Shown: positions 1-45,354 of the stretch, one piece after another | How positions within the stretch are numbered: the first letter of the stretch is position 1 | Layout of the letters: each line of letters starts with the position of its first letter | Source of the DNA: an uncultured Dorea sp. | GTDB lineage: Bacteria > Bacillota > Clostridia > Lachnospirales > Lachnospiraceae | Assembly (NCBI GenBank): GCA_947388185.1 | Contig: CANDQP010000011.1 | Span: 1 to 45,354, forward strand | Direction of reading: 5' to 3' | Length of the DNA: 45,354 bases | Notes under the pieces: generated by a model | What the model saw: only the letters and a program-made list of their open reading frames with translations | Databases searched by the model: none | Told to the model about the DNA's origin: nothing | Program-made: the position numbers and the translations under genes

Positions 1-84
1 ACATTTGCCCTGGCGGCAGGATTCCAGATATTAATGAAGAGATGGGCAGAACGGAAGAAATATATTAAAAAAATGGAGGATTGA
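1..84 (+). CDS. possible 3' end of an upstream gene, cut by the window edge
   Basis: Frame 1 is open from the first base to a TGA at 82-84. It encodes a short hydrophobic stretch followed by a basic tail (ending KKYIKKMED), and stops 4 nt before the next start. Frame 3 is also open, to a TAA at 66-68, so the true frame cannot be settled from this fragment. The upstream neighbour in related genomes is often a competence-type gene, but nothing here identifies it. Confidence 0.3.
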   Translation, partial: TFALAAGFQILMKRWAERKKYIKKMED

Positions 85-88
85 GAAG

Positions 89-1102
89 ATGCTATATGAA
101 GAAGTATTGGCGAATGCCAGAACATGTATGGGTGAATATTGCAAGGCTTGTCCGGTGTGCAACGGCAAGGCATGCAGGAATCAGATACCGGGGCCGGGCG
201 CGAAAGGAAGCGGGACGGTTGCGATCCGCAACTACGACAAGTGGCAGGAGATCTGCCTCAATATGGATACGATCTGCGAGAACCAGCCGGTGAGTACAGC
301 GTTTGGGCTGTTCGGGCAGCAGTTTGCCGCACCGATATTTGCGGCGCCGATCGGGGCTATGAAGCTTCACTATGGGGATAAATATGACGACCTTCAGTAT
401 AATGATATCCTGGTATCCGCCTGTGCGGACGCGGGGATCGCCGCATTTACAGGCGACGGGACGAATCCGGCGGTGATGGAGGCGGCAACCAGAGCGATCG
501 GCCAGAAGGGCGGCAAAGGGATACCGACAGTAAAACCATGGGATATCAATACATTGAAGGAGAAATTCTCCCTGGTTAAGGAAAGCGGTTCATTCGCGGC
601 GGCGATGGATATAGATGCGGCGGGACTGCCGTTTCTCAAGAACCTGACACCGCCTGCAGGAAGCAAGTCTGTGGAAGAGCTGGCAGGAATCGTTGCCGAG
701 GCGGGAGTTCCGTTCATCGTGAAGGGTGTTATGACGGTGAAGGGCGCGCTGAAGGCGAAGGAAGCGAATGCAGCAGGAATCGTTGTATCTAATCACGGCG
801 GACGTGTCCTTGACCAGTGTCCGGCGACGGCAGAAGTATTAGAAGAGATCGCGGCGGCTGTCGGCAAGGATATGAAGATCTTCGTGGACGGCGGGATCCG
901 TTCCGGCGTGGATGTGTTCAAGGCGCTGGCGCTTGGTGCGGACGCGGTTCTGATCGGACGTCCATTCGTGTCGGCTGTGTATGGCGGCGGCGCAGAGGGC
1001 GTAGCGGCTTACACGGCGAAGCTTACGGCGGAGTTAGAAGATACCATGGCTATGTGCGGCGCCCATTCATTGGAGGAGATCTCAAGAGATATGGTGAGAT
1101 AG
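89..1102 (+). CDS. FMN-dependent alpha-hydroxy-acid oxidizing protein
   Basis: 337 aa. It belongs to the flavin mononucleotide TIM-barrel family (glycolate oxidase / lactate dehydrogenase type) that oxidises 2-hydroxy acids to 2-oxo acids; the exact substrate is unknown. The active-site segment SNHGGRVLD (catalytic His and Arg) lies near residues 234-242. The FMN phosphate segments FVDGGIRSG and LIGRPF follow near 265-295. The N-terminus is unusual for classical members: five cysteines at 13, 18, 21, 24 and 29 (C-x4-C-x2-C-x2-C-x4-C), which could bind metal or an Fe-S cluster. The start is preceded by GGAGG at about 8 nt. It leads the holA-lepA-hemW operon, with only 3 nt before holA. Confidence 0.88.
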   Translation: MLYEEVLANARTCMGEYCKACPVCNGKACRNQIPGPGAKGSGTVAIRNYDKWQEICLNMDTICENQPVSTAFGLFGQQFAAPIFAAPIGAMKLHYGDKYDDLQYNDILVSACADAGIAAFTGDGTNPAVMEAATRAIGQKGGKGIPTVKPWDINTLKEKFSLVKESGSFAAAMDIDAAGLPFLKNLTPPAGSKSVEELAGIVAEAGVPFIVKGVMTVKGALKAKEANAAGIVVSNHGGRVLDQCPATAEVLEEIAAAVGKDMKIFVDGGIRSGVDVFKALALGADAVLIGRPFVSAVYGGGAEGVAAYTAKLTAELEDTMAMCGAHSLEEISRDMVR

Positions 1103-1105
1103 TCC

Positions 1106-2083
1106 ATGAAGAGTCTGAATGAAGATATCAAATCAGGACAGTTTAAGAAGGTCTATCTCCTGTACGGGGAGGAGGCCTATCTGAAGAAGCAGTATAAGGA
1201 CCGGATGACGAAGGCCATGATCCCAAACGGGGATACGATCAATTATGCTTATTTTGAAGGGAAGGGGATCCGGCCCGGTGAGCTTATTGATCTGGCGGAG
1301 ACGATGCCTTTTTTTGCAGAGCGCCGGCTGATCGTGGTGGAGAATTCGGGGTTTTTCAAGAATGCAGTCCCGGAGCTGGCGGATTATATCAAGGAGATGC
1401 CGGATACGGCCTGTTTCCTCTTCATAGAGAGTGAAGTGGACAAGCGGGGGAAGCTTTTTAAGGCAGTGAAGGACAAGGGACGTATCGTTGAAATGGGGCG
1501 GCAGGATGAGAAGACACTGCTCTACTGGATCGCGGGCAATGTGAAGAGAGAAGGGCGGCAGATCAAGGAGTCGGCCGCCCGTTATCTGGTGTCTAAGACA
1601 GGGACGGATATGGAGAATCTGGAAAAGGAGCTGGAGAAACTATTCTCCTATACCCTTGGAAGCAGCGAGATCACGGTGCAGGATATCGATGCAGTCTGTA
1701 CCACCCAGATCTCTAATAAGATCTTCGATATGGTCGAGGCGGTGGCAGAGAAGAAGCAGAGAAAGGCGCTTGATTATTATTATGATCTGCTCGCACTAAA
1801 AGAGCCTCCGATGCGGATCCTGTATCTCCTGTCACGCCAGTTTAAGCTGCTGTTAGAGGTAAAAGAACTGTTAAGAAGAGGGTATGACAAGGGGCAGATC
1901 GCGAAGACTGCGAAGCTGCATCCCTTTGTTGCGGGCAAATATATGCAGCAGTGCAGGAGTTTTACCGCATCTGAGCTGCGCGGGATCATGGAGGAGGCCG
2001 CCGATACCGAGGAGCTGGTGAAGACGGGGCGGCTGAACGACGTGATGAGCGTAGAAATATTTATTGTGAAATTCAGTATATGA
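1106..2083 (+). CDS. holA: DNA polymerase III subunit delta
   Basis: 325 aa, typical length for HolA. The delta subunit is the wrench of the clamp loader that opens the beta clamp for loading on primed DNA in the cytoplasm. The N-terminal YLLYGEEAYLK segment (about residues 17-27) is the degenerate nucleotide-binding region characteristic of delta, which lacks a working Walker A. The C-terminal collar helices include the RLNDVMSVE segment. It starts 3 nt after the oxidase stop and is followed 26 nt later by lepA, so the three are probably co-transcribed. Placement of holA just ahead of lepA is common in Clostridia. Confidence 0.93.
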   Translation: MKSLNEDIKSGQFKKVYLLYGEEAYLKKQYKDRMTKAMIPNGDTINYAYFEGKGIRPGELIDLAETMPFFAERRLIVVENSGFFKNAVPELADYIKEMPDTACFLFIESEVDKRGKLFKAVKDKGRIVEMGRQDEKTLLYWIAGNVKREGRQIKESAARYLVSKTGTDMENLEKELEKLFSYTLGSSEITVQDIDAVCTTQISNKIFDMVEAVAEKKQRKALDYYYDLLALKEPPMRILYLLSRQFKLLLEVKELLRRGYDKGQIAKTAKLHPFVAGKYMQQCRSFTASELRGIMEEAADTEELVKTGRLNDVMSVEIFIVKFSI

Positions 2084-2109
2084 TTCGGATGATAGAAGGG
2101 GAATAGTAA

Positions 2110-3924
2110 ATGGCAGGAATAGATCAGAGTAAGATTCGTAATTTTTGTATTATAGCGCATATCGACCACGGGAAATCGACGCTGGCGGACCGCATCATTG
2201 AGATGACAGGTCTTCTGACCAGCCGTGAGATGCAGTCCCAGGTGTTGGATAATATGGAGCTTGAGCGGGAGAGAGGAATCACGATCAAGGCGCAGGCGGT
2301 GCGCATCGTCTACCAGGCGAAGAGTGGGGAGGAATATATATTCAACCTGATCGATACGCCGGGACACGTGGATTTTAACTATGAGGTATCAAGAAGCCTT
2401 GCAGCCTGCGACGGTGCGATCCTGGTGGTGGATGCGGCTCAGGGAGTGGAGGCGCAGACGCTGGCGAATGTCTATCTGGCCCTGGATCATGACCTGGATG
2501 TGATGCCGGTCATCAATAAGATCGACCTTCCAAGTGCGGAGCCGGAGAGGGCGATCGAGGAGATCGAGGATGTGATTGGGATCGAGGCGGCGGATGCACC
2601 GCAGATCTCGGCAAAGACCGGGCTTAATGTAGAAGAAGTGCTGGAGCAGATCGTGGAGAAGATCCCGGCGCCGACAGGTGATCCGGCGGCGCCGCTTAAG
2701 GCGCTGATCTTCGACTCCTTATATGATTCCTATAAGGGTGTGATCGTATTCTGCAGGATCAAGGAGGGAACGGTCAGGAAGGGAACACCGATCCTGATGA
2801 TGGCGACCGGAGCGAAGGCAGAGGTGGTTGAGGTCGGATATTTCGGCGCGGGACAGTTCATCCCTTGTGAGGAACTGAGCGCGGGGATGGTCGGCTATAT
2901 CACGGCAAGCCTTAAGAATGTGAAGGATACCCGTGTGGGCGATACCATCACGAATGCTTCGAATCCGTGTAAGGAACCGCTCCCGGGTTATAAGAAGGTC
3001 AATCCGATGGTGTACTGCGGCATGTATCCGGCGGACGGAGCCAAGTACCCGGATCTCCGGGATGCGCTGGAGAAGCTTCGGCTTAATGATGCGTCTCTGC
3101 AGTTTGGGCCGGAGACGTCTGTCGCGCTGGGATTTGGTTTCCGGTGCGGTTTCTTAGGGCTTCTGCATCTGGAGATCATACAGGAGCGTCTGGAGAGGGA
3201 GTACAATCTGGATCTGGTGACGACGGCGCCGGGGGTTATCTACAAGGTCCATAAGACTAACGGCGAGGTGATCGAACTGACGAACCCGACCAATCTGCCG
3301 GACCCGTCGGAGATCGAATATATGGAGGAGCCTATGGTGAAGGCGGAGATCATGGTTACCTCAGAATTCATCGGGGCGATCATGGATCTGTGCCAGGAGC
3401 GCAGAGGGGTGTATGACGGGATGGAATATATCGAGGAGACCCGCGCGGTGCTTCGGTATCATCTGCCGCTCAACGAGATCATCTATGATTTCTTCGATGC
3501 GCTCAAATCACGCTCCAGAGGCTATGCATCCTTCGACTATGAGATGGACGAGTATGTACAGTCGAACCTGGTGAAGCTGGATATTCTGATCAACAAAGAA
3601 GAAGTAGACGCATTGTCCTTCATTATCCATGCAGATACAGCCTATGAGCGCGGGCGGAAGATGTGTGAGAAGCTTAAGGAAGAGATTCCAAGGCAGCTCT
3701 TCGAGATTCCGATCCAGGCGGCGATCGGCAGCAAGATCATTGCCAGAGAGACCGTGAAGGCCATGAGGAAGGACGTGCTTGCCAAGTGCTACGGCGGCGA
3801 TATCAGCCGTAAGAGGAAGCTTCTTGAGAAGCAGAAGGAAGGCAAGAAGCGTATGCGGCAGGTGGGCAATGTAGAGATCCCGCAGAAGGCATTTATGAGC
3901 GTATTGAAGTTGGATGATAAATAA
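2110..3924 (+). CDS. lepA: elongation factor 4 (LepA), translational GTPase
   Basis: 604 aa, full length. This ribosome-binding GTPase resembles EF-G without domain IV and is linked to back-translocation and ribosome biogenesis. The G1 motif AHIDHGKST is near residues 16-24, G3 DTPGHVDF near 80-87 and G4 NKIDLP near 135-140. The LepA-specific C-terminal domain contains [26 protein letters not shown] ribosome binding site precedes the ATG. The stop codon overlaps the hemW start by one base (TAATG), which suggests translational coupling. Confidence 0.97.
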
Positions 3925-5111
3925 TGAGACCATTAGAGTTGTATATTCATATTCCGTTTTGTGTAAGAAAATGTCAATATTGTGACTTCCTGTCCGCCCC
4001 TTCCACGGCAAAGGAGCGGCAGGAGTATGTGAAAGGCCTTTGCCGGCAGATCCGTTCCTACGGTGAGACGGCGAAGGCTTATCGCGTTGTGAGCATCTTC
4101 GTGGGCGGCGGAACACCGTCTATCCTGGAGGCCGGACAGATCCTTGATATATTCGCAGCGGTCTATGATACATTTGCCGTGGAAGCGGGGGCTGAGATCA
4201 CCATAGAGATGAATCCCGGTACGGTGACGGAAGAGAAGCTTGCGGCTTATAAGAAGGCGGGGATCAACCGGCTGAGTATCGGCCTGCAGTCGGTGAAGAA
4301 CGATGAGCTTCAGACACTTGGGCGGATCCACACGTATGAGGAATTCTTAAAGACTTATGAGCTTGCCAGGGAAGCCGGGTATCGGAACATCAACATTGAT
4401 CTGATGTCAGCCATACCGGGTCAGACGGTGGAAGGATGGGAGGAGACGCTTCGGAAGGCGGCAGAATTAAGACCGGAGCATATCTCGGCTTACAGCCTGA
4501 TCATTGAGGAAGGGACACCTTTTTATGAGAGATACGGTGAAAGGTGTGCGGATGAGAGGCACGCGGAGAAACGGAGTATTGGTGAAGCCGGAAGGGTGAC
4601 GGCAGAAGGCGGGAATATTGGCGGAGTGCGCCATGGAATTGCCGGCGCCATGGAATTACCAGGAGAAGAGGAAGAACGGCAGATGTATTGGCGGACGAAG
4701 AGTATCCTCGAAGAGTACGGGTATCACCGGTATGAGATCTCGAATTATGCTCTGCCGGGATATGAGTGCAGGCATAACCTGGGGTACTGGGACCGGACGG
4801 AGTATCTGGGGATCGGAGCGGGTGCGGCGTCGCTTATGGATAACCGGCGTTGGGATGACGGCGGGGAGCCGGCGGCATTAAGCCGGACGGAGCAGATGGA
4901 GGAGTGTATGTTCCTGGGGCTTCGGAAGACAGAAGGGGTATCGAAGGTGCGGTTCGAAGGGGAATTCGGGTGCAGTATGGAGAGTGTCTACGGTGAAGTG
5001 CTTGAGAGGATGTATGGGCTGGGGATGATGGAAGAGGCAGAAGGGTACGTGCGGCTGACAGAGCGGGGGATTGATGTGAGCAATGGGGTGATGTGTGAGT
5101 TTTTGCTGTGA
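3924..5111 (+). CDS. hemW: radical SAM heme chaperone HemW (with an internal insertion)
   Basis: 395 aa. HemW-family radical SAM protein, annotated in older databases as oxygen-independent coproporphyrinogen oxidase-like; the family binds heme and is thought to deliver it to target proteins. The cluster motif CVRKCQYCDF is at residues 12-21, followed by GGGTPS and the ISAYSLIIEEGTPF segment. Between about residues 207 and 245 it carries an extra, probably disordered loop not usual in the family; after it the conserved ERQMYWRTKSIL and YEISNYA segments resume, so the protein still reads through. Inside the loop is a 17-bp tandem duplication. The one-base overlap with lepA supports co-translation. 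Confidence 0.92.
   Translation: MRPLELYIHIPFCVRKCQYCDFLSAPSTAKERQEYVKGLCRQIRSYGETAKAYRVVSIFVGGGTPSILEAGQILDIFAAVYDTFAVEAGAEITIEMNPGTVTEEKLAAYKKAGINRLSIGLQSVKNDELQTLGRIHTYEEFLKTYELAREAGYRNINIDLMSAIPGQTVEGWEETLRKAAELRPEHISAYSLIIEEGTPFYERYGERCADERHAEKRSIGEAGRVTAEGGNIGGVRHGIAGAMELPGEEEERQMYWRTKSILEEYGYHRYEISNYALPGYECRHNLGYWDRTEYLGIGAGAASLMDNRRWDDGGEPAALSRTEQMEECMFLGLRKTEGVSKVRFEGEFGCSMESVYGEVLERMYGLGMMEEAEGYVRLTERGIDVSNGVMCEFLL
4628..4661 (+). repeat. 17-bp imperfect tandem duplication inside hemW
   Basis: Two adjacent 17-nt copies (GCGCCATGGAATTGCCG and GCGCCATGGAATTACCA) differ at two positions. Because 17 is not a multiple of three, the copies are read in different frames: the first as RHGIA, the second as AMELP. 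The gene is nevertheless open throughout. Confidence 0.85.
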
Positions 5112-5151
5112 TGATTGGGGTCAGCGGTTTAAGGGGAGCTTACTTATAGAA

Positions 5152-5182
5152 CCCGGCCATTTTGTTAACGAAAATGGCCGGG
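5152..5182. terminator. perfect 12-bp hairpin, probable bidirectional terminator
   Basis: CCCGGCCATTTT and AAAATGGCCGGG form a perfect 12-bp stem around GTTAACG. It lies between the end of hemW (+) and the end of the minus-strand ATPase gene. The U-tracts are weak on both sides, so termination is likely but not certain. Confidence 0.55.
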
Positions 5183-5202
5183 GAGATAGGTTTTCAGAGA
5201 TA

Positions 5203-6774
5203 CTACAGGTATTCTATCCTACAAGAGTGTTTTTTATTCTTTTTGTCATAGTTGATTCCAACCAGAAGAATTTTACCTCCAAAATCTTCCACAGCCTGTA
5301 TATATTGTTTGTTTCTGATCTGTGCAATGGCGCCTTCTGATGAATTATTCCATTTCAATTCTATAAGCAACAGCGGTTTATCAGATCCTCTCTTGGGGAG
5401 GAACACTATATCTGCATAGCCTTGTCCGCTCGGAAGTTCTTGAAATTCCAGATAATCTTTCACCCGGCTGATATAAGCCAGCTGAATAACTGCGCGCAGA
5501 GACTGCTCATTGTTATAGAATAAGGGCGAGGAATATTCCGTGTGGATCTTATCCAACAGTCTGGCCACCGTTTCTTCATCCATATGCAATGTAGCATCCA
5601 ATAACTGCTCTGATTGACGGATTACTTGTATCATTTCAGGGCTGTCTGCATTTTTTATGGCACGCAGGAATTCTTCCGTTACTTCTTGATTAGGGATAAA
5701 TACGCTTTCAGCAGATACATCATAAGTCAGATACCCCAGATGTACCAGCAGTGTAAGCACATCATCCCTACTGTGGAAAGTAGTCATATCATTTTGAAAG
5801 GTATTGGTATCTATTTTACATTTCATGCCACCGAGCATGGATAAGATCATGTCCTTGAGGCCGTTAAAATTCATAGTGATATAGGTTCTCAGGGATTCGT
5901 ATGTCTCTGTCTGTGCCCAGTAGCTTCCGAAGCGTTTACGGTTTATAGCATCTAATACTGATTTGGGGCTGTATATGTGAAGGTGATCGCCCAGAATATA
6001 GCCATCGTACCAATGCTGCAACTCATGGAAATCCAGACTGGATTCTTCGCACAGCCTGCGGACTTCATCCTCTGTAAAACCGACATATTCTTCTAACGGC
6101 GAGGAATCCACCATGGTAAATTCATAGAAATCGCTTAGTGCGGACTGATTGCCATATTTCTTAATGGGCAGAATTCCTGTCATATAAGCGGCCTCAATCA
6201 TCTTATCGGTCAGGCTGCTTCGGAAAAGCCCCCGCAAAAGCTGGACGTATTCTTCCTGCAGGGATTTATCTTCCTTCGCCTCCCGGAACAGGGCGTCCCA
6301 TTCATCGATGATGACGATAAACTTCGAATCAGACCTGGCAGTAATATCAGAGAGAGCAACCGGCAGCGAATGTTCTGATATTTCGACACGGTCCGGATAA
6401 ATCTCCCGTAACTCTTTGATGACAGCTTTTTGTAGGTTTTTAACGGTATCTTTCATGTTGTCTGCAGTTGAGATGAACCATGTAATATCCAGATACAGTA
6501 CGTTGTACTGGTTCAAATGTAGTTGATAAGAAGACTTTTTGGCAATCTTCATATTATGAAAAAGCTCTTCTGAATCACAGCTCTTATCATAATAGGCACA
6601 TAACATCTGGGCGGCGAAGGATTTCCCGAATCGTCTCGGCCGGTTGACACAGGTAAGCTTTTGCTTCGTTCCCAGAGTATGATTAATATAATCGATCAGC
6701 CCTGTCTTGTCGATGTATTCTCCTTTTCGTATGGATTGAAACCCGTCATTCCCAGGATTCAGATACTTTCCCAT
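5203..6774 (-). CDS. AAA-ATPase-like / PD-(D/E)XK nuclease superfamily protein (DUF1703 type)
   Basis: 523 aa. The N-terminal part matches the AAA-ATPase_like family: a P-loop variant NRPRRFGKS at about residues 44-52 and a Walker B-like VIIDEWDALF near 153-162. The C-terminal 70 residues show a PD-(D/E)XK pattern, GYADIVF (Asp 455) followed by LIELKW (Glu 472, Lys 474). The family is abundant and multicopy in gut Firmicutes and Bacteroidetes; its biological role is not established. The start is supported by AGGGAGGT upstream of the ATG. It stands alone on the minus strand, convergent with hemW, with its own promoter, and fits a mobile accessory gene. Confidence 0.85.
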   Translation of the reverse strand: MGKYLNPGNDGFQSIRKGEYIDKTGLIDYINHTLGTKQKLTCVNRPRRFGKSFAAQMLCAYYDKSCDSEELFHNMKIAKKSSYQLHLNQYNVLYLDITWFISTADNMKDTVKNLQKAVIKELREIYPDRVEISEHSLPVALSDITARSDSKFIVIIDEWDALFREAKEDKSLQEEYVQLLRGLFRSSLTDKMIEAAYMTGILPIKKYGNQSALSDFYEFTMVDSSPLEEYVGFTEDEVRRLCEESSLDFHELQHWYDGYILGDHLHIYSPKSVLDAINRKRFGSYWAQTETYESLRTYITMNFNGLKDMILSMLGGMKCKIDTNTFQNDMTTFHSRDDVLTLLVHLGYLTYDVSAESVFIPNQEVTEEFLRAIKNADSPEMIQVIRQSEQLLDATLHMDEETVARLLDKIHTEYSSPLFYNNEQSLRAVIQLAYISRVKDYLEFQELPSGQGYADIVFLPKRGSDKPLLLIELKWNNSSEGAIAQIRNKQYIQAVEDFGGKILLVGINYDKKNKKHSCRIEYL

Positions 6775-6835
6775 GAACAGACCTCCCTATCGATGTGTAA
6801 GCATGAGCACATGTCATTTTGATGCCTTGCATTAT

Positions 6836-6864
6836 ATTATAAATGCTTTTTGTAATTTTTACAA
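6836..6864 (-). promoter_or_regulatory. promoter of the minus-strand AAA-ATPase gene
   Basis: On the minus strand TTGTAA is followed by a 17-nt spacer and TATAAT, about 60 nt upstream of the start codon. A short TGTAA/TTACA inverted repeat (6851-6863) overlaps the -35 region. Confidence 0.6.
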
Positions 6865-6886
6865 TGTACCGGGGTGTAAATAACAT

Positions 6887-6912
6887 ATATTCCAACCATG
6901 CAGTTGGAATAT
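6887..6912. promoter_or_regulatory. 26-bp perfect palindrome, operator-like
   Basis: ATATTCCAAC and GTTGGAATAT form perfect 10-bp arms around CATGCA. It sits between the divergent ATPase and esterase promoters, about 60 bp upstream of the esterase -10. There is no U-tract, so a protein-binding site (dimeric regulator) is more likely than a terminator. No regulator gene lies next to it. Confidence 0.55.
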
Positions 6913-6957
6913 TTTGAACAAATGCGGGAATTGTACTAAAACATATTGTATCCAGCC

Positions 6958-6966
6958 TGTTATAAT
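6958..6966 (+). promoter_or_regulatory. extended -10 promoter of the esterase gene
   Basis: TGTTATAAT is a full extended -10 element. No good -35 is seen at the normal spacing, which would fit a promoter that needs an activator, possibly at the palindrome upstream. Confidence 0.55.
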
Positions 6967-7023
6967 AGGATCAGGAACTTTTTAACCGGGAAATATAAAC
7001 AAAATTAAGAAAGGAAGAAAAAG

Positions 7024-8046
7024 ATGGATGCAAAATATTTAGTCCGCGATGATGCGGAAAAATGGGCGAATCCTGAACTGGCTGATGTATTTGAGATGGG
7101 GCTTCCCATTTCCTTTGAGGAATGGTTGGACGAGCCGGGAACGAATGCGGAGAAAAGGGCGAAATACAGTATGCCCCTTGAGGAGACCCACAATGAGCGG
7201 ACAGAGACGTACGAAGTGCCGGGATGCCCGGAGGAACCGGACGCGCCTGCAGTAAGGATTCTTGTCACTTACCCGGCAAATAGAAAACGCAAGATGCCGT
7301 GCGTGATCGGGATTGCAGGAGGCGGATTGATCCTCTCATTTGCGGCGATCATGGCACCGGAGAAGCTTGCAGACGATCTGGGGGCGATCGTGGTATCCTT
7401 CAACTACAGATGTCTGTTTGATGATTCCAAATATCCGGAAGCATTAAACGACTGTCACGCGGTGTACAAATATGTGTTGGATCACGCCAAGGATCTAGGT
7501 GTTGATGAGAAGAGAGTGCTCCTCTATGGCGTCAGTTCCGGCGGGCACCTCGCATTGGCGCTCTGTCACCGATTGAAGAGGCATAACTATCATCCGCGTG
7601 GATGTATCGCGATCGGACCTGTTGCGGATAACCGACTGATCTACCCTTCCAGCGTAAGAAGCGGCAATACATGGAACAGCCAGGCGCTGTACCGGACCGG
7701 CAAAGAATGGCTGGGCGATCAGGGGAACGATGCATTTCTGTCGCCGGAAGCATTCCCGAATCATGCGACGGTGAAGGAGTGTGAAGGGCTTGCACCGACA
7801 ATTATCTATACTTATGAGACGGATGTCTGCCTGGATCCAAGCCTGATGTATGCATCCAAACTGGTGCAGGCCGGTGTGTTCACACAGTTGTATCTGTTTG
7901 GAGGACAGAATCATATCTGTAACTGTAATGCTTATCTGAATACGCCGGACAGCGAGCAGGCGGAAGAATACCGTGATATGTTGAAACGTGATGTGGATAT
8001 GCTGGTAAAGAATGATCTTCGGAGATTATGGCAGCAGGAAGAATAA
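7024..8046 (+). CDS. alpha/beta hydrolase (hormone-sensitive-lipase-like esterase)
   Basis: 340 aa, cytoplasmic, no signal peptide. The fold is suggested by an oxyanion segment AGGG (residues 98-101, in place of the usual HGGG), a nucleophile elbow GVSSG (Ser 171), an acid in YETDVCLDPS (Asp 267 or 271) and a final histidine in GGQNHIC (His 297). These fit the HSL-type carboxylesterases that cleave short esters; the natural substrate is unknown. The ribosome binding site is AAGGAAG. It is a single-gene transcription unit, with an extended -10 promoter upstream and a strong terminator downstream. It could also be a xylan or feruloyl esterase relative. Confidence 0.8.
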   Translation: MDAKYLVRDDAEKWANPELADVFEMGLPISFEEWLDEPGTNAEKRAKYSMPLEETHNERTETYEVPGCPEEPDAPAVRILVTYPANRKRKMPCVIGIAGGGLILSFAAIMAPEKLADDLGAIVVSFNYRCLFDDSKYPEALNDCHAVYKYVLDHAKDLGVDEKRVLLYGVSSGGHLALALCHRLKRHNYHPRGCIAIGPVADNRLIYPSSVRSGNTWNSQALYRTGKEWLGDQGNDAFLSPEAFPNHATVKECEGLAPTIIYTYETDVCLDPSLMYASKLVQAGVFTQLYLFGGQNHICNCNAYLNTPDSEQAEEYRDMLKRDVDMLVKNDLRRLWQQEE

Positions 8047-8056
8047 TCATCATAAG

Positions 8057-8105
8057 ATAAAAAGGGGGACAGGACAAATGCGGAGGATTTGCCCTGTCCC
8101 TTTTT
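8057..8105 (+). terminator. rho-independent terminator after the esterase
   Basis: An A-rich then GGGGGACAGG arm pairs with CCTGTCCCTTTTT, with an inner CAAAT/ATTTG extension. The A-tract and T-tract make it potentially bidirectional. Confidence 0.85.
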
Positions 8106-8139
8106 ATGGCGAAGTATCCCAATCAGAGGTGAACGATAC

Positions 8140-8169
8140 TTGATAATCCTGTTTGTGTCGTGTTATGAT
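8140..8169 (+). promoter_or_regulatory. promoter of the ATPase/nuclease module
   Basis: TTGATA, an 18-nt spacer and an extended -10 TGTTATGAT lie about 30 nt upstream of the first start codon. The module thus seems to be transcribed independently of the esterase. Confidence 0.55.
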
Positions 8170-8200
8170 AAACGTATGAATTCCAGAGGGTGAAAGTAAT

Positions 8201-9595
8201 ATGCCGGCAGGAGGGAATATGAGAAGAAGAGTAATCATTGAGGACTTTGGGAAGATTGAACATGTCGAATTAGAAATGAAACCAATGATGATGTTTGTGG
8301 GAGATAATAATAGCGGGAAGAGTTATCTGATGAACCTTCTATGGGGATTTTCTTCGGAAAGCAGTGCGCTGTTGACTGATCTGACGGAGGACATATTGAA
8401 CTCGGATTTGTACAAAGAATGCGAGCAGTATATGATGGAGAAGATAGTTGAGGGAGAGATAGAAGAAATATTATCTGCGAAATGGTTTATAAAGTTCCTA
8501 AAGTTACTGAACTTATGTATTGAACATAATAAAGATCATTTTGTCTCAGAGATATTTAATAAGGAGATGCATATAGGAAAATTGAAATTGGATATGGAGG
8601 ATGAAGAGAAAATTGAAATTATAGTAGAAAACAGATCGATATATTTTGAGGTGACGAACAGGGGGAGGACGAATAGAGAAAAACCGGATTATATTATTAC
8701 TGAAAAAACATTGTGGATTAGATTGTTCAGATATTATCAGATGGGAATGCAGATTGAGGGGAAGGATGCATTACAGAGGAAAAGGTATGTTAAGTTCGTG
8801 TTAAATATGCTGTTGAAATATTGGACAGAAATATCTGTCCAAGAAGGTGATCCGGTATTTCTTCCATCTTCCCGGACCGGGTTCGTTTTGTCTAAGAATC
8901 TGATCATTAATCATATGTATGAGAATAGTTTTAACAGAGAATCAGATCTTGTGCCGTCGTATTTTACGAAGCCTGTAATCAGTTTTTTGAAATTATTGAA
9001 CAGTGTGGGGGAAATAGAGGGAAAGAACCAGGAATTATGCAAATTGGCAGAGTTTATTGAGCAGTCCGTTCTACATGGTCAGGTTGAAAGACAGGATACG
9101 ATCTCACGGGCGTTTCTATATAAACCAGATAATATGAATGATTCTATTCAGATGTATCTTGCTTCAGCAGTGGTTACGGAGATTACCCCATTATACCTGC
9201 TGTGCAAATATCAGCATAGGATATCGCAGATGTTTATAGAGGAGCCGGAGATGTGTCTTCATCCGCAATTACAGACAGCGGTCGCAAAGGTTCTGGTTAG
9301 AATGTGCAGTATGGGAATACCGGTGATCATGACTACACACAGTGATATTATCATCCAGTATATCAACAATATGCTCCGTGTAAATAATAGTGATAAAAAG
9401 CAGGAGCTTATGGAGAAGTTTCAGATTGAAGGACAGGATCTGTTGGAAGAGGATCAAGTCGGGGTATATCAGTTTGCTTGTCAGGGAGAAGGGAATTCCA
9501 AAATTGAAGAACTGAAATCCGGAGCGGTGGGATTTGAGACAACAACTTTCAGCAATGCATTCGAAGAGATGCTGGAACTGACATATGATATATAA
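8201..9595 (+). CDS. ABC-type AAA family ATPase (AAA_21-like), first gene of a two-gene module
   Basis: 464 aa. Walker A GDNNSGKS is at residues 34-41, right after a short beta-rich start (VIIEDFGKIEHVEL) typical of SMC/OLD-like ATPases. Walker B is MFIEEPE near 344-350, followed by the H-loop VIMTTHSD near 375. The signature region (NDSIQMYLASA) is degenerate. No TOPRIM or other effector domain follows, so it is not a canonical OLD/GajA protein. Base composition is noticeably AT-rich, with many ATA, TTA and AAT codons, unlike its neighbours. An alternative start is the ATG at 8219, which has AGGAGGG close upstream; the 8201 start has GAGGGTGA. It overlaps or abuts the next gene, suggesting they act together. 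Confidence 0.82.
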   Translation: MPAGGNMRRRVIIEDFGKIEHVELEMKPMMMFVGDNNSGKSYLMNLLWGFSSESSALLTDLTEDILNSDLYKECEQYMMEKIVEGEIEEILSAKWFIKFLKLLNLCIEHNKDHFVSEIFNKEMHIGKLKLDMEDEEKIEIIVENRSIYFEVTNRGRTNREKPDYIITEKTLWIRLFRYYQMGMQIEGKDALQRKRYVKFVLNMLLKYWTEISVQEGDPVFLPSSRTGFVLSKNLIINHMYENSFNRESDLVPSYFTKPVISFLKLLNSVGEIEGKNQELCKLAEFIEQSVLHGQVERQDTISRAFLYKPDNMNDSIQMYLASAVVTEITPLYLLCKYQHRISQMFIEEPEMCLHPQLQTAVAKVLVRMCSMGIPVIMTTHSDIIIQYINNMLRVNNSDKKQELMEKFQIEGQDLLEEDQVGVYQFACQGEGNSKIEELKSGAVGFETTTFSNAFEEMLELTYDI

Positions 9596-9629
9596 CGAAG
9601 GAAAACGTGCAGCAGGGAGGTGCTTGCAG

Positions 9630-10253
9630 ATGATTCCCGAATATTTGAGGCAGAATCTGGACTTGTTCAGAGAAGATGAGTATACGGTTGTCATAGATAA
9701 AGATGAAGAGATTCATATCTTGGAGGCAGAGGCAGAAGGCGAGGCGGACCTGGAAAGTTATTTTGAGGAAGATGCAGTGATCTTCCATGTTCCGGAGAAG
9801 AGAACCTTGCCTTATCTGGATGCGGAGAAGAAGGCCTGTCAATGTGCAGATAAATTCATATTCATCAAGAATAGCGTAAATGCTGGATGGCAGTTACATA
9901 TTCTGGAATTTAAGAAAAGTATCAAGTACGATAAATGGAAGAAGATCAGGAATCAATTCAAATATGGGATTATGAATGCAAGGGCATTGGCTGCATTCTT
10001 GAATATAGAGATTGATGAGATTATATTGGAGACGGCATACCGAAATGACTGGAATCCCCGCAGTGCGCTGCAGACACCTACGATGATGCGGGCGGCAAAT
10101 TCTGCGGCAGAGGTGAAAGCATATGAAGAGTGGCGGGGAGATTGTGTTTGGTTGGAATTAGATTCGGCGGAAAGAAGCTTTCGCCATGATAAGATTAAGT
10201 TGGACGAGTCGGGAAAGGGGATAAAAGTATATAGGAAAGTCAGGGAAAGGTAA
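9630..10253 (+). CDS. putative PD-(D/E)XK-like nuclease partner, second gene of the module
   Basis: 207 aa from the ATG at 9630, chosen because GGGAGG lies 9 nt upstream; the ORF track start at 9585 overlaps the ATPase gene and has no clear ribosome binding site. I do not recognise a named family. The centre holds CADKF (Asp 74), then HILEFKKS (Glu 93, Lys 95) and a helix IRNQF (Gln 109), the spacing expected of a PD-(D/E)XK nuclease core. The N-terminal third is very acidic (EAEAEGEADLE). There is no signal peptide or membrane segment. It follows the ATPase by 34 nt. The nuclease reading is inference from three motif residues. Confidence 0.65.
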   Translation: MIPEYLRQNLDLFREDEYTVVIDKDEEIHILEAEAEGEADLESYFEEDAVIFHVPEKRTLPYLDAEKKACQCADKFIFIKNSVNAGWQLHILEFKKSIKYDKWKKIRNQFKYGIMNARALAAFLNIEIDEIILETAYRNDWNPRSALQTPTMMRAANSAAEVKAYEEWRGDCVWLELDSAERSFRHDKIKLDESGKGIKVYRKVRER

Positions 10254-10254
10254 T
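10231..10254 (+). repeat. imperfect direct repeat, copy 1 (end of nuclease-like gene)
   Basis: ATAGGAAAGTCAGGGAAAGG here resembles ATAAGGAAGGTCAGAGAAG at 10431-10449. The two copies flank the group II intron remnant and both can encode RKVRE. This could reflect duplication at insertion or chance. Confidence 0.4.
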
Positions 10255-10319
10255 AAATCCGGAGGAAAACACTGACGGTATGTGTTGCATGCCATGAGGC
10301 TATCCATAACGGGCCAAGT

Positions 10320-10430
10320 CCATTAGCTGTAGACTGAGGGAAAGCCGTATGCGCTGTAAGGTGCAAGTACGGTTGGGGAAGGAGTAGGCTCTGCGGAGCC
10401 TGCTTACTTCATGGTATGGTCCTACGAAAC
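10320..10430 (+). mobile_element. 3' end of a group II intron (domains V and VI), no reverse transcriptase
   Basis: AAGCCGTAT at 10342-10350 begins a domain V-like hairpin: the catalytic AGC triad, a lower stem GCCGTA/TACGGT, a two-nt AG bulge and an upper stem closed by a GTAA (GNRA) tetraloop. Total length is about 33-34 nt, as in bacterial group II introns. A domain VI-like hairpin follows, GTAGGCTC/GAGCCTGC around TGCG, with an unpaired A at 10406 before CTTCAT, giving a 3' end near 10412. An alternative pairing of GTAGG with CCTAC puts the end near 10430. No domain I and no RT/maturase ORF are visible, so it is a remnant or a trans-dependent derivative. Confidence 0.65.
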
Positions 10431-10454
10431 ATAAGGAAGGTCAGAGAAGTAAAA
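10431..10454 (+). repeat. imperfect direct repeat, copy 2 (after intron remnant)
   Basis: Degenerate copy of the sequence at 10231-10254. It starts where one of the two possible intron 3' ends falls. Confidence 0.4.
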
Positions 10455-10490
10455 ATGGGGAAAACTTCTGATAGAAGCAATGATATAATA

Positions 10491-10513
10491 GGGGGGAACA
10501 GATTCCCCCCCCC
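10491..10513 (-). terminator. terminator of the chromate-transporter operon
   Basis: GGGGGGAA and TTCCCCCC pair around CAGA; read on the minus strand the hairpin is followed by TATTATATCATT. The run of nine Cs is part of the stem. Confidence 0.65.
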
Positions 10514-10528
10514 GATATATGGAGATGA

Positions 10529-11083
10529 TTACATCCCAAGCACAACCCCCACGCAAGCCCCTGCCGCGATCCACACCAGGGGATGCAGCTTCCCAAGCTT
10601 CTTCACCTGCAGAAGTGCGAACGTAACACCACAAACCGCCACATTGACTACATTCACCTGTACATTTCCTTCGACAACCGATACGATCGCGATCTTGAGC
10701 AGTTCCCACACCGCATACCCGATCAGGGCGGCTACGGCCGGGCGGATGCCGTAGAAGGCGGCTTTCACATTCTTATTCTCACTGAAATTCTCCAGAAACT
10801 TTGCAATCAGCACGATAATGATCAGAGCCGGCGCCGTGAGCGCCAGGGTGGCTACAATCGCCCCGGGGACACCGGCGGCGTTATATCCGGCGTAAGTCGC
10901 CATATTGATACCTACAGGTCCGGGGGTGCTCTCGCTGATGGCAACCATGTTGGTGAGTTCGCTTATTGTAAACCAGTCATATTTGTTCGTCAGATCCATC
11001 AGGAAGGGCAGTGTCGCCATCCCTCCGCCGATGGAGAACAGGCCGATCTTGAAGAATTCATATGCAAGGATCAGATAGATCAT
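10529..11083 (-). CDS. chromate transporter family protein, half-size subunit B
   Basis: 184 aa, about half of a classical ChrA, with 5-6 hydrophobic membrane segments. The family motif FFKIGLFSIGGGMATLP is at the N-terminus and STPGPVGINMATY follows near residue 51. Short-chain CHR proteins work as heterologous pairs; the adjacent gene is the other half. Their substrate in gut anaerobes is not proven and need not be chromate. The start overlaps the stop of the upstream half by 4 nt, indicating coupled translation and a two-subunit transporter in the cytoplasmic membrane. Confidence 0.85.
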   Translation of the reverse strand: MIYLILAYEFFKIGLFSIGGGMATLPFLMDLTNKYDWFTISELTNMVAISESTPGPVGINMATYAGYNAAGVPGAIVATLALTAPALIIIVLIAKFLENFSENKNVKAAFYGIRPAVAALIGYAVWELLKIAIVSVVEGNVQVNVVNVAVCGVTFALLQVKKLGKLHPLVWIAAGACVGVVLGM

Positions 11084-11631
11084 GCGTTACGCCTCCCTTC
11101 GATATGTTTGGCAATGATGCCGGTGACTCCGGATAAGACGATCACCAGCGCCGTTGGGACCGGCGTAAAGCAGGCCAGTATAAAGGCAGCAAGGAAGACC
11201 AAGGCGCCCAGCTTGTCGATGATCCCTTTCTTCATCATGCTGACTACAGTGTTCAGCATCAGCGCACATACAACGATACGGATGCCTGCCAGGGCATGAA
11301 GGACCACCGGCATGTGGATGAAATTATTAAGGATCGAAGCGACCAGGCAGATGATGATGAGGGAAGGAGAGACCATCCCCAAAGTACCGGACACACCGCC
11401 GATGAACCCGGCCTGTTTATAGCCCACATAGGTAGCAGTGTTGACTGCGATGATTCCGGGGGTACACTGGCCGATGGCGTAGATATCCAGAAGTTCTTCT
11501 TCCGTACACCAACCATGCTTCTGCACTACCTCCCGCTGCAGCATGGGCAGCATGGCAAGCCCGCCGCCGAAGGTGAGGCCGCCGATCTTGAAAAAACTAA
11601 CATATAATTCCGCTAATTTTTTGGTATTCAT
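11080..11631 (-). CDS. chromate transporter family protein, half-size subunit A
   Basis: 183 aa when started at the ATG at 11631, which gives the family-typical beginning (MNTKKLAELYVSFFKIGGLTFGGG); the longer ORF-track start adds 26 unrelated residues that overlap the preceding gene. An upstream AGGAG supports this choice, though its spacing is long. Motifs GGGLAMLPML and CTPGIIAVNTATY mirror those of the second half, so the pair reads as a duplicated, antiparallel two-subunit CHR transporter. It lies downstream of a DUF4364 gene with a 49-nt gap. Confidence 0.85.
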   Translation of the reverse strand: MNTKKLAELYVSFFKIGGLTFGGGLAMLPMLQREVVQKHGWCTEEELLDIYAIGQCTPGIIAVNTATYVGYKQAGFIGGVSGTLGMVSPSLIIICLVASILNNFIHMPVVLHALAGIRIVVCALMLNTVVSMMKKGIIDKLGALVFLAAFILACFTPVPTALVIVLSGVTGIIAKHIEGRRNA

Positions 11632-11680
11632 AGTATTCAATGCTCCTATCTTAATTCTGATCGAAATGCCGCAGCCAGGC

Positions 11681-12193
11681 CTATAATAGCTGTGACATAA
11701 TATGTGCATAGATCTCCTGGTTCTTCTTCGTCCAGTTGTTGGCGATCGTCTCTGCCTCCGCCTCGGTCGGCGCGGTAACGGTCAGCTCGATCAAGGGAAT
11801 GCGCTGCTCGATCACCTGACATTTGACAAAATATTCCCCGTTGGAATTGCGGTAATAATCGGACTTGACAGATACTTCATTCTTGAGTTCATACTGCTTC
11901 TGCTTCAAAAATACATTGATATCCTTCTGGATGGCAGGAGATATATCGTTGCGGAAGTAATAGACGATCTCAGCGCCTTCTTCTGTGATATGGTAGAAGG
12001 TTCTGTTGTGGGTAGACTCTTCGCGGATCAGATTAGATTCTACCAGTTCAGAGATCGCCTGTTGAAGTTTGAAATAAGTCGTATATCCCTCATCCAGAAT
12101 GAATTCAGAGATCTGTGCGTTCGTCAGGGGGAAATCCACCCTGTTCAGGATATATAATATGATAAGCTTGTATAATTTGAGAGTTTTATCCAT
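11681..12193 (-). CDS. DUF4364 family winged-helix-like protein
   Basis: 170 aa, cytoplasmic. The N-terminal 75 residues look like a winged helix: LTNAQISEFILDEGYTTYFKLQQAISEL, then a predicted wing (THNRTFYHITEEGAEIV). The remainder is a beta-rich domain ending in SQLL. The family is common in Clostridia and its function is not known; a DNA-binding regulator is plausible. It is separated by only 3 nt from the upstream radical SAM gene, so both share a message. I am confident of the family, not of a role. Confidence 0.82.
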   Translation of the reverse strand: MDKTLKLYKLIILYILNRVDFPLTNAQISEFILDEGYTTYFKLQQAISELVESNLIREESTHNRTFYHITEEGAEIVYYFRNDISPAIQKDINVFLKQKQYELKNEVSVKSDYYRNSNGEYFVKCQVIEQRIPLIELTVTAPTEAEAETIANNWTKKNQEIYAHIMSQLL

Positions 12194-12196
12194 GCG

Positions 12197-13132
12197 TCAC
12201 ATTCCTTTCTCATAGTCTTTGCCCTGCCAGATGTCATGTTCCTTCAGATAGGCGTGCAGGCCGTTCAGTATTCGGCGCTTGTGTCCCGTCCACAGGGGAG
12301 CGACAAGGAGCGGCTTAGGGCCGTCGCCGGTAAGCCGGTGTACGGCAATGTCAGGGCGAAGGGTACTCAGCGCCTTGCCAAGCATCACGAAGTATTCTTC
12401 CATATCAGGAAGCGGAAACGGATGCTCCCTGTAATATTTTGCAAGGTCGGTACCCCTTAATATATGTAGTAATTGAAATTTTACACCCTGGATATCCAGG
12501 GTATTCAGATAGCGGACGGTGGCAAGCAGATGCGGCATGTCTTCTCCCGGAAGTCCGAGGATCGTATGGACGATCACCGGAATGGAGAGTGCCCGTAAGT
12601 TTAAAACGGCCTGTTCAAATACGGGAAGCTCATAACCCCTGCGGATGAACTTTGCCGTCTGCGAATGGATCGTCTGGAGTCCCAGCTCTATCCATACGGG
12701 CTTGATCATGCTTAGTTCTTTCAGAAGTTCCAGTACATCGGGGCCAAGACAGTCTGGCCTGGTCGCGATATCCAGGATACAGATATCAGGGGATGCCAAT
12801 GCTTCGGTGAATATCCCGCGCAGACGGGAGGCCGGAGCATAGGTATTGGTATAAGCCTGGAAATAAGCGATATAAGCGTTGCCGGAATATTTGCCCGCGG
12901 CCTGTGATTTGCCCGTCCGGATCTGTTCTGTGATGGAGAGGCGCCGGTCTGCGGCATAATCCCCGGAACCTCCAGCGCTGCAGAAGATGCAGCCGCGGTC
13001 ACCCAGGGTGCCGTCCCGGTTGGGGCAGGTCATGCCCGCATCCAATGAGATCTTGTACATCTTCCTGCCGTAAGTCTGCTTCAGGTAATAGTCAAGAGAG
13101 TAATACCGCCGGTTGTCCCAGTATATTGCCAT
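12197..13132 (-). CDS. TIGR01212 (YhcC-like) radical SAM protein
   Basis: 311 aa. The N-terminus carries the family cluster motif C-x11-C-x2-C (Cys 36, 48, 51 in MTCPNRDG...GCIFCSAGGSGD), followed by IAYFQAYTNTYAP and LGLQTIHSQTAKFIRRGY. Members are oxygen-sensitive [4Fe-4S]/SAM enzymes; the Elp3-like C-terminal region suggests RNA modification, but the target is not settled. It is the first gene of the minus-strand operon with DUF4364 and the CHR pair. The upstream region is shared divergently with rho. Confidence 0.9.
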   Translation of the reverse strand: MAIYWDNRRYYSLDYYLKQTYGRKMYKISLDAGMTCPNRDGTLGDRGCIFCSAGGSGDYAADRRLSITEQIRTGKSQAAGKYSGNAYIAYFQAYTNTYAPASRLRGIFTEALASPDICILDIATRPDCLGPDVLELLKELSMIKPVWIELGLQTIHSQTAKFIRRGYELPVFEQAVLNLRALSIPVIVHTILGLPGEDMPHLLATVRYLNTLDIQGVKFQLLHILRGTDLAKYYREHPFPLPDMEEYFVMLGKALSTLRPDIAVHRLTGDGPKPLLVAPLWTGHKRRILNGLHAYLKEHDIWQGKDYEKGM

Positions 13133-13178
13133 TGTCTTCCCGCCGCCTTTCCCTCAGACTGAATATCCAACCGCCGCG

Positions 13179-13207
13179 TTGCGATTGGAGAACTGTATCC
13201 ATATAAT
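13179..13207 (+). promoter_or_regulatory. rho promoter, distal
   Basis: TTGCGA, a 17-nt spacer and TATAAT. Transcription from here would give a leader of roughly 170 nt before rho. Confidence 0.6.
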
Positions 13208-13240
13208 AACATTCTTAATGAATCAAATCAATAAAAAGGC

Positions 13241-13269
13241 TTTTAAATTTCCAATAAATGTAGTATAAT
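13241..13269 (+). promoter_or_regulatory. possible second rho promoter
   Basis: A perfect -10 TATAAT (13264-13269) with a poor -35 (TTTTAA) at 17 nt. Downstream, ACTGGG/CCCAGT (13284-13314) can form a small hairpin in the leader. Confidence 0.4.
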
Positions 13270-13386
13270 AACATCTAATTCCAACTGGGTCAATTCAGGC
13301 CCCTCAATCCCAGTGAATATATATTAGGTATGGATACATCGAATATTAGTATATTTAATGGAAAAAATTTAGAAAGGAATAGCCAT

Positions 13387-14724
13387 ATGAGAGAAAAATA
13401 TGAATCACTGCCCTTATCTACACTCAAGGATCTTGCGAAGGCGAGAGGCTTGAAGGGGATATCGACAATGAAGAAGGCAGAGCTTGTTGAGCGTATGCTG
13501 GAGGAGGATGAGAAGGAGAAGCAGGCTTCCAGAGAAGCAGTGAAGGAGATGTCTGCGAATACAGGAGATAAAGAGGTTCATGATATAGATAGATTGGATA
13601 GCGGCATTACAGCCTGCGGAATCTTAGAGGTGCTTCCGGACGGATATGGATTTATCAGGAGCGCCAATTACCTGCCGGGAGAGAACGATGTGTATGTATC
13701 GCCGTCCCAGATCCGGAAGTTCAATCTTAAGACGGGAGACATTCTGGAAGGACATACGAGGATCAAGACGCAGCAGGAGAAGTTCAGCGCATTACTATAC
13801 TTAACGAGAATCAACAATATCGATCCGATGAAGGCGATGCGGAGAACGAATTTCGAGGATATGACGCCGATCTTCCCGGATGAGAGACTCAGGCTTGAGA
13901 GCGGCAAGACGAGCACTGCCATGAGGATCGTAGATCTCTTGTCTCCGATCGGAAAGGGGCAGCGCGGTATGATCGTGTCTCCTCCGAAAGCCGGTAAGAC
14001 AACCCTGCTTAAGCAGGTAGCGCTGTCCGTAAGGAGGAATAATCCGGAGATCCATCTGCTGATCCTGCTGATCGACGAGCGTCCGGAGGAGGTAACGGAT
14101 ATCAAGGAGACCATCGAGGGAGACAATGTTGAAGTCATCTACTCTACGTTTGACGAATTGCCGGAGCACCACAAGCGTGTGTCGGAGATGGTGATCGAGC
14201 GGGCGAAGCGCCTGGTAGAGCACAAAAAGGACGTCATGATACTGCTTGACAGTATCACGCGTCTGGCGAGAGCTTATAACCTGACGGTTCCGCCTTCAGG
14301 AAGAACGCTTTCCGGCGGTCTTGACCCGGCGGCGCTGCATATGCCCAAGAGATTCTTCGGTGCGGCGAGGAATATGCGCGGCGGCGGAAGTCTCACGATC
14401 CTGGCGACGGCTCTTGTCAATACCGGGAGCAAGATGGATGATGTGATCTATGAGGAGTTCAAGGGAACCGGTAATATGGAACTGGTGTTAGACAGGAAGC
14501 TGTCTGAGAAGAGGGTATTCCCGGCGATCGACATCCCGCAGTCCGGAACCAGAAGGGAAGACCTTCTGCTGTCCAGGGAGGAGCAGGAGGCGGTTGATAA
14601 TATGCGCCGCGCGTTAAATGGCATGAGGGCGGATGAGGCAGTGGAGAATATCCTGAATATGTTCAGCCGGACCCGTAATAATGCCGAACTGATCCAAATG
14701 GTAAAAAAGACAAAAATCATCTAG
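13387..14724 (+). CDS. rho: transcription termination factor Rho
   Basis: 445 aa from the ATG at 13387, chosen because AAAGGAA sits about 9 nt upstream and because the protein then begins with the expected helix-extended-loop domain ([17 protein letters not shown]); the ORF-track start at 13330 adds 19 unlikely residues. Rho is a hexameric RNA helicase that ends transcription. The cold-shock-like RNA-binding domain contains GYGFIRS, the P-loop is [10 protein letters not shown] near residue 200, followed by DERPEEVTD and the Q/R-loop regions. A linker of about 40 charged residues separates the first two domains. Its stop region overlaps the rpmE promoter. Confidence 0.96.
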
Positions 14725-14750
14725 ACAATGCCGCGTTTTTATGTTACAAT
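14722..14750 (+). promoter_or_regulatory. rpmE promoter overlapping the rho stop codon
   Basis: TAGACA, a 17-nt spacer and extended -10 TGTTACAAT. The -35 overlaps the last codons of rho. The leader then holds a small AGCGT/ACGCT hairpin (14779-14791). Confidence 0.6.
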
Positions 14751-14818
14751 AACAACGCTGTTTAGAAAACGAATAAGTAGCGTATAACGCTCGCGAAAAT
14801 AAAGAAGAGGTGAAGATC

Positions 14819-15022
14819 ATGAAAGAAGGAATACATCCAACATATCATCAGGCAACAGTGACCTGCAACTGCGGCAACACATTTGTAACAGGTTCAACAA
14901 AAGAAGATATCCACGTAGAGATCTGTTCCAAGTGCCATCCTTTCTACACAGGACAGCAGAAAGCAGCTCAGGCTCGCGGCCGTGTTGATAAGTTCAATAA
15001 GAAGTACGGAATGGGTAAATAA
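14819..15022 (+). CDS. rpmE: 50S ribosomal protein L31, zinc-binding form
   Basis: 67 aa. The ATG at 14819 is preceded by AGAGGTGA at good spacing; the ORF-track GTG at 14810 is part of that ribosome binding site. The cysteines CNCGNTF and CSKCHPF mark the zinc-containing (C+) L31, as opposed to the C- paralogue used under zinc starvation. L31 bridges the large and small subunits. Own promoter upstream and a terminator downstream make this a mostly monocistronic unit between rho and DUF1385. Confidence 0.97.
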
Positions 15023-15035
15023 GAAAGCAGGTATC

Positions 15036-15067
15036 GGGTTGAGGTTGTATGATCTCAACCCTTTTCT
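15036..15067 (+). terminator. terminator after rpmE
   Basis: GGGTTGAG pairs with CTCAACCC around a 10-nt loop, followed by TTTTCT. It ends only a few nt before the DUF1385 ribosome binding site, so readthrough may set downstream expression. Confidence 0.75.
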
Positions 15068-15082
15068 ATAAGGAGTATTAGG

Positions 15083-16018
15083 ATGAAATCATCTAACATA
15101 GGCGGTCAGGCCGTGCTGGAAGGGATCATGATGAAGCATAAGGATGATTATGCCGTTGCGGTCCGTAAGCCAGACGGGGAGATCTTCGTACAGAAGGAGA
15201 CATATAGGAGTATTGTATACAGATGGAAGAAGCTGACGGAGATCCCATTTATACGGGGTGTTTTTAATTTCATAGATTCGATGGTGCTGGGGATGAAGAC
15301 GTTGACCTATTCTGCCAGCTTCTATGAGGATGAAGATGAGAAAGAGCTGACGGAGAAGGAAGCGTCCAGGCAGGAGAAGAAGGAGAGCCTGCTGATGGGA
15401 GTGACGGTGGCATTCTCTCTGGTCGCGGCGGTGGCAATTTTTATGGTGCTTCCCTATTTCTTGTCTTCTTTGCTTAAGAGTTATATCCCTTCTTACGGTG
15501 TGCGTACCGTGATCGAGGGATTTGTGAGGATCGGTATCTTCATATTATATGTGCTTCTGATCTCCCGGATGGAGGATATTCAGAGAACCTTCATGTATCA
15601 CGGCGCAGAGCATAAGTGTATCAACTGCATTGAGCACGGGCTTCCGCTCACGGTGGAGAATGTAAGGAGCAGCTCCAGACAGCATAAGAGATGCGGGACC
15701 AGCTTCCTGTTCCTGGTGCTTGCCATCAGTATTATCATGCTGCTGTTAGTCCGGGCAGAGACTCCGCTTATGCGGATCGTGATCCGGATTGTGTTGCTGC
15801 CGGTGATCGCGGGAGTCTCCTATGAGTTCCTGAAGCTTGCGGGGCGCAGTGAGAATCCGGTGGTGAATCTGTTCAGCAAGCCGGGGCTTGCCATCCAGAA
15901 GCTGACGACGAAGGAGCCGGACGACGGCATGATAGAGGTGGCGATCCAGGCGGTGGAGGCTGTATTTGATTGGAGAGCATATGAGGCAGAGAATTTTCAC
16001 ACTGCGGCAGATCATTGA
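15083..16018 (+). CDS. DUF1385 membrane protein (YqhQ-like)
   Basis: 311 aa. The family start IGGQAVLEGIMMK is at residues 6-18. About four hydrophobic segments follow (near 115-135, 150-170, 215-230 and 235-250), with the conserved YHGAEHKCINCIEHG and RCGTSFLFLVL motifs between them. It is an integral membrane protein of unknown biochemical function, found in many Firmicutes between rpmE and prmC-prfA. The His/Cys-rich motif hints at metal binding, which is inference. The C-terminus overlaps the prmC start by 38 nt. Confidence 0.88.
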   Translation: MKSSNIGGQAVLEGIMMKHKDDYAVAVRKPDGEIFVQKETYRSIVYRWKKLTEIPFIRGVFNFIDSMVLGMKTLTYSASFYEDEDEKELTEKEASRQEKKESLLMGVTVAFSLVAAVAIFMVLPYFLSSLLKSYIPSYGVRTVIEGFVRIGIFILYVLLISRMEDIQRTFMYHGAEHKCINCIEHGLPLTVENVRSSSRQHKRCGTSFLFLVLAISIIMLLLVRAETPLMRIVIRIVLLPVIAGVSYEFLKLAGRSENPVVNLFSKPGLAIQKLTTKEPDDGMIEVAIQAVEAVFDWRAYEAENFHTAADH

Positions 16019-16940
16019 GACAGGAAGGGCGGAATTAGAAGCGACCGGTATTGAAGAAGCGGCGCTTGATGCCTGGTATCTGTTGGAATACACTGCCGGT
16101 ATCAGCCGGGCGGCCTATTATGGGGAACCGGACCGGATTCTCGAAGAACCCCTGGCAGAGCAGTATCTTCATTATATCGGGATGCGTAAGAAGCGGATCC
16201 CGCTTCAGCATATTACGGGGGAACAGGAATTCATGGGGTATCTCTTCTATGTCAATGAGCATGTATTGATTCCGCGCCAGGACACGGAGACTCTTGTGGA
16301 GGAAGCAGTGAAGTTCATCCGGGCGAAGCTTCGCGGGAATGAAAGAGAAGTGCAGGTATTGGACATGTGTACCGGATCTGGCTGTATCCTGCTGAGTATC
16401 ATGAAGTTGTGTCCGCAGACAGAAGGAACAGGCTGCGACATATCTAAGGAGGCGCTTGCGGTTGCAAGGAAGAATGCAGAGCGTCTGGAAGTGGACGCCA
16501 GGTGGGTGGAGTCTGATCTGTTCAGTGAATTATGCGGTTCTGGCTCCGGTGGAGCTGAAGCAGGCAGTCAAATGGATGAGACCGGACGATCGGACAGACT
16601 ATGTTATGATATGATCGTGTCTAACCCGCCCTATATCCGTACTGCCGAGATTGAGACCCTTCAGGATGAAGTACGCCTTCATGATCCGCGGATCGCGTTA
16701 GACGGCAGGGAGGACGGATTATATTTCTACAGAAGGATCGTGAAAGACAGCGTTTCCTTTATAAAGGACGGGGGGACCCTGATATTTGAGATCGGGTGGG
16801 ACCAGGGAAAGGATGTGGCAGAGCTTATGACAGAGCATGGATATGAGAATGTGACGATAAAAAAAGACCTGTCAGGTCTTGACCGGGTAGCCGCAGGTGT
16901 ATACAATAGAAGGAGTGCCTGCGGGAGCGGATTCCTGTAG
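15981..16940 (+). CDS. prmC: release factor glutamine methyltransferase PrmC
   Basis: 319 aa from the ATG at 15981, which has GGAGAG upstream; the ORF-track TTG at 15966 is less likely. PrmC methylates the GGQ glutamine of RF1 and RF2, and the RF1 gene follows directly. The SAM-binding motif VLDMCTGSGCI is near residues 120-130 and the catalytic NPPY near 215. Just before it is a Gly/Ser-rich loop (GSGSGGAEAG...) about 20 residues longer than usual. It overlaps the end of the DUF1385 gene. Confidence 0.95.
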   Translation: MRQRIFTLRQIIETGRAELEATGIEEAALDAWYLLEYTAGISRAAYYGEPDRILEEPLAEQYLHYIGMRKKRIPLQHITGEQEFMGYLFYVNEHVLIPRQDTETLVEEAVKFIRAKLRGNEREVQVLDMCTGSGCILLSIMKLCPQTEGTGCDISKEALAVARKNAERLEVDARWVESDLFSELCGSGSGGAEAGSQMDETGRSDRLCYDMIVSNPPYIRTAEIETLQDEVRLHDPRIALDGREDGLYFYRRIVKDSVSFIKDGGTLIFEIGWDQGKDVAELMTEHGYENVTIKKDLSGLDRVAAGVYNRRSACGSGFL

Positions 16941-17013
16941 CGTATTTGACAGGCGTGGAATTGAAGAGATTGAAGGTAATAATGATTGAGATGATATTTT
17001 AGGAGGATAGATC

Positions 17014-18084
17014 ATGTTTGACAGATTAGAGGATCTGCTCATTCGTATGGAAGAGATATTGAGTGAGCTTCAGGAACCGGATGTGGCGAATGACCAGAAG
17101 AGATTCCGGAAACTTATGAAAGAACAGAACGACCTGTCTCCGATCGTTGAGGCATATAAGGAATATAAGACGTGTAAGCAGACGATTGAGGACAGCCTTC
17201 AGATGTTGGAGGAGGAATCGGATGAAGAGATGCGCGAGCTTGCGAAGGAAGAACTGAACGACGCGAAGGCAAGGGTGGAGGAATTAGAGCGCGAGCTTAA
17301 GATTCTGCTGCTCCCCAAGGACCCCAATGACGACAAGAACGTTATCGTGGAGATCCGTGCAGGCGCGGGCGGTGATGAGGCGGCGTTATTTGCCGCAGAG
17401 ATCTATCGTATGTATCTGCATTATGCGGAGAGCAAGCGCTGGAAGGTAGAGCTGGTAGAGTGTGAAGAGATCGGGATCGGCGGCATGAAGAATGTGACCT
17501 TCATGATCAATGGGAATGGAGCCTATTCCGTGATGAAATACGAATCCGGGGTGCACCGTGTACAGCGTGTGCCGGAGACGGAGTCCGGCGGACGTATCCA
17601 TACGTCTACGATTACGGTAGCGGTGATGCCGGAGGCGGAGGAAGTGGATATCCAGATTGACGAGAAGGACATCAGGATTGATGTCATGAGAGCATCCGGT
17701 AACGGCGGACAGTGTGTCAATACCACGGATTCGGCCGTTCGTCTGACCCATTATCCGACGGGGATCGTAATATATAGCCAGACGGAGAAGTCACAATTAC
17801 AGAATAAGGACAAAGCATTCGCATTGCTCCGCGCGAAGCTGTATGACCTGGAATGCCAGAAGCAGCATGACGCCGAGGCGGAGGCGAGAAAGAGCCAGAT
17901 CGGAACCGGAGACCGTTCAGAGAAGATCCGTACTTATAATTTCCCGCAGGGGCGCGTGACGGATCACAGGATCGGCCTGACCTTGTATAAGCTTGACAAG
18001 ATCATGAACGGGGATATCCAGGAGATCATTGACGCCTGCATCGCTGCGGACCAGAGTGCGAAGCTGGCGAATATGAATGAATAA
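17014..18084 (+). CDS. prfA: peptide chain release factor 1
   Basis: 356 aa, full length. RF1 reads UAA and UAG and triggers peptide release. The stop-codon reading PxT motif is PET in RVPETESGG near residue 187; the catalytic GGQ is in SGNGGQCVN near 230. Cysteine replaces the more usual histidine after GGQ, as in many Clostridia. AGGAGG precedes the ATG. The upstream prmC gene encodes its modifying enzyme, so the pair is a functional unit. Confidence 0.97.
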
Positions 18085-18099
18085 GGAATGAATTATTAG

Positions 18100-19839
18100 A
18101 TGAAGGAAAAATTAAAGAAATTATTTGCTTACTACGGCCCCTATAAGAAACTGTTCTACAGCGATATGTTTTTTGCGATCCTGGGGGCTGCGGTAACGCT
18201 GATCATACCGTTGGTGGTCAGATATATCACCAATGAGGTCGTTTATTTTGACGCGGCCGGGGCCAGGGCTTCGGTCCTTAAGCTCGGTGCAGTGATGGTC
18301 GCCCTGGTGCTGCTGGAGATCTTCTGTAATTTTTATATTGCGTATTTCGGGCATATCATGGGGGCGAGGATGGAAGCGGATATGCGCAGGGATATCTTCG
18401 GGCATTATCAGAAGCTTACCTTCGCGTTCTATGATAATCAGAAGGTAGGGCATCTCCTGTCCCGGATCACAAGCGACCTGTTCGATATCAGCGAGCTTCT
18501 GCATCACGGACCGGAGGACCTGGTCATATCCGTGATCAAGATCATTGGTTCGTTTACGATCCTTCTGATGGTCAATGTGAAGCTGGCGTTTGTGGCGTTC
18601 GCATTTATTCCGGTGATGGCGGCATTTGCGTTCTACTATAACGGTAAGATGGGAAAGGCATTTCAGAAGAACCGTGAGAAGATCGCGGAGATCAACAGCC
18701 AGATCGAGGACAGCCTGTCAGGGATCCGCGTGGTGAAGTCATTTGCCAATGAACGGGAAGAGATGAAGAAGTTCAAGAGAGGGAATGACAACTTCGTGGC
18801 GGCGAAGAAGGTCAGCTACAAGTATATGGGGATCTATAATTCCGGTCTTGGAGCTATGAGCACGTTGATCACGGTGGTGGTCCTGGTCGTGGGTGTCTGC
18901 ATGATGCTGGACGGGGCGGTGACGCTGACAGACCTGATCACATTCCTTCTGTATATCAATAATTTTACCGATCCGGTCAAGAAGCTGGTCACATTCACAG
19001 AGCAGTTCCAGAACGGGTATTCCGGATTCGAGCGTTTCCTTGAGATCCTCTCGATCGCGCCGGATATCAAGGATAAGCCGGAGGCGGTATCGGTGGGACA
19101 GATGAAAGGCGAGATCGAATTCAAAGATGTGTCTTTCCAGTATGAGGAGCAGAATGAGAAGGTGCTGAACCACATTAATCTTAAGGTGGATGCGGGAGAT
19201 TATATGGCGCTCGTAGGTCCGTCCGGGGTTGGCAAGACGACGATGTGCAGCCTGATCCCCAGATTCTATGAGGTGTCCTCGGGAGCGATCACGATCGATG
19301 GGATAGATATCCGGGATATGAAGCTTGATGATCTGCGCAGCAATGTGGGGATCGTCCAGCAGGACGTGTATCTGTTCGCGGGAACGGTGCTTGACAATAT
19401 CCGCTACGGCAGGATGGATGCGACGGATGAGGAGGTTGTAAGGGCGGCGAAGAATGCCAACGCCCATGAATTTATCATGGGGCTGCCCCACGGCTACCAT
19501 ACGGATATCGGACAGAGGGGCGTGAAGCTCTCAGGCGGGCAGAAGCAGAGACTGTCAATCGCGAGAGTATTTCTGAAGAACCCGCCGATCCTGATCTTCG
19601 ATGAGGCGACTTCGGCTCTGGATAACGAGAGCGAGCAGGTGGTGCAGAGATCGCTGGAAGGCCTGGCAAGACAGAGGACCACGTTTGTGATTGCCCACAG
19701 GCTCACAACGATCCAGAATGCACAGAAGATCCTGGTATTGACGGAAGACGGGATCGCAGAGGAAGGTACACATGAGGAATTGCTTCAGAAGAAAGGAATC
19801 TACGAAGCATTGTACCATCGTAATTTTGAGAATATATAA
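18100..19839 (+). CDS. ABC exporter, fused membrane and ATPase domains
   Basis: 579 aa. Six predicted transmembrane helices in the first 310 residues (ABC_membrane type 1 exporter fold), then a nucleotide-binding domain with Walker A GPSGVGKTT near 373, Q-loop VQQDVYLF, signature LSGGQKQRLS near 478, Walker B ILIFDEATSALD and H-loop IAHRLTT. It is a half-transporter of the MsbA/multidrug/lipid type and would act as a homodimer, since no partner half-transporter is adjacent. The substrate is unknown. It follows prfA by 15 nt and is probably co-transcribed. Confidence 0.93.
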   Translation: MKEKLKKLFAYYGPYKKLFYSDMFFAILGAAVTLIIPLVVRYITNEVVYFDAAGARASVLKLGAVMVALVLLEIFCNFYIAYFGHIMGARMEADMRRDIFGHYQKLTFAFYDNQKVGHLLSRITSDLFDISELLHHGPEDLVISVIKIIGSFTILLMVNVKLAFVAFAFIPVMAAFAFYYNGKMGKAFQKNREKIAEINSQIEDSLSGIRVVKSFANEREEMKKFKRGNDNFVAAKKVSYKYMGIYNSGLGAMSTLITVVVLVVGVCMMLDGAVTLTDLITFLLYINNFTDPVKKLVTFTEQFQNGYSGFERFLEILSIAPDIKDKPEAVSVGQMKGEIEFKDVSFQYEEQNEKVLNHINLKVDAGDYMALVGPSGVGKTTMCSLIPRFYEVSSGAITIDGIDIRDMKLDDLRSNVGIVQQDVYLFAGTVLDNIRYGRMDATDEEVVRAAKNANAHEFIMGLPHGYHTDIGQRGVKLSGGQKQRLSIARVFLKNPPILIFDEATSALDNESEQVVQRSLEGLARQRTTFVIAHRLTTIQNAQKILVLTEDGIAEEGTHEELLQKKGIYEALYHRNFENI

Positions 19840-19842
19840 GAG

Positions 19843-19870
19843 GCCGCCGGGACTGTCAGCGGCGGCTTTT
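19843..19870 (+). terminator. GC-rich hairpin after the ABC exporter
   Basis: GCCGCC pairs with GGCGGC, followed by TTTT. The T-run is short and the next ribosome binding site begins at once, so it may act as an attenuator. Confidence 0.55.
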
Positions 19871-19885
19871 GAAGGAGAGAGACGG

Positions 19886-20056
19886 ATGGAGTTTCATAAG
19901 AGAATGCAGGCTTCTATGCTGATCGTCATCATAGTCTGCATGATGTGTGTATCGACGGTGCTTGCCAGGGAAGACAGGCTTGCCAGGGCCAGGGAAGAGC
20001 AGAATTCCGGATTATATATTACCTGCGGAGCAGAGGATTCTGAACCGGATATGTAA
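19886..20056 (+). CDS. small secreted or membrane-anchored peptide
   Basis: 56 aa. Start chosen at 19886 because AAGGAG lies 8 nt upstream; the longer ORF-track version runs back through the exporter gene. The N-terminus is signal-peptide-like: basic HKR, a hydrophobic core (MLIVIIVCMMCVSTV) and a possible cleavage site after VLA. The remaining 30 residues are charged with one cysteine (REDRLARAREE...ITCGAE). I do not recognise a family. It sits between an ABC exporter and a DUF2156 gene. A real gene is likely but not certain. Confidence 0.5.
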   Translation: MEFHKRMQASMLIVIIVCMMCVSTVLAREDRLARAREEQNSGLYITCGAEDSEPDM

Positions 20057-20168
20057 GGCTGCCGCTTTCAGGTGCGCGATCCTGTACGGATACATAAAGA
20101 CAAGACAGATTCGGCATAATAATTGGAGTGCAGGGATCTGTAAATTGATAGATAAGAGAAGGTTAAGG

Positions 20169-21080
20169 ATGGAAGAGGTACAATTTAAAAGAGCTGAATT
20201 AGAAGATAAAGATATCATCAGTCATTATTTTGCTCATCATACGAGCCGGAGCTGCGAGAGGACATTTGCCAACGTATACTTATGGTCCAGGCAGTATCCG
20301 GTCAAATGGGCGATCGTAGAGAATGCGCTGGTATTCAAGAGTGAGGATGAGGAGCACCTTGCTTTTGCCTATCCGGCAGGAGAGCCTTCGGATGTGAAGA
20401 AGGCGCTTGAGGTTCTGATGGAATACAGTAAGGACCATGGAGTTCCGTTTCAGATGTATAATCTGACGCCGGATAATTTTGCACAGTTGGAAGAGTGGTA
20501 TCCCGGAAGATTCCAGATCGAATATGACAGGGACAGTGCGGACTATGTCTATGAGTCTGAGAAGCTTGCGACTTTGTCCGGGAAGAAGCTGCACGGCAAA
20601 CGCAATCATATCAACAAGTTTAAGGCGTTATATGGCGATCGCTGGTCCTATGAGGCTATCACGAAGGATAACGTGGAAGAATGCTTCCAGATGGCGCTTA
20701 AGTGGCGGGATCAGAATGGATGTGAGGACGACCCTGAGAAGCGGGGAGAGATCTGTGTTACGATGAACGCCCTGCGTCTGTTTGAGGAGCTGGAGCTGAA
20801 GGGCGGTATCTTGAAGATCGACGGGGAAGTGGTGGCATTTACCATCGGGGAACCGGTCTGTTCGGATACGTTCGTAGTCCACATCGAGAAGGCATTCGCG
20901 GATGTGGAGGGCGCATATCCGATGATCAACCAACAGTTCGTAGAGCATGAGTGTATGGATTATCCTTATGTGAACAGAGAAGAGGATACAGGTGCGGAAG
21001 GTCTGAGGAAGGCGAAGCTGTCTTATCGTCCGGTCTTCATGGTGGAGAAGGGCGATGTGACTGAGATCACGACGGCATAA
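20169..21080 (+). CDS. DUF2156 (phosphatidylglycerol lysyltransferase C-terminal-like) protein
   Basis: 303 aa from the ATG at 20169 (AGAAGG about 7 nt upstream); the ORF-track start at 19947 overlaps the small peptide gene and is rejected. It has the tandem GNAT-like fold of DUF2156: FANVYLWSRQYPVKWAIVE near the N-terminus, LSGKKLHGKRNHINKFK near 137-153 and the C-terminal MINQQFVEH and REEDTGAEGLRKAKLSYRP segments. There is no membrane part, unlike MprF, so it is a soluble acyl- or aminoacyltransferase relative of unknown substrate. Confidence 0.87.
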   Translation: MEEVQFKRAELEDKDIISHYFAHHTSRSCERTFANVYLWSRQYPVKWAIVENALVFKSEDEEHLAFAYPAGEPSDVKKALEVLMEYSKDHGVPFQMYNLTPDNFAQLEEWYPGRFQIEYDRDSADYVYESEKLATLSGKKLHGKRNHINKFKALYGDRWSYEAITKDNVEECFQMALKWRDQNGCEDDPEKRGEICVTMNALRLFEELELKGGILKIDGEVVAFTIGEPVCSDTFVVHIEKAFADVEGAYPMINQQFVEHECMDYPYVNREEDTGAEGLRKAKLSYRPVFMVEKGDVTEITTA

Positions 21081-21122
21081 TTCCGACAGGAAGCGGGATC
21101 CGCCGGCAAAGGAGAGAAGAGT

Positions 21123-22310
21123 ATGATAGCAGAGAAGATGAAGAATATGGTGGCGAACAGTTCGGCCATCCGGGCAATGTTTGAAGAGGGAAACCGTCTT
21201 GCACAGATCTACGGAGCTGAGAATGTGTTTGATTTCAGCCTTGGGAATCCCAATGTGGCGGCGCCGGAGGCGGTTAAGGAAGCGATCACAGAGTTATTGG
21301 ATGAGAGTGACCCGGTGGTCCTTCACGGATATACCAACAGCAATTCCGGTTATGCGGATGTGCGGGAGACGGTAGCGAAGTCATTGAACGAACGCTTTGG
21401 GACGAATTTTGAAGGGAAGAATATCGTGATGTCCGTGGGCGCGGCAGGCGGATTGAATGTAATCTTGAAGACCCTGATCAATCCGGGGGACGAGGTGATC
21501 GCGTTTGCGCCTTATTTCGGTGAATACCGTTCTTATACGAATAATTATGACGGTGTGTTGGTGGAGGTTTCTCCGAATACCGTGGATTTTCAACCGAAGC
21601 TTGACGAATTCGAGCAGAAGATCACGCCGAAGACGAAGGCGGTGATCGTGAACACACCGAACAATCCGACGGGAGTGGTCTATTCGGAAGAGACGATCAA
21701 GAAGCTGGCGTCTATCATGGAAGCAAAGCAGAAGGAATATGGGACAGAGATCTATCTGATCTCAGACGAGCCGTACCGTGAGCTTGTGTACGATGGGGTC
21801 AGGGTACCGTATCTTACGAAATATTATGACAATACCATCGTGGGCTATTCTTATAGTAAGTCCTTGTCTCTGCCGGGAGAGCGTATCGGATATCTGGTGA
21901 TTCCGGATGAGGTGAAGGACAGTGAGGAAGTGCTTGCGGCGGCTAATGTGGCGACCCGTATCCTGGGATTCGTCAACGCGCCGACTCTGCAGCAGAAGCT
22001 GGTTGCCAAGTGTATCAATGAGAAGACGGATATATCCTATTATGACAGGAACAGAGAGACACTGTATAATGGTTTGCGGGAGTGTGGTTTCGAGTGCATC
22101 AAGCCGCAGGGGGCGTTCTATCTCTTCGTGAAATCTCCCGCGGCGGATGAGAAGGAATTCTGTGCGGCAGCGAAGAAGTATAACCTTCTGCTGGTGCCGG
22201 GAAGTTCCTTCGCATGCCCGGGCTATGTAAGGCTTGCGTACTGTGTGGCTTATGAGACTATTGTGAATTCTCTGCCGAAATTCAGAGAATTAGCCGGGGA
22301 GTATTTTTAA
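21123..22310 (+). CDS. PLP-dependent class I aminotransferase
   Basis: 395 aa. Fold type I aspartate/aromatic aminotransferase family. Recognisable parts: SVGAAGGLNVILK, the NTPNNPTGVVYS motif near residue 178, ISDEPYRELVYD and the PLP lysine in YSYSKSLSLPGERIGY near 243. It likely transfers amino groups between aspartate or another amino acid and 2-oxoglutarate; specificity cannot be read. It ends 3 nt before the hisC-like gene, so the two are an operon, with AAAGGAGAGAAG before the start. Confidence 0.92.
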   Translation: MIAEKMKNMVANSSAIRAMFEEGNRLAQIYGAENVFDFSLGNPNVAAPEAVKEAITELLDESDPVVLHGYTNSNSGYADVRETVAKSLNERFGTNFEGKNIVMSVGAAGGLNVILKTLINPGDEVIAFAPYFGEYRSYTNNYDGVLVEVSPNTVDFQPKLDEFEQKITPKTKAVIVNTPNNPTGVVYSEETIKKLASIMEAKQKEYGTEIYLISDEPYRELVYDGVRVPYLTKYYDNTIVGYSYSKSLSLPGERIGYLVIPDEVKDSEEVLAAANVATRILGFVNAPTLQQKLVAKCINEKTDISYYDRNRETLYNGLRECGFECIKPQGAFYLFVKSPAADEKEFCAAAKKYNLLLVPGSSFACPGYVRLAYCVAYETIVNSLPKFRELAGEYF

Positions 22311-22313
22311 GTT

Positions 22314-23372
22314 ATGAGAGCATTTGAGAATAATATCCGTAAGGTGGAGCCTTACGTGCCGGGGGAGCAGCCCCAGAATAAAGTGATCAAGCTGAATACC
22401 AATGAGAACCCGTATCCGCCGTCTCCCAAGGTGACGGAAGCACTTGCGAAGCTGGATCCGGACCGGTTCAGGCTCTATCCGGACCCGACCTGCGGGCCGT
22501 TGGTGGAAGCGCTTGCGGAATTCTATCATGTGGATCCGGACCAGGTATTCGTGGGAGTGGGTTCTGATGATGTGCTGTCCATGTGTTTCCTGACGTTTTT
22601 TAACTCCGGGAAGCCGATTCTATTCCCGGATATTACATATTCTTTCTACAAGGTCTGGGCCGAGCTTTACCGGATTCCTTATGAATGCCAGAGGCTTGAC
22701 GGGAACTTCCGGATCGTGAAGGAAGATTATTATAAGGAGAACGGAGGGGTCATCTTCCCGAATCCCAATGCGCCGACGGCCATTTACGAGGAGCTGGATT
22801 TTGTGGAGGATATCATTCGTGCGAATCCGGACGTGATCGTGATCGTGGATGAGGCGTATATTGATTTTGCGGGCCGTTCTGCACTGGAGCTGATCGGTAA
22901 GTATGATAATCTGATCGTGGTGCAGACCTTCTCCAAGGCGAGATCTATGGCGGGGATGCGGATCGGCTACGCCATCAGTAATCCGGTATTGATCAAATAT
23001 TTAAATGATGCAAAGTATTCTTTTAATTCTTATACCATGAACCAGGCGGCGCTTGTGTGCGGTGTGGAAGCGGTGAAAGACCGGGAATATTTCGAAGAAG
23101 GGATCCGTAAGATTATAGAGACGAGGGAGTGGGCGAAGGATAAGCTTGACAGGCTTGGCTTTATCTGCCTTGACTCCAGTGCGAACTTCATCTTCGCCAT
23201 GCATCCGGACTATGATGCGAAGGAGCTGTTCGAGGCGATGAAGGCGAACGGGATCTATGTCCGGTACTGGGGGAGCGAGCGGATCGAGCAGTATATGCGG
23301 ATCACGATCGGAACCAGGGAAGAGATGGAAGAGTTGTTCCGTTTCCTTGAAAAATATATGGGAGTGAAATAA
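22314..23372 (+). CDS. hisC: HisC-like PLP aminotransferase
   Basis: 352 aa. Matches histidinol-phosphate/aromatic aminotransferases: IKLNTNENPYPPSP near residue 23, GVGSDDVLSM, IVDEAYIDFAG and the PLP-lysine segment TFSKARSMAGMRIGY. It catalyses transamination of histidinol phosphate or related substrates; in Clostridia, HisC paralogues outside the his operon can also serve aromatic amino acids. No other his gene lies nearby, so the symbol refers to the family. It is placed directly between another aminotransferase and a small export protein. Confidence 0.85.
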   Translation: MRAFENNIRKVEPYVPGEQPQNKVIKLNTNENPYPPSPKVTEALAKLDPDRFRLYPDPTCGPLVEALAEFYHVDPDQVFVGVGSDDVLSMCFLTFFNSGKPILFPDITYSFYKVWAELYRIPYECQRLDGNFRIVKEDYYKENGGVIFPNPNAPTAIYEELDFVEDIIRANPDVIVIVDEAYIDFAGRSALELIGKYDNLIVVQTFSKARSMAGMRIGYAISNPVLIKYLNDAKYSFNSYTMNQAALVCGVEAVKDREYFEEGIRKIIETREWAKDKLDRLGFICLDSSANFIFAMHPDYDAKELFEAMKANGIYVRYWGSERIEQYMRITIGTREEMEELFRFLEKYMGVK

Positions 23373-23382
23373 GGAGGATATT

Positions 23383-23895
23383 ATGACAGAATCTTTAGTA
23401 CAGAGTATTATCGACGTCTTGGGTGGGAGCGTTGGAAAGGAAGCGATCGTATTCATCATATCGATGATCCCGATCCTGGAGCTTCGAGGCGCGCTTCTGG
23501 TTGCCGGACCGCTGCTTGGTGTTCCGGTGGCGAAGGCGATACCGCTCTGTATCATAGGGAATATCATTCCGGTGCCTTTTATCCTGCTTCTGATCACGCC
23601 TGTTTTCAAATGGATGAAGGGGACGAAGCTCTTCAAGCCTATGGTGGATAAGCTGGAATCAAAGGCCATGAGCAAGAGCGACAAGATCGAGAAATATGAG
23701 TTCTGGGGATTGGTGCTGTTCGTGGGGATCCCGCTTCCGGGAACCGGAGCATGGACGGGGTCGCTGATCGCGGCGCTGCTTGGCGTGAAGTTCAAGAAAG
23801 CGTTCCCGGCGGTGATCCTTGGGATCTGTATGGCGACAGTGATCATGTGGTTTATCTCTTATGTGCTTCTTGGCGGGGTGCATGTGCTGGGTTAA
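23383..23895 (+). CDS. small multidrug export protein family (COG2426)
   Basis: 170 aa integral membrane protein. Four or so hydrophobic segments and the family motifs SMIPILELRGALLVAG and GIPLPGTGAWTGSLIAALLG are evident. The family name is a database label; transport activity is little tested. GGAGG precedes the ATG, and a strong terminator follows, closing the aminotransferase operon. Confidence 0.86.
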   Translation: MTESLVQSIIDVLGGSVGKEAIVFIISMIPILELRGALLVAGPLLGVPVAKAIPLCIIGNIIPVPFILLLITPVFKWMKGTKLFKPMVDKLESKAMSKSDKIEKYEFWGLVLFVGIPLPGTGAWTGSLIAALLGVKFKKAFPAVILGICMATVIMWFISYVLLGGVHVLG

Positions 23896-23906
23896 ATGAA
23901 TGAATC

Positions 23907-23942
23907 AAAAATGCAAAGCTCGTGACCGGGCTTTGCATTTTT
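23907..23942 (+). terminator. terminator closing the aminotransferase operon
   Basis: AAAAATGCAAAGC pairs perfectly with GCTTTGCATTTTT, 13 bp, around TCGTGACCGG. Symmetric A/T flanks could also work on the other strand. Confidence 0.9.
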
Positions 23943-23990
23943 GTTAAGTTTACGGAAAGGAAAGTCTATCTGTTTTTTTTTGCCAAGGTA

Positions 23991-23999
23991 TGTTAAAAT
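23991..23999 (+). promoter_or_regulatory. extended -10 promoter of the PfkB kinase gene
   Basis: TGTTAAAAT, an extended -10 element, preceded by a run of eight or more Ts and no clear -35. Confidence 0.45.
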
Positions 24000-24035
24000 G
24001 ATTACAAACATAGAAATAGATAAGGAGATTGTGAT

Positions 24036-24995
24036 ATGGACAAGTTATATGACGTAACCGCATTGGGCGAGATGTTGATTGATTTTACGATGAACGGGCA
24101 GAGCGATCAGGGGAATAATCTGTTTGAGGCATGCCCGGGCGGCGCTCCGTGCAATGTACTTGCTATGCTGAACAAGCTTGGAAGGAAGACTGCATTTATC
24201 GGCAAGGTAGGGGAGGATCAGTTCGGGCGTCTGCTTAAGGGGACGATCGATGAGCTTGGGATCGAGACGAAGGGCCTGATACTGGATAAGGAGATCCATA
24301 CGACGCTGGCATTCGTACATACATTTCCGGACGGGGACAGGGAGTTTTCTTTCTACCGTAAGCCGGGGGCGGATATGATGCTGGCAGAGGATGAAGTGGA
24401 TTATGACTTGATCCGTCAGTCGAAGGTGTTCCATTTCGGTACGTTGTCTATGACGGACGAGCCGGTGAAGACGGCAACGAAGAAGGCGTTGGAGGTTGCG
24501 AAGGAAGCGGGATGTCTGATCACATTTGATCCGAATCTTCGTCCGCCCCTCTGGTCATCCCTGGATGAGGCGAAGGAGCAGATGAAGTATGGTTTTGAAT
24601 ATTGTGACGTGCTGAAGATCTCCGATAACGAGATTCAGTTTATTTCCGGCAAGGAGGACTATGATGAGGGGATCCGCTATCTCCAGGACAGATATCATAT
24701 CCCGCTTATCTTCCTGACGATGGGGAAGGAAGGAAGCCGGGCTTACTATAAGGATCTGCGTGTGGAGCGCGAAGGCTTCACCGTGAAGGCTATCGAGACG
24801 ACGGGAGCGGGAGATACTTTCTGCGGCTGTGCGATCAACGGAGTCCTGACGCATGGGCTTGAGAACCTGACGGAAGAGGTATTGGGAGATATCCTTACCT
24901 ATGCCAACGGAGGCGCTGCGCTGATCACCATGAAGAAGGGCGCGATCCGCTCTATGCCGAATCCGGAAGATATCGAAGCGCTTCTTAAGAATTAG
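24036..24995 (+). CDS. PfkB family carbohydrate kinase (fructokinase-like)
   Basis: 319 aa, ribokinase-fold sugar kinase. N-terminal GEMLIDF and the first signature GGAPCNVLAMLNKLG...GKVGEDQFG (about residues 33-65); C-terminal signature ETTGAGDTFCG with the catalytic Asp near 254. It phosphorylates a sugar such as fructose to fructose 6-phosphate using ATP in the cytosol; the exact sugar cannot be told. There is no PTS or hydrolase gene beside it. It has its own promoter and an AAGGAG ribosome binding site. Confidence 0.9.
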   Translation: MDKLYDVTALGEMLIDFTMNGQSDQGNNLFEACPGGAPCNVLAMLNKLGRKTAFIGKVGEDQFGRLLKGTIDELGIETKGLILDKEIHTTLAFVHTFPDGDREFSFYRKPGADMMLAEDEVDYDLIRQSKVFHFGTLSMTDEPVKTATKKALEVAKEAGCLITFDPNLRPPLWSSLDEAKEQMKYGFEYCDVLKISDNEIQFISGKEDYDEGIRYLQDRYHIPLIFLTMGKEGSRAYYKDLRVEREGFTVKAIETTGAGDTFCGCAINGVLTHGLENLTEEVLGDILTYANGGAALITMKKGAIRSMPNPEDIEALLKN

Positions 24996-25033
24996 TACGT
25001 TTAATTATCATAAACAGGGGAATAATCAAGATT

Positions 25034-26374
25034 ATGAGACTACGCAGAATGCTGGCCGTCTGGGCAGCGAAAATTACTGAAAAAGCCAGTGTCCATATCT
25101 TCCACCGGCAGGGTGTGACGTGGGCGGGGAAGATCGCGCTTCGGGTCTACCCCTCCATCCTTAAGGAGCTTGCAGGCCAGGTGAAGAAGGATGTCTTCAT
25201 CGTCTGCGGTACGAACGGCAAGACGACGACGAACAACATGCTCTGTGCGGCGATCGAGGCAGAGGGGTATCGTGTCGTCTGCAATCATACCGGTTCGAAT
25301 ATGCTGAACGGAGTGGTGGCAGCATTTGCCTTGAGTGCAGGGATCAGCGGCAATCTTAATGCGGATTATGCCTGTATCGAGATTGATGAGGCGTCCACAA
25401 GAAGGGTATTTCCGCACTTTAAGCCGGATTATATGGTGCTTACGAACCTGTTCCGGGATCAGTTAGACCGGTATGGCGAGATCGACATCACCATGAATAT
25501 CTTAAAAGAAGTGATGCAGTCCGCGCCGAAGATGAAGGTGATCGTCAACGGGGATGATGCGCTGTCTGCGTTTCTTGCCATGGACAGCGGCAATGAATAT
25601 ATCACCTACGGGATCAGCGAACAGGTCACAGACGACAGGGATTCCCACGAGATCCGGGAGGGACGTTTCTGCAAGCGCTGCGGCGCGCCGCTGAAATACC
25701 GGTTCTATCATTACAGCCAGTTGGGGGATTATGCCTGTACCGGATGTGAATTTGGAAGACCCAGGCCGGATTATGACGGATCGGATATCGAGATGGGCGA
25801 GGGGCTTGCATTTACCGTTGAGGGCAGAAGGCTTCATGCGGACTATAAAGGCTTCTATAATATCTACAATATCCTTGCGGCTTACGCCGCCGTCCGCACC
25901 GGAGGGATCGATGCGGGGCATTTTAATGCGATGCTTGCAGGCTTCAACCCGGAGAACGGGCGTATGGAGGAATTCGGGATTGACGGTACGAAGGTGGTAC
26001 TGAATCTTGCCAAGAATCCGGCGGGCTTCAACCAGAATATTTCTGCGGTGATGCAGGATGAGACACGTAAGGACGTGATTATTGTCATCAATGACAATGC
26101 CCAGGACGGCACGGATATCTCCTGGCTGTGGGATGTGGATTTCGACCGGTTTAAGGAGGCTAATACGGAGTGTATCACCGTCAGCGGGATCCGTTGTTAC
26201 GATATGGGGCTTCGGCTGAAATATGTGGATATCCCCGCGATGCTTGAGCCGGATGTGGAGAAGGCGGTCAGAGAACGGATTGCCAATGGCTGCGGCAACC
26301 TGTATGTACTGGTGAATTATACGGCGCTTTTTAGCACCAGGAACGTGCTTAAGAGATTGGAGGGAGAGAAGTGA
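25034..26374 (+). CDS. murT: lipid II isoglutaminyl synthase, MurT subunit
   Basis: 446 aa. Mur-ligase-like subunit that activates the D-Glu alpha-carboxyl of lipid II with ATP, for amidation to D-isoglutamine. The P-loop CGTNGKTTTNNM is near residue 58. The MurT-specific zinc ribbon CKRCGAP...CTGCEFG is near 213-237. The DUF1727 C-terminal domain holds NLAKNPAGFNQ and the catalytic-region NDNAQDGTDISWLWD near 350-365. It overlaps gatD by 4 nt, and the two proteins form a heterodimer. This predicts an amidated peptidoglycan stem. Confidence 0.95.
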   Translation: MRLRRMLAVWAAKITEKASVHIFHRQGVTWAGKIALRVYPSILKELAGQVKKDVFIVCGTNGKTTTNNMLCAAIEAEGYRVVCNHTGSNMLNGVVAAFALSAGISGNLNADYACIEIDEASTRRVFPHFKPDYMVLTNLFRDQLDRYGEIDITMNILKEVMQSAPKMKVIVNGDDALSAFLAMDSGNEYITYGISEQVTDDRDSHEIREGRFCKRCGAPLKYRFYHYSQLGDYACTGCEFGRPRPDYDGSDIEMGEGLAFTVEGRRLHADYKGFYNIYNILAAYAAVRTGGIDAGHFNAMLAGFNPENGRMEEFGIDGTKVVLNLAKNPAGFNQNISAVMQDETRKDVIIVINDNAQDGTDISWLWDVDFDRFKEANTECITVSGIRCYDMGLRLKYVDIPAMLEPDVEKAVRERIANGCGNLYVLVNYTALFSTRNVLKRLEGEK

Positions 26375-27105
26375 CGGATGTGACAGGGAAGAAGATCACC
26401 ATCGGGCATCTCTATCCGGATCTCTTGAATCTGTATGGAGACCGGGGCAATATTGCATGTATGATGCAGAGGTGCATCTGGCGAGGGATAGAAGCGGAGA
26501 CGATAGAATTCAATACGGGAGATGCGATTGATTTCACGAAGCTGGATATCGTGCTCCTTGGAGGCGGTTCGGACCGGGAGCAGGCGATCGTCTGCCGGAA
26601 TCTATTGGAGATCCAGGGACGGTTCAAGGAATATGTTGAGGATAACGGCGTTGTGATTGCGGTCTGCGGCGGTTATCAGCTCCTTGGGAAATATTACAAG
26701 ACGGATGCGGGGACGATCGAGGGCCTCGATCTGGTGGATATATACACAGAACAGGAAGAAGGGCGTCTGATCGATAACATCGTTCTTCAAAGCGATCTGG
26801 CAGATATGCCGGTTGTGGGATTCGAGAATCACGGCGGACGCACTTATATCAATGATAACAAGCCTTTTGGGAGAGTTCTGTATGGATCCGGCAATGACGG
26901 GAAGAGCGGCTATGAGGGGGTTGTCTATAAGAATGTGATCGGAACCTACCTGCATGGTCCGCTGCTCCCCAAGAATCCGCAGGTCTGCGATCATCTGATC
27001 CGGAAGGCGCTGGAGCGCAGATACGGTGAGGCGGAGTTGGAAGCGTTGGATGATTGTCTGGAAAAGAGGGCGAATGCGTATATTTACAATAGATTTGTCA
27101 AATGA
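26371..27105 (+). CDS. gatD: lipid II isoglutaminyl synthase, GatD glutaminase subunit
   Basis: 244 aa, CobB/CobQ-like class I glutamine amidotransferase. It hydrolyses glutamine and passes ammonia to MurT. The nucleophile cysteine is in VIAVCGGYQLLGKYYK near residue 98 and the catalytic histidine in GTYLHGPLLPKNP near 193. The start is GTG overlapping the murT stop (GTGA), with GGAGGG just upstream, a classic coupled arrangement. The N-terminal HLYPDLLNLYGDRGN segment is typical of GatD. Confidence 0.95.
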   Translation: MTDVTGKKITIGHLYPDLLNLYGDRGNIACMMQRCIWRGIEAETIEFNTGDAIDFTKLDIVLLGGGSDREQAIVCRNLLEIQGRFKEYVEDNGVVIAVCGGYQLLGKYYKTDAGTIEGLDLVDIYTEQEEGRLIDNIVLQSDLADMPVVGFENHGGRTYINDNKPFGRVLYGSGNDGKSGYEGVVYKNVIGTYLHGPLLPKNPQVCDHLIRKALERRYGEAELEALDDCLEKRANAYIYNRFVK

Positions 27106-27124
27106 TGTATAAGGCGGGATGTGT

Positions 27125-27358
27125 ATGAGACAGGACAGATTCAAGATGGAGAGAGAAGGACTGGTGGAAGAGGGCCAGGAGGTTGAGATCAGTGAGAGGA
27201 GCGCTGTGACAGGGCAGTACACGTATCTGGTGGAGCCGTCCATCGCCATGTCCGGAATCTACAGGACCAGCGAGAGGATTCTTGCGCGTAAGGGTATCAT
27301 CAGGAAGATCGAGAAGACGGACAAGGGCTTCTATCTTCTGGTGGAGACGGAAGGATAG
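27125..27358 (+). CDS. small conserved-looking hypothetical protein
   Basis: 77 aa from the ATG at 27125, chosen because AAGGCGGG precedes it at good spacing (27119 is an in-frame alternative). It is soluble and charged, with predicted beta strands (EVEISERSAV, TYLVEPSIAM, GFYLLVETEG) and a basic middle. No family recognised. It follows gatD by 19 nt, so it may belong to the lipid II amidation transcript, and it ends just before a strong promoter. Confidence 0.6.
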   Translation: MRQDRFKMEREGLVEEGQEVEISERSAVTGQYTYLVEPSIAMSGIYRTSERILARKGIIRKIEKTDKGFYLLVETEG

Positions 27359-27370
27359 GGGCGCTGTCCG

Positions 27371-27399
27371 TTGACACTGAACGAAAAAGCACATATAAT
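27371..27399 (+). promoter_or_regulatory. full-consensus sigma-A promoter
   Basis: TTGACA, exactly 17 nt, TATAAT: both hexamers match the consensus. It drives the anchored hypothetical gene and probably, by readthrough, ispG and polC. Confidence 0.85.
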
Positions 27400-27438
27400 A
27401 GATGAAGAGGATGAAAAGAGAGCGGGGGAAATGGACGG

Positions 27439-27897
27439 ATGATTGCAAAAAATGACGAAGCGAAGAGGAGCCAGATCTGGAGGATCGTTATGACGGTTTC
27501 ATCTGTCTTGATCATAGTAGGAGCGGTCCTGTTGCTGATGAAGCTGTTTACAACGAATCCTTTAGAAGGAGAGTGGACGGATGAAGACGGCTTCTTCGAT
27601 ATGGCGATCTCTAAGGACGGGACTTTGGTATTTACGATTCCGGAGGCGGAAGAAGCGGCCAGTGTGGATGTGGATATGAGATATACGATGAATAAGGAAG
27701 AGAAGACGATCACGATCATGGCCGATGAATCTGGATTTCAGAAGCTTGCGGATCAGTCTCAGGGACAGTATACGGAAGACGAGATCAGGAATGCACTGAA
27801 GTCGGTGGTCACCACATTCGATTACAGCGTCGACCAGGAGCGGCTGACACTGACCGAACGTGAATATGGAGAACAGCTTGTATTAGTAAAAGAGTAA
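27439..27897 (+). CDS. membrane-anchored hypothetical protein
   Basis: 152 aa. Residues 1-12 are charged and cytoplasmic, followed by one hydrophobic helix (VMTVSSVLIIVGAVLLLM, about 17-34) and an extracellular beta-rich domain beginning PLEGEWTDEDGFFDM. The pattern EGEW...G...F.I....Y resembles small lipocalin-like/DUF5640-type domains, a weak resemblance only. GGGGGA precedes the ATG. It is transcribed from a consensus promoter and followed by a hairpin upstream of ispG. No enzyme motif seen. Confidence 0.7.
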   Translation: MIAKNDEAKRSQIWRIVMTVSSVLIIVGAVLLLMKLFTTNPLEGEWTDEDGFFDMAISKDGTLVFTIPEAEEAASVDVDMRYTMNKEEKTITIMADESGFQKLADQSQGQYTEDEIRNALKSVVTTFDYSVDQERLTLTEREYGEQLVLVKE

Positions 27898-27910
27898 ATA
27901 AATGAAAGAG

Positions 27911-27961
27911 GGATTGTTGCACCCGGAGTCGATCGAGTCGGGCAGTGCGGCAGTCCTTTTT
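27911..27961 (+). terminator. hairpin with U-tract between the anchored protein and ispG
   Basis: GGATTGTTGCAC pairs with GTGCGGCAGTCC (12 bp with three G-U pairs) and is followed by five Ts. The ispG ribosome binding site starts 11 nt later and no new promoter is seen between, so it may act as a partial terminator or attenuator for ispG-polC. Confidence 0.65.
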
Positions 27962-27983
27962 CTTCAAGAATGAGGAGGTATCT

Positions 27984-29039
27984 ATGTTAAGAGAGGCGAC
28001 GAAGAAGATCAGGATCGGGAATGTTGAGATCGGAGGCGGAAGTCCGGTTGCGATCCAGTCTATGACGAACACGAAGACAGAGGATGTGGATGCGACTGCG
28101 GCGCAGATCCTGGAGCTTGAGAAGGCAGGCTGCGAGATCATCCGCTGTGCCGTGCCGACCATGGAGGCGGCGGAGGCGTTGGCGAAGATCAAGGAGAAGA
28201 TACATATTCCGCTGGTCGCGGACATTCATTTCGATTACCGGCTCGCGATAGCCGCGATCGAGCACGGAGCGGACAAGATCCGGATCAATCCGGGCAATAT
28301 CGGAACTTCGGACAGGGTGCAGGCTGTCGTGGATAAGGCGAAGGAATATAAGATCCCGATCCGGATAGGAGTAAACAGCGGTTCCCTGGAGAAGCCGTTG
28401 GTTACGCGTTACGGCGGCGTTACGGCGGAAGGCCTGGTTAAGAGCGCGATGGACAAGGTACATATGATCGAGGAGATGGGGTATGACAATCTGGTGGTAA
28501 GCATCAAGTCCTCGGATGTGATGATGTGTGTCAGGGCTCATGAACTGATCGCCAGGGAATGCATCTACCCGCTGCATGTGGGTATCACGGAGGCGGGAAC
28601 GCTTCTGGCAGGGAATATCAAGTCGTCCATAGGCCTGGGACTGATCCTGAATCAGGGGATCGGTGATACGATCCGGGTCTCCCTGACCGGTGATCCGGTA
28701 GAGGAGATCCGCTCTGCCAGGCTGATCCTTAAGACCCTTGGACTTAAAAAAGGCGGTATCGAGGTGGTATCCTGCCCTACCTGCGGGAGGACGAAGATCG
28801 ATCTGATCGGCCTTGCCAACCAGGTGGAGAAGATGGTGGAGGATATACCGCTTGATATCAAGGTGGCAGTCATGGGATGTGTGGTCAACGGGCCGGGAGA
28901 GGCGAAGGAAGCGGATATCGGTATCGCGGGAGGCATCGGCGAGGGCTTGCTGATCAGGAAGGGCGAAGTAGTCAGGAAGGTCAGGGAAGACCAGCTATTG
29001 GAGACATTGAGACAGGAGTTGTTACACTGGGATGAGTAA
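27984..29039 (+). CDS. ispG: 4-hydroxy-3-methylbut-2-enyl diphosphate synthase (IspG)
   Basis: 351 aa from the ATG at 27984, which has GAGGAGG upstream; the ORF-track start at 27945 lies inside the hairpin. IspG is the [4Fe-4S] enzyme of the MEP isoprenoid pathway that converts MEcPP to HMBPP. Cluster ligands are visible as SCPTCGRT (near 264-267) and MGCVVNGPGEA (near 298-308). The TIM-barrel start VAIQSMTNTKTEDV is intact. It overlaps polC by 8 nt. Confidence 0.97.
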   Translation: MLREATKKIRIGNVEIGGGSPVAIQSMTNTKTEDVDATAAQILELEKAGCEIIRCAVPTMEAAEALAKIKEKIHIPLVADIHFDYRLAIAAIEHGADKIRINPGNIGTSDRVQAVVDKAKEYKIPIRIGVNSGSLEKPLVTRYGGVTAEGLVKSAMDKVHMIEEMGYDNLVVSIKSSDVMMCVRAHELIARECIYPLHVGITEAGTLLAGNIKSSIGLGLILNQGIGDTIRVSLTGDPVEEIRSARLILKTLGLKKGGIEVVSCPTCGRTKIDLIGLANQVEKMVEDIPLDIKVAVMGCVVNGPGEAKEADIGIAGGIGEGLLIRKGEVVRKVREDQLLETLRQELLHWDE

Positions 29040-32000
29040 ATCGTTCTTTGAAGTATTTCCAACATTGAAGATAGATGAAGAGCTTGGAAGACTCTTTGCG
29101 GAGGTGGAGGTCAGTAAGGTGACCACCAATTCGGACCGGGATTTTATCAAGGTACATCTGCTGAGCCGGTATCTGATTCCGAAGAAATGTGTGTTCGAGG
29201 TGGAGCGGGCGTTAAAGGAGCAGTTATTTGGACGCAGTTATATCCAGATCGAAGTGAAGGAGCAGTATGAGCTGTCGGAGCAGTATACGCCGGAGAATCT
29301 GATGAATGAGTATTTCGACAGCTTTCTTCTGGAATTGGACAGGAGAAGTATAGTGGAGCGCAGCATGCTCCAGAATTCTAAGTATGAGTTCCGGGAGGGG
29401 AATATCCTATGTCTTACTCTGAAGGATTCTATCGTGGCAGAGGGCAGGAAGGAGTCGATTACTGCCTACCTTACGGATGTGTTTCAGTACAGATTCGGCA
29501 GGCCCATAGAGGTCCGGGTGCTGTATGAGGAACCTGGGGAGAGTAAGCTTAAGTACAACGAAGTGAGGATCAAACAGGAGGTGGAGGCGATTCTTGCGCA
29601 GAGTGCGGCTGTTCAGGAGGAGAGAGCAGGCGGAGAAGCGCAGAAGGCGTCAGAGGCGAAGGCAAAGGGTTCGGGAGGCGGCAAGGCAGAGAAATCATCC
29701 GGGACACAGCCGGCAGGCCCATCCAAAGCGCCGTCGGCCGGGAACACCGGAGATACAGCTAACCGTCAGTCGGGAAGTCCCGCGAAGGAAAAGCCGTTTC
29801 AGCGGTCAGGATTCGGGAAAGGAACAAAGGGCGGCTATTCCTATGCCAAACGCTCCAACGACCCGAATATGGTATACGGACGGGATTTTGACGATGAACC
29901 GATCGAGCTTCGGGATGTGGTGGGCGAGATGGGAGAGATCACTTTCCGCGGGAAGGTGATTCATTTTGATACCCGCGAGATCCGCAATGAGAAGACGATC
30001 GTATTATTTGCGGTGACGGATTTTACCGATACGATCGGAGTCAAGATGTTCATTGGCAATGATATGCTCCCGGATCTTCTGGCAGAGGTGAAGATGGGAG
30101 CATTCCTGAAGATCAAGGGCGTGACCAATATTGACAAATTCGACGGGGAGCTGACGGTATCTTCGGTTGCCGGGATCAAGAAGATCAGTGACTTCACAGA
30201 AGCGAGGAAGGATACGGCGCCGGAGAAGCGGGTGGAGCTGCACTGCCATACGAAGATGAGTGATATGGACGGTGTGACGGAGGTGCAGGACTTGTTAAAA
30301 CGCGCCCACGACTGGGGGCATAAGGCGCTTGCCATCACGGATCACGGCGTAGTACAGGCGTTCACAGACGCGAACCATTTCATAGAGAGGCTTGATAAGG
30401 ATGATCCTTTTAAGGTGATCTACGGGGTGGAAGGGTATCTGGTGGACGACTTGACGGATGTGGCGGTCAATGAGAAGGGACAGTCTTTGAACGGTACCTT
30501 TGTGGTGTTCGATCTTGAGACGACAGGATTCAGCCCGATCAAGGATAAGATCATCGAGATCGGCGCGGTGAGGGTGGAGCAGGGGAAGATCACAGATCGG
30601 TACAGTACGTTCGTGAATCCCAGAGTGCCGATTCCTTTTCAGATCACTCAGCTTACCAGTATCACGGACCAGATGGTGTTGGAGGCGCCGGATATAGAGA
30701 CGGTTCTGCCCGAGTTTCTGGAATTCGTAGGAGACGCGGTGCTGGTGGCCCACAATGCTTCCTTTGATGTGGGGTTTATAGAGCAGAATTGTAGATATCA
30801 GGACATTGTGCCGGATTTCACTTCGGTGGATACGGTAGCGATGGCGAGGATCCTGCTTCCGACATTGTCCAAGTTCAAGCTGAATGTGGTCGCAGGCGCC
30901 CTTCATATCTCTCTTGAGAATCACCACCGGGCGGTGGATGATGCCGGCGCTACGGCGGAGATATTTGTCAAGTTTGTAGAGATGCTGCGGGACCGGAACG
31001 TTACGGACCTTGCGAAGCTGAATCAATTCGGGAGCAATAATGCGGGGGCGGTCAAGAAGCTGCCGACCTATCATGTGATCATCTTAGCGAAAAATGAGGT
31101 GGGAAGGGTGAATCTCTATACGCTGATCTCCAAATCCCACCTGGAATACTATGCCCGACGTCCAAGGATTCCTAAGAGTGAGCTGTCTAAGTACCGGGAG
31201 GGGCTGATCGTCGGAAGCGCCTGCGAGGCTGGGGAGCTGTACCAGGCGGTTCTGAACGAGAAGCCGGAAGAGCGAATCGCGAAGATCGTGAATTTCTATG
31301 ATTATCTGGAGATCCAGCCTCTTGGGAATAACCGGTTTATGATCGCAAGCGACAGGATCACAAGGGTTCAGGATGAGGAGGATCTGAAGGATTTGAACCG
31401 CCGGATCGTGGAGCTGGGAGAACGCTTTAACAAGCCGGTGGTGGCGACCTGCGACGTACATTTCATGGATCCGGACGACGAGGTGTACCGGCGGATCATC
31501 ATGGCGGGCAAGGGATTCTCGGATGCGGACAACCAGTCGCCGCTGTTCCTTCGCACCACGGAGGAGATGCTGGAAGAGTTCGAATATCTCGGTTCTGCCA
31601 AGGCCAGGGAGATCGTGATCGACAATCCGAACCGGATCGCGGACATGGTGGAGAAGATCACCCCGGTACGTCCGGACAAATGTCCGCCTGTGATCCCGGA
31701 TTCGGACAAGCTGCTGCGGGAGATCTGTTACCAGAAGGCGCACTCCATGTATGGGGAGGAACTTCCGCCTGTGGTGACGGAGAGGTTGGAGAGGGAGCTG
31801 AATTCCATCATTTCCAACGGATTTGCCGTGATGTATATTATCGCTCAGAAATTAGTATGGAAGTCAAATGAAGACGGCTATCTGGTGGGTTCCAGAGGAT
31901 CGGTCGGCTCATCCTTTGTGGCTACCATGGCGGGGATCACGGAGGTAAATCCGCTAAGTCCCCACTATTATTGCGAGTATTGTCATTACAGTGATTTTGA

Positions 32001-33633
32001 TTCCGAAGAGGTGCGCGCCTATGCCGGAGGATGCGGATGGGATATGCCGGATAAGGCGTGTCCGGTCTGCGGCAAGCCTCTTAAGAAGGACGGGTTTGAT
32101 ATCCCCTTTGAAACATTCCTGGGATTCAAGGGGAATAAGGAGCCGGATATCGACCTGAATTTCTCCGGTGATTATCAGAGCCTTGCGCATAAGTATACGG
32201 AGGTTATCTTTGGAGCCGGTCAGACCTACCGCGCGGGAACCATCGGAACGCTGGCGGATAAGACGGCGTTCGGCTATGTGAAGAATTATTTTACCGAGCG
32301 GGGGCAGGGGAAGCGTAAATGCGAGATCGACCGGATCGTGCTTGGATGTACGGGGATCCGGAGGAGTACCGGGCAGCATCCGGGCGGTATCATCGTATTG
32401 CCGCTTGGCGAGGAGATCAATACCTTTACACCGGTGCAGCATCCGGCCAATGATGTGACGACGGATATCGTGACCACACATTTTGACTACCACTCCATCG
32501 ACCATAACCTGCTGAAGCTGGATATCCTGGGGCATGATGATCCGACCATGATCAAGACTCTGGAGGAATATATCAATTCACCCGCAATGGACAATGGATA
32601 CAACGAGACGGACAACCGGTTTGTCGCGACGGATATTCCGCTGGATGACAAGGGAGTGATCTCTCTGTTCCACGATACGTCGGCTCTTGGGATCACGCCG
32701 GAGGATATCGGCGGCTGTCCGGTTGGCTGCCTTGGGATACCGGAATTTGGAACGGATTTCGTTATCCAGATGGTGGTGGATACCAAGCCGCAGACCTTGT
32801 CAGACTTAATCCGTATCTCGGGTCTGTCCCATGGAACGGACGTGTGGCTTAACAACGCCCAGGAATTGATTAAGAGCGGGAAGGCGACAATCTCTACGGC
32901 GATCTGTACCCGTGACGATATCATGACCTATCTGATCAATAAGGGGATGGACAGCGAGCAGTCCTTCACCATCATGGAGAGGGTCAGGAAAGGAACCGTT
33001 GCGAAGGGCAAATGCAAGGAGTGGCCGCAGTTCAAGGAGGATATGAAGGCGAACGGCATACCGGACTGGTATATCTGGTCCTGTGAGAAGATCAAGTATA
33101 TGTTCCCCAAGGCCCATGCGGCGGCCTACGTCATGATGGCCTACCGGATCGCTTACTGTAAGATCAATTATCCCTTAGCCTATTACGGGGCGTATTTCGG
33201 GATCCGTGCGGATGCATTCTCTTATGAGCTGATGTGCCAGGGGAAGGAGAGGCTTAAGTACCATCTCGACGAATATAACAGGCGGGCGGATTCTCTTAGC
33301 AAGAAGGAGCAGGATACGGTGAAGGATATGCGTATCGTGCAGGAGATGTATGCGAGGGGGTATGATTTCACGCCGATGGATATCTACCGGGCGAAGGCGT
33401 CGAAGTTCCTGATCGTAGACGGGAAGCTGATGCCGCCGCTGATCAGTATCGAAGGGTTGGGTGAGAAGGCGGCTGAGGCGGTAGAAGAGGCGTCGAAGGA
33501 CGGACCGTATCTGTCGCTGGATGATTTCCGGCAGAGAACGAAGGCGAGTAAGACGGTGATTGACTATATGGTGAAGCTTGGGATCCTGGAAGGACTTCCA
33601 GAGTCGAACCAGTTATCATTATTCGATCTATAG
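29032..33633 (+). CDS. polC: DNA polymerase III alpha subunit, PolC type
   Basis: 1533 aa, replicative polymerase of low-GC Gram-positives. Order: N-terminal domain (1-185), a low-complexity Ala/Gly/Lys/Ser linker (about 190-275), OB domain (near 290-390), PHP domain (ELHCHTKMSDMDG near 402) interrupted by the 3'-5' exonuclease (VFDLETTGF near 492), then the polymerase core with a zinc site (CEYC...CPVCGK near 980-1025) and catalytic PDIDLNFSGDY near 1038. Helix-hairpin-helix EGLGEKAAEAV follows, and the C-terminus ends QLSLFDL, a beta-clamp-binding motif. The start overlaps ispG. Confidence 0.97.
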   Translation: MSKSFFEVFPTLKIDEELGRLFAEVEVSKVTTNSDRDFIKVHLLSRYLIPKKCVFEVERALKEQLFGRSYIQIEVKEQYELSEQYTPENLMNEYFDSFLLELDRRSIVERSMLQNSKYEFREGNILCLTLKDSIVAEGRKESITAYLTDVFQYRFGRPIEVRVLYEEPGESKLKYNEVRIKQEVEAILAQSAAVQEERAGGEAQKASEAKAKGSGGGKAEKSSGTQPAGPSKAPSAGNTGDTANRQSGSPAKEKPFQRSGFGKGTKGGYSYAKRSNDPNMVYGRDFDDEPIELRDVVGEMGEITFRGKVIHFDTREIRNEKTIVLFAVTDFTDTIGVKMFIGNDMLPDLLAEVKMGAFLKIKGVTNIDKFDGELTVSSVAGIKKISDFTEARKDTAPEKRVELHCHTKMSDMDGVTEVQDLLKRAHDWGHKALAITDHGVVQAFTDANHFIERLDKDDPFKVIYGVEGYLVDDLTDVAVNEKGQSLNGTFVVFDLETTGFSPIKDKIIEIGAVRVEQGKITDRYSTFVNPRVPIPFQITQLTSITDQMVLEAPDIETVLPEFLEFVGDAVLVAHNASFDVGFIEQNCRYQDIVPDFTSVDTVAMARILLPTLSKFKLNVVAGALHISLENHHRAVDDAGATAEIFVKFVEMLRDRNVTDLAKLNQFGSNNAGAVKKLPTYHVIILAKNEVGRVNLYTLISKSHLEYYARRPRIPKSELSKYREGLIVGSACEAGELYQAVLNEKPEERIAKIVNFYDYLEIQPLGNNRFMIASDRITRVQDEEDLKDLNRRIVELGERFNKPVVATCDVHFMDPDDEVYRRIIMAGKGFSDADNQSPLFLRTTEEMLEEFEYLGSAKAREIVIDNPNRIADMVEKITPVRPDKCPPVIPDSDKLLREICYQKAHSMYGEELPPVVTERLERELNSIISNGFAVMYIIAQKLVWKSNEDGYLVGSRGSVGSSFVATMAGITEVNPLSPHYYCEYCHYSDFDSEEVRAYAGGCGWDMPDKACPVCGKPLKKDGFDIPFETFLGFKGNKEPDIDLNFSGDYQSLAHKYTEVIFGAGQTYRAGTIGTLADKTAFGYVKNYFTERGQGKRKCEIDRIVLGCTGIRRSTGQHPGGIIVLPLGEEINTFTPVQHPANDVTTDIVTTHFDYHSIDHNLLKLDILGHDDPTMIKTLEEYINSPAMDNGYNETDNRFVATDIPLDDKGVISLFHDTSALGITPEDIGGCPVGCLGIPEFGTDFVIQMVVDTKPQTLSDLIRISGLSHGTDVWLNNAQELIKSGKATISTAICTRDDIMTYLINKGMDSEQSFTIMERVRKGTVAKGKCKEWPQFKEDMKANGIPDWYIWSCEKIKYMFPKAHAAAYVMMAYRIAYCKINYPLAYYGAYFGIRADAFSYELMCQGKERLKYHLDEYNRRADSLSKKEQDTVKDMRIVQEMYARGYDFTPMDIYRAKASKFLIVDGKLMPPLISIEGLGEKAAEAVEEASKDGPYLSLDDFRQRTKASKTVIDYMVKLGILEGLPESNQLSLFDL

Positions 33634-33689
33634 AAACAAAAATATTTCTTTAGCAACATAAATAAACTTATGAGGTGGGAGGGTTGAGA

Positions 33690-34247
33690 GTGTCACAGAT
33701 CACAGAATGGTGTCATGAAGTCATTAAATCACAGGCACGGGCAGGGGGCTTCTATATCGATGCGACGATGGGGAAAGGGAACGATACACTGATGCTCTGC
33801 CGTCTCGCGGGGAATGCGGGCAGAGTGTTGGCGTTCGATATCCAGGAAGAAGCGCTTCGGATCACGGAAGAGAGACTTAAGGAGGAGGGGATGAGCCACC
33901 TGGCAGAATTAATCCTGGACGGCCATGAACATATGGACAGATACGCCGGGGCAGAGTCGGCGGATGTGATCTGTTTCAATCTGGGGTATCTGCCGGGAGG
34001 AGATCATGAGATCGCAACGTCTGCTGCGACCAGTGCAGAAGCAATTAAGAAAGGACTTAAGATATTAAAATCTGGCGGAATGATGAGCCTGTGCATCTAC
34101 AGCGGCGGCGATACGGGATTTGAAGAGAAGGAGAAGATCCTGGAATTCCTTAGAAAGGTTCCGGCAAGGGAGTATACGGTGATCGTAAATGAATATTACA
34201 ATAGAGAGAATCATCCTCCCATGCCGGTGTTTGTGTTCAAACATTAG
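33690..34247 (+). CDS. mnmM: MnmM-like class I SAM methyltransferase (YtqB family)
   Basis: 185 aa when begun at the GTG at 33690, for which GGGAGG lies 7 nt upstream; GTG 33675 and TTG 33684 are in-frame alternatives. The SAM-binding segment FYIDATMGKGNDTLML and VLAFDIQEEAL, followed by NLGYLPGGD, match pfam06962, which includes MnmM, the tRNA mnm5s2U34 methyltransferase of Firmicutes lacking the MnmC activity. It follows polC after 56 nt and converges with the next gene, 1 nt apart, with no obvious terminator between. Confidence 0.8.
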   Translation: MSQITEWCHEVIKSQARAGGFYIDATMGKGNDTLMLCRLAGNAGRVLAFDIQEEALRITEERLKEEGMSHLAELILDGHEHMDRYAGAESADVICFNLGYLPGGDHEIATSAATSAEAIKKGLKILKSGGMMSLCIYSGGDTGFEEKEKILEFLRKVPAREYTVIVNEYYNRENHPPMPVFVFKH

Positions 34248-34248
34248 A

Positions 34249-34728
34249 CTACATATTCTGCTTACAGGAATACTCGTCCGTGTCAACACGGATGACCGTA
34301 ACGGCTTTCTCAAGATTGGGATTGGTCTCGAATTCTGAGAAGTCTCTTCCGGTCTGATGCTTCATGATGACAGCCAGCGCCCTTGACTTCTCGTCCGGTT
34401 CTGAGACGATCACGGCCTTGCCGCTTCCGATGATACTGGCATAGCGATAACTATATTGGCATGCCAGTGTCCCTTCTGTAAGCTCATGGCCGCAGTCCAA
34501 TTCGATGCCGACCGCGGGATTGGACCTGATCAGTTCAAGCTTACGTCCTTCCCCTGCCCCATGGAAATATAGGATAAGACGGCCATCCTCGAAGCGGAAT
34601 CCATAGTTCATCGGCACGATGTAGACTCCTCCGTTCCCGTCGGTCATCCCAAGCCTGCACACCTTGCAAGACATAAGGATCTCCTGAATCCTGTCCATAT
34701 CCTTAACTTCTCTGTCTGTTCTTCTCAT
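34249..34728 (-). CDS. pyridoxamine 5'-phosphate oxidase family, NimA-like FMN-binding protein
   Basis: 159 aa split-barrel flavoprotein. It begins MRRTDREV and has CRLGMTDGNGGVYIVPMNYGF, then LYFHGAGEGRKLELI and VGIELDCG, the pattern of NimA-type 5-nitroimidazole-reductase relatives. Many such proteins are not resistance genes, and the physiological substrate is unknown. It has its own promoter on the minus strand, AAGGAG before the ATG, and convergence with mnmM. Confidence 0.86.
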   Translation of the reverse strand: MRRTDREVKDMDRIQEILMSCKVCRLGMTDGNGGVYIVPMNYGFRFEDGRLILYFHGAGEGRKLELIRSNPAVGIELDCGHELTEGTLACQYSYRYASIIGSGKAVIVSEPDEKSRALAVIMKHQTGRDFSEFETNPNLEKAVTVIRVDTDEYSCKQNM

Positions 34729-34764
34729 CTTGGTTTCTCCTTAATTCTTAAAGTTTCTCCGTAT

Positions 34765-34793
34765 ATTCTACAGTAGATGGTTCTCCTTTTCAA
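34765..34793 (-). promoter_or_regulatory. promoter of the NimA-like gene
   Basis: On the minus strand TTGAAA, 17 nt, TAGAAT, about 40 nt ahead of the start codon. Confidence 0.6.
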
Positions 34794-34853
34794 TTTCAAT
34801 TTAGGAAAAATGTTGAATTCTGTAAATTAATGCTTTAATCCGTGAAAGCAATA

Positions 34854-34862
34854 TGTTATACT
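34854..34862 (+). promoter_or_regulatory. extended -10 promoter of the iorAB operon
   Basis: TGTTATACT with no strong -35 (TTTAAT at 17 nt). About 60 nt of leader precede iorA. Confidence 0.5.
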
Positions 34863-34925
34863 AAAAAAGTGTTTCAAAGAAACATGTTTTGGGCTTCTAA
34901 GAAATACGAAAGGAAGGACGATAGA

Positions 34926-36680
34926 ATGTCAGAAATGAAGAAAGTTATTATGCTTGGCAATGAAGCTATTGCCAGAGGCGCCTATGAGGCGGGAGTCAAG
35001 GTATCTGCCGCGTATCCGGGTACGCCAAGCACTGAGATCAGCGAGTATCTGGTACAGTATAAGGACGATCTGTACTGTGAGTGGTCCCCCAACGAGAAGG
35101 TAGCGGCCGAGGTGGCGATCGGAGCGTCTGTAGTCGGAGTGCGTGCCATGTGCTGTATGAAGCATGTTGGGTTCAATGTGGCGGCGGATCCGGCATACAC
35201 GGTATCTTATATGGGAGTGAACGGCGGTCTTGTCATTGTAGTGGCGGACGATCCGGGACTCTACAGTTCCCAGAATGAACAGGATACCAGGATGGTGGCG
35301 CGGGCGGCGCAGCTCCCGGTGCTGGAACCGGCAGACAGTTCAGAAGCGAAGGAGTTCATGAAGCAGGCATTTGAATTGAGCGAGCAGTTCGACCGTCCCT
35401 TCGTGTTCCGCACGACCACCAGGCTTGCACATTCCCAGGGAGTCGTGGAACTGAGGGAGCGTAAGGGAATAGAGGATAAGCCTTATGAGAAAGATATCCG
35501 CAAGACCGTCATGATGCCGGTCAATGCCAAGTTCCGGCATATTGAGATAGAGAAGCGTAACCTGGAGCTTGCCGAAGCAGCCAATACTCTTCCCATTAAC
35601 AAGGTGGAGATGAAGGATACGAAGATCGGTGTCATTACCAGCGGGATTCCTTACCAGTATGTGAAGGAAGCGCTTCCGGACGCCTCGGTGCTGAAGCTTG
35701 GAATGGTTAATCCGCTGCCAAGGAAGCTGATCGAAGATTTTGCCTCCAGGGTAGAAGAATTATATATTATAGAGGAATTAGACCCGGTGATCGAAGAGCA
35801 GGTGAAGTCCTGGGGGATCAGGGCTGTGGGAAAGGAGATCTTCACGGTGCAGGGAGAATACAGCGCCAACATGATCCGCAAGGCAGTTCTTGGAGAGGAG
35901 CCAAACTTTAAGACGCCTGCACAGGTTCCGGTAAGACCGCCTATCCTGTGTCCGGGATGCCCTCACAGGAGCGTCTACTATGTGGTGAAGAAGTTAGGGC
36001 TTCATGTGGCGGGAGATATCGGATGTTATACGCTGGGAGCCGTTGCACCGCTCGGCGTGGTCGACACGACGGTCTGTATGGGTTCCAGTATCTCCAGTCT
36101 TCACGGCATGGAGAAGGCCAAAGGGAAAGATTACATAAAGAACTGGGTGGCAGCCATCGGAGATTCCACCTTCCTGCATACGGGTATCAATTCCCTGATG
36201 AACATGGTATATAACAATGCCACCGGTACGGTTCTGATCCTGGACAATTCGACGACCGGAATGACCGGGCATCAGGACCATGCGGCGACCGGCAGAACCC
36301 TGCAGGGAGATCCGGCTTATGCCATTGATATTCAGGGGCTTTGCCGGGCAGTCGGCGTGAAGCATGTGACTGAGGTCAACGCATTCGACCTTGAGACGCT
36401 GGAGAAGACGATCAAGGAAGAGACGGCGAGAGACGAAGTGTCTGTGATCATCACGAAGACGCCTTGTGTATTGCTCAGCAAAGGAAAGAAACCGTTGTAC
36501 GTCGCACATGAAGACAAGTGCAGGAAATGCGGCATGTGTATGAAGCCGGGATGTCCCGCCATGACAAGAAGAGAGAACGGGACCATCCGTATTGACGACA
36601 CCATGTGTACCGGCTGCGGGCTCTGCAAGGACCTGTGCAGATTCGGGGCTATAGAATTAGTAAAGGCAGGTGACAGATAA
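34926..36680 (+). CDS. iorA: indolepyruvate ferredoxin oxidoreductase, alpha subunit
   Basis: 584 aa from the ATG at 34926 (AAGGAAGG upstream); the ORF-track start at 34842 is inside the promoter. It is a TPP-dependent enzyme that oxidatively decarboxylates aryl pyruvates to aryl-CoA with ferredoxin as acceptor. N-terminal AAYPGTPSTEI, the TPP/Mg region GDIGCYTLGAV near 365 and GDSTFLHTG. The C-terminus carries a double ferredoxin module: CRKCGMCMKPGCP and CTGCGLCKDLC. Oxygen-sensitive. The stop overlaps the iorB start (TAATG). Confidence 0.95.
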   Translation: MSEMKKVIMLGNEAIARGAYEAGVKVSAAYPGTPSTEISEYLVQYKDDLYCEWSPNEKVAAEVAIGASVVGVRAMCCMKHVGFNVAADPAYTVSYMGVNGGLVIVVADDPGLYSSQNEQDTRMVARAAQLPVLEPADSSEAKEFMKQAFELSEQFDRPFVFRTTTRLAHSQGVVELRERKGIEDKPYEKDIRKTVMMPVNAKFRHIEIEKRNLELAEAANTLPINKVEMKDTKIGVITSGIPYQYVKEALPDASVLKLGMVNPLPRKLIEDFASRVEELYIIEELDPVIEEQVKSWGIRAVGKEIFTVQGEYSANMIRKAVLGEEPNFKTPAQVPVRPPILCPGCPHRSVYYVVKKLGLHVAGDIGCYTLGAVAPLGVVDTTVCMGSSISSLHGMEKAKGKDYIKNWVAAIGDSTFLHTGINSLMNMVYNNATGTVLILDNSTTGMTGHQDHAATGRTLQGDPAYAIDIQGLCRAVGVKHVTEVNAFDLETLEKTIKEETARDEVSVIITKTPCVLLSKGKKPLYVAHEDKCRKCGMCMKPGCPAMTRRENGTIRIDDTMCTGCGLCKDLCRFGAIELVKAGDR

Positions 36681-37258
36681 TGGCGGCGAAGAATATTATG
36701 ATCGTCGGAGTCGGAGGGCAGGGTACGCTTCTGACCAGCAGGATATTGGGCGGGCTTGCCACCGCAGGCGGATACGATGTGAAGCTCTCGGAAGTACACG
36801 GGATGGCGCAGAGAGGCGGAAGCGTGGTGACATTCGTCCGCTATGGAGAGAAAGTGGCGGAGCCGATCGTGGAGGAAGGACAGGCAGACGTGTTGATCGC
36901 TTTTGAGAGGTTAGAAGCTCTCAGGTATGCACATTTCCTTAAAGAAGACGGAGCGCTGATCGTCAACGACTGGCGGATCGATCCGATACCGGTCGTGATC
37001 GGTGCGGCCGAGTATCCGGAAGGAATTATTGAGACCTTGAAAAAAGATCACAAGGTCTATACGGTAAATGCGACGGAAGAGTCGAAGAAGCTTGGCAATC
37101 CCAGAGTGTTCAATCTGATCGTCCTGGGAATTGCAGCACAGCATATGGATTTTACTGTAGAAGAGTGGTATGACGTGATCGAGCGCACCGTACCGCCCAA
37201 GACGATCGATATCAACAAGAAAGCCTTTGACGTGGGCTATCATCTTGTGTCTGAGTGA
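36680..37258 (+). CDS. iorB: indolepyruvate ferredoxin oxidoreductase, beta subunit
   Basis: 192 aa, the gamma-type (POR gamma) domain subunit of the 2-oxoacid oxidoreductase family. GVGGQGTLLTSRILG is at residues 10-24, followed by SEVHGMAQRGGSVVTFVRYG near 39-58. It pairs with IorA to form the active enzyme and is translationally coupled by a one-base overlap. In the next gene an acyl-CoA-forming ligase follows, which suits reversible use of aryl-CoA. Confidence 0.94.
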   Translation: MAAKNIMIVGVGGQGTLLTSRILGGLATAGGYDVKLSEVHGMAQRGGSVVTFVRYGEKVAEPIVEEGQADVLIAFERLEALRYAHFLKEDGALIVNDWRIDPIPVVIGAAEYPEGIIETLKKDHKVYTVNATEESKKLGNPRVFNLIVLGIAAQHMDFTVEEWYDVIERTVPPKTIDINKKAFDVGYHLVSE

Positions 37259-37279
37259 TTGGAAAAGGAGTATGAAAAT

Positions 37280-38611
37280 ATGGCGAAAATAGCATTAGAG
37301 AACTGGAATGAGACGATCAGAGATCCGAAGATCGAGTGTATGAGCAGAGACGAGATGAGCGCTCTTCAGGGGGAGCGTCTCGTGAAGCAGGTGAAGAATG
37401 TATACGAGCATGTGGAATTCTACCGTAAGAAAATGGATGGGCTGGGAGTAGAGCCGGGCGATATTAAAGGAATCGAAGATATCACCAAGCTTCCGTTCAC
37501 GACCAAGGAAGATCTGAGGGATAATTATCCCTTCGGACTTCTCGCGGTTCCAAAGGAGAAGATCGCCAGGGTACAGGGAACATCCGGGACGACCGGCAAG
37601 CTTACCCTTGCTTCATACACGCAGAATGACGTGGACGTGTGGGGAGAATGCGTGGCAAGGGGTCTTACTATGGCGGGACTGAATTCGTCAGACCGCATTC
37701 ATGTATGCTATGGTTACGGGCTGTTCACCGGAGGAATGGGGCTTGACCTTGGGGCACAGGCTCTTGGGGCGATGGCGATCCCCATGTCTTCCGGCAATAC
37801 CAAGCGTCAGTTGATGTGTATGGAGGATTTCGGTGCAACTGCATTCGCATGTACGCCGTCTTATGCGCTTTATCTTGCAGAAGCGGCGCAGGAAGCCGGA
37901 GTCGTAGACCGTCTTCAGATCAGGGCAAGCATCAACGGTGCAGAGCCGTGGACGGATGAGATGCGCAAGAAGATCGAGGATATCTTACATATCAACAGCT
38001 TCGATATCTATGGTCTGTGTGAGATTACGGGACCGGGCGTTGCCATGGATTGTATCCATCACAAGGGGCTCCACGTATATGAGGATTATTTCTATCCGGA
38101 GATCCTGAACCCGGCAGACCAGTCTGCATGCGGGGACGGCGAGACGGGAGAGCTTGTATTCACGACCCTGGCCAAAGAAGGTATGCCGCTTCTCCGTTAC
38201 AGAACGAAGGATCTTACCAGTATGGAGCATAGTATCTGTGAATGTGGGAGAACACTTCCAAGGATCCAGAAGTTCACCGGACGTACGGACGATATGAAGG
38301 TCATCCGCGGCGTCAATGTATTCCCGACACAGGTAGAGACCGCGCTTCTGTCCATGGGCGGCGGCGTAGCACCTCACTATATGCTGATCGTTGACAGGGA
38401 GAACAACCTGGATGTCCTGACTGTAATGGTAGAAGTAGACGAGAAATATTTCTCAGATGAGATCCGTAAGCTGGACAGTCTGAAGAATAAGGTCGGAGCG
38501 GTTCTGAAGCAGGCGCTGGGCGTATCTGTAAGAGTGAAGCTTGTCGAGCCCAAGACGATCCAGAGAAGCGAAGGCAAAGCAAAACGTGTCATTGATAACA
38601 GAGAGCTGTAA
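37280..38611 (+). CDS. paaK: phenylacetate--CoA ligase family protein
   Basis: 443 aa from the ATG at 37280, with AAGGAG 9 nt upstream; the ORF-track TTG at 37259 is less likely. It is an adenylate-forming enzyme: VQGTSGTTGKLTLASYT (P-loop-like A3 motif) near residue 100, YGLCEITGPGVAMD near 245, and LRYRTKDL followed by RTDDMKVIRGVNVFP, the hinge and C-terminal domain. It joins phenylacetate or indoleacetate with CoA, or runs in reverse to make ATP from aryl-CoA produced by IorAB; the latter is inferred from the operon. Confidence 0.92.
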   Translation: MAKIALENWNETIRDPKIECMSRDEMSALQGERLVKQVKNVYEHVEFYRKKMDGLGVEPGDIKGIEDITKLPFTTKEDLRDNYPFGLLAVPKEKIARVQGTSGTTGKLTLASYTQNDVDVWGECVARGLTMAGLNSSDRIHVCYGYGLFTGGMGLDLGAQALGAMAIPMSSGNTKRQLMCMEDFGATAFACTPSYALYLAEAAQEAGVVDRLQIRASINGAEPWTDEMRKKIEDILHINSFDIYGLCEITGPGVAMDCIHHKGLHVYEDYFYPEILNPADQSACGDGETGELVFTTLAKEGMPLLRYRTKDLTSMEHSICECGRTLPRIQKFTGRTDDMKVIRGVNVFPTQVETALLSMGGGVAPHYMLIVDRENNLDVLTVMVEVDEKYFSDEIRKLDSLKNKVGAVLKQALGVSVRVKLVEPKTIQRSEGKAKRVIDNREL

Positions 38612-38626
38612 GAGGAGGTAGATACC

Positions 38627-39070
38627 ATGGGTGTAAGCAATACAATTCAGCAATTGTCAGTTTTTTTGGAGAACAGAGAAGGACGTCTTGATGATGTATT
38701 AAAGGTTCTGGCAGAAAAGGATGTGAATATCGTGGCTCTGAGCCTTGCGGACACTTCCGACTATGGAATGCTGCGTATGATCGTTTCCGATCCTGCTAAG
38801 GGGCGTCAGGCGCTTAAGGAGGCAGGAATTACGGCGATGCTCACCGACGTGGTAGCGCTTCGGGTGCCGCATGCGACAGGATCGTTGAGCAAGGCCATGC
38901 ATCAGATCGTAGAAGGCAAGGTCAACGTAGAATATATGTATGCATTTGCCAATGGAAATGACGCTGCGGCAGTATTGAAGAGCGATGCTCCTGAGAGGGT
39001 GGTCGACATCCTGAAGGGCAGCGGCTTCGATGTATACAGCGCCGGCGAGGCATATCGCGCCAATCAGTAA
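38627..39070 (+). CDS. tandem ACT-domain protein
   Basis: 147 aa. Two ACT-like repeats: TIQQLSVFLENREGRLDDVLKVL with DVNIVALSLADTSDYGMLRMIV in the first half and GSLSKAMHQIVEGKVNVEYMYAFAN in the second. ACT proteins bind amino acids. Genes of this type often accompany phenylacetate-CoA ligases, so binding of an aromatic amino acid to tune the iorAB-ligase pathway is a reasonable inference. GAGGAGG precedes the ATG, and it ends the operon before a terminator. Confidence 0.88.
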   Translation: MGVSNTIQQLSVFLENREGRLDDVLKVLAEKDVNIVALSLADTSDYGMLRMIVSDPAKGRQALKEAGITAMLTDVVALRVPHATGSLSKAMHQIVEGKVNVEYMYAFANGNDAAAVLKSDAPERVVDILKGSGFDVYSAGEAYRANQ

Positions 39071-39087
39071 ATCTGAACAGATCTAAG

Positions 39088-39122
39088 GGGTACGGGAAAC
39101 TTCCTGTACCCTATTGCTTTTC
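39088..39122 (+). terminator. terminator of the iorAB-paaK-ACT operon
   Basis: GGGTACGGGAA pairs with TTCCTGTACCC, followed by a T-rich stretch. Its T-tract overlaps the -35 of the ferritin promoter. Confidence 0.75.
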
Positions 39123-39142
39123 ATTTATGCAGCGTGTATAAT
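39114..39142 (+). promoter_or_regulatory. ferritin operon promoter
   Basis: TTGCTT, 17 nt, TATAAT. No Fur box that I could recognise with confidence. Confidence 0.7.
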
Positions 39143-39177
39143 AGACGAGTATTATTTAACAAAGGAGGATATATAGC

Positions 39178-39690
39178 ATGCTAGATAAAAAAGTAGTAGA
39201 ATTACTGAATCAGCAGGTGAATAAAGAGTTCTATTCTGCATATCTGTATCTGGATTTTTCTAATTATTATTATGACCACGGATTAGATGGATTTGGCAAC
39301 TGGTATAAGATCCAGGCGCAGGAGGAGAGAGACCACGCCATGCTGTTCATCCAGTATTTGCAGAATAACGGAGAGAAGGTAGAGTTAGAGGCGATCGACA
39401 AGCCGGGAGTTTCTTTAGAGAGCGCGAAGGCTGTGCTTGCGGAAGGACTGAAGCACGAGCAGTATGTGACGAGCCTGATCCACACCATCTATGATGCGGC
39501 ATATTCTGTGAAGGATTTCCGTACCATGCAGTTCTTAGATTGGTTTGTGAAGGAACAGGGAGAGGAAGAGACGAATGCGGATAATCTGGTGAAGAAGTTC
39601 GAGCTGTTCGGCGACGATCCTAAGAGCCTCTATATGCTGGATAATGAGCTTGGGGCGCGTGTGTACTCCGCACCGTCGCTGGTACTTTAA
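39178..39690 (+). CDS. ftnA: non-heme ferritin
   Basis: 170 aa, four-helix ferritin that oxidises Fe2+ and stores iron in a 24-mer shell. Ferroxidase ligands are present: Glu 17 (NKEFYSAY), Glu 50 and His 53 (EERDHAML), and the glutamine/glutamate segment EQGEEE near 126-131. The residue numbering matches E. coli FtnA closely. AAAGGAGG precedes the ATG. It heads a three-gene operon with a Bfd-like ferredoxin, suggesting a storage and release pair. Confidence 0.95.
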   Translation: MLDKKVVELLNQQVNKEFYSAYLYLDFSNYYYDHGLDGFGNWYKIQAQEERDHAMLFIQYLQNNGEKVELEAIDKPGVSLESAKAVLAEGLKHEQYVTSLIHTIYDAAYSVKDFRTMQFLDWFVKEQGEEETNADNLVKKFELFGDDPKSLYMLDNELGARVYSAPSLVL

Positions 39691-39692
39691 TC

Positions 39693-39878
39693 ATGAACCG
39701 CAGGAAAGTGATCTGTTCATGCCGGAATGTGACGAAAGGCGATATCGCGGATGCGGTGAAAGACGGCGCCGATTCCTTCAAGCAGGTGAAGAAGCTGACA
39801 AAGGTCGGAAAAGGCTGCGGCAAGTGTAAGAAGAAGGCTAAGAAGCTGACGAAGAAATTATTAAAAGAAAGGGCATGA
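39693..39878 (+). CDS. Bfd-like [2Fe-2S] ferredoxin
   Basis: 61 aa. Cysteines 8, 10, 42 and 45 form C-x-C-x31-C-x2-C, the spacing of bacterioferritin-associated ferredoxin, with VICSCRNVTKGDI around the first pair. Bfd in other bacteria reduces the ferric core of bacterioferritin to release iron. Here the partner is a non-heme ferritin 2 nt upstream, so the same role is likely but inferred. The C-terminus after CGKC is strongly lysine-rich (KKKAKKLTKKLLKERA). The stop overlaps the next start. Confidence 0.85.
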   Translation: MNRRKVICSCRNVTKGDIADAVKDGADSFKQVKKLTKVGKGCGKCKKKAKKLTKKLLKERA

Positions 39879-40627
39879 TGGCTGTGGACAAGAGGAAACA
39901 GACGCTTGAGAAGCTGCGAAGTTCGGAGGCGGTTTATGTTCTGATGTCCGGCGGAACGAAGCTGCCCTATGTAGAATGTGACTCTGATACATATGACGAT
40001 CAGATTCTGGTATTCTGCAGAGAAGCGGACGCAAGGAACAGGATGGCGGCGCTTATAGCTGAGAAGAATCCTGTACAGACCGTTAAGGTTGAGAAGAAGA
40101 GCTTTCTGATATTTTACACAAGCCTGTATCCTATGGGGGTGAACTGTATCGTAGTGGACGACGGAACTTCGGAGAGGATTGCGGTGCAGTTGAATGAACT
40201 GATCTCAAGGAACAGCCCGGATCAGCTTCCCAAGGGTCAGGTATGGGTGGAGAACCCGGCTTTGAACCTTACCGCGATCTATTTCATGCAGGAACTTCAC
40301 AAGAACCGCGGACAAGGTATGACAGAAGAGATGAAGGAATTGTACGAAGAGATGATGGCTCATCTCGGACGCGGGCGGTTTATCTTCGCGGTCAGGAAAG
40401 ACAAGGGGATTCCGGCGCTTAAGGGGAAGGACGGAGAGCTGTACCAGCCGCTTTTTACGGATATCCAGGAATTCGGGAAATTCAACAGACAGAACCAGTT
40501 CCGTGCGATGGTAGTTGAAGCAGATAAGATCCTGAACCTGATACCGGCAGGAAGCGCCGGCATTGTGCTTAACCCCATGGGAGTCAACGTCCAGTTTAAG
40601 ATGGCGAAGACATCACAGAATCAATAG
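39875..40627 (+). CDS. SseB family protein
   Basis: 250 aa (249 aa if the second ATG at 39878 is used), cytoplasmic. It contains an SseB-type N-terminal domain: AVYVLMSGG, LVFCREADARNRMAAL and a second such region (RGRFIFAVRKDKGIPALK, LFTDIQEFGKFNRQNQFRAMVV, GIVLNPMGVNVQF). The domain is of unknown function. It overlaps the Bfd-like gene by 4 nt, so it is part of the ferritin operon; no direct link to iron is known. Confidence 0.85.
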   Translation: MMAVDKRKQTLEKLRSSEAVYVLMSGGTKLPYVECDSDTYDDQILVFCREADARNRMAALIAEKNPVQTVKVEKKSFLIFYTSLYPMGVNCIVVDDGTSERIAVQLNELISRNSPDQLPKGQVWVENPALNLTAIYFMQELHKNRGQGMTEEMKELYEEMMAHLGRGRFIFAVRKDKGIPALKGKDGELYQPLFTDIQEFGKFNRQNQFRAMVVEADKILNLIPAGSAGIVLNPMGVNVQFKMAKTSQNQ

Positions 40628-40650
40628 AATGAATAGAACTCCGGAAAGTG

Positions 40651-40684
40651 AAAAAGACCAGATAACTGAGTTACCTGGTCTTTT
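40651..40684 (+). terminator. terminator of the ferritin operon
   Basis: AAAAGACCAG pairs with CTGGTCTTTT, with an inner TAACT/AGTTA extension. The flanking A and T runs allow bidirectional use with the cold-shock gene. Confidence 0.9.
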
Positions 40685-40786
40685 CCATAACCTCAATTAC
40701 ATGTAGTGCTTTTAGATATCTAAATCATGTAGCTATTTAATATATAAAAGGTACATTTAATTTACGATTAAAAGAATTGCATTAAA

Positions 40787-40984
40787 TTAAATCTTTGTTA
40801 CATTCACGGCTTGAGGTCCCTTGGATCCCTCAGTTACATCGTACTCAACATCCTGACCCTCATCCAAAGACTTGAAGCCTTCCATGTTCAACCCGGAGTA
40901 GTGTACGAATACATCATTGCCGGTTTCATCAGAAATGAAACCATAACCCTTTTGGTTGTTGAACCATTTCACTGTACCTTTCAT
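40787..40984 (-). CDS. cspA: cold-shock domain protein
   Basis: 65 aa, standard CspA size. Five-strand OB fold that binds single-stranded RNA and DNA; RNP1 KGYGFI and RNP2 VFVHYSGL are present. It acts as an RNA chaperone at low temperature and in growth. GGAGG precedes the start, and the mRNA would carry a leader of roughly 75-80 nt, AT-rich, as is usual for csp genes under post-transcriptional control. Confidence 0.96.
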
Positions 40985-41069
40985 GACAATACCTCCATAA
41001 TAAAATTAATTAGAAACACTGCATCCATAAAACAAATCTATAGATAACTGTTTTATAGACTAGCATATA

Positions 41070-41097
41070 ATTATAAAAGCGTCAATAGATTTAGCAA
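41070..41097 (-). promoter_or_regulatory. cspA promoter region
   Basis: On the minus strand TTGCTA, 16 nt, TATAAT. An overlapping alternative is TTGACG (41080-41085) with TGCTAGTCT, 17 nt spacing. Either yields a long leader. Confidence 0.55.
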
Positions 41098-41150
41098 TCT
41101 TTTTACTATTTTTTTGGGAAAAAACGGTTTTTTAAGGGATATCATTTCAC

Positions 41151-41179
41151 TTGACGAAACAGATGTAAGAGTGTAAAGT
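41151..41179 (+). promoter_or_regulatory. ptsI promoter
   Basis: TTGACG, 17 nt, TAAAGT, about 50 nt upstream of the start. Confidence 0.6.
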
Positions 41180-41230
41180 ATACATAGACAGATGAAGATA
41201 AAATCATTGGGATAACAGAGGAATAAGAGT

Positions 41231-42856
41231 ATGATTACATTGACGGGGAAAAAAGTATCCGAAGGGATTGCCATCGGCAAATTATCCTTTTATAAGAGAG
41301 ATTCAAAAGAGATCCGCCGTATCTATGTAAAGGATGTTGAGAAAGAGGTACAGCGTTTTCAGAAGGCAAGGCAGAAGGCGCTGCAGGAGTTAAGGGAACT
41401 CTGTGAGAATGCCGCGAAGGAAGTCGGCGAGGCCAATGCCGCGATTTTTGAGATGCAGCAGATGGTGCTTGATGACCGGGATCTGGTGGATAAGATCACG
41501 AATATCATCGTAGAACAGAAACTGAATGCAGAGTATGCCATCCAGAATGCCGCAGAGCATTTTATCTCAACGGCAGTGACGGCAGATAAGAATTATGTAC
41601 AGGGGCATGACGCGGATGTCAAGGATGTGACGAACCGTCTTATGCGGACCCTGGCCAGAGGATGGAAGGATAAGATGCTGATGGACGAGCCGTTCGTGCT
41701 GGCTGCCGGAGAGTTATATCCAAGCGAAGCCGTGCAGCTCGATAAGACGAAGGTTCTTGGATTCGTCACCAGATATGGAACGATTAATTCCCACACGGCG
41801 GTGCTAGCCCGGACGAAGGGGATCCCCTCGGTGATCGGGCTTGGAGAGGCGCTCAAGAAGGATTATGAAGGGAAGACGATCATCATAGACGGTTTCGAGG
41901 GTAAGATCTATATCGAGCCGGACTACACGACGATTACCAAGATGCGGCAGAAGCAGGATGCCAATCACACGCAGGTGCAGAACTTAGAGAGGCTTAAGGG
42001 GAAGGAGAATATCACCCAGAGCGGACAGAAAATTGACGTCTGTGCGAATATCGGCAACAGAGAGGACATTGAGAATGTACTGAGGTGTGATGCCGGAGGA
42101 ATTGGATTATTCAGGAGTGAATTCTTGTATATGGAGAGCGGCACCAAGCCGCCTACCGAGGAGTATCAGTTTCAGGTATATAAGCTGGCGGCAGAGTCCA
42201 TGGGGATCAAGAAGGTGGTGATCCGGACGGCTGATCTTGGCGGGGAGAAGACAGCAGAGTGTCTGGATCTTGGCACGGACCCCAATCCAGCCATCGGATA
42301 CCGGGGAATCAGGGTGTCGCTTGATAAGGACGAGGTGTTCAAGACCCAGCTTCGAGCCATACTCCGTGCATCGGCTTTCGGGAACCTGTCTATCATGTTT
42401 CCGATGATCACTTCTATAGAAGAAGTGAGAACGGCGAAACTGATGCTTGAGAAAGCGAAGAAGGAGTTGAAGAACGAGAAGACGGCTTTTGACGAGGACA
42501 TTCCGGTAGGGGTTATGATCGAGACTCCGGCGGCGGTTATGATCAGCGGCGAACTGGCGAGAGAAGTGGATTTCTTCAGTATCGGGACGAATGACCTTCT
42601 CCAGCTTACGTTGGGAATGGACCGGCAGAACAGCAGGCTTGACCGGTATTATAATCCACATCACTCGGCGATCCTCAAGATGATCCGGATCATTACCAAC
42701 AATGTACATCTTGAAGAGAAGCATATCAGTATATGCGGAGATCTTGCAGCAGACCTGGATCTTACGGAATATCTGATCCAGATAGGGATTGACGAGCTGT
42801 CGGTTGCGCCGAACCAGGTGCTCGCCCTCAGGAAGAAGATCAGAGAGATACAGTAA
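41231..42856 (+). CDS. ptsI: phosphoenolpyruvate--protein phosphotransferase (PTS Enzyme I)
   Basis: 541 aa, slightly shorter than the usual 570. It takes phosphate from PEP and passes it to HPr, feeding all PTS sugar permeases. The phosphorylated histidine is His 188 in [10 protein letters not shown]. The C-terminal PEP-binding TIM barrel has [36 protein letters not shown] and [28 protein letters not shown] precedes the ATG. HPr (ptsH) is not adjacent. Confidence 0.96.
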
Positions 42857-42872
42857 CGAGGAGATTGAATAT

Positions 42873-43343
42873 ATGGAATTTACCCATTTTGATCAGGATG
42901 GCAATGCGGTCATGGTAGACGTCTCCGGTAAGGAGATTACGGAACGGTCGGCTCTCGCCCAGGGAAAGATACGGGTGAGCCGGGAAGTGTTCGAGGCTGT
43001 GGCTGGGCAGAAGGTGAAGAAGGGAGATGTTCTGACCGTTGCCCAGGTAGCGGGGATCATGGGGACGAAGAAGACGGCAGAGCTGATTCCCATGTGCCAT
43101 TATCTGAATCTTACGAATTCTAAGGTCATGTTTCGGATGGATCCGGAAGAACTTGTGATCGAAGTCCTCTGTCAGGTTAAGACAGAGGGGAAGACGGGAG
43201 TTGAGATGGAAGCTCTGACAGGCGTGTCGGTTGCACTTCTTACCATATATGACATGTGCAAAGCGATCGACAAGCGGATGGTGATGGAGGATATCCATCT
43301 GTGTGAGAAGACAGGCGGCAAGAGCGGAGAGTTCAGATTTTAG
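42873..43343 (+). CDS. moaC: cyclic pyranopterin monophosphate synthase MoaC
   Basis: 156 aa from the ATG at 42873 (GAGGAG upstream); the ORF-track start at 42789 lies inside ptsI. MoaC turns the MoaA product into cyclic pyranopterin monophosphate in molybdenum cofactor synthesis. Active-site His is in IPMCHYL (usually CHPL, here Tyr follows), and [25 protein letters not shown] carries the conserved lysine. No other Moco gene is present in the window, so it is separated from its pathway. It follows ptsI by 16 nt. Confidence 0.93.
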
Positions 43344-43357
43344 AAGATATAGACAGA

Positions 43358-43404
43358 AAGAGGCTGTGTTGTATGATCAGGCGTCATACAGCACAGCCTC
43401 TTTG
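43358..43404. terminator. bidirectional terminator between moaC and glgD
   Basis: AAGAGGCTGTG pairs with CACAGCCTCTT, extended by TGTATGA/TCATACA. It lies between the convergent genes, with T/A tracts on both sides. Confidence 0.85.
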
Positions 43405-43464
43405 TAAGTATCTGTATCTGGCTGACACGGCAGCGTTGTCGTTCAACGGCCGCCGCGTATCATA

Positions 43465-44580
43465 TTATAAAGTATCTTCACGTCTGATGTATCCCGGATT
43501 CTCAGGATCCGCGATGATCTCTTTCGCATGGATGATCTTGGCGTGCTTGTCAACGACCTGATAGTCAATGGTGATATCCTCGCCGATCATTGCACCGGGC
43601 AGAACAACACTGTTCTTAACTACGGCGCCCTTCTTGATCACGCATCCGCGTCCGATTACGGAATTCTCTATGGTTCCTTCGATCAGGCATCCGTTGGATA
43701 CGACGGAGCCTTTCACGTCTGCCGTCTCGAAATACTGTGTCGGGCAGGAGTCGTTGGTCCTGGTATATACAGGCCATTCGTCGTCAAAGAGATTGGTTGC
43801 TCTCTTGAAGTCGATCAGCTCGATGTTGGCATTATAGAAGCTCTTAAGGTCTGTGATAGAAGCAAAATACCCCCTGTGGGAAATGCCGCGCACATCCAGC
43901 TCCTCGCATGCGTTGTTGACGATATCTGCCAATGTATACATGGAAGATAAGGACTTGGCCTTCTTGATCAGGTCGATGAACAGATCCTTCTTCATAATAT
44001 ATGTATCCATGAAGATATTCCTGTTCTTGGCGTTGCCGCGGTTCTGCTCTAAGGACAGGACACCCTTCTGGCGGTTAAGGTTCAGAGTATTGCAGTTCAG
44101 GAAAGCATCCTTGGCATTGTCAACGCTGTGGTACAGCAATGTAATGTCTGCCTCAGACTCAATATGGTTCGAAAGCAGTGTGCTGAAATCAGCAGAATAC
44201 ACCATGTAGCTTGGAGCGATAACAACGTAAGGCTGGTGTGATCTCTCGATGCATTCCAGATTCGCTGAGAATGCAGCAATATCCGTGTTGTAAAGGTCGT
44301 TGTCGCCTTTGGATTCGGAGAACAGGATATGCAGTCTTCCGCGCTTGGAGTTGATGTTGTAGTGGCGTCCAGTTCCAAGGTGCTCAACGAGGGAGCGGGG
44401 CTTTCTTCTGACATATACCTGGATGCGGTCAATTCCGCTGTTGCTCATATTCGAAATCGGAAAATCGATCACACGGTATCTTCCAAGGAATGAAAATGCT
44501 CCGATCGGACGATATTCTTCCATTCCCTTTACCCAGATATGATTTCCGGAAAAATTAACGATTCCTAATGCTTTGCTCAT
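43465..44580 (-). CDS. glgD: glucose-1-phosphate adenylyltransferase, GlgD regulatory subunit
   Basis: 371 aa. Nucleotidyltransferase-fold N-terminus (MSKALGIVNFSG, PIGAFSFLGRYRVIDFPISNMSNSGI) and a left-handed beta-helix tail with hexapeptide repeats (GCLIEGTIENSVIGRGCVIKKGAVVKNSVV). The catalytic pyrophosphorylase signature near the start is degenerate, as is normal for GlgD, which boosts GlgC. It starts 1 nt after the glgC stop, so the two are coupled and form the ADP-glucose synthase of glycogen synthesis. Confidence 0.94.
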   Translation of the reverse strand: MSKALGIVNFSGNHIWVKGMEEYRPIGAFSFLGRYRVIDFPISNMSNSGIDRIQVYVRRKPRSLVEHLGTGRHYNINSKRGRLHILFSESKGDNDLYNTDIAAFSANLECIERSHQPYVVIAPSYMVYSADFSTLLSNHIESEADITLLYHSVDNAKDAFLNCNTLNLNRQKGVLSLEQNRGNAKNRNIFMDTYIMKKDLFIDLIKKAKSLSSMYTLADIVNNACEELDVRGISHRGYFASITDLKSFYNANIELIDFKRATNLFDDEWPVYTRTNDSCPTQYFETADVKGSVVSNGCLIEGTIENSVIGRGCVIKKGAVVKNSVVLPGAMIGEDITIDYQVVDKHAKIIHAKEIIADPENPGYIRREDTL

Positions 44581-44581
44581 A

Positions 44582-45354
44582 TTATTCTACCCCCTTTACG
44601 CGTTTTGCCACGAGCTCGATATGTTCGCTGTCAGCGCTTCCAACGACAGCTTCTTTGCCGATCTTGACTCCGTCAGCCACAAGAGCGCGCTGTACGACTG
44701 CGCCCGCTTCTACTTTGACGCCCGGCATTAATACGCTGTCAATGATCTTAGCGCCTTCACCGACCTCGACGCCGGTAAACAGGACAGAGTTCTTCACTTC
44801 GCCTTCGATGACACAGCCCTGGGTGACAAAAGAACGCTTGATGCTCGCTTCCGGTCCTACATAGTGGGGAAGTGTGGTCACATCTTCGGTATAGATCTTC
44901 CAGGTCGGGTCGTTCAGATCCAGTTCGTTGTTGGAATCAAGAAGGTCCATATTCGCCTCCCACAGAGAGTCGATGGTTCCCACGTCCTTCCAGTAGCCTT
45001 TGAACCTGTATGCGTACAGAGTCTTGTTGTCGGCAAGAAGCTGAGGGATGATATCCTTACCGAAATCATGGTGGGAATCAGGATCCTTCATATCAGCGAC
45101 CAGAAGCTTGCGAAGAGGCTTCCAGTTGAAGATGTAGATACCCATGGACGCAAGATTGCTCTTAGGGTGCTCAGGCTTCTCCTGGAATTCGATAATATGC
45201 CCTTCTTCGTCCGTATGCATGATACCGAAACGGCTCGCCTCCTTGAACGGCACTTCAATAACGGCGATGGTAGCGTCGGCATTGTTCGCCTTATGTTCTG
45301 CCAGCATCTTGGCATAATTCATCTTGTAGATATGGTCGCCGGAAAGAACGAGTA
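44582..45354 (-). CDS. glgC: glucose-1-phosphate adenylyltransferase GlgC, N-terminus outside window
   Basis: C-terminal 257 residues of an enzyme normally about 400-425 aa; the frame is open to the window edge ([17 protein letters not shown]), so the ORF-track ATG at 45322 is internal. It makes ADP-glucose from ATP and glucose 1-phosphate. [20 protein letters not shown] and [24 protein letters not shown] are characteristic of the catalytic domain, and the beta-helix follows. Upstream partners lie beyond the window. Confidence 0.93.

What the first reader, a model, noticed from the sequence alone, without database searches (positions are those of the whole stretch)
10320..10430. Group II intron 3' end without a reverse transcriptase, just downstream of the ATPase/nuclease module
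A domain V-like hairpin with AGC triad, GNRA (GTAA) loop and 2-nt bulge is followed by a domain VI-like hairpin with a bulged A near CTTCAT. No domain I or maturase is visible, and only 66 nt separate it from the preceding stop codon. It may be a decayed insertion or a trans-acting-dependent derivative, and it marks the segment as mobile-element territory.
Basis: partly seen in the sequence, partly recalled or inferred. Interest (0 to 1): 0.6.

Follow-up and report, generated by a model that had tools for sequence, protein, structure and literature searches.

The report
Leftover tail of group II intron
This is the last 180 bases or so of an ordinary self-splicing, self-copying genetic element (a group II intron), left behind after a deletion removed the rest together with most of the nuclease gene it probably sat in; it is real but decayed and almost certainly inactive.

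Summary
Rfam's group II intron model hits window 10340-10412 (56.3 bits, cut-off 40). D5 carries the AGC triad, a GUAA loop and a 2-nt bulge; D6 has a bulged A at 10406; the 3' end is ...CTTCAT at 10412. A full-length relative was found in a Lachnospiraceae MAG (L067, 5605-8126): RT + maturase + HNH protein, inserted in a PD-(D/E)XK/AAA-ATPase gene between the codons for ELKV and WRGD. It aligns to the window at 86-87% over 10233-10412. Past the 3' end, the window carries the decayed 3' tail of a gene of the same PD-(D/E)XK family (stop at 10486). Upstream, homology of the preceding 222-aa ORF to congeners stops at 10230; its last codons are intron-derived. Best reading: an intron-bearing PD-(D/E)XK gene lay between the ATPase module and the chromate transporter, and a deletion removed its 5' exon and about 2.3 kb of intron. 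The assembly holds no other D5 and no other trace of this maturase, so a trans-helped intron is not supported. This is an ordinary truncated group II intron.

The parts
10233..10412 (+). 3'-terminal remnant of a group II intron (about the last 7% of a 2.5-kb intron)
   Evidence: 86-87% identity to L067 7937/7952-8128; 91% ungapped over 10287-10414
10257..10337 (+). last 26 codons plus stop of the intron-encoded protein (second half of the HNH motif, IRRKTLTVCVACHEAIHNGPSPLAVD*); frame broken upstream by small deletions
   Evidence: tblastn 80% over 25 aa, E 9.6e-8; AI2M-like_HNH PF21368 in the relative
10342..10375 (+). domain V; AGC triad 10343-10345, GUAA loop 10356-10359, bulge 10366-10367; outermost pair A/G broken
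   Evidence: RF00029 hit; fold; alignment
10378..10410 (+). domain VI with bulged (branch-point-like) A at 10406
   Evidence: RF00029 hit; fold
10412..10412 (+). last base of the intron (..CTTCAT|GG..)
   Evidence: homology to L067 ends at 10414; joining L067 at this boundary restores the host reading frame ELKV|WRGDAYH
10413..10488 (+). decayed 3' exon: 3' end of a PD-(D/E)XK_9/AAA-ATPase-type gene (stop TAA 10486-10488), with an internal deletion of roughly 90 nt
   Evidence: 10449-10487 local score 46 against L090 vs null mean 17.8, max 32 of 3987; anchored whole-segment test
9585..10253 (+). 222-aa ORF of the ATPase module; its last ~7 codons (YRKVRER) are intron-derived after the fusion
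   Evidence: homology to congeners G683/G684 stops at 10230; their own ends read KVFSSSEME* and KVFKYNY*

Best explanation
It is an inert remnant. A group II intron with a LtrA-like RT/maturase/HNH protein had inserted, sense strand, into a PD-(D/E)XK_9/AAA-ATPase gene lying between the ATPase + 222-aa module and the chromate transporter genes, at the ELKV|WRG position seen in the intact relative. Later a deletion ran from the last codons of the 222-aa ORF (10230) into the end of the intron protein gene (about 10233). It removed the 5' exon and about 2.3 kb of intron, and left the protein's last codons, D5, D6 and a shrunken 3' exon. Without D1 (exon binding, 5' splice site) the remnant cannot splice or move. 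Shown: D5/D6, 3' boundary, HNH tail, break of ORF homology at 10230, 3'-end tail of the host gene family. Inferred: the order of events and that a single deletion did it.
For: Rfam hit. Full-length relative L067 with RVT_1, Intron_maturas2 and AI2M-like HNH domains and D5-D6 at 8054-8126, whose splice-out restores IVELKV-WRGDAYH..VEAVV*. Host-gene tail after the 3' end in the window. Congener G683, 92-97% identical around the locus, carries a decayed gene of that same family directly before the chromate genes; G679 has module, then PD-(D/E)XK-type gene, then chromate genes; G684 has module and chromate genes about 90 nt apart; G688 has neither module nor intron. No other intron part in window or genome.
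Against: No congener with the intact intron-bearing gene at this exact place was found, so the deletion is inferred. The first 36 nt of the supposed 3' exon match the family only weakly, and a profile search of the whole window does not single the region out. The window is a whole MAG contig, so a collapse or misjoin at 10230 is not fully excluded.
Confidence: 0.85

Rival explanations
1. A 5'-truncated retrotransposition: target-primed reverse transcription began at the intron's 3' end, stopped after about 180 nt, and the cDNA end was joined to the target.
For: A fragment with an intact 3' end and a missing 5' part is what early stopping of reverse transcription would give (general knowledge of retroelements).
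Against: The upstream neighbour would then be the 5' exon of the gene whose 3' exon follows. It is instead the end of an unrelated ORF, so a second deletion would be needed. The sequence has also decayed: 10 nt lost in the protein remnant.
Confidence: 0.1
2. A trans-splicing or trans-helped group II intron piece: D5-D6 assemble with D1-D4 RNA and a maturase encoded elsewhere and still splice.
For: D5-D6 fold well; intron pieces joining in trans are known in principle (a Tn5-based screen made functional tripartite introns, title and abstract of PMC3410883).
Against: Only one D5 and no other trace of this intron's protein in the assembly; outermost D5 pair broken; the 3' exon is itself a degenerate gene end. 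The assembly is a 91.6%-complete draft, so absence is not absolute.
Confidence: 0.02
3. The remnant has been kept as a cis-acting RNA, for example a 3'-end stabiliser or terminator for the ATPase-module transcript.
For: It is a very stable double hairpin directly after the module's last stop codon; such a role has been suggested, without proof, for another intron fragment, FRE652 (PMC5894124).
Against: Congeners with the same module lack it and have other sequence there; no conservation can be shown because it occurs once.
Confidence: 0.03

Closest known systems
Group II intron of a Lachnospiraceae MAG, CATLCV010000064.1 (L064/L067, intron 5605-8126)
   Same: 86-87% identical over 10233-10412; same protein C-terminus, D5 loop, D6 and 3' boundary; followed by the same family of gene end
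   Different: full length (2522 nt) with D1-D4 and RT/maturase/HNH gene (itself frameshifted near 6757); intact 3' exon; begins TTGCG where GTGCG is the consensus
Lactococcus LtrA-type (ML-class) introns, PDB 5g2x
   Same: the relative's protein has LtrA as by far its best solved match (254.8 bits, E 1.3e-74; next 46.8) and an HNH end
   Different: the window keeps only 26 residues of the protein; the RNA subgroup cannot be assigned from D5-D6 alone
Rhizobial introns on plasmids (L003, L004)
   Same: D5-D6 79-88% identical
   Different: intron protein of another lineage; the apparent NPEEN-coding match upstream is out of frame and coincidental

Membership tests
Group II intron | Domain V with catalytic triad, tetraloop and 2-nt bulge | tested here: met
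   RF00029 56.3 bits against cut-off 40; fold; first pair broken
Group II intron | Domain VI with bulged A near the 3' end | tested here: met
   A10406, 6 nt before the last intron base
Group II intron | 3' end AY at an exon junction | tested here: met
   ..CAT|GG; joining the relative there restores its host frame
Group II intron | Domains I-III and 5' end GUGYG | tested here: not met
   only positions 2305-2479 of the 2479-nt query L067 5648-8126 align at significance in the window; therefore a fragment, not a complete member
Group II intron | Intron-encoded RT/maturase | tested here: not met
   only the last 26 codons remain; none elsewhere in the assembly
ML (LtrA-like, IIA) class | protein phylogeny and IIA-type RNA structure | tested here: inconclusive
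   relative's protein is closest to LtrA among solved structures; RNA subgroup and tree not tested
Group II intron | Splicing and mobility | not testable with these tools
   needs RNA

The most novel reading that the evidence does not exclude
The D5-D6 remnant has been co-opted as a cis-acting 3' RNA element of the ATPase (defence-like) module, and the module's second protein uses an intron-derived C-terminal tail.
Probability: 0.03. Interest if true: 0.45.

Novelty: new member of a known kind. Interest (0 to 1): 0.12.

Why it matters
Mostly as annotation. It explains an isolated D5/D6 hit, corrects the end of the 222-aa ORF, and shows a worked case of how a group II intron is lost from its 5' side by deletion with a neighbouring gene. 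Truncated copies are the majority of group II introns in bacteria (PMC4028801), so it is not surprising. One mildly interesting side point: the relative inserts right after the catalytic-looking ExK motif of a gene family that has many copies in this genus.

Tried and rejected
First link to rhizobial introns through a shared AATCCGGAGGAAAA word (NPEEN codons): rejected once the Lachnospiraceae intron showed another reading frame. A strict D5 pattern found nothing in genome or viral collections; a looser one found the key relative. DNA searches of 299 family and 391 class genomes with the fragment found only the window itself. The C-terminal part of the rhizobial protein gave only two short, marginal matches in 391 Clostridia genomes (E about 3-5e-4, with internal stops). 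Search of viral contigs with the relative's protein confirmed no relative. I considered that the ATPase + 222-aa genes might be cargo inside D4 of one big intron: rejected, because no D1-D3 sequence is found in the window and the module occurs in congeners without the intron. A short direct repeat at 10233 and 10433 was judged chance: the first copy is intron protein, the second lies in the host-gene tail. HNH introns of congener G679 sit in other sites than the PD-(D/E)XK gene.

Full report
Observation. Rfam's group II intron D5-D6 model hits 10340-10412 on the + strand, full length, 56.3 bits against a cut-off of 40, and it is the only Rfam hit in the window. The stretch folds into two hairpins with z = -6.4. 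D5 has the AGC triad (10343-10345), GUAA loop (10356-10359) and 2-nt bulge (10366-10367). D6 has a bulged A at 10406, and the sequence ends CTTCAT at 10412.

Relatives. BLAST of the fragment against plasmids gave rhizobial introns with similar D5-D6 only. A D5 pattern in the genome collection brought in a Lachnospiraceae MAG contig (L064) that aligns without gaps to 10287-10414 at 91%. The stretch upstream of it (L067) contains the whole intron. Its protein has RVT_1, Intron_maturas2 and AI2M-like HNH domains, with LtrA as by far the best solved match, and carries a frameshift near 6757. The intron runs 5605-8126: removing it joins IVELKV to WRGDAYHTRGEQQLLDYL..VEAVV*, the end of a PD-(D/E)XK/AAA-ATPase-type gene. 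This fixes the 3' boundary, and hence window 10412. The 5' end reads TTGCGCCC where congener introns read GTGCGCCC.

What the window keeps. The alignment to L067 covers window 10233-10412 (86%, with 10 nt lost in the protein part). The last 26 codons of the intron protein, IRRKTLTVCVACHEAIHNGPSPLAVD*, are readable at 10257-10337 (80% over 25 aa, E 9.6e-8). No other part of the intron is in the window. The assembly (3.6 Mb, 238 contigs, 91.6% complete) has no other D5, no GIIM maturase and no other stretch of this protein.

Left junction. Homology of the module (464-aa ATPase and 222-aa ORF) to congeners G683 (93.6%) and G684 ends at 10230, 23 nt before the ORF's end. The congeners' own ends, KVFSSSEME* and KVFKYNY*, are replaced in the window by KVYRKVRER*, encoded by the intron remnant.

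Right junction. After 10412 the DNA should be a 3' exon. Window 10449-10487 matches the 3' end of a PD-(D/E)XK_9 gene of a congener (L090) with local score 46, against a null mean of 17.8 and maximum of 32 in 3987 random window segments. The whole 78-nt segment, anchored at GG, beats 4000 of 4000 GG-anchored window segments for the best member, but 16 of 4000 simple shuffles score as high. The tail is therefore solid and the beginning weak. A profile search over the whole window does not single out the region. This gene family has about 10 copies in the own genome and up to 25 in congeners, and L067's intron sits in a member of it.

Locus comparison. Between the hydrolase (7024-8046) and the chromate transporter genes (from 10529), congeners differ: G688 has neither module nor intron; G684 has the module about 90 nt from the chromate genes; G679 has the module, then a PD-(D/E)XK-type gene, then the chromate genes; G683 has a decayed gene of the host family directly before the chromate genes. 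None of these loci has a D5. An ancestor with the module, then an intron-bearing PD-(D/E)XK gene, then the chromate genes, followed by a deletion, explains the window with the fewest steps. This order of events is inferred.

Function. Without D1 the remnant lacks exon-binding sites and a 5' splice site; with the outermost D5 pair broken, the protein gone and the 3' exon degenerate, it should neither splice nor move. The trans-helped reading finds no partner. Among 397 sampled family genomes searched with the whole relative, only the window matched this 3' end over its full length; other genomes matched mostly RT-coding or 5' parts, as in full introns. So nothing suggests a conserved stand-alone RNA.

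Known context. [quoted passage not shown] The finding is ordinary; its value is in correct annotation of 10230-10490.

Noticed in passing
8201-10253: 464-aa AAA ATPase (PADLOC PD-T4-4_A, E 3.2e-40; OLD/AriA/GajA-like weaker) overlapping a 222-aa ORF with no family hit; a two-gene candidate defence module present in some congeners and absent in others.
   Followed up: partly
10254-10527 and the syntenic slot in congeners (L051-L060): The slot just upstream of the chromate transporter pair is a variable site in the genus: module, PD-(D/E)XK-type genes, other genes or almost nothing.
   Followed up: partly
G000, G262, G679-G688: The AAA-ATPase/PD-(D/E)XK_9 gene family is strongly multiplied in this genus, up to 25 listed copies in a genome, with several truncated copies.
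   Followed up: no
L067 5605-8126: The relative's intron interrupts the gene directly after its catalytic-looking ELK motif, and its own protein gene is frameshifted near 6757.
   Followed up: partly
G679:C2 (L068, L075, L081, L085): At least six identical-scoring copies of another HNH-type group II intron (49% protein identity) in one congener, inserted in similar sequence contexts unlike the PD-(D/E)XK site.
   Followed up: partly
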